Shown here: positions 1 to 64,000 of the stretch, one piece after another
Layout of the letters: the number at the start of each line of letters is the position of its first letter
How positions within the stretch are numbered: position 1 is the stretch's first letter
Assembly: GCF_000020005.1 (NCBI RefSeq)
Contig: NC_010718.1
Coordinates: 1,880,001-1,944,000, forward strand
From: Natranaerobius thermophilus JW/NM-WN-LF
Lineage (GTDB): Bacteria > Bacillota > Natranaerobiia > Natranaerobiales > Natranaerobiaceae
DNA length: 64,000 bases
Direction of reading: 5' to 3'
Program-made: the position numbers and the translations under genes
The notes under the pieces: model-generated
Seen by the model: only the letters and a program-made list of their open reading frames with translations
Database searches by the model: none
What the model was told of the DNA's origin: nothing

Positions 1-837
1 AACTTCTTCTGGTAATAGATCGGTAGTTAGTGTAAAGTAATCAATTATTAATTCATCAGGGATAGACATAGTTTTTCCGTACATATCATATGGTTTTTCT
101 TCTATACCTATATAATTACCCAAACTTTTGCTCATCTTTTTCTCGCCATCAGTCCCCACTAATATAGGAAGCATCAGAGCAATTTGAGGTGTGTTACCTT
201 TTTCTTTTTGCAGTTGCCTTCCCATTAATAAATTAAACTTTTGTTCTGTTGCTCCAAATTCCACATCGGAATCCAAGAATACTGAATCATAACCCTGCAT
301 AATTGGGTAAAAGAATTCATGTAAACTAATTGGACGATTTTTCTTATACCTCCAATTAAAGTCTTCTCTTTCTAACATTCGTGCAACTGTTACCTTGCTA
401 GATAGTTCTATGATATCTTCAAACTTCAAGTTAGATAGCCATTCTGAGTTAAATCTTACGTCGGTTTTATCAGAATACAAAATTTTAAAAATTTGTTCCT
501 TATAGGTTTCGGCATTTTCCAATATTTCTTCTGTTGTCATTTGTTTTCTTGTTTCACTTCTTCCTGTAGGATCACCAATTTTACCAGTAAAGTCACCAAT
601 AATAATGGTAACATTATGTCCCATCTCTTGAATCTGTTTTAGTTTACGCAATACTACAGTGTGCCCCAAATGAATGTCAGGAGCCGAAGGGTCCAAACCT
701 AGTTTCAACCGTAATGGCTCATTACTATCAATGGACTTTTGAATCTTATTCTGCAATTCTTCTTTAGAAATTATTTCTTCGGTACCATGGGAAAAGATTT
801 CCATTTGTCGTTCTAAACTATAGTTTTGTAGCACCAC
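1..837 (-). CDS. tyrS: Tyrosyl-tRNA synthetase, 3' end outside window
   Basis: This is a class I aminoacyl-tRNA synthetase that charges tRNA-Tyr in the cytoplasm. The reverse strand reads from a GTG at 837, eight bases after a GGGGG ribosome binding site (846-850). The ATP-binding HIGH motif appears as HLGH in the context PSAPDIHLGH, and the KMSKS motif is intact near 120-140. The frame stays open to base 1, so the C-terminal part, including any S4-like domain, lies outside the window. The HLGH form fits the TyrZ-like branch of bacterial TyrRS. No T-box fits in the 194 bp upstream. A second in-frame GTG at 834 is an equally possible start. Confidence 0.93.
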   Translation of the reverse strand, partial: MVLQNYSLERQMEIFSHGTEEIISKEELQNKIQKSIDSNEPLRLKLGLDPSAPDIHLGHTVVLRKLKQIQEMGHNVTIIIGDFTGKIGDPTGRSETRKQMTTEEILENAETYKEQIFKILYSDKTDVRFNSEWLSNLKFEDIIELSSKVTVARMLEREDFNWRYKKNRPISLHEFFYPIMQGYDSVFLDSDVEFGATEQKFNLLMGRQLQKEKGNTPQIALMLPILVGTDGEKKMSKSLGNYIGIEEKPYDMYGKTMSIPDELIIDYFTLTTDLLPEEV

Positions 838-912
838 TTTCCAATCCCCCTACTGTAAATTTTATTAACTTTTGATAAATTAATTTTATTATCAAAGGAA
901 TTCCCGCAGGAT

Positions 913-918
913 ATTATA
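913..918 (-). promoter_or_regulatory. Possible -10 box for tyrS
   Basis: A perfect TATAAT reads on the minus strand about 75 bases before the tyrS start. I see no convincing -35 box at 16-18 bases, so this is tentative. Confidence 0.3.
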
Positions 919-997
919 TTTGACAAATTTTATTAGTGATTTTAACACAATAAACTATTTTTGGCAAAGCAATTAATCACCTTTTTTACAAAATTTA

Positions 998-1006
998 TGT
1001 TATAAT
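998..1006 (+). promoter_or_regulatory. Extended -10 promoter of the PBP1A gene
   Basis: TGTTATAAT is a perfect extended -10 (TGnTATAAT). It lies just upstream of an AAGGAGGGGG ribosome binding site at 1017-1026. No good -35 is visible, which extended -10 promoters tolerate. Confidence 0.5.
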
Positions 1007-1031
1007 ATTATTCGTTAAGGAGGGGGTTTAC

Positions 1032-3857
1032 ATGAGTCAAAACAAGAAAACCGTAACTAGGTCCCGGTCAAATAAAAAGAAGACCAAAAAAACTTTTAAG
1101 TTCAGCAATAACTCTATGAGAAATATATTAAAGTACGCGGGTATTGCAATTTTAGTTATCATTTTCTTATCTGGTGGAGTTGCCTTTGGCATGACAATTG
1201 CAGCATTACAAGGCACTCCCGATTTCGACCCGGAAAGGATGAGTTCAGCTCTACCGTCGGAAATCCGAGACCGCAATGGTAATTTAATTGTCAGGTTAGA
1301 TAGAGAGCAGTACCGGGTTGAAACTGATTTAGATGATGTCCCCGAACATACTCAGCAGGCTTTTATAGCCATCGAAGATGATAATTTTTACGACCATAGA
1401 GGCTTCGATCCTAGGGGGATCATGCGCGCTGCTACCACCAACTTTAGAACAACTGGGAATCCTTTTAGAGGGCCACAGGGTGGAAGTACTATTACACAAC
1501 AGCTTGTCAAACATGCTTTTCTGTCACCAAAACAACAATTAGAGCGCAAAATTCAGGAATTATGGTTGGCAATTCAAGTTGAGAGAGTTTACACTAAAGA
1601 TGAAATCCTGGAATTTTACTTAAATAATGCAGTTTATTTTAACCATAATGCTTACGGCATTCAAGCTGGCAGCCAAGTTTATTTTGATAAAGATGTCTCA
1701 GAACTAACAGTAGAAGAATCTGCCCTATTAGCAGGTGTAATTAAACACCCTAGCAGATTGTCTCCATTTAATAACCCAGAAGATGCAAAACAAAGGCAGG
1801 AATTAGTTCTAAGATCTATGAAATCGCAAGATTTCATTACAAAAGATGAATACAAAACAGCGAAAAGCGTTGGTATAGATGACATGTTAACAGAGCTACC
1901 GGAAAGGACATATCCTAATCCACATTTTGTCGATTATGTAATAAACGAAGAAGTTATCCCTATTTTAACAGAAATTACAGGTGGGAGTTCTGAAGAGGCC
2001 AGGGGTCAAGCAGAAAACCTTCTGTATCATGGTGGATTGACTATCTATACTACTATGGACAAAAGTATGCAGCAAACTGCTGAAAACGTGGTCAATGACT
2101 CAAATAATTATCCAACTACCCGTGAAGATGCATCTGGTGTTACTCAACCACAATCTGCAGTGGTGCTTGCGGATCCGGAAAGTGGTGAATTAAGAGCCCT
2201 TGTGGGAGGACGTAATTACGGAATTAATAATATGGTTAACAGAACTCTCAGTCGCCGCCAACCTGGTTCAGTAATGAAGCCCATAAATATCTATGCACCA
2301 GCAATTGAGGAAAGAATTATTTCACCAGGATCTGTTTTAGATGACGCCCCAATGGTTTTTGATATACCAGACACCAATAGAACTTATACTCCTGAGAACT
2401 TTAACCGCAGTTTTGCAGGATTAGTAACAGCTAGAACAGCTTTAGTACGGTCTTTAAATGTACCAGCTGTCGATTTATATGTTAATGAATTAGGAGCAAA
2501 TAAAGCCGCTGAATACACTGAACAATTTGGAATTACTACCATGACAGAATCTGATAAAAGGAATCCAGCTGCTGCTATCGGTGGCTGGGACCATGGTGTT
2601 AAACCAATAGAGGTGAATGCAGCCTTTGCTACTTTGGCAAATGAAGGAGTAAGGGTGGAACCATATGCTGTTAGGGAAATACAGGACAGAAATGGTGACA
2701 TCATATATGAAGCAGTACCCGAGAAAAAACCAGTATTATCTGAAGAAACAGCCTGGTTAGTTTCCGATATGTTAAAAGATACAGTTAATTGGGGAACTGC
2801 CAGCCAAGTAAACTTGGGAAGACCGGCAGCCGCTAAAACAGGAACTTCCCAAAATCAAAGAGATGGATGGCTATCAACCTATACACCTAACCTTGCTATG
2901 ACGGTTTGGATTGGTTATGACCGACATGATGCACAAGGTAGTTCCATCTCCAATCCGTGGAGATATACTACTAGTATGGTCAATCAAATTATGGGCCCTT
3001 CTCTAGAAGGAATGGAAATAAGAAATTTTCAGAGACCTTCAGGTATCCAAGGTCCAATATCAATTAGCACCAAATCGGGATTATTACCAAGCGATATAAC
3101 ACCTGATGACTATATAACTTCAGATTATTTTTTGAATAATATGGTCCCAACTCAAGAAGATAATGCCTTTGAAGAAGTTGAAATTTGTTTGGAAAGCGAA
3201 CAGTTAGCTACTGAAGATTGCCCAGAACACACTTTAGAAACGAAAGTATTCTTAAAAGATCGGTCATATATGACAACTGATGATCGTTGGACTGGTGGTC
3301 CAGGTAGAGTACCGGCAGATACTGAATTGATGGCACCGGAAGAGTCATGTGAAATTCACGGAGACGGTGAAGAAGGTGTTTCACCAGGATTAAGAGGGGA
3401 TGTAATTCATGATGGTAGAGCGATTAGACTTAGATGGTCTTCTTTAAGAGAAGATATAGCTGGCTATAACCTATACAAACAAGGTCCCCAAGATGATGAA
3501 TTTGTTTTAATTAAGGAAAATACAGCCAATACCTTTTTCGTTGACAACGATATCAGTGAAGGTGAAACCTATACCTATCGCTTAACAGAAATTGATGAAG
3601 AAGGAAATGAATCTACTTTTGCACAAACAGTTACCATCAGTGTTGTTACTGATGATACATCCACTGAACAAGAAGATCAGGTTGAGGACGAAACACCTCC
3701 AGACCAAGAACAAGAAAATAATCAAGACACAGATGACCCAGAAGAGGACGAAGAAACTGAAACTAAAGAGAATGAACATGAGCCCGAAGAAGAAGAAAAT
3801 GGTCATTCAACTGATCCTACCGATGATTTAGAAAATGGCAATAACCAGAATGATTAG
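1032..3857 (+). CDS. mrcA: Class A penicillin-binding protein 1A with FN3 and acidic tail
   Basis: This bifunctional enzyme polymerises and cross-links peptidoglycan. A Lys/Arg-rich cytoplasmic N-terminus (1-33) leads to one membrane segment (about 34-58). The GT51 glycosyltransferase follows, with EDDNFYDH at 115-122 (catalytic Glu115) and QGGSTITQQ at 149-157. The transpeptidase has S413-V-M-K, SLN at 474-476 and KTGT at 602-605, so both active sites look intact. A fibronectin type III-like domain (about 785-875) and an Asp/Glu-rich tail (about 876-941) end the protein. The acidic tail is consistent with a halophile, but acidic PBP tails also occur elsewhere. The gene stands alone, divergent from tyrS, and ends at a bidirectional terminator. 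Confidence 0.95.
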   Translation: MSQNKKTVTRSRSNKKKTKKTFKFSNNSMRNILKYAGIAILVIIFLSGGVAFGMTIAALQGTPDFDPERMSSALPSEIRDRNGNLIVRLDREQYRVETDLDDVPEHTQQAFIAIEDDNFYDHRGFDPRGIMRAATTNFRTTGNPFRGPQGGSTITQQLVKHAFLSPKQQLERKIQELWLAIQVERVYTKDEILEFYLNNAVYFNHNAYGIQAGSQVYFDKDVSELTVEESALLAGVIKHPSRLSPFNNPEDAKQRQELVLRSMKSQDFITKDEYKTAKSVGIDDMLTELPERTYPNPHFVDYVINEEVIPILTEITGGSSEEARGQAENLLYHGGLTIYTTMDKSMQQTAENVVNDSNNYPTTREDASGVTQPQSAVVLADPESGELRALVGGRNYGINNMVNRTLSRRQPGSVMKPINIYAPAIEERIISPGSVLDDAPMVFDIPDTNRTYTPENFNRSFAGLVTARTALVRSLNVPAVDLYVNELGANKAAEYTEQFGITTMTESDKRNPAAAIGGWDHGVKPIEVNAAFATLANEGVRVEPYAVREIQDRNGDIIYEAVPEKKPVLSEETAWLVSDMLKDTVNWGTASQVNLGRPAAAKTGTSQNQRDGWLSTYTPNLAMTVWIGYDRHDAQGSSISNPWRYTTSMVNQIMGPSLEGMEIRNFQRPSGIQGPISISTKSGLLPSDITPDDYITSDYFLNNMVPTQEDNAFEEVEICLESEQLATEDCPEHTLETKVFLKDRSYMTTDDRWTGGPGRVPADTELMAPEESCEIHGDGEEGVSPGLRGDVIHDGRAIRLRWSSLREDIAGYNLYKQGPQDDEFVLIKENTANTFFVDNDISEGETYTYRLTEIDEEGNESTFAQTVTISVVTDDTSTEQEDQVEDETPPDQEQENNQDTDDPEEDEETETKENEHEPEEEENGHSTDPTDDLENGNNQND

Positions 3858-3904
3858 GTTTTAAAAATGATGTAAAAAACAGAATTAATTAAAACAGTAC
3901 CAAT

Positions 3905-3942
3905 AAAAAACTCTTCCCTAAACTGCGCGGGAAGAGTTTTTT
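3905..3942. terminator. Bidirectional rho-independent terminator
   Basis: A 14-base arm (A6 then CTCTTCCC) pairs with GGGAAGAG followed by T6, loop of about 10 bases. It lies between the convergent PBP1A and mutS2 genes and can serve both strands. Confidence 0.9.
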
Positions 3943-3986
3943 ATTCAAAGGACTATATTTAAAGTGATTTTTAGGGGTTAATGTGA

Positions 3987-6377
3987 TCAATTGTTTAACT
4001 TGACCACAGTCACTCCTTCTCCCCCTTCTTGTCTGTTTCCCAATCTGTACTGAGAAACCATTGGGTGGCCTTCTAGATGAAATTGGATTCCTTTTCTTAA
4101 GTTACCAGTTCCTTTACCATGGATTATTCTAATCTCGGCCAATCCAGCAACTAAAGCATCATCAAGATATTTATCAACCTGATTTATGGCTTCTTCAACC
4201 CGCTCTCCTCTAATATCTAATTCAGTTGAAATTCTTTCCTTTTTACCGGCAAAAACATTGCCTCTACCAGTTGAAGAGGAGGAAGAGTTAACATTCCCGG
4301 AAAAGGTTGAGCCAGATTTTTCTTCTTCAGAAGGAAATATATCTGAAAAATTTACGTTTACTTTCATTATCCCTACCTGAACCTCTGCTTCACCTTTATC
4401 ATGATTAACTTGTAAGATTTGACCCTCTTTATCAAGATTAGAAATATATACCGTCAATCCAGGCTTTAACTTTTCAGGTGATAAAGGTACCGAGTCTGCC
4501 GAATCCATCAACTCTTCTCGTAACTTTTGTTGATGTCCCGATAGTTTATCTCTAACTTTAGAGCTAACTTCCGCCATTTCTTTATGGGACTTTTTCTCAG
4601 CTATTTTTCTAGCTTCTTTGAGAGACTCTTCAGCATCTCTTTTAGCATCAGAAATAATTTCCTCAGCTTGTCTTCTGGCTTTTTGCAAAACTTCATCTTT
4701 TTTTCTGGAAATTTCTTTTCGTTCTTGTTCTAGCTGGGCTTTTACTTGCTCGACTTTAGCCCGCTCCCGTTCTAATTCCTCTTTCATTTTCTGGCTTGAC
4801 TTTTCTTTTTCTGTTAGAGAAGTGATAAGTTCTTCCACTTCAATCTCTTCGTCTGCTAAAAAGCTTTTAGCATTGCTTATAATTTTGTCACTTAATCCCA
4901 GTCTTCTTGAAATTACGAAAGCATTACTTTTGCCTGGCACTCCTATTAACAAATTATAAGTCGGTTCCAAAGTTTCTTCGTCAAACTCTACCGAAGCATT
5001 TTCCACACCTTCTCGGGCATGAGCAAAACTTTTTAATTGAGTATAATGTGTAGTAGCTATGCTTCGACAACCCAAATTATGAAAATGCTCTAACAATGAC
5101 ATAGCCAAGGCCGACCCTTCTGTTGGGTCAGTGCCTGCACCTAACTCATCTAAAAGTATCAAAGACTCACTATTTGCGTGGTCAACTATTTTTACAATAT
5201 TGGACATATGAGAACTAAATGTACTAAGAGATTGCTCAATATCCTGTTCGTCTCCAATATCAGCAAAGACTTGTTCAAAAACACCCATTTCCGTACCGCG
5301 TTCTGCTGGAATATGAAGTCCAGATTGGGTCATTAAAGTAAACAGACCTACCATCTTTAAACTAACCGTCTTACCACCTGTATTTGGACCGGTGATCACC
5401 ATAGTATTAAATTCATCGCCTAATTTTACATCTACAGGTATGGCATCTTCTCCCAATAAAGGGTGTTTTCCTTTAATAATCTCCAATCGTTTTTCTTGAT
5501 TAAGTTCAGCTTCTCGGGCGTTCATACGCCGAGATAACGAACCTTTAGCCAAAATAAAATCTAACTCAACAAGAATTTGTAATGAATCATGAAGCTGATA
5601 ATGATATCCTTTTATTTTCTGACTTAACCCCTGTAATATTTTTTCGAGTTCACTATGTTCTTCGCGCTTTGCCTGCCTTAGTTCATTATTTTTTTCAACT
5701 ACTTCTTTGGGTTCTATATATACAGTCATCCCACTAGATGATTGATCATGAATAATTCCTGGTACCATATTTTGATATTCCGCTTTAACAGGTACCACGT
5801 ACCTATCGTATCTCATAGTAACAATTTTATCTTGAAGGTATTTTTCCCCACTTTGCAGTATCCGGTTAACGCTGGTTTTAACCTGGGACTGAAGCTTTTT
5901 AATTTTTTGCCTGATATTTCTCAAGTTGACACTAGCTGAATCTTTTACTTCACCATTTTCATCAATTTTATCATCAAGTTCTTTTTTAAGATGGTTTAAT
6001 TCAGGCAATTTAGATATTAATGAAGATAAAATCGGATAATTAGCTTGAAAATTATCATCAGTTATTTTTCTTACTCTATTAGACACACCAATAATTTCAG
6101 ATATTTGAAAGAGTTCGGGCCCCTGTAAGGTGCCATCTTTAGCAGCTAACTGAAGTTGCTTTCTGATATCCCGCAACCCTCTAAGAGAGATGTCTCGTTC
6201 TGCTAATAGTTCTTTAGCTTCACTTGTCTCCTTTAACCAGGTCTTTATCTCATTATAATTTACACTAGGGTCCAGGTCGTCACAAATTTCCTTAGTCATA
6301 GTTGAAACAGTTTCTTTCTTCAACTGGTCTATTATTTTAGGTAATTCCAAAGTATCCATAGATTTTTTAAACGTCAA
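3987..6377 (-). CDS. mutS2: MutS2 endonuclease/ATPase with Smr domain
   Basis: MutS2 is a MutS-family ATPase that lacks the mismatch-recognition domain; in Firmicutes it has been linked to suppressing recombination and to rescuing collided ribosomes. The Walker A GPNTGGKT is at 330-337 and is followed by the MutS-type DELGAGTDPTEG. A long charged coiled coil (about 510-640) precedes the Smr nuclease domain at the C-terminus, which contains LDIRG and HGKGTG. Length (796 aa) is typical. The start is TTG at 6377, eight bases after GGGAGG; the alternative ATG at 6359 lacks a placed ribosome binding site. It is the last gene of a zapA-polX-mutS2 cluster. Confidence 0.96.
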   Translation of the reverse strand: MTFKKSMDTLELPKIIDQLKKETVSTMTKEICDDLDPSVNYNEIKTWLKETSEAKELLAERDISLRGLRDIRKQLQLAAKDGTLQGPELFQISEIIGVSNRVRKITDDNFQANYPILSSLISKLPELNHLKKELDDKIDENGEVKDSASVNLRNIRQKIKKLQSQVKTSVNRILQSGEKYLQDKIVTMRYDRYVVPVKAEYQNMVPGIIHDQSSSGMTVYIEPKEVVEKNNELRQAKREEHSELEKILQGLSQKIKGYHYQLHDSLQILVELDFILAKGSLSRRMNAREAELNQEKRLEIIKGKHPLLGEDAIPVDVKLGDEFNTMVITGPNTGGKTVSLKMVGLFTLMTQSGLHIPAERGTEMGVFEQVFADIGDEQDIEQSLSTFSSHMSNIVKIVDHANSESLILLDELGAGTDPTEGSALAMSLLEHFHNLGCRSIATTHYTQLKSFAHAREGVENASVEFDEETLEPTYNLLIGVPGKSNAFVISRRLGLSDKIISNAKSFLADEEIEVEELITSLTEKEKSSQKMKEELERERAKVEQVKAQLEQERKEISRKKDEVLQKARRQAEEIISDAKRDAEESLKEARKIAEKKSHKEMAEVSSKVRDKLSGHQQKLREELMDSADSVPLSPEKLKPGLTVYISNLDKEGQILQVNHDKGEAEVQVGIMKVNVNFSDIFPSEEEKSGSTFSGNVNSSSSSTGRGNVFAGKKERISTELDIRGERVEEAINQVDKYLDDALVAGLAEIRIIHGKGTGNLRKGIQFHLEGHPMVSQYRLGNRQEGGEGVTVVKLNN

Positions 6378-6427
6378 GTTAAATTCCTCCCGAGATTAAT
6401 GGATAGTTTAACATTTACTATTATAAT

Positions 6428-6503
6428 TAAGCTAGGTGCTGTTATACTCCGTTGTTGATAGTTGAGCTCTTCAGCTATCAACGTACAACTTTAATACAGC
6501 TTA
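6428..6503. repeat. Dispersed palindromic repeat, copy A
   Basis: An imperfect 76-bp palindrome runs from TAAGCT to AGCTTA, with inner arms GTTGATAGTTGA and TCAGCTATCAAC around GCTCT. It resembles the longer copy at 52,484-52,672. The last three bases supply the polX stop codon (TAA, 6503-6501), so the repeat abuts or rewrote the end of polX. Confidence 0.65.
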
Positions 6504-8219
6504 ACCTAAAAAACTTTCCGTAAATTCTGCTAGTCCGTAAGTATTGATCACTTGTTCCTTAGAGAGCCAACCTCGTCTAGCAATAAAAACACCATATTGG
6601 ATATCTTTAAAAGATTCAGTACTGTGGGCATCTGTACTAATTAAAAACTTAACCCCTTTATTAATTCCTTGGAGAACTAATTCCTCTGGTAAATCTAATC
6701 TGTCAATTGAGGAGTTAATTTCTAAAGCGGTATTAGTAGCTACCGCAGTATCGAAAAGGCGTTCAAAATCTAAGTCATGACCTTGTCGTTTTCCCAGTAA
6801 TCTACCCGTAGGATGAGCGATAGCTTTTACATAAGGGTTTTCCATGGCTTTACAAATCCTGTTCGTAATCACATCTCCAGGATCATTAAATCCTTGATGG
6901 ATAGAAGCAATCACAAAATCTAATTCACGTAATATATCTGAAGAAAAATCCAGTTCGCCGTTTTTCAAAATATCAACTTCTGTACCAGTGAATATAGTAA
7001 AGTCTTTTAATTCGTGATTAAGTTTTTGGATCTCCTCCACCTGTCTTTCAAGCTGAAACTCTGATAGCCCATTGGCAATTTTTAAAGATTTAGAATGGTC
7101 AGTAATAGCAATATATTCATAACCCATATTTTTAGCTCCATCAACCATATCTTGTAAGTCTCCTGCACCATCGGTCCAGTTAGTATGAATGTGAAGATCA
7201 CCTTTAATATCTTTGACATTAATTAATGAAGGTAATTTGTCTTTATGAGCCTTTTCTACTTCACCACGATTTTCTCTAAGTTCAGGCGCTATATATGGTA
7301 AATCCAGCTTATTATACAAGTCAAATTCGGAATATAATTCTACTCCTTGTTCTGTTTCTTTATCAATTAAACCCGCTTTTTTTAATTCATAACCTTTCTG
7401 AAAAGCTAGATTCGCTACTTCTTCAATATGGTCCTCACTACCAGTAGCCAAAAATAGATAGTAATAAAAGTTTTTTTCACTGGTTAAATAAAAATCTATT
7501 CTTATACCAACTGTATTTAAAACACTTAGAACATTTTTTTGTTCTTCTAAAACCTGATAAACAGCCGGTAAATCGATAATTTTTTCCTTTACTGTTTTCG
7601 GTTCTTGTGTTTTAACTACAAGGTCAATATCTTGAACCATTCCCTTTCTCCTTCTAACACTACCCGAGGTTTCCACATTTTCAATTTCAGGGAACTTTTC
7701 CAAAGTCGCGATAATATTCTCATTCATGGGCAGAGCTATTCCCAATAAAGTTTCGCGTTCAGAACTTTCAACTTTGGAAATCCCCTGTAAAATCTTCTCT
7801 TGAATTTTTTCTCCAAACCCTGGTAATTCTTTGATTTGATCCTGTTCACAAGCCTCTTTGAGCTGATTTAACGAGCTTATTCCCAATTGATAGTATAGTT
7901 TTTGAGCAGATTTAACACCTACACCAGGAATCCCCAAAATTCTTCTCAGTCCTGTTGGCACTTCGCTTCGCAGCTCTTCTAATAATGAAGATCTACCCGT
8001 CCTAACAATCTCTTCTATTTGTGAAGCAATTCCCTTACCAATACCTGATATCTGTCTAAGACGATTTTCTTGGACTAGCCTAGTCATATCTTCTGAAAGG
8101 GTTTCAACATTTCTTGCCCCCCTTCTATAAGCCCTTATCTTATAAAAATTTTCGCCTTTAAGTTCTAATATTTCAGCTATTTCCTTTAATATTAAAGATA
8201 TTTCCGTATTAGTCATCAA
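6501..8219 (-). CDS. polX: PolX-family DNA polymerase with PHP exonuclease domain
   Basis: This is a bacterial family X polymerase used in gap-filling DNA repair. Helix-hairpin-helix segments rich in GIGKGIA and GIPGVGVKSA occupy the first 130 residues. The polymerase core carries GSVRRRKG and the metal-binding DIDLVV near 195-200. A C-terminal PHP domain begins near 340 with LHIHTNWTDG and continues with ITDHS, providing 3'-5' exonuclease activity in this family. Length (572 aa) is normal. The start overlaps the zapA stop by four bases (ATGA), indicating translational coupling. Its stop codon lies in a palindromic repeat. Confidence 0.96.
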   Translation of the reverse strand: MMTNTEISLILKEIAEILELKGENFYKIRAYRRGARNVETLSEDMTRLVQENRLRQISGIGKGIASQIEEIVRTGRSSLLEELRSEVPTGLRRILGIPGVGVKSAQKLYYQLGISSLNQLKEACEQDQIKELPGFGEKIQEKILQGISKVESSERETLLGIALPMNENIIATLEKFPEIENVETSGSVRRRKGMVQDIDLVVKTQEPKTVKEKIIDLPAVYQVLEEQKNVLSVLNTVGIRIDFYLTSEKNFYYYLFLATGSEDHIEEVANLAFQKGYELKKAGLIDKETEQGVELYSEFDLYNKLDLPYIAPELRENRGEVEKAHKDKLPSLINVKDIKGDLHIHTNWTDGAGDLQDMVDGAKNMGYEYIAITDHSKSLKIANGLSEFQLERQVEEIQKLNHELKDFTIFTGTEVDILKNGELDFSSDILRELDFVIASIHQGFNDPGDVITNRICKAMENPYVKAIAHPTGRLLGKRQGHDLDFERLFDTAVATNTALEINSSIDRLDLPEELVLQGINKGVKFLISTDAHSTESFKDIQYGVFIARRGWLSKEQVINTYGLAEFTESFLG

Positions 8220-8518
8220 TTATCACCCTTATCAGTTTCACCCTTCTCGTCTAACATTTCCAATAGATCGGTATGTTCGTCTTCAAGCTTTAAGTATTCA
8301 TCGGCTAAGTTTAAAGCCGCCAACACAGCTATCTGATGTAGGCTAATTCTAGGTTTGCTTTCTGCAATTTTGTTCATGGTTTCATCGACTACAGAAGCCA
8401 CTTTTTTCATATGCTCTGGATTTGAAGAACTCTTTAAAGTATATTCTTCACCAAAAATATTAACTTCAATGCGATGTCTTCTATCAGATCTCAATCTAGC
8501 TACCCCCTTTACACCCAA
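8216..8518 (-). CDS. zapA: Cell division protein ZapA
   Basis: ZapA is a small coiled-coil protein that binds FtsZ and promotes Z-ring assembly. The 100-residue product has the family pattern: an N-terminal beta-strand region with IFGEEYTLKSSSNPEHMKKVA, followed by a helical segment with LAALNLADEYLKLE. The start is TTG at 8518, seven bases after AAGGAG. It is the first gene of the zapA-polX-mutS2 cluster, an arrangement common in Firmicutes. Confidence 0.9.
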   Translation of the reverse strand: MGVKGVARLRSDRRHRIEVNIFGEEYTLKSSSNPEHMKKVASVVDETMNKIAESKPRISLHQIAVLAALNLADEYLKLEDEHTDLLEMLDEKGETDKGDN

Positions 8519-8561
8519 TTAATTTCTCCTTAGAAACTAAAATTCCTGCTGCAATATGTAA

Positions 8562-8590
8562 TAAGAGGGCGTCCACGGCGGGACGCCCTA
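8562..8590 (-). terminator. Terminator downstream of pheT
   Basis: AGGGCGTCC (8566-8574) pairs perfectly with GGACGCCCT (8581-8589). The stem is GC-rich but the following minus-strand T-tract is weak (CTTATT), so it may only partly stop transcription into zapA. Confidence 0.6.
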
Positions 8591-8595
8591 AAATA

Positions 8596-11055
8596 CTAAG
8601 ATTTACGCAACTTGGCACCAAGTTCAGATTCTAATCGCCGTTCAATTTCTTCGAAAATATTATCTACATACTCATCTGTCAAGGTGCTTTCTGGATCTCT
8701 GAAACTAATAGAGTACGCTAAACTTTTCATACCCTCTGGAATTCGGTCACCTTGGTATAAATCAAATAATTGGATGTTTTCAATTAAGCCAGAGCCCGTA
8801 TCAGCAATCTTTCCAGCCACATGTTCTTCTGGTGTGTCTTCAGGTACTAATACAGCTAGATCTCGTAATACAGCTGGATATTTAGGTAGCGGTTGATAAC
8901 TGTCAAATAGATTAGCAGACCCAATAATTTTTTCGAAATTAAGTTCGGCAATCACCGCATTATCTAGATTGAATTCTGACGCTAGTTCTGGATGAATTTC
9001 TCCCATGAGACCAACTCTTTCACCTCGGTATTTTATTGTGGCAGTCCTGGTAGGATGGAAAGAAGGGTGTTTTTCTGGCATAAAATCAAAGTCACTAATA
9101 TTAAGATTTAACCTTTCTATAAGAAGTTCAAAGACACCTTTTAAATGAAAGAAATCTATCTCCCCTGGTTGTTCCATCCATGTTTTAGGAGTTAGTTTTC
9201 CCATACCGCCAAAAATCAAATTAGTCTGTTCTCTTGGTAATTCTTTTAAAGGTAACTCTTTAGGAAAATAAACTTTTCCGATCTCAAATACTTGAAAGTC
9301 TTTTTCTCCATGATTTGAATTATGCTCTAAAATCTTTAATATGGATGGTATCATGGTAGTTCTCATTATACTTTGTTCTTTAGTCATTGGATTAGCTAAA
9401 GGTACTGCTGTTCTGAATTGGTCATCTTCTGTCAGTTTTATCCTATCGAAATCATCTGGTGAAATAAAAGTATAGGAAATAATTTCAGAGAATCCGGCAG
9501 TTAACAATGTTTCCCTTGAAATATCCGCAACTTTTTGGCTATGGGTCTTTCGGCCCTGAGTTATCTTACCTTGAGGCATGGAAGTCGGAATCCTGTCGTA
9601 ACCATAGATTCTGGCAATCTCTTCAATTAAATCAACTTCTAGAGAGATATCATTCCTTCTAGTTGGAACCTTAACAGTCAACTTAAGTCCTCGTTCAGAG
9701 TCTGTATTACTAAGCGATTTTTCTCCGTCTATATCGAAATCTAAACGTCTAAATATATCTTTAATCTCATCATCAGATATATCCAGACCCGTTAGAGCTC
9801 TAACTCGTGAAGTTCGTAGTTCAACCTCCACACACTCTCTGATTTGTGGATATTCGTCAGCAGCTCCAATTTTCACTTTTCCTACATCAAGTTGTTCTAT
9901 CAAATCAATTGCTCTAAAAGCGGCTTTTAATGTATTATTTGGATCCACACCTTTTTCAAAGCGTAGAGAGGCTTCCGAACGTAAGTTTAAGCGATTGGCG
10001 GTTCTACGTACACTAATATTATTAAAAGATGCCGCCTCCAATAGAATTCTATTGGTATTTAAGCTAACTTCCGTATCATATCCTCCCATAACTCCAGCTA
10101 TGGCAATAGGTCTTTCTTCATCGGCAATAACTATATCTTGTGGAGTCAGGGTTCTCTGTTTTTCGTCTAAAGTTTTTATCTGTTCATCTTTTTGAGCAGA
10201 TCTAACGCTTATATTTTTCCCTTTAATCCAATCGTAATCAAAGGCATGTAATGGTTGACCGTACTCAATCATAATAAAATTTGTAATATCTACGAGATTA
10301 TTAATAGGTCTGATGCCATAAGACCTGAGTTTTTGTTGAAGCCACATAGGAGATGTTTCAATATTGATATCTTCAATAAGCATGCCTATATAACGCTCAC
10401 TTAGATTCGAATCCTCTATGTTAATATTAATTTCATCCAAAGTTTTATTCTGCTTATAATCAGTTACTTCCGGCTCATGAAAGGGAATATCTAATAAAGC
10501 GGCAACCTCTCTAGCCACCCCTAGCATCCCTAAACAATCAGCCCGGTTTGGTGTTAAATCAAATTCTAGAATCGTATCATCCAATTCCAAGTATGTCACT
10601 ATTGATTCACCAATAGGGGCATCATCATCCAAAACCATTATTCCCTCTTCTTCTTCTGGTGAGAGAAGTTCTAACTCTTCACAGGAACAAATCATTCCAT
10701 ATGATCGTTCTCCTCTGATTGAACAAGATTCAATAATGAAACCATCTGGAAGCATTGAGCCTACCAGGGCTACCGGCACCTTTTGCCCAACTGCCACGTT
10801 AGGAGCACCACACACTATTTGTAATTCAGAGGAATCACTAGCATCCCCAACATCTACTTTTGTAACAGATAATTTATCTCCATTGGGATGTTCAGTAACT
10901 TCCTTGACTTCACCTACTACGATATCATCAAGATCAGGGTTCAACTGTTCTATGCCCTCAACTTCAACTCCACCGTTGGTAAGCTTCTCTGCCAGTTCTT
11001 GTGGCGATATATCTAAATCCAAGTATTCACACAACCAGTTATAAGAAACTTGCAT
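8596..11055 (-). CDS. pheT: Phenylalanyl-tRNA synthetase beta subunit
   Basis: PheT forms the alpha2-beta2 PheRS that charges tRNA-Phe. The order of domains is a tRNA-binding OB fold (about 40-150, with GDKLSVTKVDVG), the B3/B4 editing region, the B5 domain, the catalytic-like core (RIPTSMPQG and following) and a C-terminal anticodon-binding (FDX-ACB) domain (about 725-819, PLPKYPAVLRDLAVLV). Length (819 aa) is typical. The ATG follows GGAGGG at a good distance. It is co-transcribed with pheS, 91 bp upstream, under the T-box leader. Confidence 0.97.
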   Translation of the reverse strand: MQVSYNWLCEYLDLDISPQELAEKLTNGGVEVEGIEQLNPDLDDIVVGEVKEVTEHPNGDKLSVTKVDVGDASDSSELQIVCGAPNVAVGQKVPVALVGSMLPDGFIIESCSIRGERSYGMICSCEELELLSPEEEEGIMVLDDDAPIGESIVTYLELDDTILEFDLTPNRADCLGMLGVAREVAALLDIPFHEPEVTDYKQNKTLDEININIEDSNLSERYIGMLIEDINIETSPMWLQQKLRSYGIRPINNLVDITNFIMIEYGQPLHAFDYDWIKGKNISVRSAQKDEQIKTLDEKQRTLTPQDIVIADEERPIAIAGVMGGYDTEVSLNTNRILLEAASFNNISVRRTANRLNLRSEASLRFEKGVDPNNTLKAAFRAIDLIEQLDVGKVKIGAADEYPQIRECVEVELRTSRVRALTGLDISDDEIKDIFRRLDFDIDGEKSLSNTDSERGLKLTVKVPTRRNDISLEVDLIEEIARIYGYDRIPTSMPQGKITQGRKTHSQKVADISRETLLTAGFSEIISYTFISPDDFDRIKLTEDDQFRTAVPLANPMTKEQSIMRTTMIPSILKILEHNSNHGEKDFQVFEIGKVYFPKELPLKELPREQTNLIFGGMGKLTPKTWMEQPGEIDFFHLKGVFELLIERLNLNISDFDFMPEKHPSFHPTRTATIKYRGERVGLMGEIHPELASEFNLDNAVIAELNFEKIIGSANLFDSYQPLPKYPAVLRDLAVLVPEDTPEEHVAGKIADTGSGLIENIQLFDLYQGDRIPEGMKSLAYSISFRDPESTLTDEYVDNIFEEIERRLESELGAKLRKS

Positions 11056-11146
11056 ATTACAACACCCTCCAATTTTTTACTTTAATTTACCCCTTACATT
11101 AGAATTTAATTTGATTTAAGTAATCCGTCTATTTCGCGATAACAGT

Positions 11147-12172
11147 TTATTTAAATTGATTAACCATTCGCTTGTCATTTTCAAAGAAAATACGTAAATC
11201 TTGGATACCGTATTTAAGCATGGCTATCCGTTCTACTCCCATTCCAAAAGCGAAACCAGTAACTTTATCCGGATCATAGCCTGACATTTCAAAAACTTTA
11301 GGATGAACCATTCCAGAACCTAATATTTCGAGCCACCCTGTTCCTTTACAAACACGACATCCACTTCCTTCACATATCACACAAGAAATATCAACTTCGG
11401 CACTTGGCTCTGTAAAAGGGAAATAACTAGGACGTAATCTGATGTCAACTTCTGGACCAAACATTTGTTTTGCAAAGTTAAGTAAAGTACCTTTTAGGTC
11501 CCCCAATGTAATCCGTTCACCAACTACAAGTCCTTCGATTTGGTGAAACATAGGAGAGTGAGTAGCATCATCATCTTTACGATAAACTTTGCCTGTACAA
11601 ATAATTCTTACAGGGATTTCTGGTGCCACTTGTTCCATTGTTCGGATTTGTACTGGTGAAGTATGTGTCCGGAGTAAAATTTCCTCGGTAATATACAAAG
11701 AATCTTGCATTTCCCTGGCTGGATGCCCTTTAGGAATGTTTAGCGCTTCAAAGTTGTAATAATCGGTTTCAATTTCAGGGCCTTCCTCTATGTTATATCC
11801 CATGCCTAGAAAAATATCATGAACTTCATCTAGGACTTTTTTTAAAGGGTGTTTCGCACCTCGACTAATGACTCTTCCAGGTAATGTTACGTCGATTTTT
11901 TCTTCTTCCCAGCGTTTTTGCATTTCAGCTTCTTTCAAATTGTTTTCTCGCTCTTCAAAAGCTTGTTCTAAATCATCCCTAATTTCATTAGCTAATTTTC
12001 CTACCACAGGTCGTTCTTCAGGCGATAAATTGCCCATTCCTCTTAATATTTTTGTTAATTCGCCTTTTTTACCTAAATACTTTACCTGTACATCCTTTAA
12101 TTTATCCAAACTAGAGGCTTCACTTATGTCTACCAGGGCTTTTTCTTTTAATTCTTTTAATTCCTCTTGCAT
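11147..12172 (-). CDS. pheS: Phenylalanyl-tRNA synthetase alpha subunit
   Basis: This is the catalytic alpha subunit of PheRS. An N-terminal coiled coil (about 1-85) contacts the tRNA. The class II core includes HPARE, a motif 2 region ([19 protein letters not shown]) and a motif 3 region ([17 protein letters not shown]). A Cys-rich loop, [16 protein letters not shown], is the zinc-finger-like insert seen in many Firmicute PheS proteins. The ATG follows AAGGAGG. Expression should be controlled by the Phe-specific T-box directly upstream. Confidence 0.97.
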
Positions 12173-12246
12173 TACAACAACCTCCTTGTCATACTCTCAT
12201 TTAAAATAATTTATCTCTTGGAACTATAGAAAATTTATCCAAACAA

Positions 12247-12475
12247 AAAAGCTTTCGTCACAATGGGACGAAAGCTACACTTCCGCGGTACCACCCAAAT
12301 TTGGTATAATACCCTCTTAATAGCAATAACGGTAGCACCGTCCTGACCTACTAGTATTCAATCAGGAAGCTCCGGAGCGAACTTCAGCTAAGCAGCCACG
12401 GGTGACTTCCAGTCTATGATCACCCTCCCTGTAGAAGCTGTTCTTAGCCTACTCTCTCCTTCTTCGCCTTTATTG
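12247..12475 (-). ncRNA. T-box riboswitch, Phe-specific, pheST leader
   Basis: The minus strand carries the T-box core GGGTGGTACCGCG followed by a terminator hairpin, GCTTTCGTC pairing with GACGAAAGC and then T6. Upstream, Stem I shows GCTAAG/CTTAGC and GGGTGA/TCACCC helices and the AGAGTA S-turn element. The opposite side of the specifier loop reads TGAAG-TTC-G, giving the Phe codon UUC. Uncharged tRNA-Phe should stabilise the antiterminator and allow pheST transcription. Confidence 0.95.
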
Positions 12476-12480
12476 TCTTT

Positions 12481-12486
12481 ATTATA
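12481..12486 (-). promoter_or_regulatory. -10 box of the pheST T-box transcript
   Basis: A perfect TATAAT on the minus strand lies just before the predicted leader start. A weak -35-like TTAATT sits about 18 bases upstream. Confidence 0.45.
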
Positions 12487-12547
12487 GTTATAGAAAGTAA
12501 TAAAAATTAACAAACATATATTAGACCGAATTAATATAATCCTGTTC

Positions 12548-12664
12548 TTATACAAATTTTCTGTCTCTTGATTCCACTCGCCCTACTAAATCGCGATAGG
12601 CTAAATAAGCCGTTATGGATCCCGTAAGTTCAAACATTCGCCAAAAAAAGTTTGCATCAATCAT
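12548..12664 (-). CDS. yqzL: YqzL-like small protein
   Basis: This 38-residue protein begins MIDANFFWRMFELTGSITAY. Its core, W-x-x-F-x-x-T-G-x-I-x-x-Y, matches the YqzL family, whose function is unknown to me. I chose the ATG at 12664 because a GGTGGGG ribosome binding site precedes it; a frame 24 codons longer has no such site and would add unrelated sequence. It lies between the pheST leader and a TrmH-type methyltransferase on the same strand. Confidence 0.7.
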   Translation of the reverse strand: MIDANFFWRMFELTGSITAYLAYRDLVGRVESRDRKFV

Positions 12665-12736
12665 TTTTGGGACCCCACCCTTCAATTGGTTTACGTAAAT
12701 TATACCACATAGGCCCCGGCAAAACAAGTAAAGCAC

Positions 12737-13546
12737 CTAATAAAATCGTTTTTTAGACAGTTCGTACATCATAATAGAACCAGCAATTCCAGCATTTAAA
12801 GATTCAGCTTTCCCAAACATGGGAATTTCCACTTTTTGATGTCTAACCTGATTGAACTTTTGATCAAAATTTAAATCCTGTAAACCCCGGGACTCATTGC
12901 CGACAAATAAGGCTACTGCAGTGTTGGACAAGTCAATTGTCATAATTGGCTTACTACCTGATTTGTCTCCAAAAAGGATAAAGTACTGTTCTCTTTGCAA
13001 AACTTGAAATAGTTGGTCAATTTCTGAATTCATCACAACAGGTATGTGAAATAAAGATCCCATACTACTTCGAACGACTTTGTCATTTGTTGGATCAACA
13101 CAACCCTTTGAACATACTACACCCTGAAATCCAAAGGCATCAGCACTTCTGATCAAAGTACCCATATTCCCCGGATCTTGTACTTGATATAAAATTAAAA
13201 TATCTTTTTTCTCACTGGTCAGGCTTTCAAGATCACCTTCATTGAAAGTACAAACTGCTAGTATACCCTGAGGCGTTTCTGTAAAGGCAGTTTTTTGAAA
13301 CAGAGAAGGGTCCACAGAATAAGCAGGTATTTGCTGATTATGTATTTCTAAGAGCAGGTCTTCATTAGCATTTATGACTTCTTGATCAGCAGAATATAAT
13401 ACAAAATCAAATTTGACTCCGCTATGCAAGGCTTCTTTTATAAGCAAAGAACCTTCTAAAGGTACTAGTTGATATTCTTGCCTCCATTTTTTAGACTTGA
13501 GCTTACGGTATTTTTTAATTAAAGAATTGTTTTCACCGGTAATCAT
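12737..13546 (-). CDS. TrmH/SpoU-family RNA 2'-O-methyltransferase
   Basis: The SpoU fold transfers methyl from S-adenosylmethionine to ribose 2'-OH in rRNA or tRNA. An N-terminal substrate-binding domain (about 1-90) precedes the knotted domain. Visible family motifs are QDPGNMGTLIRSADAFG (motif 1), LFVGNESRGL (motif 2) and EIPMFGKAESLNAGIAGSIMMYE (motif 3). It resembles the Bacillus YsgA group, often found near pheST. I start it at the ATG at 13546, preceded by GGAAGGCGGTG; an ATG nine codons earlier has no ribosome binding site. The exact target nucleotide cannot be told. Confidence 0.88.
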   Translation of the reverse strand: MITGENNSLIKKYRKLKSKKWRQEYQLVPLEGSLLIKEALHSGVKFDFVLYSADQEVINANEDLLLEIHNQQIPAYSVDPSLFQKTAFTETPQGILAVCTFNEGDLESLTSEKKDILILYQVQDPGNMGTLIRSADAFGFQGVVCSKGCVDPTNDKVVRSSMGSLFHIPVVMNSEIDQLFQVLQREQYFILFGDKSGSKPIMTIDLSNTAVALFVGNESRGLQDLNFDQKFNQVRHQKVEIPMFGKAESLNAGIAGSIMMYELSKKRFY

Positions 13547-13609
13547 GTCGAATGGCACCGCCTTCCAAAGCATTTAAGCGAAATTTTATATTTTACAATC
13601 TTCTAATTA

Positions 13610-15524
13610 ATCGAGTAGGAGGTAGATAATTATTTTATCTACCGACCTCTCACACCACCGAGCAAACCGTTCGGTACACGGCGGTTCCTAGTTTACGCTT
13701 TAACTTGTCGATAATATTCCGAAAAGAATAGGAAACCAAATCCTTTGATTACATCATTTCCAAGGGATTTGGATAAGACGGGGCTATTGGAAATTCTCCA
13801 GTAGCCCTTTCTTGTGTTTGCATATTCCCATGCTTTGTATTTATTGGCTCCAAAGAACTTGAGCATTTTAAATTTTGTTCTCACTTTCTTCCATTGTTTC
13901 CAGTAAATCATGCGAATACGCCTTCTCATCCAACTGTCAGTATTTATTAACAGATTCTTCATATCAGCTGGTTTAAAGTAGTTAACCCAACCCATAATGT
14001 ATCGGCTAAGTTTCTTTGCTCTGGCTTCGTTGCTTATTCCATAACTTCTAGATGTGAGTTCTTTTATTCTCGTTCTCATCTTTGTAACTGATTTAAGATG
14101 AACTCTTAATCTGGCTTTTCCTTTATGTCTGTAAAAGCCAAACCCAAGAAATCTTACCTTTCCTACATAGGCAACTACAGTTTTATCTTTATTTACTTTG
14201 AGAAATAGTTTATTTTCGATGAAGGGTAGTATGTTCTTCAAGGTGCGTCCGGCACTTCTTCTGCTTTTACAAAAGATTAGCAGGTCGTCCGCATAGCGGA
14301 CGAATTCGTGCCCCCTTTTCTCAAGTTCTTTATCCAATTCGTGGAGCATTATGTTACTGAGGATAGGGCTAAGAGGCCCGCCCTGGGGCACGCCAACTTC
14401 TGTATCCTTATAGGTGTGTTTGATCATTACTCCTGCTCTTAGATATTTGTTGATAAGAGATATTACTCGACCGTCTTTTATTGTCTTAGATAGCACTTCT
14501 ATCAATTTGCTCTGGTTTACTGTGTCAAAGTATTTCTCCAAGTCCATATCTACTACATATTTGTATCCTTCATTTATGTTTTGTTGACTTTTCTTAATTG
14601 CATCATGAGTACTGCGTCCAGGGCGAAAACCATAGCTGTTATCTGAGAATTGCTCCTCATATATTGGAGATAGTACTTGGGCTATTGCTTGTTGGATTAC
14701 CCTGTCTACCACTGTAGGTATGCCTAATTTTCTTTTCTTCCCATCTTCTTTAGGTATCTCTACCCTTCTGACGGGATTAGGGCGGTATTTACCGTCCAGG
14801 ACTCTTTGCCTGAGGTGGTCCCCGTTTTCTTTGAGATATTGTAGAAGTTCATCTACTCCCATCCCATCAATCCCGTGAGAGCCTTTGTTGGATTTTATTT
14901 TCTTGAATGCTTTATTCATGTTGTCTCTATCCAAAATTTCCTCTAGCAAATTCCCCTTCGACAAGTTTGCATTGGAGATGTTGTTTTCAGTTATCCTTAA
15001 AGAACTGTGCACTCCCGCATATCCTTCGTGTTCCGCACTATTCTTCTGCGGTGAGCCTTCTTTGCAGCTTTCGCCTGTCAGAAGTTGGCGGCACTTCATT
15101 CCTTTATTGGTAACAGTCATTTACTGATCTCCTCCTAGGTTCATCCCTTCCTTAATGATGTCGACCTCATCAAGTACTATGGAATCTGCTGACTTCTCAT
15201 GACAAATCTTATTTCAACCGTGGTTCGAAGTTCATCTTGCCACGTCCATGAGACCTCCCACGGTAAGACGATTAACTTTCATTCCATGTACCCACATCAT
15301 TTACACTGGTATGTCCGTGTAGTTGATTGGACTTCGTTTTGTATTGCAAACTCATCCCATACCTTATGCCTGATGATGTTCGTGTGCCTTGGGTCGGAAT
15401 TTTGCCTTAAGCTTCCTTCAGATCCCACCTCACGATGGGCACCCTTGCTCTTGGCTAATGGTTGGTAACTACAAACCCCCATAGTGGACTTACACCACCT
15501 AGCTAATCGTCATGCATGGCGCAC
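13610..15524 (-). mobile_element. Group II intron, complete, with LtrA-type ORF
   Basis: The 5' end on the minus strand is GTGCGCC at 15524, the usual GUGYG start. The 3' end is inferred at 13610, after TCCTACTCGAT. Upstream of that end is a domain V-like segment (GAACCGCCG to CGGTGGTGTG, about 13,645-13,690) and a domain VI helix (GGTAGATAA pairing with TTATCTACC, about 13,620-13,642). The reverse transcriptase sits in domain IV, and domains I-III occupy 15,121-15,524. Total length about 1.9 kb. It is inserted immediately downstream of the rplT terminator and points the same way. Confidence 0.88.
13693..15120 (-). CDS. ltrA: Group II intron reverse transcriptase/maturase
   Basis: The protein helps the intron splice and inserts it into DNA by reverse transcription. 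The order is an N-terminal RT0-like region, the RT core with PKEDGKKRKLGIPT, YGFRPGRSTHDA, GVPQGGPLSPILSNI and the catalytic YADD (VRYADDLLIF), and then the thumb/maturase domain X with a C-terminal KGYWRISNSP block. There is no HNH endonuclease domain. The 475 residues include about 70 N-terminal residues of low similarity to the RT core. The ATG follows AGGAGGAGATC. The frame is intact, so the element could be active. Confidence 0.95.
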   Translation of the reverse strand: MTVTNKGMKCRQLLTGESCKEGSPQKNSAEHEGYAGVHSSLRITENNISNANLSKGNLLEEILDRDNMNKAFKKIKSNKGSHGIDGMGVDELLQYLKENGDHLRQRVLDGKYRPNPVRRVEIPKEDGKKRKLGIPTVVDRVIQQAIAQVLSPIYEEQFSDNSYGFRPGRSTHDAIKKSQQNINEGYKYVVDMDLEKYFDTVNQSKLIEVLSKTIKDGRVISLINKYLRAGVMIKHTYKDTEVGVPQGGPLSPILSNIMLHELDKELEKRGHEFVRYADDLLIFCKSRRSAGRTLKNILPFIENKLFLKVNKDKTVVAYVGKVRFLGFGFYRHKGKARLRVHLKSVTKMRTRIKELTSRSYGISNEARAKKLSRYIMGWVNYFKPADMKNLLINTDSWMRRRIRMIYWKQWKKVRTKFKMLKFFGANKYKAWEYANTRKGYWRISNSPVLSKSLGNDVIKGFGFLFFSEYYRQVKA

Positions 15525-15559
15525 AATAGAAAGGAACCCAGTTATATCTAGGTTCCTTT
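15525..15559 (-). terminator. rplT operon terminator, group II intron target
   Basis: AAAGGAACC and GGTTCCTTT form a 9-bp stem (15,530-15,538 with 15,551-15,559), followed on the minus strand by TTTCTATT. The intron begins directly after this T-rich tail. Confidence 0.85.
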
Positions 15560-15573
15560 TATAGCAATCTTTC

Positions 15574-15927
15574 CTATACGCTTTTCTTAGCAAGGTCCAC
15601 TAATTCTCCAAATGCTTGTTCATCATTTACTGCCATGTCAGCAAGCATTTTTCTGTTAATTTCAACACCAGCTTTTTTCAAGCCGTTGATAAATTTATTA
15701 TAAGATATACCATTTTGTCTACAAGCGGCATTAATCCTGCTAATCCATAATCGACGAAATTCTCGTTTTCTTTGCTTTCTATCTCTATAAGCATAGGTTA
15801 GAGATTTCATCACCTGTTGATTAGCAATTCTAAATAAATTTCCTTTTGTACCTCGATACCCTTTAGCAAGTTTTAATACCTTTTTATGACGTCTACGCCT
15901 ATTGGTTCCAGTTTTAACCCTTGGCAT
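15574..15927 (-). CDS. rplT: Ribosomal protein bL20
   Basis: bL20 binds 23S rRNA early in large-subunit assembly, and in Firmicutes it represses its own operon by binding the leader. The 117-residue sequence is a textbook match ([41 protein letters not shown]). The ATG follows AAGGAGG. It is the last gene of infC-rpmI-rplT and ends at a terminator. Confidence 0.98.
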
Positions 15928-15966
15928 CTTAATTACCTCCTTATCATACTCGAATTTACTTATTAG

Positions 15967-16161
15967 TTAGGGAAGAAGCCTTTTAATTCGCTTCTCTTCA
16001 GCTTTATTTTTCATTACAGTAGGCTTTCTTAGATTTCTTTTTCTTTTTGGTGTTTTCTTGGTTAAAATATGACTCTTGAAAGCCTTTCTTCTCTTGATTT
16101 TACCTTTACCAGTTTTCTTGAACCGTTTAGCTGCACCTTTATGAGTTTTCATTTTAGGCAT
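15967..16161 (-). CDS. rpmI: Ribosomal protein bL35
   Basis: This is a 64-residue, very basic large-subunit protein with the family opening [21 protein letters not shown]. The ATG follows GGGAGGA. It lies between infC and rplT in the usual order, 39 bp upstream of rplT. Confidence 0.97.
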
Positions 16162-16200
16162 TGCAATAGTCCTCCCTTCAGTTAGCTAATTTCTGTTTAA

Positions 16201-16713
16201 TTACTCTTGCCTTGGTGCAAGAACCATAATCATATTTTTACCTTCTACACTGGGCTTTTTTTCAATTACAGCTATGTCTTCTACTTCTTTTGCCATTTTC
16301 TGACACAACTCTTTACCATTTTCTGGGTGGGTAATCTCCCTGCCCCTAAACATAATTGTCACTTTTACTTTATCTTCCTTTTTTAAAAACTTCCTAGCAT
16401 TATTAAGTTTAGTATTAAAGTCGTGTTCCTCAATATTAGGTCTTAACTTAACTTCTTTGACATTAATTGTCTTTTGTTTTTTCTTGGCTTGCTTTTCCTT
16501 CTTATTTTGCTCATACTTGAATTTACCGTAATCCATGATTCGGCATACTGGTGGCTTGGCTTTAGGAGCCACTGTGACCAGGTCTAAATTGTTTTCTTCA
16601 GCGATTTTCAAAGCTTCCTTAGGGGACATGACACCTAATTGTTTTCCATCCTTACCAACCACTCGAATTTCACGAGCCTTAATTTGCTCATTAACAGGTA
16701 GCTCTTTGCTAAT
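16201..16713 (-). CDS. infC: Translation initiation factor IF-3, AUU start
   Basis: IF-3 binds the 30S subunit and proofreads initiation codons. The frame must be extended upstream of the GTG at 16662 to ATT at 16713, giving the conserved start ISKELPVNEQIKAREIRVVG. A perfect AGGAGGTG ribosome binding site lies at 16721-16728, and an in-frame TGA lies just upstream, so no ATG, GTG or TTG is available for the full N-terminus. The product is 170 aa. AUU is the known autoregulatory start of infC in other bacteria, because IF-3 discriminates against it. Confidence 0.95.
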   Translation of the reverse strand: MSKELPVNEQIKAREIRVVGKDGKQLGVMSPKEALKIAEENNLDLVTVAPKAKPPVCRIMDYGKFKYEQNKKEKQAKKKQKTINVKEVKLRPNIEEHDFNTKLNNARKFLKKEDKVKVTIMFRGREITHPENGKELCQKMAKEVEDIAVIEKKPSVEGKNMIMVLAPRQE

Positions 16714-16761
16714 ATCTGTTCACCTCCTGGGAATTTTAAAACAGTTCGATAATTATTCAAA

Positions 16762-16958
16762 ATAAAAAAGAGCGAGTATCACTACTCGCTCGGTCTACCA
16801 ATCTAATCATTCCAATACGCCAAAAACATAAACTTATCAGTTGACATGCTCTTGACGATCTAGACAGCAAAACAATTGGTTTTAATCAGCACAACCTTAC
16901 GAACTTAGACGTTGTAAGGTGAGAAGCGAGTAGCTTCTGCTTCTTCCCTATTAAATTC
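16762..16958 (-). ncRNA. infC operon leader (L20-leader type)
   Basis: The minus-strand leader ends in a terminator, GAGCGAGTA-GTGA-TACTCGCTC-T6, just before infC. An upstream segment GCTACTCGC (near 16,925-16,935) is complementary to the terminator arm GCGAGTAG, so an alternative antiterminator pairing is possible. This architecture and position match the bL20-responsive attenuator of Firmicutes; the identification rests on context rather than a model search. Confidence 0.75.
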
Positions 16959-16964
16959 ATGAGT

Positions 16965-16993
16965 AGTATATCATTTACAGGGATAAAAGTCAA
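16965..16993 (-). promoter_or_regulatory. Promoter of infC-rpmI-rplT
   Basis: On the minus strand TTGACT is followed after 17 bases by TATACT, with a TG one base before the -10. The predicted start is near 16,958. Confidence 0.85.
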
Positions 16994-17075
16994 TTATAAT
17001 ACATAATCTTTATTTGCTATTTATCGATGCTTTTTATACTATCTATGCTCTATATTTCATATCAAATCAGCCAAT

Positions 17076-18986
17076 TTAGTCCATATCGTCAATTTCAACT
17101 TTTATTTCATCCACTAGCTCGGCAACGCTTTTTGAGCCAATGTCGCCATCTTCTCTGGTCCTTACGGAAACAGTTTTATTCTCCACTTCGTCGTCACCCA
17201 CAATTAACATATAGGGAACTTTTTTAAGCTGAGCATCTCTAATTTTGTAACCAATTTTTTCATTGCGTTGGTCCAAATCAGCTCGGATACCTTCAGATTC
17301 TAACTGTTTGGTAATATCCTTTCCATATTCCATATGCCTATCGGCAATGGGAATAATTACTGCCTGCCTTGGAGCTAGCCAAAGTGGGAATTTACCTTCA
17401 TAGTGCTCTATTAACAGAGCGAAAAATCGTTCAATTGCTCCGTAAATAACTCTGTGTATCATAACTGGCCGATGTTTCTGCCCATCTTCTCCTATATAGG
17501 TCAAATCAAAGCGTTCAGGTAACAAGAAATCAAGTTGAATGGTACTACACTGCCATGACCTTCCGATGGCATCCTCCAATTGGAAGTCAATTTTGGGTCC
17601 GTAAAACGCTCCATCACCTTCGTTGACAATGTATTTAATACCACGTTTTTCTAGTACGGATTTCAAAGCATTGATAGCTCGATCCCAAATTTCATCTGAG
17701 CCCATAGCTTTTTCCGGTTTAGTTGATAACTCAACATAATAATTAAAGCCAAAAACACTGTAAAATCTATCTACCAAATTAATGACATTTTCCAGTTCCT
17801 CTTCCACTTGGGAAGGGAGCATAAATATATGGGCATCATCTTGGGTAAAGCTTCGAGCTCTTAATAATCCATGAAGAGCCCCTGACAGTTCATGCCGATG
17901 TACTTTACCAAGCTCTGCTACGCGCAAGGGAAAATCACGGTAGCTGTACATATTATTATTGTAAACTAACATGGCACCAGGACAATTCATAGGCTTCACA
18001 GCAAAATCTTCATCATCGATTTCAGTAAAGTACATATTTTCTTGAAAGTGATCCCAGTGACCTGAGCGTTCCCACAGTCCCCTGTTCAAAATTATAGGTG
18101 TACTAATTTCTTGATATCCCGCTTTACGATGCTCCCGTCTCCAAAAATCAATCAATTCATTGATAACTATCATACCATTGTTATGGAAGAAAGGAGAACC
18201 AGGCGCTTCCTCATGAAAGCTGAAAAGATCCAGTTCTTTTCCAAGTTTTCTATGTTCTCGTTTCTTGGCCTCTTCTAATCTTTGAATGTATTCTTCAAGC
18301 TGAGATTTTTTTATAAAAGAAGTACCATATATCCTCTGCAGCATAGCCCTGTTTTCATCGCCTCTCCAATAGGCTCCTGCTACTTTTAACAAGTCTAGAG
18401 CAGTATCTTTTATCTTTCCTGTTGATGGCAAGTGAGGTCCTTGGCATAGATCTATAAAGTCTCCCTGTTGATAGCAACAAATTTCTTCATCTTCACCAAG
18501 GTCTTGGATCAATTCAATCTTGTAATCTTCACCCATTTCCTTGAACATTTCAATTGCTTCATCTCTTTTGTATACTTTTCTTTCAATGGGCAAATCCTCT
18601 TTGATTATTTTCTTCATCTCTTTTTTGATATCTTCCAGATCTTTATCTGACAATGAATGTTCCAAATCAAAATCATAGTAAAAACCATCTTTGATTGGAG
18701 GACCAATACCTAGTTTAACATTATCATACAAGCGTTTAACTGCATGAGCCAGAATGTGTGACGAAGTGTGACGATAAATATCACAGCCTTCATCATCTTC
18801 AAAGCTTAAAATTTCAACTTCACAGTTCTCATTTAGCTCTTTATTCAAGCCCACAGTCTTTCCGTCTACCTTTGCACCAACAGCTTCTTTAGCCAGACGA
18901 TTACTAATCGACTTGGCCAGGTCCAGTACATTACTACCCTTTTCAATTTCTTTAACCGAACCGTCTTTTAGGGTGATTTTAAGCAT
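17076..18986 (-). CDS. thrS: Threonyl-tRNA synthetase
   Basis: This class II synthetase charges tRNA-Thr. It has an N-terminal TGS domain (1-62), an editing domain with the HxxxH motif (HTSSH at 73-77), the catalytic core (MNCPGAML zinc-site Cys, RVAELGKVHRHELSG motif 2, HRVIYGAIERF motif 3) and a C-terminal anticodon-binding domain (AVIIPIADRHMEYG). Length 636 aa is typical. The ATG follows AGGGAGG. A Thr T-box leader precedes it. Confidence 0.98.
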   Translation of the reverse strand: MLKITLKDGSVKEIEKGSNVLDLAKSISNRLAKEAVGAKVDGKTVGLNKELNENCEVEILSFEDDEGCDIYRHTSSHILAHAVKRLYDNVKLGIGPPIKDGFYYDFDLEHSLSDKDLEDIKKEMKKIIKEDLPIERKVYKRDEAIEMFKEMGEDYKIELIQDLGEDEEICCYQQGDFIDLCQGPHLPSTGKIKDTALDLLKVAGAYWRGDENRAMLQRIYGTSFIKKSQLEEYIQRLEEAKKREHRKLGKELDLFSFHEEAPGSPFFHNNGMIVINELIDFWRREHRKAGYQEISTPIILNRGLWERSGHWDHFQENMYFTEIDDEDFAVKPMNCPGAMLVYNNNMYSYRDFPLRVAELGKVHRHELSGALHGLLRARSFTQDDAHIFMLPSQVEEELENVINLVDRFYSVFGFNYYVELSTKPEKAMGSDEIWDRAINALKSVLEKRGIKYIVNEGDGAFYGPKIDFQLEDAIGRSWQCSTIQLDFLLPERFDLTYIGEDGQKHRPVMIHRVIYGAIERFFALLIEHYEGKFPLWLAPRQAVIIPIADRHMEYGKDITKQLESEGIRADLDQRNEKIGYKIRDAQLKKVPYMLIVGDDEVENKTVSVRTREDGDIGSKSVAELVDEIKVEIDDMD

Positions 18987-19028
18987 TCTTAGACCTCCCT
19001 CTCGTTTATTTTCAAGGTATAACTTTTA

Positions 19029-19325
19029 AAACTAAAAAAACTCCCATCCTCTATACAAGGGACGAGAGTATCTCGCGGTTCCACCCAAGTTGACCGGCAT
19101 TTAAATTTCAAAAATATTGGCTGAAATTAATCGCCTAGCCGGTCCACTCTACCCGTTAAGGCCGGGTCACCTGCCAGCTTACTGTAAGTTCGGCTGCAAG
19201 CTCCGAGGTGGTGTTCGAGCAACTTCCGGCATTACCCGCTTTCAGCCGCGGCGGGTATTCTCTGCTTCCGGTGGCAATGCTCTACTGTCCTCTTCATCGC
19301 TTTTACATAGTAAACGATATTGTTA
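19029..19325 (-). ncRNA. T-box riboswitch, Thr-specific, thrS leader
   Basis: The minus strand shows the T-box GGGTGGAACCGCGA followed by a terminator (ACTCTCGTCCC with GGATGGGAGT and T7). Stem I starts with GATGAAGAGGACAGTAGA. The specifier side reads TCGAAC-ACC-ACC, giving the Thr codon ACC. Uncharged tRNA-Thr should favour readthrough into thrS. Confidence 0.95.
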
Positions 19326-19331
19326 AATTAT

Positions 19332-19360
19332 ATTATATGGTTTTATACCGACATTGTCAA
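19332..19360 (-). promoter_or_regulatory. Promoter of thrS T-box transcript
   Basis: TTGACA (19,360-19,355) and TATAAT (19,337-19,332) on the minus strand are both perfect consensus, 17 bases apart. The -35 box overlaps the stop codon of the upstream DUF445 gene. Confidence 0.92.
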
Positions 19361-19965
19361 TAGACTAGCCAAACAAAGAGTATTTGAATAATTCCTATAG
19401 TAAAGCCCAGTATTCCACCCAAATATTCAATAAATTTTAGTTCACGCTGGGCTACTTCAAAACTAAGCCGTTCTACTTCACGAGTATTGAGACTCATGAT
19501 TTCTTGTTCAATTAGATTAGCAACATCGATACTAGATGTAAGGTTGTCTACAATAGAATCAAAATTTTGAGACAGGGATGTTGAGACTCCCCGTCCCACT
19601 GCCTGTTTTACTATTTCAGTTACTCTTCGCCTAATATTGTTTGGAAGAAATCTCAATTTATCATCCATTCTTTCAGTAACATGACTATCTACTGATTTTC
19701 TGATATCTTTTATAGCCATGTCCCGGTCAATTCCTGAAGCTAATTTACCACTAGATAAAAGTTCTTCGGAAATTACTCGGCTAACAGCCCTGGCGATTTC
19801 AGTTTTTCTCCGTGATAATAGACCTTGAATTTTAAAGTTTGTTTTAGGAACAATTATACCCTCATGGGGCCAAAATAATAACTTAATTGCCAAAAAATTT
19901 GTAAACCAGCCGATTAAGCCTGATAATATAGGGATAAGTAATAGTTTCAAATCCGGTGAAACCAT
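19357..19965 (-). CDS. DUF445 membrane protein (YheB-like)
   Basis: This is a DUF445-family membrane protein of unknown function; related proteins occur in spore formers. The protein opens with a hydrophobic segment ending in GWFTNFLAIKLLFWP, a hallmark of the family, continues with a long charged helical region, and ends with a second membrane segment (GGILGFTIGIIQILFVWL). I chose ATG at 19965 (202 aa), which follows AGAGGAG at 11 bases and matches the family start; the open frame runs 43 codons further upstream without support. Confidence 0.8.
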   Translation of the reverse strand: MVSPDLKLLLIPILSGLIGWFTNFLAIKLLFWPHEGIIVPKTNFKIQGLLSRRKTEIARAVSRVISEELLSSGKLASGIDRDMAIKDIRKSVDSHVTERMDDKLRFLPNNIRRRVTEIVKQAVGRGVSTSLSQNFDSIVDNLTSSIDVANLIEQEIMSLNTREVERLSFEVAQRELKFIEYLGGILGFTIGIIQILFVWLVY

Positions 19966-20104
19966 GGTTTCTACAACTCCTCTATTAACATAACGGAAAC
20001 TAGATACAACAATACACTCAGTTAAGATACAATATTTATAATTCTTAAATATTGCTATCACTAATATTGTAACTATTATTATAAAAATTTTCAAAAGCTA
20101 TACT

Positions 20105-20914
20105 TTAGTCTTGACAATATTTACACTGAAAACAATATTTTATCCTGTTTGAAAAGATATATGATAATATTTCAAACACTCCTGAATCTCGAGATAAATT
20201 ATCAATCACAGAATATGAAGGCTCTTGAACACCGTGAACTACTATCTCAGCTGGCACTATCGAGATTAAAACTGAAATTAATAGTTCTTTCTGCATTGTA
20301 CCCTTCTCTATCGGCTCTCCTAGGATCTGTTCTAAATAATTGCGGCTAAATGGCCTCCACGATCGATCCCTGAGCTCAATTCCTCCCTGTTTAACCACGA
20401 TATGAATTGTATCGATCTTTATGGGCTGCCCATCGATAAAATACTTTAACACTTGCAGATATTCATTGAATTCTCTATCTATCAAATATTCATCAATGAG
20501 ATCTTCTAGTAAATCATCTAATTTGCGCAGGAACCAGGATAGCCGAAATGTAAGATATCCTTCTAAAATCAGCAAGGAGTAGTCATCAAAGTACTTATCA
20601 AGCCCTTCTCTGATTTGTTTCCCATCAAGAGTTAAGGTGTGACTGGCTGAATTAATAATTTCGCGATATTCTAGTTCAGTCAAGTGCCAGTGTTTTCTAT
20701 GGGTCAGTTCCCGCATTAATACTCTACTCAAGCTATCAGTGAGCCAGCGCGAAACTTGTTTTAAAAAGTCTTGATAGTCCTCCTGGGTTAATCTTAGTTC
20801 CCACAAACTTAACTCGCTGTCCTCTTTCTTGGCCCGGGGAAATTCTAAAGACTCCACAAATTTATCCAATTGTGCTTTATAATTTTTAGACATTAATAGG
20901 ATTTTTGTGGTCAT
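20105..20914 (-). CDS. YtxC-like sporulation protein
   Basis: The 269-residue protein looks like the YtxC family, annotated as a putative sporulation protein and of unknown mechanism. Recognisable segments are FLRKLDDLLEDLIDEYLIDREFNEYL, PIKIDTIHIV and a C-terminal region ending in a CxxCxxC pattern (YCFQCKYC). The start at ATG 20914 follows GAAGGAGAGGAG; an upstream ATG 21 codons earlier has no ribosome binding site. It lies next to a DUF445 gene, 139 bp away, on the same strand. Confidence 0.75.
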   Translation of the reverse strand: MTTKILLMSKNYKAQLDKFVESLEFPRAKKEDSELSLWELRLTQEDYQDFLKQVSRWLTDSLSRVLMRELTHRKHWHLTELEYREIINSASHTLTLDGKQIREGLDKYFDDYSLLILEGYLTFRLSWFLRKLDDLLEDLIDEYLIDREFNEYLQVLKYFIDGQPIKIDTIHIVVKQGGIELRDRSWRPFSRNYLEQILGEPIEKGTMQKELLISVLISIVPAEIVVHGVQEPSYSVIDNLSRDSGVFEILSYIFSNRIKYCFQCKYCQD

Positions 20915-20984
20915 GCTCTCCTCTCCTTCGATAAATAGTATATGAACTAAAGCATGACCACGTTTCAAAAGTTTCAATTTCCCC

Positions 20985-21013
20985 TTGATAATTCCTCTTC
21001 AATGTGCTATATT
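20985..21013 (+). promoter_or_regulatory. tRNA-Val promoter
   Basis: TTGATA and TATATT are 17 bases apart, with TG one base before the -10. Transcription should start near 21,020. Confidence 0.8.
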
Positions 21014-21034
21014 AATATGTGCAATCGAAAGCGC

Positions 21035-21109
21035 GGGTCTGTAGCTCAGTGGGAGAGCGCTTCCTTGACGCGGAAGAAGTCGCAGGTTCAATCCCTGCCA
21101 GACCCACCA
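21035..21109 (+). tRNA. tRNA-Val (anticodon GAC)
   Basis: A 75-base cloverleaf is visible. The acceptor GGGTCTG pairs with CAGACCC, the D-arm contains AGCTCAGTGGGAGAGC, the anticodon stem is CTTCC/GGAAG with loop TTGACGC (anticodon GAC), and the T-arm is GCAGG-TTCAATC-CCTGC. The CCA end is encoded. Confidence 0.97.
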
Positions 21110-21122
21110 ACCATAATACAGT

Positions 21123-21154
21123 AATGACAGGGTTTTTAGACCCTGTCATTTTTT
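21123..21154 (+). terminator. tRNA-Val terminator
   Basis: AATGACAGGG pairs with CCCTGTCATT around a short loop and is followed by a T-run. Confidence 0.92.
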
Positions 21155-21227
21155 GTAAATTGCACAAAATATCTAAGAGTTCTACCAATATTTTAACCTT
21201 ATATAAGAAGATTGCTATTAAGAAGAC

Positions 21228-22103
21228 TTAATTGCCCAACATTTCATCAACTTTGTCACGGTTTTCTTTAATCCACTGTTCAGCAAGTACTTCATATTCT
21301 ACATCATTTTCTTCATGCTCGTACATCATTTCCTCTAAATCTTCAATGGGCATACTCCAGTCTGATAATATTTCATAAGCTTCCGGATGTTTGTCTTCAA
21401 TACCTTCATAAGAAATTACATATACATTATCTGCCTTAAAATATTCCTCTTGACCCTCTAAAAATTTGATATCATATTGAGTGAACATAGAATGAGGTCT
21501 CCATCCAAGGAAAGCTATTGGTTCTTCATTGTCCATGGCACTCATGGCTTCACCCATCATAGCAGCTTCACTTGAAGGGACAAATTCAAGTTCATCACCT
21601 ATTCCAAGATCTTCTATCATTTCTTTAGAGATTTCTGATATGCCTGCTCCAGAGTCAATACCTACAATTTCATTATTATACTTATCTAGATTAGCCAAAA
21701 ACTCATCTAGAGTGTCTTCCTCCACATATTCGGGAACAACCCAACCTAAGGGAGCTTCTTTATAACTTGCAGATACTTTCTGTAGATCTTCTCCATGCTC
21801 GTCCCAAAGGGCCTCTTCTGTATAGGGTAACCATGCATCCATAAAGAAATCAATTTCTTCATCCACTAATCCTACAAAAATTACTGGCTGATCTGCATTA
21901 GTTGTTTCTGTTTCATAACCTGCTTCTTCTAAAATTTGTCTGGCAATTTCTGTTGGAACTGCTGTACTTGTCCAATCTGTCATTCCAAATTTTATGGTTT
22001 CTTTTGATTCTTCTCCAGCTGTAACACCGCCTCCTCCATTGGTACAGGCAGTTAATAAAACAATTGTTATCATTGTCACTAGTACTAATTTCAGCTTTCG
22101 CAT
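21228..22103 (-). CDS. Glycine betaine/proline-type ABC substrate-binding lipoprotein
   Basis: This looks like an OpuAC/ProX-family extracellular binding protein for quaternary ammonium osmoprotectants. A lipoprotein signal peptide ends at LLTAC (Cys20), followed by a Gly-rich linker and the periplasmic-binding fold with WTSTAVPTEIA and FLGWRPHSMF. The Trp-rich substrate site is suggested by WLPYTEEALWDEHG and GWVVPEY. No permease or ATPase gene is adjacent, so it must partner with a transporter elsewhere, or be a sensor subunit. It is the third gene of the GbsR operon. Confidence 0.85.
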   Translation of the reverse strand: MRKLKLVLVTMITIVLLTACTNGGGGVTAGEESKETIKFGMTDWTSTAVPTEIARQILEEAGYETETTNADQPVIFVGLVDEEIDFFMDAWLPYTEEALWDEHGEDLQKVSASYKEAPLGWVVPEYVEEDTLDEFLANLDKYNNEIVGIDSGAGISEISKEMIEDLGIGDELEFVPSSEAAMMGEAMSAMDNEEPIAFLGWRPHSMFTQYDIKFLEGQEEYFKADNVYVISYEGIEDKHPEAYEILSDWSMPIEDLEEMMYEHEENDVEYEVLAEQWIKENRDKVDEMLGN

Positions 22104-22132
22104 TAAATTATAACCTCCTTGTTAAATAATTA

Positions 22133-22819
22133 TTAAGATTTTTGTTTAATCAAGTTAGCATCTTGATTTAATTTTCCATAAACTTCTCTCATATTCTCAG
22201 GGGTAAATTGTAATTGGTCTGGCCCCTCGGACTCCCAGACATAATAATCTTTGCCCTGTAATTTCTTAATTAATTCACTTGAATCATATATTTTAATTCC
22301 ATATACCCAGTTTGCCATAATCAGGGTGGCAGCCATATGTGCTCCTTCATTTGAAGTTGCACATATATCTTTTATGAGATTAATTTCATAATCTCTAAAA
22401 TACCCATCAAAAACAGATGTCATTAAACAGCCATCTGTAACTAATCCGCCAATCATCAAATGCTTTACCTTTAAACTCTTTAGGATAATGTCCAAACTTG
22501 TTTCATAAAAGCCACTCCAGCGAAATTTGTCAATCACCACATCTTCTTCCTTGGGAGCAATTTCGTCAATGACTTCAATTGCCTCTGTACCAGTACAATA
22601 AAAAATAGGTTTTCCACTGCTATCTAACGGATCATTATTAGATAGTCCAATACCATCTGCCCTATTGATATGGCGGGTATAGATAACGGGTATATTTAAC
22701 TTGCGGCATTGTTCAATTAAGTGTTTTGAATTTTCCACAACACTGTCTATGTTTTCAATTCCAAACTTACTTTCTTTTTGGATATCTATTAAACAAAGAG
22801 CTGATTTATTTAGATCCAT
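22133..22819 (-). CDS. Isochorismatase-family cysteine hydrolase
   Basis: The fold hydrolyses amides or vinyl ethers with a Cys nucleophile. With the start at ATG 22819 (AAGGAGGTG nine bases before), the catalytic triad is Asp12 (CLIDIQ), Lys98 (VIDKFRWSGF) and Cys131 (VTDGCLMTSV), all present. Length 228 aa fits the family. The substrate is unknown; placement between a GbsR-like regulator and a betaine-type binding protein suggests a quaternary amine or its breakdown product, such as an N-carbamoyl compound. That is inference only. Confidence 0.85.
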   Translation of the reverse strand: MDLNKSALCLIDIQKESKFGIENIDSVVENSKHLIEQCRKLNIPVIYTRHINRADGIGLSNNDPLDSSGKPIFYCTGTEAIEVIDEIAPKEEDVVIDKFRWSGFYETSLDIILKSLKVKHLMIGGLVTDGCLMTSVFDGYFRDYEINLIKDICATSNEGAHMAATLIMANWVYGIKIYDSSELIKKLQGKDYYVWESEGPDQLQFTPENMREVYGKLNQDANLIKQKS

Positions 22820-22848
22820 ATCGCCTTGCACCTCCTTTCCAATTAAAT

Positions 22849-23385
22849 TTACTTTTTATCCATGGGAAAATACTCAAATATTTCCCCGCTTTCTAGTGCA
22901 TCGATTATCCTTTTAGTCCAATCAAAATATTCTCTGCTTTGTTCAAGTAATTTTAAGTCATTCTTAGCTTCTTCTTTTGCTTCAGCTGAATCAGGGTTTT
23001 CCGCAATATCCTCTAACACTGGCTGAACCTTATCATTGGCCTTTAAAATCAAGTTCCTTTCAAGCCTCATATTTTTAATTAGGAAATTAAGAAAGTTTTT
23101 AGCGAAATCTCGTTCTGCAATATAGTAATCTTTTCTATCACCTTTTTGCCAAACCTTAATGATCATCTCTGACTCTAGTAGGTCACGGAGGCCGTTACTC
23201 ACACTGCCTTTACTCATAGCAACAGCATCTTTTATTTCATTTAATGACATAGGTTTTTTAGCAAAATACAATACTCCGTAAATGCGGCCAACAGAAGGAG
23301 TTAAACCATACATCACCATTGTTTGTGCTATAGCACTAATAATTATATCTCTAGCTTCTTCTATTCTTTCTAAATCATTATTCAT
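22849..23385 (-). CDS. gbsR: GbsR/MarR-family transcriptional regulator
   Basis: GbsR-type regulators sense choline or betaine-related ligands and repress osmoprotectant genes. The winged helix region reads YGLTPSVGRIYGVLYFAKKPMSLNEI and SKGSVSNGLRDLLES. The C-terminal helices carry the dimer and probable ligand pocket. The ATG follows GGGGAG. It is first in an operon with the hydrolase and binding protein, and the palindrome just downstream of its promoter is a likely autoregulatory operator. Confidence 0.85.
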   Translation of the reverse strand: MNNDLERIEEARDIIISAIAQTMVMYGLTPSVGRIYGVLYFAKKPMSLNEIKDAVAMSKGSVSNGLRDLLESEMIIKVWQKGDRKDYYIAERDFAKNFLNFLIKNMRLERNLILKANDKVQPVLEDIAENPDSAEAKEEAKNDLKLLEQSREYFDWTKRIIDALESGEIFEYFPMDKK

Positions 23386-23452
23386 AATACAAAACTCCCC
23401 ATAATTTTTTATGTATAATTTTATATTTAAAGTTGTTCATGTTATTCAAGTC

Positions 23453-23479
23453 GTTCAAATAGTTTTAAACAATTTGAAC
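23453..23479 (-). promoter_or_regulatory. Probable GbsR operator
   Basis: GTTCAAAT-N11-ATTTGAAC is a perfect 8-bp inverted repeat. It begins about four bases after the predicted transcription start, so bound regulator should block the operon. Two further half-site-like sequences (CTTGAA and ATGAAC) follow downstream in the leader. Confidence 0.65.
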
Positions 23480-23489
23480 ACTAATAATT

Positions 23490-23517
23490 ATTATAAGGGT
23501 TTAATATTTATTGTCAA
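23490..23517 (-). promoter_or_regulatory. Promoter of the gbsR operon
   Basis: On the minus strand TTGACA (23,517-23,512) and TATAAT (23,495-23,490) are perfect consensus, 16 bases apart. Confidence 0.9.
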
Positions 23518-23800
23518 GGATGGACTTTTTACTATGAAATTTTGTTAAGCCAATAATTTCGCCATTATCATCGCAAAGAGAGTTATATTTTTTTGTTCCA
23601 TCTGGGATTAAATTCATCACCATATTGATCAATAACTGTGAAACTTTCACCATTTAGGGCACGATCAAAGTTTTCCTTTGCTTTTCCCTGTCTTTTTGAT
23701 CCTCAATAAAATCCATAGCGGTTCTATCCTCGTCGAATAGTAAAGATAGTTGCTGGGCTATTGCCTGTTGGATGTAACGATCTGTTTTTTGCCCATGGCG
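23501..23800 (-). pseudogene. Decayed PAS-domain protein fragment
   Basis: Three frames together spell a PAS-like protein. One gives DRYIQQAIAQQLSLLFDEDR and then stops; the next gives FDRALNGESFTVIDQYGDE and NPRWNKKI; the third gives YNSLCDDNGEIIGLTKF. At least two frameshifts and internal stops separate them, and no start or downstream domain remains. It is probably the relic of a PAS sensor kinase or cyclase. The gbsR promoter now overlaps its end. Confidence 0.65.
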
Positions 23801-23813
23801 GGCACATCACCAT

Positions 23814-23846
23814 TAAAACCCGCGGGGTATTACCCCGCGGGTTTTT
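23814..23846. terminator. Strong bidirectional GC-rich hairpin
   Basis: ACCCGCGGGGTA pairs with TACCCCGCGGGT, flanked by A4 on one side and T5 on the other. It begins at the stop codon of the ThiS/MoaD gene. Confidence 0.85.
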
Positions 23847-24066
23847 ACGTTCCTCCGGCAATTGGAGGGTATATAAATATCACATCTCCATCCTCTATTT
23901 CATGGCTTCTATAATTCTCTTTAGGAACCACTTCCCGATTTACAATAACAGTCGCAGTCTCCCCAATCAGATTTTCAAAGTCTTCATCATGCTTTAATTT
24001 AATAAGTAAAGATTCCACAGTAATACCCTGCTCCCATTCAAATTCCTTATGATTGACTTTTATCAA
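23845..24066 (-). CDS. ThiS/MoaD-like beta-grasp sulfur carrier
   Basis: The 73-residue protein has the beta-grasp pattern: MIKVNHKEFEWEQGITVESLL, then VIVNREVVP, then DGDVIFIYPPIAGGT. Sulfur carriers of this family use a C-terminal Gly-Gly thiocarboxylate; here one Thr follows the GG, so it may need trimming or work differently. The start is TTG at 24066 after GGAGG. An aldehyde:ferredoxin oxidoreductase lies upstream on the same strand, beyond an IS element, suggesting a role as the MoaD partner for its tungstopterin cofactor rather than in thiamine synthesis. Confidence 0.8.
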   Translation of the reverse strand: MIKVNHKEFEWEQGITVESLLIKLKHDEDFENLIGETATVIVNREVVPKENYRSHEIEDGDVIFIYPPIAGGT

Positions 24067-24137
24067 AAACCCACCTCCACCAAAGTAGTAAATTTAATTC
24101 ACTATTTAAATTAACGCATCAACAAATATAATAGAAT

Positions 24138-24437
24138 ACCCCTTGTCTGTTATAGTTATTTATAGAAGGGCAGGAAAGCCCCTCTTGGATCACGTAATAA
24201 TAAAGTAAAGGTGGCCATCCGGGGAAAGACCAAACACCCCTTGTCTGTTATAGTTATTTATAGAAGGGCAGGAAAGCCCCTCTTGGATCACGTAATAATA
24301 AAGTAAAGGTGGCCATCCGGGGAAAGACCAAACACCCCTTGTCTGTTATAGTTATTTATAGAAGGGCAGGAAAGCCCCTCTTGGATCACGTAATAATAAA
24401 GTAAAGGTGGCCATCCGGGGAAAGACCAAACACCCCT
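24138..24437 (+). repeat. Three perfect 98-bp tandem repeats at IS110 left side
   Basis: Units begin at 24,138, 24,236 and 24,334, each starting ACCCCTTGTCTG and ending GGGGAAAGACCAAAC. A fourth unit begins at 24,432 (ACCCCT) and then diverges. I find no mismatch among the three copies. Each contains GAAGGGCAGGAAAGCCCCTC, which can form a small hairpin, and a TTATAG/TATAGT-rich promoter-like stretch. Confidence 0.95.
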
Positions 24438-24555
24438 AGTTAGTACGACTACTTAAAAAAGAACTGTCTTCCCCGGATATCATAAGTAGCAGTTACGGAC
24501 TATAGAGAAGTTGTGCCTCGAGCACTGATGCTAGACAAGGCTTACCTCTGCTACT
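24413..24555 (+). ncRNA. Candidate bridge RNA (seekRNA) of the IS110 element
   Basis: The segment between the repeats and the transposase is highly structured. ATCCGGGGAAAGAC (24,413-24,426, end of repeat 3) pairs with GTCTTCCCCGGAT (24,466-24,478). AGTAGCAG (24,485-24,492) pairs with CTGCTACT (24,548-24,555) and encloses a GTGC-CTCGA-GCAC hairpin. IS110 recombinases are known to use an RNA encoded in their non-coding end to specify target and donor. Which loops would be the guides cannot be determined here. Confidence 0.5.
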
Positions 24556-24584
24556 AAATACCATCACCTTAAGGAGGTCTTAGA

Positions 24585-25784
24585 ATGTACTTTGTTGGGA
24601 TTGATTGGGCTGATACAAAACATGATATCCTGGTCATGAGTGGCGATGGTAGAGAACTAGATAACTTCACTATTCAACATTCTAAAGATGGTTTTGAAAC
24701 TCTAAAAAACAAGCTATTAAAACATGATGACGATCCTGAAAACTTCTATTGCTTAATTGAAACTAAACATGGACTTTTAACCCAATATCTTTTAGAAAAT
24801 AACTTCACTGTTTATTCTGTTAACCCCAAACTAGTTGATGCTAGAAGAAAAGCTTCTGGGGCTAAAACTGACTTTATTGATGCTAAAATACTAGCTAATA
24901 TGGGTAGATCAGAGCTCCATGACTTACATAAGCTAGAGCCTGATTCTGAACACATCCAAGAACTTAAAGTACTCACCAGAGATCAAGAAGCTCTTATACA
25001 AGAAAGTGCTAGGTTAACAAATAGACTGATTTCAACCCTGAAAGAATATTACCCTGTTGCTCTTGAATTGTTTTCTAAAATAACTCTACCTGTTTCTCTA
25101 GCTTTTTTAAGGAAATATCCTACTCCAAAACAGGCTCGAAAAGCTAGTAGAGATGAGATCTTTAAGTTTTTAAAAAAGCAAAAACATCCTAACCCTACGT
25201 CTAAAGCTAATGAGATCTTCACAAAGCTTCAAAAACCTAATTTAGAAGGAAACAGAGCCATTTGTTCTGCCAAGTCTAAGTTTTTATTTACTATCCTAGA
25301 TCAGCTAGAGCCTTTATTAGAACATATTGATGAGTACGACAAGGAAATCGAGAAACTTTTTAAGTCCCACTCTGACAGTAAAATTTTCGACAGCATACCA
25401 GGTGCCGGTAAGCGAATTGCACCGAGGCTGCTGGCAGAGTGGGGAGACGATCGCAGCCGTTATGCTGACGCCTCGGTGGTACAGGCCCTTGCGGGAACTT
25501 CACCAGTACTCCATCAAAGTGGCAAAATGCGTATTGTAAAAAGGCGACACTCTTGTATTAAGCCTTTTCGAAACGCTTTACATCAGTTCGCTCTACAAAC
25601 TACAAGGTGGATCCCCTGGGCCAAAGACTATTACTACAAAAAGCGCAAAGAAGGTAAACAGCATCATGAAGCTGTAAGGACTCTAGCTAATATTTGGGTT
25701 AGGATACTCTTTGCTATGTGGGTAAACAAAGAGCCCTACAACGAAAGCAAGTTCATAAAAGCTAGAGAAAAACACGCTGCTTAA
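24585..25784 (+). CDS. IS110-family transposase (DEDD recombinase)
   Basis: The N-terminal RuvC-like domain carries the DEDD set: Asp7 (GIDWA), Glu59 (LIETKHG), Asp96 and Asp99 (KTDFIDAK). A coiled-coil region (about 110-260) leads to the C-terminal transposase_20 domain with IPGAGKRIAPRLLAEWGD and ALAGTSPVLHQSGK; Ser312 in HQSGK is a candidate for the catalytic serine of IS110 enzymes. Length 399 aa is normal and the frame is intact. The ATG follows AAGGAGG. The upstream leader and repeats probably belong to the same element. Confidence 0.95.
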   Translation: MYFVGIDWADTKHDILVMSGDGRELDNFTIQHSKDGFETLKNKLLKHDDDPENFYCLIETKHGLLTQYLLENNFTVYSVNPKLVDARRKASGAKTDFIDAKILANMGRSELHDLHKLEPDSEHIQELKVLTRDQEALIQESARLTNRLISTLKEYYPVALELFSKITLPVSLAFLRKYPTPKQARKASRDEIFKFLKKQKHPNPTSKANEIFTKLQKPNLEGNRAICSAKSKFLFTILDQLEPLLEHIDEYDKEIEKLFKSHSDSKIFDSIPGAGKRIAPRLLAEWGDDRSRYADASVVQALAGTSPVLHQSGKMRIVKRRHSCIKPFRNALHQFALQTTRWIPWAKDYYYKKRKEGKQHHEAVRTLANIWVRILFAMWVNKEPYNESKFIKAREKHAA

Positions 25785-25879
25785 TTTAGTTTTAAAAGAG
25801 CAAAATTTCAAATTTGGATTACTGTATCCTGTGTTTCCAAAATTTTACAGAGTTTTATCCTTTACATAGAGAATCTTTT

Positions 25880-27589
25880 TTAAAATGGAAAAGTCTTTTT
25901 TAGTTCTTCTGCTGTAATATCAAAAACTTCACCTGTTGCTTGTGACCTTTCATGATAGAAAAATTCCGGGAGGAGATCATCTTTTTCGCTAAATCCCGCT
26001 TGTGTATTGAATTCTTTCTCCATGGCAATAGTTTTTGCTCCAAGTTCTATGATTTCTTCCGTGGTCCACTCCCCTCCAAAATAACCAGCAAATATATCTG
26101 GTAACAATCCTTCCAAGATAGCTGATTGAAAGGCAAATAGACACATACAGTTGTCAGCAGCTGCTGAAACCATCTGAATCTTTGATGACAGTTGCACCTG
26201 ACCCGCTTTATTCATATGATCTAAACCAGGCATCATTGTGACACCACAGGTGTGATCTGCTCCCATAGGGGTTACCGCGTAGGTTACACCAATACCTTTT
26301 AAATTTCTGGGATCATAAGCCGACATTGCCTGCCCTTTTACTGTTGGAATTCGTTTTACGGCAAACTCTTCACCTACTGCCTTTGTACCACGACCTAACA
26401 GTTTTCCAAATTCAGTTCCCTTTTCCAGTTCTTCTAATAAAGCTTTTACACCGTCCTTATCTCCCCACTCTATTTTACCCGCTTCCATACACATAGCCAC
26501 GGTATTTCCAAACTCAATTGTATCGATACCAAAATCATCACATTTTCTATCAATCTCTGCCAGGAAATCGTAATCAGCTATATCACAATTAGGTCCCAGC
26601 ATAGATATTGTTTCGTATTCAAGGGAACTAGTCACTATTTCTCCTTGTTCGTCGCGATACTCATTTGAACATCTAATAGCACAACCTGGTTGACAGGCAA
26701 TTTTATTTCTACCGCCGTTTTGTTCAAGTTTGGTAAGGAAAGCTTTGGAATTAAGCTGATTTAATTTATCAAAAAAATCTCCCCTAAAATTGTTCACAGG
26801 TAAAATTCCCGTGGCAGCAGTTACATCAATATTTCCGATTGTCCCCACATCTCTCAAGGAAGCAGTTAGCCAGGAATCATCACATTGTAGATGACGGGTA
26901 AACCGCTTATTAGCTTCAACAAATTGTTCTCTGTCATAATAATTGGGACTGACCCGCTTATCAGGTTTTTCAATGACAATTCCCTTAATTTTTTTAGTAG
27001 CCATAACTGCCGCCAATCCTCCCCGGGCTGCAGCTCTGCAGGGATAACCTGTCTTATCTTCTGTAACCATTATTGCTGATAGATTATATTTTCTTTCTCC
27101 CGCCTGGCCAATAGAAATAATAGCCGCTTCTTCACCATGCTCTTTTTGTGCCTTAGCCGTAAACTCATAAGTATTTAAGCCTACAAATTCATTAGCATCA
27201 GCGAACTCAAGCTGTCCATCCTGTAAGATTTTAATTATCCGCCAATTATCGTCTTTAGGTGTATCTTCAATTACCAACAGCTTTATTCCATGACCGGCTA
27301 AATGATAAGCAGCATTGCCACCAACATTAGATTCCTTTATTGTTCCAGTTAAAGGACTTTTGCCGCCAAAAGATAGACGATGCCCTGTATTAACAGGGGT
27401 ACCTGCAAATATTCCAGTAGTTATAAATAATTTATTATCAGGACCCAGTGGGTCGGAACGAGGATCAACTTCTTCATTCATCATTTTGGCAACCAAACCT
27501 CGATTACCAAACATCAAATATTCATGGCCCAACTCCTCTTGATAATAAATCTCACCGAACCTTGTGTTTGCCCTAACTTCTTGATTCAT
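25880..27589 (-). CDS. aor: Aldehyde:ferredoxin oxidoreductase, tungsten-type
   Basis: AOR-family enzymes oxidise aldehydes to acids (or the reverse) with ferredoxin, using a tungsten-bis-pterin and a [4Fe-4S] cluster. The N-terminal domain has GRGLVAKMMNEEVDP-type sequence, and cluster ligands appear as CQPGCAIRC with a later Cys in NCMCLF. I start it at ATG 27589 (569 aa), which follows AGGAGGGG; the open frame runs 14 codons further upstream without support. It lies 90 bp after an iron-type alcohol dehydrogenase on the same strand, so the pair may interconvert alcohol, aldehyde and acid. Confidence 0.92.
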   Translation of the reverse strand: MNQEVRANTRFGEIYYQEELGHEYLMFGNRGLVAKMMNEEVDPRSDPLGPDNKLFITTGIFAGTPVNTGHRLSFGGKSPLTGTIKESNVGGNAAYHLAGHGIKLLVIEDTPKDDNWRIIKILQDGQLEFADANEFVGLNTYEFTAKAQKEHGEEAAIISIGQAGERKYNLSAIMVTEDKTGYPCRAAARGGLAAVMATKKIKGIVIEKPDKRVSPNYYDREQFVEANKRFTRHLQCDDSWLTASLRDVGTIGNIDVTAATGILPVNNFRGDFFDKLNQLNSKAFLTKLEQNGGRNKIACQPGCAIRCSNEYRDEQGEIVTSSLEYETISMLGPNCDIADYDFLAEIDRKCDDFGIDTIEFGNTVAMCMEAGKIEWGDKDGVKALLEELEKGTEFGKLLGRGTKAVGEEFAVKRIPTVKGQAMSAYDPRNLKGIGVTYAVTPMGADHTCGVTMMPGLDHMNKAGQVQLSSKIQMVSAAADNCMCLFAFQSAILEGLLPDIFAGYFGGEWTTEEIIELGAKTIAMEKEFNTQAGFSEKDDLLPEFFYHERSQATGEVFDITAEELKKTFPF

Positions 27590-27679
27590 AAAAACTCCCC
27601 TCCTATAGGCACCCTTAATATTTGTATTCATCTTAAGTCTTAGAAGGCTTTACAAAATACTCACTTGGGCTAAATAACA

Positions 27680-28834
27680 CTAGGGCTTACCAAATAACTC
27701 CATCACCTCTTGAGAACTCGCTGATTTGGGAGCAAAAATCTGACTATTGTCTATAGCTGTCAACTTGGCAACTTGCTTGAGAGTCTCTTCATCTAGTCCA
27801 GCTTCCACTATAGTTCCCGGTAAACCCAGGTCCCTAATGAAATATCTAATATTATCACCAACATTTTGACCGAGATCTTCAGAAGAAAGTCCTTCGTCTA
27901 ACTCTAACCCCATAATATCACCGATTTTCTTTACTCTTTCAGGTACTTCTTGGCTTAAATATTCAATAGTCAGTGGTAGAGCCAGGGCACAGCCAAGACC
28001 ATGGGAAAGTTTAGCAGCGGTTCCAAGGGCATGAGCTATGGCATGACCTAGATGAACCATGGAATTACTAAATGCTATCCCGGCTATCATTGACGAAAAA
28101 CTCATGTTTTCTCGTGCAGTCAAATCATTTTCATCTTTTACGGCCTGAGGTAAATTATCAAAGGTTAATTTTATTGATTGCTCGTTTAACAAATCTGTCA
28201 TGTAATTAGATTGATTAGATAGATATGATTCCACGGCATGGGATAAAGTATCGATTCCCGTCTCAGCAGTTACCTGGGAAGGTAATCTCAAAGTAAGTTC
28301 CGGATCCACAATTGCAGTTGTAGGAAGGCAGTTAGGAGATAAAATATTCATCTTGAGGTTCTTTTCAGTATCACTAACCATAGATACTGTGGTCATTTCC
28401 GAGCCTGTTCCCGCTGTTGTCGGTATTAGTACTAGAGGCTTCACTTTATTCATGGGTGGATTTATACCGTAATACTGAGAAACAGGAGATGAATTGGTCA
28501 ATAAAATATTGATAGCTTTGGCTGCGTCTAAACTACTCCCACCACCTAAACCGATCACTCCTTGAACCTTGTTTTCACGTGCTAGTTTTGCCCCCTCTTC
28601 CACCACATCATCGGAAGGGTCTGATACAACTCCATCAAAGGTAATCACCTGAATACCAGCTTTTGATAAATTATCATGGATTTTATCTGCAATACCTGCA
28701 TTTTTTATGCCTTGATCAAAAACTAACAGAACTTTATCACAGCCTAGTTCTTTAACTTTCATCCCTGTTCGATAAGACGCTCCATTCCCAAAAATAACTG
28801 GAGGTCTGGGTAATAAGTTAAAAATCACATGCAC
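27680..28834 (-). CDS. Iron-containing (class III) alcohol dehydrogenase
   Basis: This is an NAD(P)-dependent alcohol/aldehyde oxidoreductase. The nucleotide-binding motif is GLGGGSSLDAAKA. Metal ligands are expected from VDPEL, the HLGHAIAHALG pair of histidines and HGLGCALALP. Length 384 aa is typical. The ATG at 28834 follows GGGAGG. It is the first gene of the pair with AOR. The substrate cannot be told from sequence. Confidence 0.92.
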   Translation of the reverse strand: MHVIFNLLPRPPVIFGNGASYRTGMKVKELGCDKVLLVFDQGIKNAGIADKIHDNLSKAGIQVITFDGVVSDPSDDVVEEGAKLARENKVQGVIGLGGGSSLDAAKAINILLTNSSPVSQYYGINPPMNKVKPLVLIPTTAGTGSEMTTVSMVSDTEKNLKMNILSPNCLPTTAIVDPELTLRLPSQVTAETGIDTLSHAVESYLSNQSNYMTDLLNEQSIKLTFDNLPQAVKDENDLTARENMSFSSMIAGIAFSNSMVHLGHAIAHALGTAAKLSHGLGCALALPLTIEYLSQEVPERVKKIGDIMGLELDEGLSSEDLGQNVGDNIRYFIRDLGLPGTIVEAGLDEETLKQVAKLTAIDNSQIFAPKSASSQEVMELFGKP

Positions 28835-29062
28835 TCCCTCCCTTTAATTTTTTGATATTTCTGTAATTTTTAGGTATATTTTAAAACTATGTTTAAAGTT
28901 TCCTAAATATTTAGATGTTTATTTTCATATTTCCACAATCGACTAAAAATTACCTGCTTAAATAATTTACTACAAAAAATATTAGAGAAACTCACTGCTT
29001 TACTGTGGGAGTATGCAAAAATAAATATTTTAAGCATAACTGTTATGGATAAAATAAAAAAA
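28835..29062. other. AT-rich intergenic region upstream of the alcohol dehydrogenase
   Basis: About 230 bases very rich in A+T. I find no gene, RNA structure or clear promoter consensus. The promoter of the alcohol dehydrogenase-AOR operon is presumably here. Confidence 0.5.
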
Positions 29063-29111
29063 ACACAATTCCAAGTCTTATCTCTACAGATAAATAGACT
29101 CAGAATTGTGT
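29052..29111 (-). terminator. Terminator after nhaC
   Basis: On the minus strand ACACAATTC (29,111-29,103) pairs with GAATTGTGT (29,071-29,063). Inner arms AGTCTATTTATCT and AGATAAGACT extend the stem, and eight or more T follow. Confidence 0.9.
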
Positions 29112-29149
29112 AATTCTATCAAGGATCTATTCTCGTTTTAGATTTAAGA

Positions 29150-30541
29150 TTAATGTCTCTCCAGTTTCTTACCATGACCAAAACCTGTATTAGTGACTGC
29201 ATAAATTATGACAATGACGGGTGCTAAAAAGCTTATAAAGGTATAGGGAATAAACTCAAAACCCACATCTAATACTCCTTGTAAATAAACAGATGCAACT
29301 CCCCAAGGTAGGGCTATACATCCTAAAGTAGCTGCACTTTCCAGGGTTCTTGACAAGACACTCAATTCCACATTCATATCATTATAAGCAGGCTGAAAAG
29401 TTCTTCCAGGTACAATAATCGATACCATCATTTCCGCTGATGCAAGTAACATAATATAAGCCGAAGCCAGTGTTGATAAAATTAATCCCCTGGGTGTTTT
29501 TACATATTGAAGCATTCCATTGAGTAATACTTTTAAAACACCACACCGTTCTAATATACCGCCCATGGCAGTTCCTGCCAAAATCATAGCTACGGTACCC
29601 ATCATCATATTAATGCCACCATGGGTTAATAATTCATCTACAAATTCTACTCCTGTACTTGCTTCATAACCTGAAGCAGAGACTGTAATGATAGAACTCA
29701 AACTTGCTCCCTGGGTAATCACCGCTATTAAAGAACCAGCGAAAAAGCTGATCATAAGAGTAGCTAGAGCTGGTACTTTTTTAATTGAAAGTATCAATAC
29801 TAACACAGGTGGAATTAAAGTTAAAAGTGTAATATTAAAATTGGATTGTAAAGTTTCCAAAATCGTATTTACTTCCTGTAAGTCTACTGCTCCTCCACTT
29901 TGACCCAGACCAATAATAGTATATAGGATCAAGGAAATAATTGTGGCAGGAGCTGTCACCCACAACATTGACCCAATATGATCAAATAGATTTGCTCCAG
30001 TCATTGCTGATGCTAAATTCGTTGAATCCGATAATGGACTCATTTTATCACCAAAAATTGCGCCAGATGCGATGGCACCTGCAGTCATTCCCGCTGGGAT
30101 ACCAAGTCCTCCACCTACTCCTAAAAGAACCAATCCCATAGTTGCAATAGTTCCAAAGGAACTTCCTATAAATAGAGAAGTGATAGCACATAATAAAAAC
30201 GTTGCCGGCAAAAAAATCGTCGGTGATAAGAACTGTAAACCATAGTAAATTAAGGTTTGAATTGTGCCTCCAAGAATCCAAGTCCCGACTACCATCCCGA
30301 CTATGATTAAAATTAAACAGGCAATCAATCCGTTTCTAATACCATCTATCATGCCTTCCTGAATACTGTCCCAACTATAACCCAAATACAAGCCAAATAA
30401 AGCTGCTGTAACTGAACCTAATACCAGTGGCGTCTCTAAAACAAGTTCGATTCTAATAGTTCCCACTATCACTGTAATTATTAAAATTAGACCGATAAGA
30501 GCTTCTAAAAATGACGGGGACCTCCCATGCTCCTTATTCAT
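29150..30541 (-). CDS. nhaC: NhaC-family Na+/H+ antiporter
   Basis: NhaC antiporters exchange sodium for protons across the membrane, or malate/lactate with sodium/proton in some members. The protein is about 463 aa with ten or more hydrophobic segments. Family-like sequences are GAIFGDKMSPLSDSTNLA and FIGSSFGTIATMGL. I chose ATG 30541, seven bases after GAAGGAGG; the frame extends 11 codons upstream without a ribosome binding site. The gene is monocistronic with its own terminator. It fits life in salty or alkaline water. Confidence 0.93.
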   Translation of the reverse strand: MNKEHGRSPSFLEALIGLILIITVIVGTIRIELVLETPLVLGSVTAALFGLYLGYSWDSIQEGMIDGIRNGLIACLILIIVGMVVGTWILGGTIQTLIYYGLQFLSPTIFLPATFLLCAITSLFIGSSFGTIATMGLVLLGVGGGLGIPAGMTAGAIASGAIFGDKMSPLSDSTNLASAMTGANLFDHIGSMLWVTAPATIISLILYTIIGLGQSGGAVDLQEVNTILETLQSNFNITLLTLIPPVLVLILSIKKVPALATLMISFFAGSLIAVITQGASLSSIITVSASGYEASTGVEFVDELLTHGGINMMMGTVAMILAGTAMGGILERCGVLKVLLNGMLQYVKTPRGLILSTLASAYIMLLASAEMMVSIIVPGRTFQPAYNDMNVELSVLSRTLESAATLGCIALPWGVASVYLQGVLDVGFEFIPYTFISFLAPVIVIIYAVTNTGFGHGKKLERH

Positions 30542-30711
30542 ATTGAAACCTCCTTCTATCAAACATTTTAACACTGTTATGTATTAAATGATTAAATATT
30601 ATACAGTACATGATATATAACTATAATGATGTCGTCAACAGTTAATCTAATCTTTTATAAATCTATCCCAAATATTTTATTTTAATTAGTTTAAGATTTT
30701 TGAGATTAAAA

Positions 30712-30739
30712 TAAAAAAAGAAGGGGTAATCCCCCTTCT
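30712..30739 (-). terminator. Terminator after ychF
   Basis: AGAAGGGG-GATTA-CCCCTTCT followed by T7 on the minus strand. Confidence 0.93.
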
Positions 30740-30779
30740 AATGAACAGTAACTAATCTGTTTTTAATCAAGGTGAAAAA

Positions 30780-31871
30780 CTATACATTAAACCTAAAGTG
30801 GGTCACATCTCCGTCCTTGACTATATAGTCTTTACCCTCTAGTCTTAAGACACCATTTTCTCTTGCTTTTGCATAGCTTTCGTATTTTAGAATATCATCA
30901 AAAGTTATAACTTCTGCTCTAATAAATCCTCGTTCTAAATCACTATGGATTTTTCCAGCAGCCTGTGGTGCTGTGGCCCCTTCTTTCACCGTCCAAGCTC
31001 TCACTTCTTTTTCTCCCGCTGTAAAAAACGTTATCAAACCCAACAATTTATACCCAGCTTTAATAACTCTATTTAAACCTGGCTCTTCAAGGCCAATTTC
31101 ATTCAAGAATTCGTCTTTTTCATCATCATCTAGTTCTGCTATCTCTGATTCAATACTAGCACAAACTTTGATTACTTCCGAACCTTCTTCCCGAGCATAT
31201 TCCTCTACTTGTTTTACTAAATCATTGGAATCTCCAATCAAATCTTCTTCTCCTACATTGGCAACGTATAAAATTGGTTTTGTCGATAATAAAGGCATGG
31301 ATTTCAAAATTTCTTTTTCTTCGTTAGTAAAAGTCAAACTTCTTGCAGAACGTCCTTCACTTAAAGTTTCTTGTAAACGTTTTAATAGATTGTGTTCTTT
31401 TTGATACTCTTTACCGCCAGATTTCATTAATTTCTCCGTTTTTTCTATTCGCCTTTCAACCAATTCTAAATCGGAAAAAACTAATTCTAGGTTTATAGTT
31501 TCAATATCCCTAATGGGATCTATAGAACCATCAACATGAGTTATGTCCTGGGATTCAAAACATCTCACTACGTGGACAATGGCATCCACTTCACGGATAT
31601 TAGACAGAAATTGATTTCCTAAACCCTCTCCTTTACTTGCGCCTTTTACCAGCCCCGCAATATCGACGAATTCAATTGCCGTAGGAGTGGTCTTTTTAGG
31701 ATTAACAAGTTCTGTTAATTTTTCAAGCCGTCCATCGGGTACATCAACAACTCCTATATTCGGATCAATGGTGCAAAAGGGAAAATTAGCCGAATCAGCA
31801 CCTGCTTGAGTAATTGCATTAAAGAGAGTCGATTTTCCTACATTGGGAAGTCCTACAATACCTATTTGCAT
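30780..31871 (-). CDS. ychF: YchF/OLA1-type ribosome-associated ATPase
   Basis: YchF is an Obg-like P-loop NTPase that prefers ATP and binds ribosomes. The P-loop is GLPNVGKST at the very N-terminus, G3-type FVDIAGLVKGASKGEGLGNQFL follows, and the G4 position reads NVGEED, the NxxE that explains ATP preference in this family. A C-terminal TGS domain contains TFFTAGEKEVRAWTVKEG. I start at ATG 31871 (363 aa), eight bases after AAGGAGG; nine further codons upstream have no ribosome binding site. Confidence 0.96.
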   Translation of the reverse strand: MQIGIVGLPNVGKSTLFNAITQAGADSANFPFCTIDPNIGVVDVPDGRLEKLTELVNPKKTTPTAIEFVDIAGLVKGASKGEGLGNQFLSNIREVDAIVHVVRCFESQDITHVDGSIDPIRDIETINLELVFSDLELVERRIEKTEKLMKSGGKEYQKEHNLLKRLQETLSEGRSARSLTFTNEEKEILKSMPLLSTKPILYVANVGEEDLIGDSNDLVKQVEEYAREEGSEVIKVCASIESEIAELDDDEKDEFLNEIGLEEPGLNRVIKAGYKLLGLITFFTAGEKEVRAWTVKEGATAPQAAGKIHSDLERGFIRAEVITFDDILKYESYAKARENGVLRLEGKDYIVKDGDVTHFRFNV

Positions 31872-31968
31872 AATTTCTACCTCCTTACAAGTATACACAC
31901 GGTTACATATTATACCCGAGCTCGGCTATCTTGACAATTATTTCTTAAATTTTTTTTAAAACACCATA

Positions 31969-32412
31969 TCATGAACTCTTCATCTGAACTATTATCTCTT
32001 TTAATAAGTTTTTAAAGTTGTTATCATCCTTTGACTTTCGTTTAGGTGTTTTTGTGTGTCTGCCATTTCGTTGACGAATCTGTTGGTTGATATGTCTGTT
32101 GAGTAGTAAGCCATCAATATTTTCCTCCGTAAATTTCCATCCGTTGGGATGAAGAACAATTGCTTGTTTGGTCAATGCTAAACTTGCCAGGCCGTAATCT
32201 TGAGTTATAACAATATCTCCTTTGTCCGTATTGTTAACAATAATCAGATCTACAGAATCTCTTCCCTGGTCAGCAGTAATAACTTCGGCATAATTACTAT
32301 CAATTTCATGGGAGAGATCTTTTACCACAACCACTTTGACCGAATACTCGCGAGCTACTTGAAATACTATATCTTTCACAGGACAACTATCTGCATCTAC
32401 TAAAATTTTCAT
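31969..32412 (-). CDS. yqxD: YaiI/YqxD family protein (DUF188)
   Basis: This is a conserved 147-residue protein with a PIN-like fold and no established role. Family motifs are ILVDADSCPV at the start, ADQGRDSVDLIIVN and GDIVITQDYGLASLAL. The C-terminus is basic and variable. The ribosome binding site is weak (CAGGTAG), and a 19-bp palindrome (CCTGAAAAA with TTTTTCAGG, 32,419-32,437) lies just upstream of the ATG. The original end of the upstream MFS gene probably touched this start. Confidence 0.9.
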   Translation of the reverse strand: MKILVDADSCPVKDIVFQVAREYSVKVVVVKDLSHEIDSNYAEVITADQGRDSVDLIIVNNTDKGDIVITQDYGLASLALTKQAIVLHPNGWKFTEENIDGLLLNRHINQQIRQRNGRHTKTPKRKSKDDNNFKNLLKEIIVQMKSS

Positions 32413-32485
32413 AATCTACCTGAAAAATTTTTTCAGGATTTGCACCCCCCTATCTTTTCCTTTAGAATATAACTGTTCAAACTGT

Positions 32486-33733
32486 TCATCTAGAATCTAA
32501 CTGTTCATCCTTCCTAGATAGTACTTTTCGTCCATCACCCATTAAAATAACCATTCCAAGTAATAATAGAATTATACCACTTGCCCCGATAACATTGGCT
32601 GATCCAAACCATCCTGCAAATATTCCTGCTAATCCTAAACTGATAATAGCTGTTAGTCGTATTAAAGCATTGACAAAACTCATGATACGACCTCTTACTT
32701 CATCTGGCGAATAATCAATAATGAGACTATAGAACGGCGCTTCATTCATACCATCACAAGCTCCTATAATAAAAGCCCAGATTCCTAAAATAATCATACC
32801 TGGATCAGTAAAGAAAATTAAATTAACAATACCAATTCCAAAAGTTGCTCCCAACAGCAAATGAAACCGCGGAGCCTGATTACCGAAGTAACCAGCTACC
32901 AGATTAGCTAAAATAGCTCCTAAAGCCAAGACGCTTTGTACGACTCCTAGTTGATAGGGACTTGCCTGTAGGATATTTTGAATATAATCTACCATTAGTA
33001 CTCCTGTTCCTCCGGCAAAGATACTGACAGCGCAGTATAAAGCCAACATACTAATCAAAACTCGAGAACCCTTAATAGCTACTAGACCTTCTGTTATTTC
33101 TTTTTTCAAATTAAATGTTTCCCGAGAATCCTGCTCTAAAAATATAGGCAAAAACAATAAAAACAAACCAGAAAAAAGAAATGCCAGAGAGTTAACACCA
33201 AAAACAGTTTGCAGTCCAAATATATCTATAAGTATACCGGCTATCCCTGGGCCAACTAACTGCATAATTTGTAATGTTCCACGTAACAGACCTGTAGCTG
33301 CCATATAATCTTTTTGTTCAACCAAAGCCGGAAGTATTGCCATATCTGTCGCCTGTCTAACTGTTGTACATACACCCATTATGGCAACTATTATTATCAC
33401 AGGTATCAGATCATTTACTATGAAAATTGCCAAAAGCATTAAAGATGCTCTTAAGATATCGAGAACTATTAAAACTATTTTTTTGTTTAAGCGATCTACC
33501 AATACTCCGGCTAGAGGAGACATAAATAAGGAGGGCAGTGCCTGAACACCTAAAACCAAACCTAATGCCATGGCCGAATCGGTCATTTCTGTAATAGTAA
33601 TTAAAATTGTCAGTCTAAAAAATACTGCTCCCAATGAACTTATGGCCTTAGCCAACCAAAACCAGTAAAACAACCTGTTCTCAAGTACCCAGCTATAGCC
33701 ACCTAAACCTTTCACAGGCTCAACACCTTTCAT
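32486..33733 (-). CDS. MFS transporter (exporter-like)
   Basis: This 415-residue protein has about 12 hydrophobic segments and resembles the MFS_3/enterobactin-exporter-type permeases. PLAGVLVDRLNKKIVLIVLD is the characteristic cytoplasmic loop after segment 2. The substrate is unknown. It lies 58 bp downstream of an ArsR-type regulator gene. The annotated ATG at 33733 has no ribosome binding site; a GTG six codons on is preceded by AGGTG and may be the real start. A short duplication at the 3' end truncates the reading frame. Confidence 0.85.
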   Translation of the reverse strand: MKGVEPVKGLGGYSWVLENRLFYWFWLAKAISSLGAVFFRLTILITITEMTDSAMALGLVLGVQALPSLFMSPLAGVLVDRLNKKIVLIVLDILRASLMLLAIFIVNDLIPVIIIVAIMGVCTTVRQATDMAILPALVEQKDYMAATGLLRGTLQIMQLVGPGIAGILIDIFGLQTVFGVNSLAFLFSGLFLLFLPIFLEQDSRETFNLKKEITEGLVAIKGSRVLISMLALYCAVSIFAGGTGVLMVDYIQNILQASPYQLGVVQSVLALGAILANLVAGYFGNQAPRFHLLLGATFGIGIVNLIFFTDPGMIILGIWAFIIGACDGMNEAPFYSLIIDYSPDEVRGRIMSFVNALIRLTAIISLGLAGIFAGWFGSANVIGASGIILLLLGMVILMGDGRKVLSRKDEQLDSR

Positions 33734-33740
33734 TTTTATT

Positions 33741-33791
33741 TAGGCGATGTTAAATTTCGTTGTTGATACTGTAAAATTTCAATTGAACGGA
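33741..33791. repeat. Dispersed intergenic repeat, copy D
   Basis: The whole gap between the regulator stop and the MFS start matches the 3' part of the copy at 52,681-52,736: both carry GTTGTT-A-ATACTGTAAAATTT, then CAATTGA and GGATTA. It also resembles copy B's left end. Confidence 0.5.
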
Positions 33792-35210
33792 TTATGCGAA
33801 GGATCCGTCTGTTTGTTCTATTTCCACTCTACCAATAGGCATAGACAACCAGGTGGATGCCCTGGCTGTCCCTCCAAGTCTGGAGTTATCTCCTAAAATA
33901 ACCTGGAATTGCCCTGGACTTCTAAGTAATAAGTTTTCTGGTAACTCATCACCTTGTATTTCTGGATTAACACCAATGCCTAAAGCGGTCACCTTTTTTA
34001 AATCAGGCATTTCTTTTAAGTATTGTAGTAAACCTTCAGGACAAGAAGACGAATCTTCAATGGCTGTTACATGACCGCTCTCAATAAATATTTTAAGATT
34101 ATAAATTAGCTTTCCCCGAAACTCTTTACGCGGCACTACAATCTGACCAGATACTGTTTCTTCATCAAGAAATGAAAAGATAACACCTTCAGGTAAGGTT
34201 ATTTCACCGCCATTTTTTTTATCCTGAAATAACTCGCTATCTAAAGCTGGTTGTGAATCAGCTTTAAGTTTAAATTGTAAATGTGTACCTAGTTCATTCC
34301 AAATTGAGTATGTTTTTCCAGTTTTTAAAATTTCTTCAATATTTTTAGCTTCATTTTTTATTCTTTGCCTACTGACGTTCATGCCTTTCCAAAAGGCATC
34401 ATATAAAACTTGATAATCTACTAAATAACGATGCGAAAGCTGTGGTAAAGGATAAGCGACAAAGACGGTTTTTAAATCGGTACAATATTTATAATGTAAT
34501 TGAGCATCTACTTTTTTTAAAGTTTCTATTTTCTCTAAGGATACTTCTTTCAAATAATCTTCTGGTATTAAAGGTACAAAAACAACCCAGTAATCTAACT
34601 CTCGGTATAAAGCTTCGGTTAAAGGTGGGGTTTCCTTCAATATTTCCAATGGTGTTTCAGATATCATGGTTGCAAATGTTTCTAAATCAATATTATGGAC
34701 CATTCCTTCTCCTCCTGCTTTACGGCAACTCACAGTCATAGCGTGACAAAAATCCATCACTTCCGCTTCACCACTAAAAAGTACTTTTTCCCCGGGTTTA
34801 AGTGCCAATACGTCTGTTATAACCTTCTGAGCCAGATTTTCTAAATCAACGTTTAATATCTGCCTTCTCCGCCATTCTCTTAAACTTCCTTGAACTGCCT
34901 GACTAGCATTGTCAATGCTTTCAGAGGGACCCTGACCCAAGGATTGCCCTAAGAAAAAAGTTTGCGCAACGGCTTGATAATATTTTTCCTGAATACCTTG
35001 AATCATTCTGGTATCTACTAGTTCTATCAAACCTAGCTTTTTGAGTTCTTTTACATGGTAAAAAGCTTTAGCATGAGCCAGATCAAGTTCCTGAGAAATC
35101 TGTCCAACTGAAGCCTTTTTTTGAGTTAGTAAATCAATTATTTTCATTCGAAGGGGATGACCTAATGCTTTAATTGCTTCTGGATTGTTTAATAGCTGAT
35201 AGTCTTTCAA
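33792..35210 (-). CDS. ArsR-type regulator fused to inactive M29 aminopeptidase-like domain
   Basis: Residues 1-90 form an ArsR/winged-helix domain (IKALGHPLRMKIIDLLTQ, VGQISQELDLAHAKAFYHVKELKKLGLI). Residues from about 110 on resemble M29 aminopeptidases (AmpS/AmpT), with LKPGEKVLFSG, LPEGVIFSF and ALGIGVNP. The metal-binding positions seem lost: the expected PTEEVFTAP reads PEGVIFSF, the His of the HLALG-type block is Gln (FQVILG), and the H-x-D near the end is W-L-S. I infer a ligand-sensing, non-catalytic domain. The start is TTG at 35210 after AGGGGGA. It probably represses itself and the MFS gene. Confidence 0.75.
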   Translation of the reverse strand: MKDYQLLNNPEAIKALGHPLRMKIIDLLTQKKASVGQISQELDLAHAKAFYHVKELKKLGLIELVDTRMIQGIQEKYYQAVAQTFFLGQSLGQGPSESIDNASQAVQGSLREWRRRQILNVDLENLAQKVITDVLALKPGEKVLFSGEAEVMDFCHAMTVSCRKAGGEGMVHNIDLETFATMISETPLEILKETPPLTEALYRELDYWVVFVPLIPEDYLKEVSLEKIETLKKVDAQLHYKYCTDLKTVFVAYPLPQLSHRYLVDYQVLYDAFWKGMNVSRQRIKNEAKNIEEILKTGKTYSIWNELGTHLQFKLKADSQPALDSELFQDKKNGGEITLPEGVIFSFLDEETVSGQIVVPRKEFRGKLIYNLKIFIESGHVTAIEDSSSCPEGLLQYLKEMPDLKKVTALGIGVNPEIQGDELPENLLLRSPGQFQVILGDNSRLGGTARASTWLSMPIGRVEIEQTDGSFA

Positions 35211-35242
35211 TTTTATTCCCCCTAAAACCTGAAACTTGTTTA

Positions 35243-35260
35243 GCCTAAATTTTTTTAGGC
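35243..35260 (-). promoter_or_regulatory. Operator of the ArsR-type regulator
   Basis: GCCTAAA-TTTT-TTTAGGC is an 18-bp palindrome placed immediately after the predicted transcription start of the regulator gene. Confidence 0.6.
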
Positions 35261-35269
35261 GTCAAATTA

Positions 35270-35275
35270 ATTATA
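35270..35275 (-). promoter_or_regulatory. -10 box of the ArsR-type regulator gene
   Basis: TATAAT on the minus strand, ten bases upstream of the 18-bp palindrome. No clear -35 is visible. Confidence 0.5.
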
Positions 35276-35322
35276 ATATATTGAATTTAAAAAAATCAAT
35301 CATTGAGTTACATTGATGTAAT

Positions 35323-35369
35323 TGTTCTGTGATATTGTCACCATAAGAATGTTCTGTGAAAATATCACT
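35323..35369. repeat. Two direct repeats with dyad symmetry
   Basis: TGTTCTGTGA-TAT-TGTCAC (35,323-35,341) and TGTTCTGTGA-AAATATCAC (35,350-35,368) lie 27 bases apart, upstream of the ArsR-type gene. They could be an activator site; nothing more can be said. Confidence 0.35.
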
Positions 35370-35410
35370 ATGACTAAAAGCTGACATATCAGATGACTCA
35401 AGAAAAAATA

Positions 35411-35447
35411 AAAAAACCTGCACTTCCTCTCTTACAGGAAATGCAGG
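35411..35447 (-). terminator. Terminator after the thioesterase gene
   Basis: CCTGCA..TTCCT pairs with AGGAA..TGCAGG, followed by T6-7 on the minus strand. Confidence 0.88.
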
Positions 35448-35495
35448 TAAATGTATTTATTTCCATATATTTGTTTTAGCTTTTAGCTATTCATT

Positions 35496-35867
35496 TTAGC
35501 TCAGTTTATTCATGAATTTGGATAGATTAATGATAAAACGCTCATGCTCACCTTCCCCGATTTTATTGTTGCTGTCATGAGCAGTTACTTCAAAAACCAA
35601 TCTTTTACCATCAACTTCTTTGAGAACGGCATTAACCTTAACTTTATCTCCCACAGGAGTAGGCGCCAAGTGTTTAACATTTACTAAAGAACCCACCGTA
35701 GCCCTGTCTTCATCTAGTTGAGAATCTACAAGCTTTAAAGCAGCTTCCTCCATAAAGGCTATCATGGCAGGTGTGGCTAAAACATCTACCGAACCACTTC
35801 CAAATTCCTTGGCTGAAAATTCTTTACTTACTTCCTTGACTATTTCATTTCTGTCACCGACTTGCAT
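35496..35867 (-). CDS. FlK-like hot-dog thioesterase
   Basis: This 123-residue hot-dog protein resembles the fluoroacetyl-CoA thioesterase FlK/YBR096-like group. Recognisable parts are VDVLATPAMIAFMEEAA, with the Thr and Glu that act in catalysis in the family, VKHLAPTPVGDKVKVNAVL, and the conserved histidine region GEGEHERFIIN. It should hydrolyse an acyl-CoA; the natural acyl group is unknown. The ATG follows AAGGAGTG. It lies downstream of the sensor kinase, separated by 46 bp. Confidence 0.82.
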   Translation of the reverse strand: MQVGDRNEIVKEVSKEFSAKEFGSGSVDVLATPAMIAFMEEAALKLVDSQLDEDRATVGSLVNVKHLAPTPVGDKVKVNAVLKEVDGKRLVFEVTAHDSNNKIGEGEHERFIINLSKFMNKLS

Positions 35868-35913
35868 AACTGTCTATCACTCCTTATGTTAAGATAGTTT
35901 ATCAAATTCAATT

Positions 35914-37362
35914 TTAACATATCACTGAATGTAATACTTTATGTAATTCTGCCATACTGAAGGGTTTGGTTATGGCGGCCGCAAAACCATAATCTGAATA
36001 ATTTAAATGTATCGGATCTTCACTGTAACCACTAGCGGCTATTGCAGTTACACTTGGGTCCATGGCCTTAAGTTTTTTAATAGTTTCCTTACCACCCATG
36101 CCACCAGGAACTGTCAGGTCCAAAAAGACAATATCAAATGATTTATTTGCTTGCTTATATATGTTTACAGCTTCTTCCCCATTTCGTGTACATGTTACAT
36201 CAAATCCCATAGATGTTAGTAATTCGTAAAAAACCCGCCGTACTTTATCTTTATCATCCATTATGAGAACTTTTTTATTTGTTTGCATACTATTATAAAT
36301 CTCCTTGGGGATATTGCTTTCCTCTTTAACCATCTTTTTAGTAGAAGCTCGTAAATAAATATGAAAAGTTGTTCCTACTCCTTCTTTCGAATCTACAGTT
36401 ATGTAACCTCCATGCTTATTTATTATTGAAAAACTAGTAGCCAAGCCTAAACCACGACCATGTTTCTTAGTTGAAAAATATGGATCAAATATTTTTTCAA
36501 TAACTTCATCTGATATCCCGCACCCCTGATCTGCAAATGATACTTTAACATAAGCTCCTTTTTCTAAGGGAATCTTGGGATTCTGTCCATGGAAAGTAAT
36601 ATTCTGTGCTCTGACAGTTAAGGTGCCTCCTTCAGGCATAGATTGAATAGCATTGATAACTAGGTTATTGATTACTTGATTTATTTGTCCTTCGTCAACT
36701 TCCACAGGATATAAATTCTCTTCTATTTCCCATTGACAGTCTACTTTTGATCCTCTTAATGCAAAATAAACCGACTCAGTCAATAAATTTTTTAGACTGG
36801 TTGCTTTTAATACAGGTGAATCACCTTTAGACAATGTCAATAGTTGATGAGTTAAATATCCCGCCTGATCAAAGCTTTGTTCGGCATCTTCTAACAACTT
36901 GATTGTTTTTAAAGGTTTGTCTCCTAATGATTTTAAATAAAATTTAGCTAAAGATACATTCCCTTTACAGATAGTAAGGATATTGTTAAAGTCATGGGCA
37001 ATCCCACCTGCCATTAATGCAGTTGTGTCAATTTTATCTATCATCCGCTGTTGTTCTTCAGCCTGTTTGCGCTCGGTAATGTCCCAAAAAGATCCGATTG
37101 CCTCTAACCCACATTCATCATTTTCCATAATTTTATGTTGAGAGTAAATCCAATGATATTCACCTCTACGATCTTTCACTCTATATTCATTAATAATTTC
37201 TTCACCGATCTGACCTACTATTTTTATATTGTCTATGTCTTCGGGGTGGATTAATTTTTTCCAAAAATAGTCCATTTTTCCCAAAAATTTGTCGGGATCA
37301 TAACCGAGAATATTTTTAATATTTTGGCTTACATAAGTTGCTATTGGTCTATTATCAACCAA
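35914..37362 (-). CDS. Hybrid histidine kinase, C-terminal part after frameshift
   Basis: The frame begins inside a PAS domain (NILGYDPDKFLGKMDYFWKKLIHPEDIDN). A HisKA helix follows with phospho-acceptor His in MAGGIAHDFNNILT, then an HATPase (VINNLVINAIQSMPEGG, ADQGCGISDEVIEKIF, GRGLGLA) and a C-terminal receiver (VLIMDDKDKVRRVF, FLDLTVPGGMGG with the acceptor Asp). The true upstream sequence is in another frame, ending SEQRF; reading on in this frame gives TLISQTPAVIYSFKLVDNR. One missing T near 37,407 would join both into one protein. The ATG-type start given here has no ribosome binding site. Confidence 0.85.
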   Translation of the reverse strand: MVDNRPIATYVSQNIKNILGYDPDKFLGKMDYFWKKLIHPEDIDNIKIVGQIGEEIINEYRVKDRRGEYHWIYSQHKIMENDECGLEAIGSFWDITERKQAEEQQRMIDKIDTTALMAGGIAHDFNNILTICKGNVSLAKFYLKSLGDKPLKTIKLLEDAEQSFDQAGYLTHQLLTLSKGDSPVLKATSLKNLLTESVYFALRGSKVDCQWEIEENLYPVEVDEGQINQVINNLVINAIQSMPEGGTLTVRAQNITFHGQNPKIPLEKGAYVKVSFADQGCGISDEVIEKIFDPYFSTKKHGRGLGLATSFSIINKHGGYITVDSKEGVGTTFHIYLRASTKKMVKEESNIPKEIYNSMQTNKKVLIMDDKDKVRRVFYELLTSMGFDVTCTRNGEEAVNIYKQANKSFDIVFLDLTVPGGMGGKETIKKLKAMDPSVTAIAASGYSEDPIHLNYSDYGFAAAITKPFSMAELHKVLHSVIC

Positions 37363-38960
37363 TTTAAATGAATAAATAACTGCTGGAGTTTGAGAAATAA
37401 GAGTATAAAGCGCTGCTCACTCTTTCGAAGTCTTTTCTCCGTTTCTTTTAAATCTGAAATGTCTACAATGATTGCCAAAGTACCATGAAAATTACCTTCA
37501 TTATCGAATAAAGGTTGCAGTGTCAGGCGAACAGGAAATCTTTCACCGGATTTTCTTATCCGTTCAGTTTCAAAGGTAAATCCTTCTCGTTCCCGCTTTA
37601 ATTTGTTTAAAAAGTCTGGAATTTTCTTTAAATCAGAAGACACTATTATTTTTCTAACATGCTTACCAATCATTTCATCCCTTGTATAACCAAAGATAGC
37701 TTCAGCTCCGGGACTGAACTCTCTGATAATCCCATTAAGATCAGTAACTATCAAGGAAACTGTTTTGGCTGCATTTACAATTGATTTGTATAATTCCTCG
37801 TATTCTTTTCTTGCATTAATATCAATCTGAATACCTGCTGCTTTTATAGGGACTCTATTATTATCAAACTCTACTACATTTCCTTTACCATTAATCCACT
37901 TATAGCTACCCGATTTTGTTTTTGCTCGAAATTCAATATTAGCCCCTTCTTTTTCCCTTAGAAGTTTCTGTGAAATCTCTTTCTTTACCGATTCTAAATC
38001 ATCAGGATGGATTAACTTATGCCAGTCATTATAGTTTAATTTCAATTCATTGGGCTCGTATCCCAACATAGAATAAAAATTGTCACTTAAAAAAAATTCT
38101 CCAGTCTGTATATCCCAATACCAAAACCCATCTTCAATAGCATCCAGGAAATGATTAAAGATTTTACGAGTTTTCTTCAAGCTCTTTTCTGATTCTTTTA
38201 ATTTTGTGATATCACCAACAAAGCAGATATATTGGTCATTATCAATTTTGGAAGCCTGAAAATGTAACCATAATTTATTTCCATTTTTATGGTTAATTTC
38301 AAAAAATTCATCTACTTGACCATCATTAATTAGATTGTTAAATACTTTTGTATTAAAATTATAATTATCTGATGTCGTAATATCTATAAGAGATAGTTCC
38401 AGTAAATCTTTCTTTGAATATCCCGTCATTGTACAAATTTTTTGATTTATTTCAATAAAATTCCCTAGACTATTGATAATAAATACTCCAATAGGTGCTT
38501 TATCAAGGTATGTACTGAGTTTTTTCTCACTGGACCATAAACCTTCCTGACTTTGTCTTTGATTTGTAATGTCACGTCCAATTCCCACAATTCTAACTAC
38601 TTCTCCGTCTTTTAATATTGGCGATAAGATTGTCTGAAAAGTACCCTTACCTGTGGGGAATTCTAAACTCTCTTGGAAGTTAATTGTATCTTTAAGCTGA
38701 CAACATGTTAAAAACTTACTTACTATATAGTCTGCCTGTTCTTTTTCAAAAAGTTGATAAGGAGTTTTTCCTCGAAGTTCCTCTAAAGATATTCCAGTTA
38801 AATTTTGATGCTTCTTATTGTTTTTTAAGTAACAAAAAGTTCCATTTTTCTCTACACTCACAAAAAATATAGCATCATATGAGTGCTCAAAAACGGTTTC
38901 ATACTCCCCAAGTAACTCACTTTTACTATAATGTTCCTCTTCTTCTGTTACCTCAGGAAT
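37341..38960 (-). CDS. Multi-PAS sensor, N-terminal part of frameshifted kinase, AUU start
   Basis: Four complete PAS domains can be followed: FEHSYDAIFFVSV, DKAPIGVFIINSLG, AIEDGFWYWDIQTG and AKTVSLIVTDLNG, each with a PAC-like end. A fifth begins at KSEQRF and runs off frame, ending after 13-15 unrelated residues. The first canonical start (GTG 38861) lies inside PAS 1. The frame from the upstream TAA has no ATG, GTG or TTG, but ATT at 38960 is five bases after AAGGGGGGG. I take that as the start. There is no membrane segment, so the sensor is cytoplasmic. Confidence 0.75.
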   Translation of the reverse strand: MPEVTEEEEHYSKSELLGEYETVFEHSYDAIFFVSVEKNGTFCYLKNNKKHQNLTGISLEELRGKTPYQLFEKEQADYIVSKFLTCCQLKDTINFQESLEFPTGKGTFQTILSPILKDGEVVRIVGIGRDITNQRQSQEGLWSSEKKLSTYLDKAPIGVFIINSLGNFIEINQKICTMTGYSKKDLLELSLIDITTSDNYNFNTKVFNNLINDGQVDEFFEINHKNGNKLWLHFQASKIDNDQYICFVGDITKLKESEKSLKKTRKIFNHFLDAIEDGFWYWDIQTGEFFLSDNFYSMLGYEPNELKLNYNDWHKLIHPDDLESVKKEISQKLLREKEGANIEFRAKTKSGSYKWINGKGNVVEFDNNRVPIKAAGIQIDINARKEYEELYKSIVNAAKTVSLIVTDLNGIIREFSPGAEAIFGYTRDEMIGKHVRKIIVSSDLKKIPDFLNKLKREREGFTFETERIRKSGERFPVRLTLQPLFDNEGNFHGTLAIIVDISDLKETEKRLRKSEQRFILLFLKLQQLFIHLNWLIIDQ

Positions 38961-39232
38961 AACAACCCCCCCTTGCTTTGATAAGCTTTAAGTTTAATTA
39001 TATATAATCGTATATAACGATATTGAGATTCTTTATATGAAAATTTCAACATTTCTATTGATAACTCCTCCTATTTTTGATAAATTTTCCATATTTTTTT
39101 ATAAAAGTATTTGTTTTTAATTGTTTAAAATAACTTACTATTTTGAATAAGGGAAAAACAGGGCAAATTTATGCTAAAATAGCTTATGCTTAAATCGCTT
39201 GTATTTAAAATCACATAGGGGAGGGAATTAAA
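38961..39232. other. Divergent promoter region with ATCGT palindrome
   Basis: A very AT-rich spacer between the kinase and DUF1576 genes. ATCGT-ATATA-ACGAT (39,007-39,021) is a perfect palindrome and may be an operator. TGCTAAAAT (39,172-39,180) is an extended -10-like element for the rightward gene. Confidence 0.4.
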
Positions 39233-40474
39233 ATCAAAGTTCTTGGAATAATTAAAGAAGATGTTTCGGCAGTAATTCTATCACTTTATATGCTAGCCTT
39301 TATAATTATGGGATTTATAGTCGGTTTTGAACACAGTTTGTTAGTTGATTTGTACGAAATAGTTAAAGCCCCTTCTGTTTTAATTACTGATTACTTTGTA
39401 GTTGGTGGTTTAGGAGCTGCAATGGTTAATGCTGGGCTTGTAGGTTTGATAGGGATTTTACTGACCAAAGTTTCTAAAGTTAAAGTAAAAGGACCAATTA
39501 TTGCAGCTATTTTTACAATGGCGGGATTTTCATTTTTGGGAAAAAATATAATAAATATTTGGCCCGTGTTTTTGGGTGTCTATTTATACTCTTTAACTCA
39601 AAAAGAAGGGTTAAATAACTATATTTTAAATGCTTTATTTGGAACTGCTTTAGCTCCTTTGGTTTCTAGTATTTCAATTACTTCAGATTTAGGTGTCACC
39701 GGAGGAATCATTGGAGGTGTGATAGCAGGATTTATAGTTCCGCCCTTAGCAGGACATCTCTTAGCAACCCATCAGGGGTTGAATCTCTATAATATTGGCT
39801 TTACTGCAGGTTTTATCGGAACTCTTTTCACTGGAATTTTCAGGGGTATTGGAAATGCAAAAGAACTAGTCACATACTGGGGCGAAGGCTATAATGACAT
39901 TGTCTTTCCATTTTTGATGGTTTATTTAGGATCTATGATTATTCTCGGTTTATTTTTAACAAGAGGTAAACTCAAAAATTACATTGAAATTCATGAGTTG
40001 AGTGGCGCCTTAGTTACAGATACGGTCACTCATAAGGGATTAGGTTCTTCTTTGATAAATATGGGAGTTGTAGGATTTTTGGGAATGAGTTATGTATTAC
40101 TAATTGGTGGAGAACTGAATGGTGGTGCCTTAACTGGAATATTTACCATAGTTGGCTTCGGAGCCTTTGGAAAGCATATAAAAAATATGCTCCCATTAAT
40201 GTTAGGAGCTTATCTATCTTTATACTTATTCCAGTGGAATCCGACAGAACCCGGACCAGTCTTAGGAGTATTATTCGCTACCACACTAGCTCCCATCTCT
40301 GGGACTCTTGGTCCACTCCTTGGAATGTTAGCAGGGTTTTTGCACATGTCAATGGTTATGAACACAGGATATTTGCACGGTGGACTTAACCTTTATAACA
40401 ACGGTTTTGCTGGTGGTATAGTAGCAACTATGATGATCGGTGTTATTAAAAATTACCAGAATGACTTTGAATAA
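39233..40474 (+). CDS. DUF1576 membrane protein, AUC start
   Basis: This integral membrane protein of unknown function has about 12 hydrophobic segments. It is an internal duplication: both halves end in H-x-GLNLYN-x-GF (HQGLNLYNIGF and HGGLNLYNNGF), and both contain MVNAGLVG/LINMGVVG and PIIAAIFTMAGFSFLGK/GALTGIFTIVGFGAFGK. Between the upstream TAA (39,206) and ATG 39290 there is no canonical start, and ATG 39290 lies in the first membrane segment without a ribosome binding site. ATC 39233 is seven bases after GGAGGG, giving 413 aa starting IKVLGIIKEDV. It is divergent from the kinase. Confidence 0.75.
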   Translation: MKVLGIIKEDVSAVILSLYMLAFIIMGFIVGFEHSLLVDLYEIVKAPSVLITDYFVVGGLGAAMVNAGLVGLIGILLTKVSKVKVKGPIIAAIFTMAGFSFLGKNIINIWPVFLGVYLYSLTQKEGLNNYILNALFGTALAPLVSSISITSDLGVTGGIIGGVIAGFIVPPLAGHLLATHQGLNLYNIGFTAGFIGTLFTGIFRGIGNAKELVTYWGEGYNDIVFPFLMVYLGSMIILGLFLTRGKLKNYIEIHELSGALVTDTVTHKGLGSSLINMGVVGFLGMSYVLLIGGELNGGALTGIFTIVGFGAFGKHIKNMLPLMLGAYLSLYLFQWNPTEPGPVLGVLFATTLAPISGTLGPLLGMLAGFLHMSMVMNTGYLHGGLNLYNNGFAGGIVATMMIGVIKNYQNDFE

Positions 40475-40483
40475 TAGATTGAT

Positions 40484-41248
40484 TTAAAAGTCTAATTTCA
40501 AGCCGTGATTTTTTAACCATTGCCGCCTCCACTTATAATCAGGAAGAATATTGCCAACATACTTCCAAAATTGTGAAGAATGATTTTTGTGAATCAAATG
40601 ACTCATCTCATGAACTACTAAGTAATCTAAAACCGCTTCAGGAGCCATGGAACAACGCCAATTAAAATGAAGATAATTTTTAGAAGTACAACTAGCCCAC
40701 AGCCTTTTTTGATCTCTGACTTTAATTCCAGAAGGACGGTATTTAATATAAGGCTGATAATATCTAACTCGCTGTTTCACCTGGTTTAAAGTTTGTTCCC
40801 AGTACCAGTTTAATAGAGTTGTTCGAATTGAATTACTATCATTATCACAAGACACAACACAAAGATAACCATTGCGTATTGACACATTTTGATGTGATTC
40901 CAAGCCTATAATTGGAATATCAGGGGAACTAAATTTGTTCCCCTGTTTTTTAATTGAATTTACACTTACAATCTTTAATTTGTAGGCCCTACCTAAATAA
41001 TAAAAGGTCTCACCCGATACAAATTGCTTATTGGTATATCGCCTTAGCTCTTGAAAATATTTTACTCGCTCTATGATCCAGTCCGCTCTGTTCCAAACTA
41101 TTTTTCTAATTTGACTCTCAGAAACACCTTTAGGAGCAAGAACTCTTACATTACCCGAGGTTTCCACTTGAATCTCTAAACTAGTTCTGTTTCTTTTAAA
41201 AATATAAATCTGTATAGCTTCCCCACCATACTCAAAACTTATAACCAT
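40484..41248 (-). CDS. YgjP-like metallopeptidase (DUF45)
   Basis: This 254-residue protein belongs to the M48-related DUF45/YgjP group. The zinc site is HEMSHLIHKNHS (HExxH). Other family features are WASCTSKNYLHFNWR and VLDYLVVHE. Members often occur next to restriction or housekeeping genes; the substrate is unknown. The ATG follows AAGGAGAG. It is convergent with DUF1576, nine bases away, and 18 bases after the aminotransferase stop. Confidence 0.9.
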   Translation of the reverse strand: MVISFEYGGEAIQIYIFKRNRTSLEIQVETSGNVRVLAPKGVSESQIRKIVWNRADWIIERVKYFQELRRYTNKQFVSGETFYYLGRAYKLKIVSVNSIKKQGNKFSSPDIPIIGLESHQNVSIRNGYLCVVSCDNDSNSIRTTLLNWYWEQTLNQVKQRVRYYQPYIKYRPSGIKVRDQKRLWASCTSKNYLHFNWRCSMAPEAVLDYLVVHEMSHLIHKNHSSQFWKYVGNILPDYKWRRQWLKNHGLKLDF

Positions 41249-41266
41249 TATTTCTCTCTTCTCTCC

Positions 41267-42466
41267 TTAAGCTGCAAGTTTGAATTTTGTAATAAATTCC
41301 TCAATCCTGTCCAAACCTAGGGATATCTCTTCAATCGGCATGGCAAAAGTCATTCTTATATGATCAGGAGAACCGAAGCCATTACCCGGTACTACTGTAA
41401 CACTTTCCTTGTCAAGTAACAGTTCTGCAAAATCGTGGCTATCCCTAATAATTTTTTCATCTAAACTTTTTCCAATCAATTCTCGTACACTAGCAAATAA
41501 ATAAAATGACCCTACTGGTTCTAAAGCCTGGAATCCAGGAATTTGAGATAATCTTTCATACATGAACTTTCTACGTTCATCAAGTTGGGCAACCATTTCA
41601 TTGACACAGTTTTGAGGTCCCCGTATAGCTGCTAGGGCTCCCTTTTGAGAAATGGAAGATGGATTAGATGTCCCATGACTTTGAATTGCACTCATCCCAT
41701 GAGCCAGTTCTTTCGGAGCAGCTGAGTACCCTATTCTCCAACCAGTCATAGCATAACTTTTTGAAACGCCATTCAAAACAACTGTTTGTTGTTTAAGTTC
41801 TTCACTAAGTGAAGCAATACTGATGTGTTGTTGACCGTTATAAGACATATATTCATAAACTTCATCCGATATAATATACAAACCATTATTTAAGGCAAAT
41901 TCACCTATCTTTTCTAATTCTTTTTGAGAATAAATCTGACCAGTCGGGTTTGTAGGTGTATTTATAATTATTGCACGAGTTTTTGAACTCAAGTATTTTT
42001 TTAGATCCTCTGGAGTGACTTTAAAATTATTGCTAGCACTAGCTTTAACTGGAACGGGACACCCGTCAACAAGTTTTACAAGTTCAGGATAACTTACCCA
42101 ATAGGGTGTTGGTATTAAAACCTCATCACCAATGTTCAAAATTGCAGTCATAACGTTTAACAAGGCATGTTTAGCACCATTAGAAATAATTATTTGATTT
42201 GGGTCATAACTTAAATCATTGTCTCTAAGAAATTTTTCAGAAATTGCCTGTTTTAATTCTATCATTCCACTAGCCGGTGTATAACGGGTGAAATTATCCT
42301 CAATCGCTGTGATAGCAGCTTTTTTTATATGATCAGGAGTATTAAAATCCGGTTCACCCTGACTGAAACTAATTACATTAATACCTTGGTTCTTAAGCTC
42401 CTTTGCCTTTGCATTAATACTTAAAGTTGGTGAAGGAGTTATTTGTTTTGCTTTATCAGATAGCAT
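41267..42466 (-). CDS. aspB: Aspartate aminotransferase, class I
   Basis: This PLP enzyme moves amino groups between aspartate (or similar) and 2-oxoglutarate. Motifs include NTPTNPTGQIYS, VSDEVYEYMSY-type, the PLP-lysine NGVSKSYAMTGWRIGY, and MTFAMP near the end. I chose ATG 42466 (399 aa), which follows AGGAGG; the open frame runs 18 codons upstream without support. It is followed by the YgjP gene on the same strand. Confidence 0.94.
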   Translation of the reverse strand: MLSDKAKQITPSPTLSINAKAKELKNQGINVISFSQGEPDFNTPDHIKKAAITAIEDNFTRYTPASGMIELKQAISEKFLRDNDLSYDPNQIIISNGAKHALLNVMTAILNIGDEVLIPTPYWVSYPELVKLVDGCPVPVKASASNNFKVTPEDLKKYLSSKTRAIIINTPTNPTGQIYSQKELEKIGEFALNNGLYIISDEVYEYMSYNGQQHISIASLSEELKQQTVVLNGVSKSYAMTGWRIGYSAAPKELAHGMSAIQSHGTSNPSSISQKGALAAIRGPQNCVNEMVAQLDERRKFMYERLSQIPGFQALEPVGSFYLFASVRELIGKSLDEKIIRDSHDFAELLLDKESVTVVPGNGFGSPDHIRMTFAMPIEEISLGLDRIEEFITKFKLAA

Positions 42467-42562
42467 ATTTTTATTACCTCCTAAATCTAATAGTATATAT
42501 AATAACTGATATTGTACCATATTAAAGTAGTTCTAGTAACCCTGCTTTCGATAATGTATAAT

Positions 42563-42751
42563 ATGAACATACTTAGAAATAAACAAGGCCTTGATGGAAA
42601 GGATTTAGCAGATATTTTATTTGAATAAGTGTAATCACAAATCACCCCCTATTCTAAAGGAACAGGGGGTGATTATTGTTTACGACTTTTTTACTTTTAT
42701 TTTTTAATTTGAAATTAATTTACACTATCAATATTCAACTTTATCACAGCC
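42563..42751. other. Intergenic stretch with hairpin and partial repeat copy C
   Basis: AATCACCCCCT pairs with AGGGGGTGATT (about 42,643-42,675), a stable hairpin without a strong T-run on either strand; it may end the tldD/pmbA transcript. At 42,722-42,750 lies CACTATCAATATTCAACTTT, related to the right end of the 52.5-kb repeat with a few mismatches. A 21-codon ORF at 42,563 has no ribosome binding site. Confidence 0.45.
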
Positions 42752-42769
42752 CAATTGACAATACAAAAT

Positions 42770-44056
42770 CTATTTAGATGAAATGGTAACATTCTGGAAT
42801 TGAACATAAGGCAGTAAAGACTCGCCATTGTTAATCCTTTCCTTGGAAATTCCCTTGATATTCTGTAACATATCGAAAAGATTTCCGGAAACCATTGTCT
42901 CTTTAATTGGATATTTAATTTTCCCGTCTTCAATATAATAACTATTCTTTGCCACACCCGAAAAATCTCCATTTGGTGCAGGAGCGCCACCTGAAAATCT
43001 CGATAAAACAATACCCTGATCTACAGATTCAATCATTTCCTCAAAACTTCTTTCCCCATTTTCCATAACCAAGTTAACTCCTGTAGAAGGACCTCTATCA
43101 AAACCTGTTTTCTTTGAACCGTATAAATCTAGCAAATAGTTTTTCAGTACTCCATTTTCAAAAATGTAGTCATTTTCATTTACTATACCATCTTTACCAA
43201 AATAGTTTTTGTCGGCCAATACTCCAGAGTCAGGTTCGGTTCTCAATGTAAATTTATCGTCAATAACTTTTTCATCAATCCTGTCCTGGAACTTTGAAAT
43301 CCCTGAAATCAAATAATGGTTTTGCAAGTGAGCAAGCACGAAAGATAGCAATTCGTTCATACAATCAGGAGTAATAATCACATCACCCGTGATTTTTTTG
43401 TTTTCAAGGTTTTTTGGTTCTAAATGTTCAATGGATTGTTCTAACAAATAAGACAGAGACCCTAGCTCGAGTATTTCTTTATCCAAATCTTTTGTACATG
43501 TGAATGTATAATTAAAAGAAGAGGTCTTTTGCTCTTTTTTAGCAAAAAACATGACAAAGAACGAATAATTGTCTGAATTCGATGTCAAATTTACACCATT
43601 AGAATTGGAATAATAATCATATCTATCATTATATACTAGAATAGCTTCTTCAATAATCACATCAGGGAACTCCTGGTCAACTTTCTGGATAAAATTATGT
43701 AACCTTTCATGCATCAGCTCTATATCAACATCAGTTTTGTCATCTTGAAATTCTTTTTGTAGTGCATTTTCAGAAATATCATTAGCTTCATCGGGCTGAG
43801 AATTCTTGGCATTTTCGATTACTTCACTGGCAGCTTCTTCGATAGATTGATCATCTATCTCACTCAATTTAATTGTATCTTTTTTATCATCAATGATAGC
43901 GCTCATTTCAAGATTATATTCTTCTAAGGTCCTCAAAAGCTTAATCTCACCGGAGTGGATATTCATCTCTTGTTTAATTTCTTTTGTTAAATATACTTCA
44001 GATTTATCGGCACCCTTTTCTTTTAAATTAGTCAAACATTTATTTAATAGTTCCAT
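42770..44056 (-). CDS. pmbA: TldE/PmbA-family protease subunit
   Basis: PmbA (TldE) partners with TldD in a heterodimeric Zn-dependent peptidase that processes peptides such as microcins and degrades unfolded helical peptides. The 428-aa protein shares the TldD fold but has no HExxH, as expected for PmbA. Recognisable are FSGGAPAPNGDFSGVAKNSYYIEDG and IKETMVSGNLFDML. The ATG follows AGGAGG and starts two bases after the tldD stop, so the two are translated together. Confidence 0.9.
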   Translation of the reverse strand: MELLNKCLTNLKEKGADKSEVYLTKEIKQEMNIHSGEIKLLRTLEEYNLEMSAIIDDKKDTIKLSEIDDQSIEEAASEVIENAKNSQPDEANDISENALQKEFQDDKTDVDIELMHERLHNFIQKVDQEFPDVIIEEAILVYNDRYDYYSNSNGVNLTSNSDNYSFFVMFFAKKEQKTSSFNYTFTCTKDLDKEILELGSLSYLLEQSIEHLEPKNLENKKITGDVIITPDCMNELLSFVLAHLQNHYLISGISKFQDRIDEKVIDDKFTLRTEPDSGVLADKNYFGKDGIVNENDYIFENGVLKNYLLDLYGSKKTGFDRGPSTGVNLVMENGERSFEEMIESVDQGIVLSRFSGGAPAPNGDFSGVAKNSYYIEDGKIKYPIKETMVSGNLFDMLQNIKGISKERINNGESLLPYVQFQNVTISSK

Positions 44057-44057
44057 A

Positions 44058-45437
44058 TTACCTACCTCCTATATTAATTTTACACTTTATAGCAGGTCCG
44101 CCCATTCCAACTGGTATCACTTGTTTTTTTCCACACATCCCAGCATTTGACCATGTCATTTCATCTGAAATCATGGTAACTGTTTTAAGGACATCAAAAG
44201 CAATGCCTGAAATTGTTGTATCTTTAATGGCTCTTCCCAGTTTGCCATTTTTAATCTCATAACCATTTGGTACACCAAACATAAATTCACTTGTAGAGTC
44301 AGCCTGTCCATTACTCGGCTTGACTAAATAATATCCATCATCAATAGATGCAATCATATCCTCTAGTCTATCTGAACCAGGTAAGATAGCCGTATTTCTC
44401 ATTCTAACTAAGGGTTCATCTGAGTAACCATAGGCCCTGGCATTACCAGTTGGCTGCTCATTTAAATCTATAGACAAATCTTTATTATTCATATACCTCT
44501 TTAAAATCCCATTTTCGATAATGAAGGCATCTTCAGGTCTCGTTCCTTCATCATCTATGTACACAGGCATGGGACAAACTTCATTATTGTACTCATAAGC
44601 AAAATCAGCTAAATTCACGATATCACTGGCAACTTTTTCATTAAGATAATCCTTGGCAACAGAACCACTTTTCACCATATCGGCTTCCGTCGTATGCCCA
44701 ATGGCTTCGTGAGCTAAAATACCAGCTAGTTTAGAATCGAGAATCACATCTTTATAGCCAGCTTCAGGATAGACACCTTCTGATTTCTCCTTAACTTTAC
44801 GATATACTTCATCAATCTTTTCGTAAAAATCTTCAGGATTATCAAAATAGTCTTCATATTGGCCTAATCCACCAAAAACGTCGTAAGTATCATACGTGTT
44901 ACCATCTTTTTCAACAGAAAGGCTGATTATCAACAACGATCGCGGAATCATTGTGTGACCAGAAGCTCCGAAAGAAGTTAACAGGTTTTTTTCCATATCT
45001 AAATTATTGATAACAAAAGTGTCTGATTTAATGTCTGGATAGTTTTTTGCTGTATATTCATGTAAATCTTTCAAAAATTCCAGCATGTCTTTTCTTGATA
45101 CTCTAGTTTTGTCAGTAGAAAAGTCTTTGATGACTTCAAAACTTTCTCCAGATAATTGTGCTTTATTGGAGTTTTCTAACTTGGCTAGCAAACTAGCGTT
45201 AGTCTTTGATCTTTTAATGATATCCTTAACTGTTTTTTCATCTGTTTTAGGACTAGAAGCAAATCCAAAATAACCTTGATTATATACCCTAGAAGATATA
45301 CCACTAGAAGTGTTTTTTTGGTTTCTGACTAAGTTTCCATTAACCAGTACTAAAGAAACTGATGTGTTTTGTTGTAATCGAAGCTCCGCATGTTCATCTA
45401 GATAATTCTTAAAGGTCTTTAAATACTCCAATTTCAT
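44058..45437 (-). CDS. tldD: TldD-family metalloprotease subunit
   Basis: This is the catalytic partner of PmbA. The zinc motif is HEAIGH (GILAHEAIGHTTEAD), and FMFGVPNGYEIKNGKLGRAIKDTTISG is the conserved C-terminal block. I chose ATG 45437 (459 aa), which follows GGAGGG; an open frame of 26 further codons precedes it without support. No obvious microcin or peptide precursor is visible nearby. Confidence 0.92.
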   Translation of the reverse strand: MKLEYLKTFKNYLDEHAELRLQQNTSVSLVLVNGNLVRNQKNTSSGISSRVYNQGYFGFASSPKTDEKTVKDIIKRSKTNASLLAKLENSNKAQLSGESFEVIKDFSTDKTRVSRKDMLEFLKDLHEYTAKNYPDIKSDTFVINNLDMEKNLLTSFGASGHTMIPRSLLIISLSVEKDGNTYDTYDVFGGLGQYEDYFDNPEDFYEKIDEVYRKVKEKSEGVYPEAGYKDVILDSKLAGILAHEAIGHTTEADMVKSGSVAKDYLNEKVASDIVNLADFAYEYNNEVCPMPVYIDDEGTRPEDAFIIENGILKRYMNNKDLSIDLNEQPTGNARAYGYSDEPLVRMRNTAILPGSDRLEDMIASIDDGYYLVKPSNGQADSTSEFMFGVPNGYEIKNGKLGRAIKDTTISGIAFDVLKTVTMISDEMTWSNAGMCGKKQVIPVGMGGPAIKCKINIGGR

Positions 45438-45561
45438 GTCAATATCCCTCCAATCAAAAATCATCCAATATATAAAATTTCTGTAATTATAGTAAAAATC
45501 CTTTTTTAACATCAATTAGATGTTTTGTTTTTAGGCGTGCTGCGTTTAATCTAACATGTTA

Positions 45562-46005
45562 TTAACTTTTCATAAATTCTTGGATTAAATATTTTAATAC
45601 AAATGCAAAAAATAGATGAGCAATAAAAAAAGCAGCTACAGCTAGAGGTTCAGCCCTTGCTTCAGGTAAAATATTAAAAAGTTTCATGATTGTACCTGCC
45701 CCTAACAACCAAAGACCAGTTATTACAGCAATGGATTTTAATAACAAATTATTCCAACCAGTAAAGTCTAAAACTATTAGATATATAAAAGTATACACTC
45801 CTCCTATTATCATACTCCAAACAATACCCAAAATTATCACAAAAATATTTGTTAAATCAGGCTGTTCAAACATTAATTGAACTGTAAGCTGTGGCATATT
45901 TATTCTGGGTACAGCAATTAATGAATTTATTATGTACAGAAACAAATTGGCGGCTAGCGCTGAAAGGCTTCCAGTATATACTGCTACTACCATTCGGTCA
46001 TTCAT
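45562..46005 (-). CDS. Four-helix membrane protein, unknown
   Basis: The 147-residue protein has four hydrophobic segments (about 8-30, 55-80, 88-110, 120-140) separated by short loops. I recognise no domain. The ATG follows AGGAGG, so it is probably expressed. It is divergent from the sigma-54 activator, with about 200 bp between them, and lies 124 bp upstream of tldD on the same strand. Confidence 0.7.
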   Translation of the reverse strand: MNDRMVVAVYTGSLSALAANLFLYIINSLIAVPRINMPQLTVQLMFEQPDLTNIFVIILGIVWSMIIGGVYTFIYLIVLDFTGWNNLLLKSIAVITGLWLLGAGTIMKLFNILPEARAEPLAVAAFFIAHLFFAFVLKYLIQEFMKS

Positions 46006-46153
46006 TTATATCCTCCTAGCTATACATAAATCACTTTCGATCGCTGATGTTTAGGTTTTATTGTTTCCTTTTTAAGTAAAATTAAAAATTTTATAGCTAT
46101 CAAAATTCAAATTTAATATAGCTTGTTAAGTTTAACACTTTATACTCCTGTGA

Positions 46154-46159
46154 TATAAT
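46154..46159 (+). promoter_or_regulatory. Promoter of the sigma-54 activator gene
   Basis: TATAAT with a moderate TTTAAC 17 bases upstream (46,131-46,136). The start point would lie inside the TGTCAA-N5-TTGACA palindrome. Confidence 0.55.
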
Positions 46160-46164
46160 AAAGT

Positions 46165-46181
46165 TGTCAATATTTTTGACA
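46165..46181 (+). promoter_or_regulatory. Palindrome TGTCAA-N5-TTGACA at activator promoter
   Basis: A 6-5-6 perfect dyad at the predicted transcription start of the activator gene. The identical dyad recurs at 47,682-47,698. It is a likely binding site of the activator's own Fis-type helix-turn-helix, giving autoregulation. Confidence 0.55.
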
Positions 46182-46212
46182 GTCAACCTGTATATGAGGA
46201 GGGGTAGTTATC

Positions 46213-47625
46213 ATTCATTCTAAAAATCTGCATCATATTAAAAAGGCCTTTAAAGAAACAGATTTAATTTGTATCTTAGATAGATATGGAAAAATACTTT
46301 ATTATAATAATTATAACGATATTCATAATAAATTAGGAACAGAAGATGTAGTGGGAAAGCATTTATTAGAAGTTTATCCATGGTTGACTGAGAAGACTAG
46401 TACAGCTTTAACGGTTTTAAGAACTGGACAAGCCATTATTAATCAACCTCAAGTTATGGAACTCAGTGATGGGACAAATGTCAATTCAATAAATACGGCC
46501 TTCCCTCTCAAAAATAAAGACGGAATCCTCGGAGTGGTTTTTTTATCAAACAATATCAACACTATTAACAGTACTTCGGGATCAAACTACACCAAGCCAA
46601 AAAGACAGAGGCTCGGTGCCAAGTACACCTTTGACGATATAATTACTCAAAATGAAGGAATTTTAAATATTATTAACAAATTAAAAAAGGTTTCCAGGAA
46701 TAATTCTAATATATTTATCTATGGTGAAACCGGAACAGGTAAAGAGCTATTTGTTCACGCAATACACAATGCCAGTAATCGAGCTAATAAGCCTTTTATA
46801 TCTCAGAACTGTGCTGCTATTCCAGAATCTTTGATGGAAAGTTTGATTTTTGGTACCACTGCAGGTAGTTTTACTGGCTCCACAGATAAAAAGGGTTTAT
46901 TTGAACTGGCAAACGGTGGGACAATATATTTGGATGAAATCAATTCTATGCCCTTAACACTTCAATCAAAACTATTAAGGGTTCTAGAAGATGGCAAGGT
47001 TCGTAGAATTGGGGGCAAAACCGAATATGAAACAGATGTCAGGATAATTGCCTCTACAAATGAAGCTCCCGATTATTTGCTAAGAACTAATAAACTTAGA
47101 GAGGATTTATTTTACAGACTTAGTGTAGTCAATGTCGAAATTCCTCCTTTAAGGGAACGAAAAGATGATATAGAATACCTATATGATTTTTTTATTAAAG
47201 ATTTTAACGCTACTTTCGGAGAACATGTTGACGGAATAGATAGTCAAGTTAGACACATCTTTATGGACTATGATTGGCCCGGTAATATTAGAGAGTTAAA
47301 GAACTGCATAGAAGGCGCCTTTAACAGTGTGGAAGGTACTATCATACAGTTAAAAGACATGCCCAGTTATATCAGTAAAAAAGCAAGATCCTGTGCCGAA
47401 AATTCTAAAAACCAATGCGATAGTAACATTCAAGACCGAATCAATGAGAACTTTCTCTCTCACAATGAATTATCGTTAAAAAAGAATCAGGAAACCTTGG
47501 AGAAAAACTTGATAAAAAAAGCACTCAAGGAATCAAAAAACAATATTACTCAAGCTGCTAAATTACTAGAAGTTCCGAGACAATCTGTTTATAATAAAAT
47601 CAAAAAATACAATATTGAGCTATAG
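46213..47625 (+). CDS. Sigma-54-dependent activator (PAS-AAA+-Fis), AUU start
   Basis: The activator opens sigma-54 promoters by ATP hydrolysis. An N-terminal PAS sensor (ETDLICILDRYGKILYYNN) precedes the AAA+ domain with Walker A GETGTGKE at 171-178, the sigma-54 contact loop as GSFTGS at 218-223 (usually GAFTGA), Walker B GGTIYLDE, and a Fis-type HTH at the C-terminus (NITQAAKLLEVPRQSVYNKIKKY). The open frame from the upstream TGA has no ATG, GTG or TTG before GTG 46351, which would cut the PAS domain in two. ATT 46213 is eight bases after AGGAGGGG; I take it as the start (470 aa). Confidence 0.85.
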   Translation: MHSKNLHHIKKAFKETDLICILDRYGKILYYNNYNDIHNKLGTEDVVGKHLLEVYPWLTEKTSTALTVLRTGQAIINQPQVMELSDGTNVNSINTAFPLKNKDGILGVVFLSNNINTINSTSGSNYTKPKRQRLGAKYTFDDIITQNEGILNIINKLKKVSRNNSNIFIYGETGTGKELFVHAIHNASNRANKPFISQNCAAIPESLMESLIFGTTAGSFTGSTDKKGLFELANGGTIYLDEINSMPLTLQSKLLRVLEDGKVRRIGGKTEYETDVRIIASTNEAPDYLLRTNKLREDLFYRLSVVNVEIPPLRERKDDIEYLYDFFIKDFNATFGEHVDGIDSQVRHIFMDYDWPGNIRELKNCIEGAFNSVEGTIIQLKDMPSYISKKARSCAENSKNQCDSNIQDRINENFLSHNELSLKKNQETLEKNLIKKALKESKNNITQAAKLLEVPRQSVYNKIKKYNIEL

Positions 47626-47672
47626 AACAAATGAACAATTTGTGATGCAATATTTTAAATGATTGACTTCAT

Positions 47673-47715
47673 ATGTACAACTGTCAATCCCCTTGACAGT
47701 TGTACATTTTTTTTA
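47673..47715 (+). terminator. Activator terminator that embeds a second TGTCAA-N5-TTGACA
   Basis: A perfect 15-bp hairpin, arms ATGTACAACTGTCAA and TTGACAGTTGTACAT around TCCCC, followed by T8. It is a textbook terminator, yet its core equals the palindrome at the activator promoter, and it lies about 150 bp before the -24/-12 promoter, where an enhancer site is expected. Confidence 0.85.
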
Positions 47716-47849
47716 CACCCACGTTGAGGATGATAACTATCGATATAGCTTTAATTATCTTTTTTGAAATTTTACTCACAAGGCATTCTAGAGGCCTTAA
47801 CTCAATTGTTTATTAGATTTTTTTACACTCCTATTTCTTGGTTTAATAT

Positions 47850-47865
47850 TGGCACAGAATTTGCA
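47850..47865 (+). promoter_or_regulatory. Sigma-54 (-24/-12) promoter
   Basis: TGGCAC-AGAAT-TTGCA agrees exactly with the consensus TGGCAC-N5-TTGCA. The start point would be near 47,877, about 100 bases before the flavin oxidoreductase start. Confidence 0.9.
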
Positions 47866-47977
47866 CTTGTATAAGTGAAATTAAAAAGCTAAATTTTGAT
47901 TTCCACTCAGCATTCCAATTTTACAAATTTATAAAACTAATTCTAATTTATCCAAAATGCGAAAGGAGGAGTCAAGT

Positions 47978-49981
47978 ATGAACAACAAGTACGCTAGTCT
48001 TTTCGAACCAATGAAAATTGGAAAAACCAAAATCAAAAACCGAATTGGGATGTCTCCTATGGCTGCCTCGGGAATGATAACCCCTCACAACTGTTTTGAT
48101 AAAAGAGCTGCAGAGTACTATGTGGAAAGAGCTCGAGGTGGAGCCGGACTAATCATAACTGGTGGAGTAGAAGTAGAAAATGAAATAGAACAAACCAAAC
48201 TGGGAATTTTCCAAAACATCTCCACAAATCCCGTGGCCTTTGCTCTCAATTCCAGTGAAATGATAGAAAGAGTCCATGCCCACGGCTCCAAAATCTTCTT
48301 ACAGCTGACAATGGGATTTGGAAGATCTTTGTTTCTAGATTTTGTCGATAGTCATCCTGTAGCGCCTTCGGCCATCCCACATTTTTGGGAGCCAGATGTC
48401 ACTTGTCGTGAATTAACAACCAACGAAGTAGAATATATGGTAGAAAAAATGGCAGAAGCGGCTAAAGTTGCAGCTTCTGCAGGTTATGACGGTGTAGAAG
48501 TTCACGCTATGCACGAAGGATATTTACTCGATCAATTTACTTTAAAGGCTTTCAACAAAAGAACTGATAAATACGGCGGCGATTTACGGGGACGCTTGCA
48601 GCTACCCATCGAAATCTTACAAGCTATTAAATCAGAAGTAGGCCAGGATTTTCCTGTCATTTTAAGATATGGTGTTAAAAGCTGCATTAAAGCACCACAT
48701 CAAGGTGGTTTGCCGGGAGAAGATTATCAAGAACACGGAAGAGATTTGGAAGAAGGTCTAGAAGCTGCCAAAATTCTAGAAGAAGCGGGTTATGACGGAT
48801 TTAATGCGGATTTAGGTTCTTATGAAGCTCTGTATTGGGCCCATCCCCCTACCTATATTGAACACGGTTGTTATCTACCTTATACAAAACAGCTCAAAGA
48901 AGTAATAGATGTTCCTGTTTTAACAGCAGGTAGAATGGACAATCCCGAAGTAGCTGCCGAAGCTGTCACTAGCGAAAAAACCGATATGGCTTTACTCGGT
49001 CGAGGTCTCTTGGCTGATCCGGATTGGCCCAATAAAGTTAAATCAGGTGAAACCGATAAAATCAGACCCTGCCTCGGTTGCCATGACGGATGTATGGGAA
49101 GATTGGAAAGCGGTAAAGTGATCTCATGTGCTGTCAACCCTGCTTGTGGAAGAGAAGAAGAATACAAACTTCATCCGCCATTGAAACAAAAAGATGTCAT
49201 GGTTGTTGGCGGTGGAATAGCAGGAATGGAAGCTGCTAGAGTTGCTGCAATACGCGGACATAAAGTTTCTCTTTACGAGAAGAATAACTCTCTAGGTGGA
49301 CATGTGGTTGAAGCCTCTGTCCCAGAGTTTAAAAAAGATGAACGAGAGCTATTGAGATGGTACGGACAAGAACTAAAAGAGAATGATGTAGAACTAAATT
49401 TAGGAACTGAAGTAGACAGCCAACTTGTAAAAGAAATTAATCCTGATGAAATAATATTAGCTACTGGTGCAAAGGAAAAAATTCCACCAATTCAAGGTAT
49501 CGATCAAGACCATGTCCTCACAGCCTGTGATGCTTTAATGAATCCAGATAAAGTTGGCAAAAACGTAGCCATTATTGGTGGAGGGCTTGTAGGTTGCGAA
49601 ATCGCTATATGGTTGGCTCAACAAAATAAACAAATTACCATCGTAGAAATGATAGAGGAATTAATGGGAGCTGTATTCGTCTCTCATGCTAATGAAATGA
49701 TGCTAAAAGATATGATAAAACATGAAGGTATTGAAGTTAAAACTGACACTAGCCTATTAGAAGTACAAGAGAATGAAATTGTGACAATTAATAAAGAATT
49801 TAAAAAGCAAAATTTAAATGCAGATACAGTCCTACTGGCAATCGGTTACGAGTCTGATACAAAACTTTATGAAGAACTTAAAGATATTCACCCTAAAACA
49901 CACTTAATTGGAGATGCAAGAACTGTCCAAAACATCATGTATGGAATTTGGGAAGGGTATGAAGTGGCTAGAACTTTATAA
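47978..49981 (+). CDS. Fe-S flavin enoate reductase (2,4-dienoyl-CoA reductase-like)
   Basis: This fusion has an old-yellow-enzyme TIM barrel (about 1-360, MSPMAASGMITPHN, GVEVHAMHEGYLLDQF), a [4Fe-4S] motif beginning at Cys365 (CLGCHDGCMG, then CAVNPACG), and a C-terminal FAD/NAD domain (VVGGGIAGMEAARVAA, AIIGGGLVGCEIA). It is like 2-enoate and 2,4-dienoyl-CoA reductases, which reduce C=C bonds with NAD(P)H. The start at ATG 47978 (667 aa) follows AAAGGAGGAG. It is the first gene after the sigma-54 promoter. The substrate is unknown. Confidence 0.92.
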   Translation: MNNKYASLFEPMKIGKTKIKNRIGMSPMAASGMITPHNCFDKRAAEYYVERARGGAGLIITGGVEVENEIEQTKLGIFQNISTNPVAFALNSSEMIERVHAHGSKIFLQLTMGFGRSLFLDFVDSHPVAPSAIPHFWEPDVTCRELTTNEVEYMVEKMAEAAKVAASAGYDGVEVHAMHEGYLLDQFTLKAFNKRTDKYGGDLRGRLQLPIEILQAIKSEVGQDFPVILRYGVKSCIKAPHQGGLPGEDYQEHGRDLEEGLEAAKILEEAGYDGFNADLGSYEALYWAHPPTYIEHGCYLPYTKQLKEVIDVPVLTAGRMDNPEVAAEAVTSEKTDMALLGRGLLADPDWPNKVKSGETDKIRPCLGCHDGCMGRLESGKVISCAVNPACGREEEYKLHPPLKQKDVMVVGGGIAGMEAARVAAIRGHKVSLYEKNNSLGGHVVEASVPEFKKDERELLRWYGQELKENDVELNLGTEVDSQLVKEINPDEIILATGAKEKIPPIQGIDQDHVLTACDALMNPDKVGKNVAIIGGGLVGCEIAIWLAQQNKQITIVEMIEELMGAVFVSHANEMMLKDMIKHEGIEVKTDTSLLEVQENEIVTINKEFKKQNLNADTVLLAIGYESDTKLYEELKDIHPKTHLIGDARTVQNIMYGIWEGYEVARTL

Positions 49982-50030
49982 ACCAAAACTCTATTACAAT
50001 TAATAAAAATCTAAGATGGGAGGTAGTAAT

Positions 50031-51674
50031 ATGAACGAAAAGTTTGTCGGTACTGATGCGATTATGAGACGAGCTATGCTCAAAGGTTGTGGATTCGGTG
50101 ATGATGATATCAAAACCAAACCGCATATTGGGATAGTAAACACTTACAACGAAGGTGCTCCTGGACACGCCCATCTCAAACAATTATCCGAAGTAATCAA
50201 ACAAGGAGTTTGGGCTGCAGGGGGCGTTCCCTTTGAGTTTGGAGCTCCCTCTACATGTGGAGATATGATCGTAGGTGAAGAAGAATTAAAATTTGAACTT
50301 GCAGGCAGAGATGTAGTCGCCCAGGCTGTCGAGTATGTTTCAACTGTACATCAGTTTGATGGGCTTATATTACTGGCAAGCTGTGATAATATTATCCCCG
50401 GTGTTGCTCTAGGAGCTATTAGAATGAACATCCCCTCTATCATTTTAACCGGAGGTTCTATGCTGGTCGGTGAATACCAAGGAGAGGAAATTCTGCCCTG
50501 CGATGTAGGTGTTATGACTATGGGTAAAGATGCGGAAAGTGAACGGGTCAAAGAGATTGAAAATGTTGCTTGTATGTGCCCTGGAGCTTGTTCCACCATG
50601 GGAACGGCAAATAGTATGCAAATTATGATGGAAGTACTAGGTTTAACATTACCCGGTGTCTCAACAATCCCTGCTGTTTATGCTGACAAACAGAGGGCTT
50701 CACGCCTAGCAGGAAAAAGAATAGTAGATATGGTCAAGGAAGATTTAAAGCCAAGTAATGTTTTAACAAGAGAAACCTTTTTAAATGCAGTAACAACAGA
50801 TATTGCCATGGGTGGTTCTACTAATGTCATCCTGCATTTAATTGCCCTTGCAAGAGAAGCAGGAGTAGAATTAACGGTTGATGATTTTGATAGAATTGGC
50901 CGAAATGTACCTTGTGTTTGTGGTGTAAAACCATCAGGCGATTATACAATAGTAGATTTTCATAACGCCGGTGGTGTGCCCGCTATGTTAAAAGAACTAC
51001 AATCTTTACTCTATTTAGATTCAAAAGCTATTACCGGAGAAACATTACAAGAAATCATCAATAAAGCAAGCAATAAAAATCCCGATGTCATTAGATCTAT
51101 GGACAATCCTATCACTTCAGATGGTGGTCTAACTATCTTAAGAGGTAATCTAGCACCTAACAGTGCTATTATCAGATCTTCTTCTGTCCCTGAAAGCATG
51201 AAGAAGTTTTCGGGCCGAGCCAGGGTATTTCATAGAGATCAGGACGGTGCTAAGGCCATTAAAGAAGGCAAAATTCAACCAGGAGATGTTATGGTTATTC
51301 GGTACGAGGGACCGAAAGGTGCCCCAGGAATGAAAGAAATAATGTTGAGTACCGATGCTCTAGTAGCTCATGGGCTCGACGATAGTGTCGGACTTGTGAC
51401 AGACGGTAGATTTTCCGGATTTAACCGCGGCCCCATAGTAGGCCATATAACCCCTGAAGCTTTTGAAGGCGGCCCTCTGGCCTTGGTAGAAGATGGTGAT
51501 ATCATCTCAGTAGATATTAAAGAAGCTACCCTTACTATTGACATCAGTGAAGAAGAAATGAAACGACGAGGAGCTAACTGGCAACAACCAGAACCGAAAG
51601 TAAAACAAGGAATGATGCGACTATACTCCAAGATGTGCAGATCTGCTGAAGAAGGAGCAGGTATGACATTATAA
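50031..51674 (+). CDS. IlvD/Edd-family dehydratase
   Basis: The family dehydrates dihydroxy acids or sugar acids using an Fe-S cluster. Cluster-type Cys are in SCDNIIPG, MCPGACSTMGTANSM and CVCGVKPSG. The family C-terminal block reads GLVTDGRFSGFNRGPIVGHITPEA. Length 547 aa fits. The ATG at 50031 follows GGGAGG; an open frame of five more codons is unsupported. No branched-chain amino acid genes are near, so a role in catabolism of a hydroxy acid is more likely than valine synthesis; that is inference. Confidence 0.9.
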   Translation: MNEKFVGTDAIMRRAMLKGCGFGDDDIKTKPHIGIVNTYNEGAPGHAHLKQLSEVIKQGVWAAGGVPFEFGAPSTCGDMIVGEEELKFELAGRDVVAQAVEYVSTVHQFDGLILLASCDNIIPGVALGAIRMNIPSIILTGGSMLVGEYQGEEILPCDVGVMTMGKDAESERVKEIENVACMCPGACSTMGTANSMQIMMEVLGLTLPGVSTIPAVYADKQRASRLAGKRIVDMVKEDLKPSNVLTRETFLNAVTTDIAMGGSTNVILHLIALAREAGVELTVDDFDRIGRNVPCVCGVKPSGDYTIVDFHNAGGVPAMLKELQSLLYLDSKAITGETLQEIINKASNKNPDVIRSMDNPITSDGGLTILRGNLAPNSAIIRSSSVPESMKKFSGRARVFHRDQDGAKAIKEGKIQPGDVMVIRYEGPKGAPGMKEIMLSTDALVAHGLDDSVGLVTDGRFSGFNRGPIVGHITPEAFEGGPLALVEDGDIISVDIKEATLTIDISEEEMKRRGANWQQPEPKVKQGMMRLYSKMCRSAEEGAGMTL

Positions 51675-51703
51675 AAAACAAATATTTTAAAGGAGGATTG
51701 CAA

Positions 51704-52432
51704 ATGATCTACAAAGCAAGAGAAGGACAAAAAAGTTATGGTGAACCGATTGGAATCTTATTACTTGATTTTCATGCACCTTTCATTCCTGGAGACGTAG
51801 GAAATGCCACAACCTATGATTATCCGGTCAAATTCAAGTTAGTAGAAGGATTAACTTTTGACAGATTGTTGAACAAAGACAAGAGTGCTTTGGATTCCTT
51901 AATCAAAGCTGCTAAAGAACTAGAACAACAAGGGGTTCGTGCGATAACAGCTGACTGCGGATTTTTTGCCCTATTTCAAAAAGAAGTAGCAGAAGCCCTG
52001 GATGTGCCTGTCTTCTTATCAAGTCTATTACAGGTTCCCTTCATCTCCAGTATTATAGGAAAAAATAGTAAAGTAGGTATTATAAGTGCAGTTGCTAGCA
52101 GCTTAGATGAGACTTTCTTTGATGCTGTCAATGTCGATAGCTCGTCAGTAGCACTGAAAGGTCTTGAAGATAAAGAAAACTTCCGTAAATTTGGAGTTGA
52201 AGAAACGGGAATTCTTGACACTGAAGCCGTTGAACAAGAAGTCATCTCTGCAGTAGAAGACCTATTAGAAGAAAATCCCGATGTTCAGGCTATATTAATT
52301 GAGTGCAGCATGCTACCACCTTACGGTAAAGCAGTTCAAGAAGCTACTGGCTTACCTGTTTTTGATTTCATCACAATGATAGATCACGTATTTACAGCCG
52401 TTGTTAAAAAAGAATATCAAGGTTATCTATAA
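51704..52432 (+). CDS. Asp/Glu/hydantoin racemase-like protein
   Basis: This 242-residue protein has the two-domain fold of aspartate/glutamate racemases, hydantoin racemases and arylmalonate or maleate enzymes. The paired cysteines used for proton transfer appear as TADCGFF and IECSMLPPYG, so both active-site Cys are present. The ATG at 51704 follows AAAGGAGG. It is the third gene of the sigma-54 operon. Racemase, isomerase or decarboxylase activity cannot be told apart from sequence. Confidence 0.85.
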   Translation: MIYKAREGQKSYGEPIGILLLDFHAPFIPGDVGNATTYDYPVKFKLVEGLTFDRLLNKDKSALDSLIKAAKELEQQGVRAITADCGFFALFQKEVAEALDVPVFLSSLLQVPFISSIIGKNSKVGIISAVASSLDETFFDAVNVDSSSVALKGLEDKENFRKFGVEETGILDTEAVEQEVISAVEDLLEENPDVQAILIECSMLPPYGKAVQEATGLPVFDFITMIDHVFTAVVKKEYQGYL

Positions 52433-52446
52433 AGCATGTTTAGAAT

Positions 52447-52475
52447 AAGGCCTCCATTTTTTTGGAGGCCTTTTA
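52447..52475 (+). terminator. Terminator of the sigma-54 operon
   Basis: AAGGCCTCC pairs with GGAGGCCTT, with a T-rich loop and T4 tail. Confidence 0.93.
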
Positions 52476-52483
52476 CTTTATAT

Positions 52484-52672
52484 TATAGCTCTTTTATACT
52501 CCATTGTTGATAGTTGAATTCTTCGATTGAACGAATTTTGTGTAAGGTTGATATTACATCTTAACGATCCAACAGTAGAATTAAAGTCAAATAACAGGAT
52601 GTTATTTGCTAAACATTTGATTTGAAATCGAAGAGTTCAACTATCAACATTCAACTTTAACACAGCTTATAT
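52484..52672. repeat. Dispersed palindromic repeat, copy B
   Basis: The left end TATACTCCATTGTTGATAG.. and TTGAATTCTTCGATT is mirrored on the right by AATCGAAGAGTTCAA, CTATCAAC and CAGCTTATATTATA. The arms span about 45 bp, with about 100 bp between them. Copy A at 6,428 is a shorter version of the same arms. Confidence 0.7.
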
Positions 52673-52680
52673 TATAAAAA

Positions 52681-52736
52681 TTCGTTGTTATATTAAGTTG
52701 TTAATACTGTAAAATTTTCAATTGATGGATTAAAGA
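52681..52736. repeat. Second repeat module, matches copy D
   Basis: GTTGTTAATACTGTAAAATTT followed by TCAATTGATGGATTA, nearly the same as the sequence at 33,756-33,790. Confidence 0.5.
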
Positions 52737-52752
52737 GTATGATTTGTTTTTA

Positions 52753-52761
52753 TGATATAAT
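52753..52761 (+). promoter_or_regulatory. Extended -10 promoter of the amidohydrolase
   Basis: TGATATAAT is an extended -10 (TGnTATAAT) 71 bases before the start codon. The -35 is poor. Confidence 0.45.
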
Positions 52762-52831
52762 TTAATAAACTTTAAATTTCAAACATTGAAATAAAGTTAA
52801 TAATTACACATTACACTGGAGGGAGCCAAGG

Positions 52832-54202
52832 ATGTACGAAATAGTTATTAAAAATGGTACAATTGTAGATCCGGTCCATGGTTGTTACAAAGCTAATGTT
52901 GGTATCGAAAATGGACGCATAATGACAATCAGTAATACTAAATTAACAGGCACCAATTATATTGATGCAACAGATAAGTATATTTCACCGGGATTCATTG
53001 ATATCCACATGCATGAAGATCTGCCAGAAGACTGTGTAGAATGGAATGAGGTCAAATCAATAAAATACGAAATATTCAAACATATGGCCAGAATGGGAGT
53101 TACTACTTCAATTGGTGGTAATTGCGGTTTAGGAGATTTAAATATTTCAAAGTATTACAACATAATTAACAAACAGGGTGCACCAACCAATTATTTGGGA
53201 TTTGTAGGAAATGTTCGATTACGAGAGGCGGTAGGAAACCATGATTGTTACGCTCCTTCCTCTAACTCCCAATTAAAATCCATGGGTCAAATGCTGCGAA
53301 AAGAGCTTAAAGATGGGGCTATAGGACTTGCGTTTGGTTTGGAATATGCTCCAGGAACATCCTTAGAAGAAATTATTTATTTAAGCAAAATTGTTTCAGA
53401 ATATCCCGATAAGATGGTGGCAATACATTACCGTTTTGATGCCTCAAGATCTTTGGAAGCTATAGCTGAAATGATAATAGTTGCTAGAGAAACAGGTGTT
53501 AAACTACAAATATCTCATATAGGAAGTTGTTCGGCTTTTGGATACATGGAAGAATCATTACGGATGATTTCTGAGGCCAGGAAAAATAATATCGATATCA
53601 TGGCAGATGTATACCCTTATGATGCTTTTAGTACCATGATTGGCAGTGCCGTTTTCGATTCAGGATGTTTTGAAAGATGGAATAAAGATTACGATTCTAT
53701 AGTAATCGGCAACGGGCCTTATGCTGGTACTACATGTGATCACAAATTGTTTAATCACTTAAGAAACAATGACCCTGATACTTTGGCAATAGCTTTTGTA
53801 ATGGATGAAGAAGAAGTAAGTAAAGCAATAGAGCATCCTTTAACCATGATTGCTAGTGACGGATTATTACAACAGGGCAAAGGACATCCCCGGGCAAGTA
53901 GTACTTTCCCTCGAGTCCTTCGTAAATATGTTCGGGAAGATAAGCGATTGTCCCTGCAAGATGCCATAAGCAAAATGACACTTGTTCCTGCTAATAGGAT
54001 TGGCTTAAAAGATCGAGGGCGTTTAAAAGAAGGTTTTATCGCCGACATAACCATTTTCGATTTTGATAAAATAACTGACAAAGCCACATACCAAGAGCCT
54101 GTCAAACCACCTGTTGGAATTGAATACGTATTAGTACAAGGAAAACCAGTAGTATTTAATGGTGAATTGACAGGAGATTATCCGGGAGTTACTTTACTAT
54201 AA
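52832..54202 (+). CDS. Amidohydrolase (D-aminoacylase/dihydroorotase-like)
   Basis: This is a metal-dependent TIM-barrel hydrolase. It begins with the beta-sandwich NGTIVDPVHGCYKANVGIENGRI, and the metal motif H-x-H is DIHMHED. Further candidate ligands are in QISHIGSC and the D in ASDGLLQQGKGHP. The overall layout resembles N-acyl-D-amino-acid deacylases. The ATG follows GGAGGG. An M20 peptidase and a YfcC-type carrier lie convergent downstream, hinting at uptake and cleavage of acylated amino acids; that link is inference. Confidence 0.85.
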   Translation: MYEIVIKNGTIVDPVHGCYKANVGIENGRIMTISNTKLTGTNYIDATDKYISPGFIDIHMHEDLPEDCVEWNEVKSIKYEIFKHMARMGVTTSIGGNCGLGDLNISKYYNIINKQGAPTNYLGFVGNVRLREAVGNHDCYAPSSNSQLKSMGQMLRKELKDGAIGLAFGLEYAPGTSLEEIIYLSKIVSEYPDKMVAIHYRFDASRSLEAIAEMIIVARETGVKLQISHIGSCSAFGYMEESLRMISEARKNNIDIMADVYPYDAFSTMIGSAVFDSGCFERWNKDYDSIVIGNGPYAGTTCDHKLFNHLRNNDPDTLAIAFVMDEEEVSKAIEHPLTMIASDGLLQQGKGHPRASSTFPRVLRKYVREDKRLSLQDAISKMTLVPANRIGLKDRGRLKEGFIADITIFDFDKITDKATYQEPVKPPVGIEYVLVQGKPVVFNGELTGDYPGVTLL

Positions 54203-54216
54203 CTTACTTAATTATA

Positions 54217-54261
54217 AAAGCCTGAGAAGTTAATTAACAATTAACCCTCTCAGGCCTTTTA
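54217..54261. terminator. Bidirectional terminator
   Basis: AAAAGCCTGAGA pairs with TCTCAGGCCTTTT (one G bulged), between convergent genes. Confidence 0.85.
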
Positions 54262-54316
54262 TATGGGGTCTAACAGTTAATGTGGAATCTTTCAAGAAGC
54301 ACATATTCTAAACTTT

Positions 54317-55702
54317 CTAAAATGGACCGTATCCAATCATAACTGAAATCGCTACAAAAATTGCACCTACTACTGTCCAAATCGCAAAGAGTGGCAGCAT
54401 CCATTTTGCCCATTTATCCCATGAAATACCACCAATAGCTATAGCTGCCATAAAATATCCCGAAGTTGGACTGATTACATTGGAAAATCCGTCACCGAAT
54501 TGAAATGCTAGTACAGCAGTTTGTCTAGTAATTTCAAGAATATCGGCCAAAGGTGCCATAATAGGCATAGAGACAGCAGCCTGTCCACTCCCGGAAGGTA
54601 CAATTAAGTTTATAAGGGTTTGAACTACAAACATCCCGACACCTGATAACGCTTGTGGAAGTCCTTCAATTGCCATTGCCATACCGTATATCACTGTATC
54701 AATAATCATACCTTCCGTCATAACTACCATTATTGCCCGTGCAACACCAATAATCAGAGCCCCGTACACAAGTTCTTGTGCCCCACTAACAAATTCCTTA
54801 CCAATATCATTTGGCTTGATTCCTCCGACAATTGCACTTGCTACCCCAATTATTAAAAACAGTGCTGCTAGTTCAGGAATATAAAATCCAAGTTCGATTA
54901 GGCCATAACCTAAAATTAATAGACCTACTACAAAGACTGCAAAAACTCGCTTGTGCTTTGAAGTCAGTTCGGGTAAATTATCCATATCAAAGCTGCCTTG
55001 TTTTTCTTTATCCTCTTCATAAGTTACGCTAAGTTCTGGATTTTTCTTTATTTTGTCTGCATATCTATAAACATACACTATCGCAATACCTAAAATAACT
55101 ACATAAGCTATTAATCTAAATGCAAATCCTGAAAACAGTGGCAAGCCTGCAATACCTTGGGCTATTCCTACTGTAAATGGATTCATAAAAGCACCGGCAA
55201 ACCCGGCACCAGCTCCTAGTAGTACCATGGCAACCCCGGTAATAGTATCAAAACCTAGAGCTATGGACAAGGCAATAATAATTGGATAGAATGGCAACAA
55301 CTCTTCAGCCATACCAAATACAGCCCCTGCCAACGAAAATACAAACATAATTATGGGAATAACAAGTTTTTCTTTTCCTGCAGCTTTTTTAACTATTGCC
55401 CCTATTGTAGCATCAATAGTACCTGTTGCTCTTATCATTTTAAAAGATCCACCAATAATCAATACAAAGAAAATAATAAACCCGACTTCATCCATCCCCT
55501 GGTGTATTGATTCAAATATTCCAAAAGGTGATATTGGATCTGACTCAACTGTTTCGTAACTTCCCGGTATAACGATTTCTCTGTCTGTTTCAGGATCTAT
55601 TTCTCTTTGAAATTCTCCCGCCGGAATAACATAAGTTAATGCAGCAGTAATACAGATTATTACAAAAAGCAGCACATAAGTGTGTGGTACTTTTATCTTC
55701 AC
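54317..55702 (-). CDS. YfcC-family membrane transporter
   Basis: The 461-residue protein has about 11-12 membrane segments and the YfcC/ArcD-like (C4-dicarboxylate carrier superfamily) pattern, with MAEELLPFYPIIIALSIALGFD and NPFTVGIAQGIAGLPLFSG. A hydrophilic stretch (about 210-235) splits two halves. It starts with GTG at 55702 after GAGGTG. Members are thought to import or exchange amino acids or peptides; the true substrate is unknown. It is 14 bases from the M20 peptidase, same strand. Confidence 0.87.
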   Translation of the reverse strand: MKIKVPHTYVLLFVIICITAALTYVIPAGEFQREIDPETDREIVIPGSYETVESDPISPFGIFESIHQGMDEVGFIIFFVLIIGGSFKMIRATGTIDATIGAIVKKAAGKEKLVIPIIMFVFSLAGAVFGMAEELLPFYPIIIALSIALGFDTITGVAMVLLGAGAGFAGAFMNPFTVGIAQGIAGLPLFSGFAFRLIAYVVILGIAIVYVYRYADKIKKNPELSVTYEEDKEKQGSFDMDNLPELTSKHKRVFAVFVVGLLILGYGLIELGFYIPELAALFLIIGVASAIVGGIKPNDIGKEFVSGAQELVYGALIIGVARAIMVVMTEGMIIDTVIYGMAMAIEGLPQALSGVGMFVVQTLINLIVPSGSGQAAVSMPIMAPLADILEITRQTAVLAFQFGDGFSNVISPTSGYFMAAIAIGGISWDKWAKWMLPLFAIWTVVGAIFVAISVMIGYGPF

Positions 55703-55716
55703 ATTTTTTCACCTCG

Positions 55717-56907
55717 TTAAGTGCAGAATTTTTTAGCTAACTCATAATAAACATGCACGGATTTTACTATTTCTTCCACATCAATGTACTCTAAAGTTGC
55801 GTGTGCTTGAGCTATATTACCTGGACCAACAACTATCCCCTTAGTACCTAAATTATTGCTTAGCTGTGCAGCATCACTCCATCCTTTAAATGCCACAGGA
55901 CCTGGCTCTCTGTCTGGGAAAACATGGCTAACAATGTGTAACGCTTCTTGCACTAGCGAACTATTTACATCAGTGGAATGAGGAGTGTTTAACAAAGCAG
56001 CCGTTGCTTCTCTCATCCCTCTTACTGAATATTTGCCTTTACTATTATTTTTTGTCACTTTGTTAGCCAGTTCTGTTACTTCTTCTGTAATACTTTCAAT
56101 AGTTTCATCGGGAAGCCATCTTCTATCTAGTTGAACCACACAAGTATCAGGCACAATATTAGGATCATCACCTCCTTGAATCTTACCGACATTAATTGAA
56201 GCTTGACCAGCAATTTCATGATGTCTCTGTTCTAATTTGGGCAAGAGTTCATTTTGTACCTTGAGAGAAAACTCTGAAGCTAATAGGACTGCGTTAATCC
56301 CCTCTCTGGGCCTGCTTCCATGAGAAGCTTGTCCCTTGAAAGTAACTTCAATCCACTCCATCCCCTTATGAGCAGGACAGACTTTCATGTCAGTAGGTTC
56401 TGCTACTACGACCATATCTGGTACTGGACCATTTTTGACAATGTACTCAGTTCCTCTGCAGCTTTGTTCTTCATCAATGACTCCAGCAAAGGCTAATCCA
56501 CCCGGTAATTCAATATTCGCCCTTTTTAAGGCAAACATGGTAGCCATAAAAGCTGCTATTCCACCTTTCATATCCACAGCTCCCCGACCATATAATTTGC
56601 CCTCTTTTATTTCTGGTTTAAAAGGATCAATGCTCATTCCATAGGGGGGTACAGTATCAGTATGACCGTTAAACATCAGGCTTATCTGATCCGATTTCTT
56701 TGGTAAATAAGCCATGACATTTAGGCGACCATCGGCATTATCTACCGCTACAGTTTCACTTTCAATACCTTCTTTTTGAAATTTAGATTTAATCCATTCT
56801 GCAATCTTATTCTCTTGATAATCCACTTCTTTGTGACTTTCTATTTTGATCAATTCAAATGCAAGATTCAAAATTTCCTCTCTATCAATTGGTATATTAG
56901 AATGCAA
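55717..56907 (-). CDS. M20-family deacylase/peptidase (ArgE/DapE-like)
   Basis: This is a di-zinc amidohydrolase. Ligands and base occur in FNGHTDTVPP (His, Asp), GAVDMKGG (Asp), DEEQSCRGTEY (Glu-Glu), VAEPTDMK and the C-terminal AQAHATLEYID. The 396-residue length is typical of acetylornithine deacetylase and succinyl-diaminopimelate desuccinylase relatives. It starts with TTG at 56907 after AAAGGAGG. It shares an operon with the YfcC-type carrier, so it likely acts on what that carrier brings in. Confidence 0.88.
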   Translation of the reverse strand: MHSNIPIDREEILNLAFELIKIESHKEVDYQENKIAEWIKSKFQKEGIESETVAVDNADGRLNVMAYLPKKSDQISLMFNGHTDTVPPYGMSIDPFKPEIKEGKLYGRGAVDMKGGIAAFMATMFALKRANIELPGGLAFAGVIDEEQSCRGTEYIVKNGPVPDMVVVAEPTDMKVCPAHKGMEWIEVTFKGQASHGSRPREGINAVLLASEFSLKVQNELLPKLEQRHHEIAGQASINVGKIQGGDDPNIVPDTCVVQLDRRWLPDETIESITEEVTELANKVTKNNSKGKYSVRGMREATAALLNTPHSTDVNSSLVQEALHIVSHVFPDREPGPVAFKGWSDAAQLSNNLGTKGIVVGPGNIAQAHATLEYIDVEEIVKSVHVYYELAKKFCT

Positions 56908-57140
56908 TAGTATACCTCCTTTCTATTTAATTTTGTAGAAATTATTGCATGGACTATTATTAAATTTTCTTATTTGCATTGTTTATTTTGAAAATTAGCA
57001 CAATTAATTACGTAAAAACTAATACAAAAACAAACTCAAATTTTGTCAGATTATATCTATATTATACATAAGTTTTCAAATAAATCTAATGGTACTATTT
57101 ACCATATTATATTAAAATGAATGCAAGTCTAAAAAGCAAT
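56908..57140. other. AT-rich intergenic region
   Basis: About 230 bases between the addA terminator and the M20 start. It presumably holds the promoter of the M20-YfcC operon, but I see no clear consensus or structure. Confidence 0.5.
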
Positions 57141-57181
57141 AAAAAATCACCACCCACTTAATTGGCGAATGTAGGTGATGA
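57141..57181 (-). terminator. Terminator after addA
   Basis: ATCACC-TAC and GTGGGTGGTGAT pair around CATTCGCCAATTAA, then T6 on the minus strand. Confidence 0.75.
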
Positions 57182-57201
57182 TTCAATAGTAATAACACAT
57201 T

Positions 57202-60200
57202 TTATTCTACTTGTATCCAATTCCCAGTGGGCACATGATAGAGATAAGCTTTTGTTGGAGTTATATTAAATATTTCGGTAATTGCCCTGAGATACATTTG
57301 AATTTGCATGCGATATTTTCCCTGTAACCGTTTTTCAATTTCATCCATATTGCTTGTATTTAATTTATCTGTTTTAAAATCTATTAAGTAATAATTTGTT
57401 CCATCCCAAAACAGATAATCGATAACTCCCTGGATAACTACTGTTTCATCAGACAAACCTTGTAGTTCTGTTGTTTCAATGTTTTCCGCTTCAAGCTCTG
57501 CTTGACATTCTTCAGATCCAGCTAACATTTCCCAAGCAGGCACACCTAAGGTAAAAGGAAGTTCCCTTTTAAGTCCTTTAGGTCTTTCAAGGATAGCTTG
57601 CCCTAATTCACTTTGGAAAAACTTCATAATTAAATCCTCTGAAATGACGTCTCGCTGAGCCTGAGTGATAATTTCTTTATTGACTAGATCGTCTAACTGA
57701 TTACTTATTTGTTCTTCACTAAACTCCTGGCTGTTTAAATCAGAATTAATAGGTAAATGCTGAAATGCCAAGTGAATACTTGTACCCGCTTCGGCTCCAG
57801 TTAACCCGGAATTGGATTTTAAGAACTCAGGCCTTTTAGATGGTGTATGATGCTCCTTGTATGATTCATATTTATTATCACCGGCATCTTCAGTTGTTTC
57901 TAAAAACATTGGAATTTGAGTTGCAGCCAACTTTTTATAATGATCCTGAACAGAAGATAGAGATTGATTTTGACTGACTATCTTTGAGTCTATATAAGTG
58001 TCGGATTTAGCCAAGTCGGTCACAGACATTTTCCCTACTATTTCTGTAGCAATATTATATGGATAGCTATAAGAAATAGCCTGTTCCAGTGTTCGTTTTT
58101 GATCTTCAAATTCTTCCTGATCCACTTCCCACGTAAAAGTTTGAGATAGCAAGCTTTCAAAATAGGATTTCCAATTGTATTCAACAGATTTACCATCCTG
58201 TTGGCCAGGAATATCATTCCAAATTTTGTGAAACAGTTCAGAGTCTTCTCCTAACTGTGGATAAATCCAGTCTAAATAGTTCTGTGCTGCAGCAGGTTCT
58301 TCTGGAACTGAAATTTTACTTTCAATATCTTTGCCTGAACCTACTAAGAACAATTTTTCTTCCGCCCTGGTCATGGCCACGTATAGTATTCTCATTTCTT
58401 CGGCTAAGGTTTCTCGGCCTAAGGAGCCTTTAATTGCTTGATGAGCAATGGTAGGGTACTTTATCCTGTTTGTAAGATCAACCAATTTAGGCCCTAATCC
58501 CAGATCTTTATGTAGGAGAAGATCTCCCTTTTGATCATTAAAATTAAAGTTATTACCCAAACCCATGACAAAAACTACGGGGAACTCCAGTCCTTTGCTT
58601 TTATGAATACTCATTAAGCGAACTACATTTTCATTTTCACTAACAGTCCTGGCTTTTCCCAGATCAAAATCTTGCTCTACTAGTTTTTCTATAAAATTCA
58701 AAAACTTTACTAGACCTGAGTGTGAAAAGGAATCAAATTGCAAAGCTCTATCATAAAAACTCCACAGATTAGCCTGTCTCTCTCTACCACCTGGAAAACC
58801 TGCGACATAATCGAGATAATCCGTAATTTGGTAGATATCCCAGATCAACTCTGCCAGGCTTCTTTCTCTCGAAATTCTACGCCATCTCTCCAACTGGCTG
58901 AAAAACTTCTGCATTTTTTGAATTGTTTTTTCAGAGCATTGATTCTGTTGTTCAATAGAATTTGTTAAAACTCGCTTACATGCTTCATAATAATCCGTTC
59001 CAGGGTTAGATCGTCTGATTTCAACTAGTTCATTACTATCTAAACCTACCAAGGGGGATCTCAATACACCAGCCAAGGGAATATCCTGACGAGGATTATC
59101 AATAATTTTTAACAAAGATAGCATTACTTGTACTTCTTGAGCAGCAAAATAACCTGTATCAAGTTCTGCGTATAAAGGAACTCCATGTTCCTGGAAAACA
59201 TTAGTAACTAACTCCGCTTGTTCTTTTGTCTTTCGTGATAGTATAACAAAATCACTATAATCAAGTTTCCTATAGTCGTCTAAATCCCGGTCATATATTC
59301 GATACTCTTCTTCTACCAAGCTATTAATAGTAGTAGCAATCAACTGGGCTTCCCTCTCTGTATCTTCCTCTCGAGAGTTTGTATCCTTGTTTTCCAAAAG
59401 ATGTACTTCCGTCCTACCATCAATAACCTGATTTTCATTTTCTGCTTGTCCTTCATATTTATCATCTTCATTATCATCTTCATTTAAGTATAGCTCTCTA
59501 GGTTTACTGGCGGGAATTAACTTGACTTTCTCATTATACTCAATTCCCGATAAGGAGCCAGTCATAATCCGACTGAATAAATAATTAACACTTTCAAGAA
59601 CCATGGGAGAAGATCGGAAGTTTTCTTGTAATTCAATTAAACTACCTTCTTCTGATCTTTGATCAAAGGTATCATACTTGTTTAAAAACAGTTCAGGTTC
59701 TGCTAATCTAAACCTGTAAATGCTCTGTTTTACATCTCCCACCATGAACAAGTCAGGGCTTATACTTTGTTGTCCAGTTAATTTTTCTAAAATTGCATTT
59801 TGAACTTGATTAATGTCCTGGTATTCATCTACCATCACTTCATCATAGCGCTGATGCAGTTCAGATACTATTTCTGGGTACTGATCTAGTAATTCATAAA
59901 CATAATGTTCTAAGTCAGAAAAATCCATAATTCCTCGTTGCTTTTTAACTTCCTCATATTTATCATCCATATTTATAACCATATCTATCAACTTATTCAT
60001 CAATGGAGATAACTGCTGTAGATCGCGTAATAGTTCATCTTTTGATCTAGTAAAATAATTTTGGACCAACTTTTGAAAAGTTTTTTTACCATGATCCCTA
60101 AGTTTTTTACAATCTTTTTTAAGATCTTCGTCAACATCGTCATTTTTGGATACAGAAGGTAGTTTTGAAAACTTAAAACCAGCAACCCGCTCAGCAAATG

Positions 60201-61050
60201 AATTCCAATCAAAACTGTGGTTCTCAACCTCTACTAACTGTTGAGTAAAATTCTGAACTTGTTCTATCTCTTCTAATAAAGTTTCGGCGTATTGATAGGG
60301 GCCTCCCGGCTGTTCACTTGTTTGCAAAGCTCTTTTAAAGTAATTAATACATTGTTTAAAAAGGGTTTCGATATCTTTTTGTATTTCGAGATAGTACACA
60401 GTGTTTGTCAAATCATCATCAGTTGAGACCTCAAAATGGTCTTTGACACTTTGTAACCATTTCCTCGGCCGAGGATGACTTCTAGAAAATCTATGTAAAG
60501 TTAATATCATTTTCTTTAGCTTTTCATCATTTTTATCGCCGCCATAAGAGTCTACTAAAAGGTAAAACGATTGTTCGCCCAAGCCATATTCTTCTTCTAA
60601 ATAATTATCAATGACACTTTGTCTAAGTAATTCTACATCATATTCACTAGCCACTGAAAACGCAGGGTCAATATCTAAATAATAAAAGTAGTGGCGCAGT
60701 ATTTCCAGGCAAAATGAATGCAGAGTTGAAATATTAGCTTTATTCAATAGATATAGTTGTTTTTTCAAGTGATCATTTTCTGGATCTTGCGATAAAGCCT
60801 TTTTCAGTTCTCTGGCTATTCGATCACGCATCTCATTAGCAGCTTTTTCTGTAAAAGTAACTACTAACAAGCCATTAACTGTTAAATCATCATGGGGGTC
60901 AATGAGCTTGGAAATAATCCTCTGCACTAGTACTGCCGTTTTTCCTGCCCCTGCACCAGCAGAAACTAAGATATGATGATAGTTTTCATCAATTACCTGT
61001 CTCTGACTATCCGTCCATTTAGACTGGGTATTGTTATTTTCTTGAACCAT
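57202..61050 (-). CDS. addA: AddA helicase-nuclease subunit
   Basis: AddAB processes double-strand DNA ends for recombination at Chi-like sites, as RecBCD does. AddA is a UvrD-like helicase: Walker A AGAGAGKT (31-38), MVDEYQDIN, TKSKGLEFPVVF-type motif V and MRILYVAMTRAEEKLFL. The C-terminal RecB-type nuclease motif is LIDFKTDK. The 1282 aa are typical. The ATG follows AAAGGAG and begins four bases after the addB stop, so the two are coupled. Confidence 0.96.
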   Translation of the reverse strand: MVQENNNTQSKWTDSQRQVIDENYHHILVSAGAGAGKTAVLVQRIISKLIDPHDDLTVNGLLVVTFTEKAANEMRDRIARELKKALSQDPENDHLKKQLYLLNKANISTLHSFCLEILRHYFYYLDIDPAFSVASEYDVELLRQSVIDNYLEEEYGLGEQSFYLLVDSYGGDKNDEKLKKMILTLHRFSRSHPRPRKWLQSVKDHFEVSTDDDLTNTVYYLEIQKDIETLFKQCINYFKRALQTSEQPGGPYQYAETLLEEIEQVQNFTQQLVEVENHSFDWNSFAERVAGFKFSKLPSVSKNDDVDEDLKKDCKKLRDHGKKTFQKLVQNYFTRSKDELLRDLQQLSPLMNKLIDMVINMDDKYEEVKKQRGIMDFSDLEHYVYELLDQYPEIVSELHQRYDEVMVDEYQDINQVQNAILEKLTGQQSISPDLFMVGDVKQSIYRFRLAEPELFLNKYDTFDQRSEEGSLIELQENFRSSPMVLESVNYLFSRIMTGSLSGIEYNEKVKLIPASKPRELYLNEDDNEDDKYEGQAENENQVIDGRTEVHLLENKDTNSREEDTEREAQLIATTINSLVEEEYRIYDRDLDDYRKLDYSDFVILSRKTKEQAELVTNVFQEHGVPLYAELDTGYFAAQEVQVMLSLLKIIDNPRQDIPLAGVLRSPLVGLDSNELVEIRRSNPGTDYYEACKRVLTNSIEQQNQCSEKTIQKMQKFFSQLERWRRISRERSLAELIWDIYQITDYLDYVAGFPGGRERQANLWSFYDRALQFDSFSHSGLVKFLNFIEKLVEQDFDLGKARTVSENENVVRLMSIHKSKGLEFPVVFVMGLGNNFNFNDQKGDLLLHKDLGLGPKLVDLTNRIKYPTIAHQAIKGSLGRETLAEEMRILYVAMTRAEEKLFLVGSGKDIESKISVPEEPAAAQNYLDWIYPQLGEDSELFHKIWNDIPGQQDGKSVEYNWKSYFESLLSQTFTWEVDQEEFEDQKRTLEQAISYSYPYNIATEIVGKMSVTDLAKSDTYIDSKIVSQNQSLSSVQDHYKKLAATQIPMFLETTEDAGDNKYESYKEHHTPSKRPEFLKSNSGLTGAEAGTSIHLAFQHLPINSDLNSQEFSEEQISNQLDDLVNKEIITQAQRDVISEDLIMKFFQSELGQAILERPKGLKRELPFTLGVPAWEMLAGSEECQAELEAENIETTELQGLSDETVVIQGVIDYLFWDGTNYYLIDFKTDKLNTSNMDEIEKRLQGKYRMQIQMYLRAITEIFNITPTKAYLYHVPTGNWIQVE

Positions 61051-61054
61051 AATG

Positions 61055-64000
61055 TCACTCCTTTACTTCTTCCATCTCTTCCAGTATTAAGGATAAATAA
61101 TCGCCTTTGGCTGGTACATTCCAAAATTTATGCTCTTTATAATTCAAATCAAATTGACATACTGCAAGATATGGACAGTAAGTACATGCACTGTAACCCC
61201 CGTCTTTATAAGGATACGGTGCTATTTCACCTGATAAAACCCGCTCCGCGAGCTCAACAAGTTTTGATTCAGTATAGTTCAGCACTGCTAAAAATTCCTG
61301 CTCACTCAATACTTTACTGTTTTTATAAAATCCCGGTGAGCTTGTCCTTAACTTATACGGTAATAAGTCCTGAGAATTTTCATCTTCCCTAGTCATTAAA
61401 TCAAGAACTTCTTCATCATCAATTAAATAACCCCTCATCTTCAGTGTAGATTTCAGCTTGTCCCTAGCCTGAGCTGGTGAAACAGGCTTATCCGTAGGAA
61501 CTACCGGATTTTCTACACCGAAATAAAGCATTCCACCAGGAAACATTTGATCACCAGTTAATTTGTCACTATTTCTCATAGCCACAGTCATATAAGCTGC
61601 TAGTTGTAAGTCGAGACCATAATATAAATCCCTTAATTCCAAATTCTTGGATTTTCCTTTATAATCTATAACTCTTAGGTATAGGTCACCATCTTTTTTT
61701 CCAGTATCTATCCTGTCAATTCGACCCTTTAATTGAACTTTTTTATTCGGAAAAGACGGTAGCTCTAATTCTAGGGTAGATAAGGGTTCATCCTTACCAA
61801 AACCAATTTCAGAACCTACTGGATAAAATCCCTTATCATCACTATACCAGGACAGTACCTCCACTGCTCTCGATAATAATTCATGGAGTTTTTTCTTGAA
61901 GTATTTATACCTCTCACTAGCCAGGAGAATTCTATTTTTAAGCCGCTCGGATAATACCTCTACGATTTCTGAAACAAGTGCCTCGCGCTCTTCGGTTTTA
62001 AGTTTATGCCAGGTTAAATTATTTTCCTGTAATTTATCCCAAAATAATTTCAACCCAGCATGGTAAAATAGACCTAAACTTGCCGGTTCGAGCCGGAAAT
62101 ACTCTCGTTCCTTTAACCTCAAGTTTTGCTCGGCAAAATGTCTAAATGGACACTGACAGAAACTTTCAAGTCCCGACACAGATGTGGCAATCTTGTTGGG
62201 ATACAGCTTATCAATAACTTCTTGAGTGAGAGGAGACAAACTTTTTTTATAATCTAAGGCCTTAATTTCTGGCGTCGAATAGAACAAATCAGGATGTTCA
62301 TTAATCAAATATGCTAATAACTGTTGTTTATCTTCAGCTAATTTTTCGGGATGACCTACTTTATTAATTAATTTAATTAAGTTAGATACTGCTTTTTTAC
62401 CATCAATTATATATTGTCTAAAATCTTCGTCATTTTCAGGACCATCATTTTGGTATTCCTGGAATAACTCGGGAAACATCTCTTGGATATCTGAAATTAT
62501 GGTAGATGGGCTCATAGTTCTACCTTCTGAATCAGCTGCTGGATAACTAAGATACAGCTTTTGAGAAGGTTGAGTTAAAACATTATAAATTAAATACTGT
62601 TCCTGATATAATTTCTGCTCAGTAGTGGGTGCAAATTCTACATCATGCTGGCGCAATGTTATCCTTTCTCGATCATCTATAATGCCATCATCATCTATTT
62701 TGGCAGGATACAAACCATCAGAAACTCCTGCCATAAATAATACTTTAATTTCATGATATCTACTTCTATCTGCAGTGCCAACCAAGACCTGATCAAGGGT
62801 CGCCGGTAGCAGTCCCAATTTTATATTAGCAAGTCCAGACTCGATTATTTGTAAATACTCAGACAAAGTGACCTTTTGCTCTCCTAAAAAAGTGACCATT
62901 TGATCAAGTAAATCAATAACTGTATCCCACAGTTGATTGTGCAACTGCATTTCCACAAAATCTTTTCTTTCTTCTGCTTCAAGTGACCATTCTTCCAATT
63001 GATATTCTATTTGTAACTGTTCTATTAATTCCCACAGATAAGTGGAAATCTCCCTTACTGATAATAAATTATCCTCTTCTGCCTCTTGGTTTTTAAACTG
63101 TGCAGATAATGATTCAGATTTATTTATCCCCCTCAATTTGCTATCAAACTCTAAAAGTGTATCTCTAACTTTACCTTTAATTGAATTAATTTCACTTAAA
63201 TATTGTTTATTTCTGTTACTGGGAGCAATATTTTCCCTTTCCAGATCAAAGTTGGCAATAAAATTCCACTTCCCCTGTTTTTTCCAGTCTTTACCAGATA
63301 TTCCATGTGCAAGTACATAATTTTCTACTTGAAATATTTCCTCACTAGAGATAGGTAACAGGCCTGTTTTAAGCATACGAAATAGGGGTTCGTAATCCCA
63401 GTTAGAAATTACAGTTTCTACAGAAGAACGCAAAAATTCTACTAAGGGATGGTGATGTACAGGTTCCTTTCGATCTAAAAAATGAGGAATTTTGTAATCG
63501 TTAAATACAGCTTTAATAACAGGTTCGTAACTTTCTAATTCTCGTACTATTACGGCAATATCTTTATACCTCATGCCATGGTCTCGAACCAATAATTTAA
63601 TTTCACGGGCGATTTTATCAATTTCATTTCTCAGATTAGTACCTTCAACTATTGATAAACCTGTTGGCTCACTATCGTAAGGATTTATTTTGTTCTTACC
63701 CCATTCTTTCTCAAGATGAGCTAGAGCAGGATTATCTTTGAATCTTGGAAGAGATGAAGCTGATCTATGTTCTTCGTTTTCATTAGGAAAGTGCTTAGAT
63801 TTTTTGATCTCTATATCATTATTAACAGCAAGTTCCCATACCTGATTATAAGTTTTCAGAGTAGGATGAAATAGATGTAACTCGTCATCTATTTTACCAG
63901 TAAACTGGGGAGGTAAAGTGAGGGCGAGTTCAATATTTGAACACTTGGTCAATAAACCCTCCAATAATTTCAATTCCTGGGGAGTGAAGCCGGAAAAACC
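61055..64000 (-). CDS. addB: AddB helicase/nuclease subunit, N-terminus outside window
   Basis: The visible 981 residues run from inside the protein (frame open to base 64,000, reading GFSGFTPQELKLLEG) to the stop. AddB has a degenerate helicase and a nuclease domain with an Fe-S cluster. Its four Cys are expected from FCQCPFRHF and CTYCPYLAVCQFD, and the nuclease motif is RVIDYKGK. An apparent start at 63,973 is only an internal TTG. AddB lies upstream of addA as usual. Confidence 0.95.
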   Translation of the reverse strand, partial: GFSGFTPQELKLLEGLLTKCSNIELALTLPPQFTGKIDDELHLFHPTLKTYNQVWELAVNNDIEIKKSKHFPNENEEHRSASSLPRFKDNPALAHLEKEWGKNKINPYDSEPTGLSIVEGTNLRNEIDKIAREIKLLVRDHGMRYKDIAVIVRELESYEPVIKAVFNDYKIPHFLDRKEPVHHHPLVEFLRSSVETVISNWDYEPLFRMLKTGLLPISSEEIFQVENYVLAHGISGKDWKKQGKWNFIANFDLERENIAPSNRNKQYLSEINSIKGKVRDTLLEFDSKLRGINKSESLSAQFKNQEAEEDNLLSVREISTYLWELIEQLQIEYQLEEWSLEAEERKDFVEMQLHNQLWDTVIDLLDQMVTFLGEQKVTLSEYLQIIESGLANIKLGLLPATLDQVLVGTADRSRYHEIKVLFMAGVSDGLYPAKIDDDGIIDDRERITLRQHDVEFAPTTEQKLYQEQYLIYNVLTQPSQKLYLSYPAADSEGRTMSPSTIISDIQEMFPELFQEYQNDGPENDEDFRQYIIDGKKAVSNLIKLINKVGHPEKLAEDKQQLLAYLINEHPDLFYSTPEIKALDYKKSLSPLTQEVIDKLYPNKIATSVSGLESFCQCPFRHFAEQNLRLKEREYFRLEPASLGLFYHAGLKLFWDKLQENNLTWHKLKTEEREALVSEIVEVLSERLKNRILLASERYKYFKKKLHELLSRAVEVLSWYSDDKGFYPVGSEIGFGKDEPLSTLELELPSFPNKKVQLKGRIDRIDTGKKDGDLYLRVIDYKGKSKNLELRDLYYGLDLQLAAYMTVAMRNSDKLTGDQMFPGGMLYFGVENPVVPTDKPVSPAQARDKLKSTLKMRGYLIDDEEVLDLMTREDENSQDLLPYKLRTSSPGFYKNSKVLSEQEFLAVLNYTESKLVELAERVLSGEIAPYPYKDGGYSACTYCPYLAVCQFDLNYKEHKFWNVPAKGDYLSLILEEMEEVKE

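Follow-up and report, generated by a model that had tools for sequence, protein, structure and literature searches.

Why should a peptidase fold sit behind a DNA-binding domain and next to a transporter gene? The question is raised by the gene at 33792–35210 (minus strand) of the window (the whole stretch of 64,000 nucleotides analysed), which the initial annotation read as an ArsR-type winged helix joined to an AmpS/AmpT-like M29 domain. The reading frame (472 amino acids) contains no stop, starts with TTG and is preceded by the Shine-Dalgarno sequence AGGGGG (35218–35223, −); no other full copy exists in the 3.19-Mb genome, where the remaining matches are confined to the helix-turn-helix (HTH) part. 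Both halves of the fusion are recognized by Pfam: HTH_20 at residues 16–65 (35016–35165, −; E 1.9e-9; 37.8 bits, cut-off 27), with HTH_5 also above its cut-off (28.6 bits, cut-off 22), and Peptidase_M29 at residues 122–385 (E 2.2e-7; 30.5 bits, cut-off 27). Among solved structures, the N-terminal part is matched best by PH1932, an ArsR homologue (1uly; 4e-11). Residues 72–93 (34932–34997, −) form a conserved linker, GIQEKYYQAVAQTFFLGQSLGQ, which is common to a wider MFS-linked HTH subfamily, and the putative sensor domain, delimited by Pfam, PDB profile and Foldseek, extends over about residues 122–469 (33804–34847, −). Two other descriptions of the gene are ruled out: that it is decaying, by the intact frame and the conserved HTH, linker, start and operator, and that it encodes an ArsR/SmtB metalloregulator, by a score of 37.3 bits with NCBIfam NF033788 (cut-off 55).

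The weak M29 match of the window protein is bridged by relatives that are linked to peptide-importer (Opp) operons, since these match M29 more strongly (L011, 3e-30; L012, 2e-33; L014, 9e-27). A profile of the C-terminal part of the family found AmpS (1zjc; 5e-19), PepS (7e-13), AmpT (5e-9) and NicX (1e-4) in the PDB. The same proteins were retrieved with AlphaFold2 models, the best Foldseek matches of which all belong to the M29 clan. With the full-length model (mean pLDDT 80, pTM 0.66) the top five matches were to PepS, AmpT and AmpS (8e-15 to 2e-12), with ArsR proteins ranking next; with the model of the M29-like domain alone (pLDDT 71) they were AmpT, PepS, AmpS and NicX (4.5e-16 to 7e-13), and no other structure came close. 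The TM-scores are modest (0.45–0.59).

Is the fold still an enzyme? In AmpII from L. monocytogenes (LmAmpII), E250, E316, H345, Y352, H378 and D380 are each essential for activity, and the mutagenic primers show that E250 is the second Glu in PTEE and that E316 belongs to LGE (PMC7023490). When 8 regulators were aligned with 14 members of a 320-amino-acid M29 branch, 5 M29 proteins of the classical type and 2 stand-alone relatives, all five alignable catalytic or metal positions (LmAmpII numbering) proved to be replaced in the window protein: E250 by Val343 (34182–34184, −), E316 by Ala409 (33984–33986, −), H345 by Gln436 (33903–33905, −) and H378-x-D380 by Trp454-Leu-Ser456 (33843–33851, −). 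Y352 has no aligned residue in the window protein and is missing also from the intact 320-amino-acid branch. The initial annotation had correctly named the His-to-Gln exchange in the HLALG-type block and the change of the terminal H-x-D to W-L-S, and had not listed E316. It had also reported a change of the PTEE-type Glu to Gly; the loss at the metal site stands but the residue does not, for G342 aligns with the first Glu, beside the true ligand position, and a PxG motif, to which G342 belongs, is ordinary in intact M29 relatives. It should be noted that model confidence is low at residues 446–454 and in the W-L-S loop, so that the alignment of W-L-S rests on sequence.

H378 and D380 are both lost in all eight regulators and both kept in 19 of 19 aligned relatives of the enzyme type, counts which, coming from related sequences, do not represent independent events. 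The other positions are lost to different degrees: E250, E316 and H345 are kept in L012 and L014, only E250 of these three in L010, L043 and L011, and none of the alignable metal positions in the window protein, L008 and L009. That other residues supply all the ligands looks unlikely, as H380 is the only His in residues 336–472 and nothing resembling HxD occurs there. Judged from its residues, the M29 fold of the window protein is supported as catalytically dead and devoid of its metal centre. In the same genome but outside the window (G000:C2, about 1573.9–1574.73 kb; L037), the sole ordinary M29 aminopeptidase-like gene that was found, adjoining a miaA-like gene, is broken over several frames, which may reflect either a pseudogene or assembly errors.

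A survey of 398 genomes of the phylum for M29-like proteins with an N-terminal ArsR domain yielded seven more, all in Bacillota. The HTH-linker-M29 layout is present in L008, L009, L010, L011, L012 and L014, and the L010 genome has another copy, L043; these are open frames of 460–506 amino acids, 25–30% identical to the window protein. In total there are 8 such proteins in 7 genomes, sparse but spread across the phylum in distant Bacillota. Searches around the relatives brought no additional regulators, a contig scan with full-length alignment returned mostly HTH-only relatives, and no further copy was found in the family (2 genomes) or the order (3 genomes) of the organism. Viral contigs yielded nothing related to the regulator or to two M29 groups, and plasmid records held HTH or M29 pieces alone, none covering 80% of the query. 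Two stand-alone M29-like proteins of family f104 without a recognisable winged helix (L013, 1450–2586, +; L015, about 1417–2500, −) have lost E250 (now K/R), H345 and HxD and kept E316, and appear to be further dead M29 proteins; in the M29 tree they fall among the regulators with weak support and long branches.

The genes beside the regulators divide cleanly: five regulators occur with an MFS transporter of the TIGR00900/EntS type and three directly upstream of oppABCDF, and the M29 tree supports both the MFS-linked (100/98) and the Opp-linked (97/94) set. In the window, where a transporter had been proposed next to the regulator, an EntS/Mef-like MFS gene (32486–33733, −; TIGR00900 1e-55) indeed lies 58 bp downstream in the same orientation, likely in the same operon. 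At L008, L009, L010 and L043 an MFS gene of this group lies immediately upstream of the regulator, in the same orientation. Among the compared set the best matches of each of the five partner MFS proteins are the other four. L011, L012 and L014 directly precede a peptide-importer operon whose products match SBP_bac_5 at about 1e-103 and, as best NCBIfam models, OppA, Opp3B/OppB and OppD, although below the equivalog cut-offs. Upstream of the window regulator, a strong terminator-like hairpin (35416–35448, −; 13-bp stem, T tract) follows an FlK-like thioesterase gene (35496–35867) and sets the regulator-MFS operon apart. Still further upstream, two overlapping reading frames (35914–38861, −) look like one PAS-histidine kinase-receiver gene, apparently split by a frameshift near 37341–37430.

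The regulator operon is preceded by a candidate sigma-70-like promoter, TTGATT-18-TATAAT (35270–35299, −), with 10 of 12 consensus matches, which taken by itself is no more than chance would give, sites of this kind being common. Directly downstream of its −10 element lies an operator candidate, CGCCTAAAAAAATTTAGGCT (35242–35261, −), and the 18-bp palindrome annotated within it at 35243–35260 is exact, GCCTAAA-N4-TTTAGGC. The genome has no second exact copy, and near matches are no more numerous than in the control, so that the regulon is probably local. Similar 20-bp palindromes, CGATCAAAAATTTTTGATCG, CGATAAAATTTATTTTATCG and CGTCAAAAATAATTTTGACG, are found upstream of relatives and define an operator class, CGnnnAAA-N4-TTTnnnCG with palindromic nnn, scored as 13 constraints. 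With at most one deviation it occurs in 13 of 40 regions upstream of HTH relatives versus none in 406 kb of background, and with at most two in 24 of the 40 versus about 5 background sites, numbers to be read with the provisos that the pattern was formulated after the sites had been viewed and that several loci are near-duplicates. The window candidate breaks one of the 13 constraints and is the sole such site in the 64 kb. The gap between regulator and oppA contains an exact class member at L012 (also L117) and weaker matches at L014 (L118) and L011 (L116), and upstream of the MFS-regulator operon there are two sites at L008 (L121) and one, with two deviations, at L009 (L115). L122 and L123 have no match to the class. 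Where present, the sites lie over or beside promoters.

The winged helix of the regulator belongs to the MFS-linked ArsR subfamily mentioned above, in which the sensor region varies; the same-strand MFS gene at 58 bp and the operator with one deviation place the window regulator within it. For the HTH-pattern relatives other than the M29 type (n = 41), an MFS gene lies directly downstream in 36 of the 37 with enough flank. At L044–L084 a TIGR00900-type MFS gene almost always follows the wHTH gene, the operator class is shared, and some of the proteins have a C-terminal RHH_8 match.

Taken together, homology, fold, family-wide ligand loss, transporter context and operator support the view that a winged helix and a catalytically dead M29 fold are joined in one protein next to a transporter, and with it the initial proposal that an enzyme fold has been reused in a regulator. 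As to function, we consider it fairly probable that the protein is a local, ligand-relieved repressor of the regulator-MFS operon with the pseudopeptidase as sensor, most likely of a peptide- or amino-acid-like ligand. The winged helix, as a dimer, would bind the palindrome immediately after the −10 element and so block the operon, acting as a one-component local repressor. The M29 fold, stripped of its two-metal centre, would bind a small ligand in what was once the substrate cleft; binding would free the DNA, and the MFS transporter then made would export the sensed ligand or a related compound. Repression is what we infer from the operator position alone; dimerisation, ligand binding, ligand identity and export direction are presumed.

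The M29 fold binds peptide N termini, as established for AmpS and PepS. A short peptide or amino-acid-like molecule is favoured as ligand because of this property and because one branch sits on peptide importers; more generally, sensing of something peptide-like is probable because the relatives adjoin drug-type exporters or peptide importers. With Opp operons beside three relatives, a peptide or amino acid is plausible. The same repressor might instead respond to a small aromatic, antibiotic-like or siderophore-like MFS substrate, with the M29 fold as a generic pocket. This we regard as unlikely, although the MFS partners match efflux models of the EntS/Mef/Tap type, the fold also includes NicX, a dioxygenase acting on a pyridine ring, and, among the HTH relatives in MFS cassettes, the majority have different sensor domains. 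Opp-type binding proteins, too, can carry non-peptide cargo. A non-peptide ligand does not fit well, however, with the three relatives that directly precede a full oppABCDF, the binding proteins of which fit the models of OppA much more closely than those of DppA or NikA, nor with the presence of the same operator class between these regulators and the opp operons.

The M29 domain could also be only a platform for dimerisation or structure with no regulatory ligand, given that M29 aminopeptidases are dimers (PMC7023490) and that the domains of the regulators are strongly diverged, with long branches in the tree. Yet the full two-part fold has been kept in eight divergent transporter-linked proteins, as expected of a sensor, and many related MFS-linked regulators manage with about 180 amino acids in all, which makes a mere platform quite improbable. 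Least probable of all is a bifunctional enzyme-regulator with a different activity or a remodelled metal site, for which E250, E316 and H345 of L012 and L014 could be cited but against which stand the loss of HxD in all eight regulators and, in the window protein, of every alignable residue, with one His left in the C-terminal subdomain.

A wider reading may be offered tentatively: dead M29 peptidases could be recurrent cytoplasmic peptide receptors, mounted as interchangeable sensors on an operator-sharing ArsR chassis and controlling uptake by oppABCDF in one branch and MFS export in the other. Since each regulator points to its own likely targets (opp importers, MFS exporters), the ligand is directly testable. 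The path from enzyme to sensor can be traced, L012 and L014 keeping part of the metal site and others having lost all of it, and the ArsR chassis might be used to build modular peptide biosensors.

How does the regulator compare with known systems? An ArsR-M29 fusion or an M29 pseudoenzyme sensor was not found in the open-licence literature searched. The M29 aminopeptidases AmpS, AmpT and PepS (PF02073; 1zjc, 2ayi, 4icq–4ics) share with it the full fold, domain-wide homology and the best structure matches; the regulator differs in the fused winged helix, in the loss of the five alignable metal/catalytic residues and in sequence (about 13–17% identity in structure alignments). NicX, the 2,5-dihydroxypyridine dioxygenase (7cn3, 7cup), belongs to the same fold clan and is matched by the family profile over its C-terminal half, but it has no winged helix and has HLD near its C terminus where the window protein has WLS. 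The closest solved ArsR-type proteins, PH1932 (1uly) and Phr (2p4w), have the winged helix and a following linker or wing like the regulator, whereas PH1932 (about 190 amino acids) lacks an M29-like domain. Evolution is known to have turned enzymes into ligand sensors, and regulators of the MocR/GabR kind, in which a winged helix is combined with an enzyme fold, are known. These, with EnuR as an example (PMC8739950), provide a functional analogy, an enzyme fold serving as effector-sensing domain behind a winged helix, but with a different fold, that of PLP-dependent aminotransferases, with a GntR-type winged helix and with the cofactor kept.
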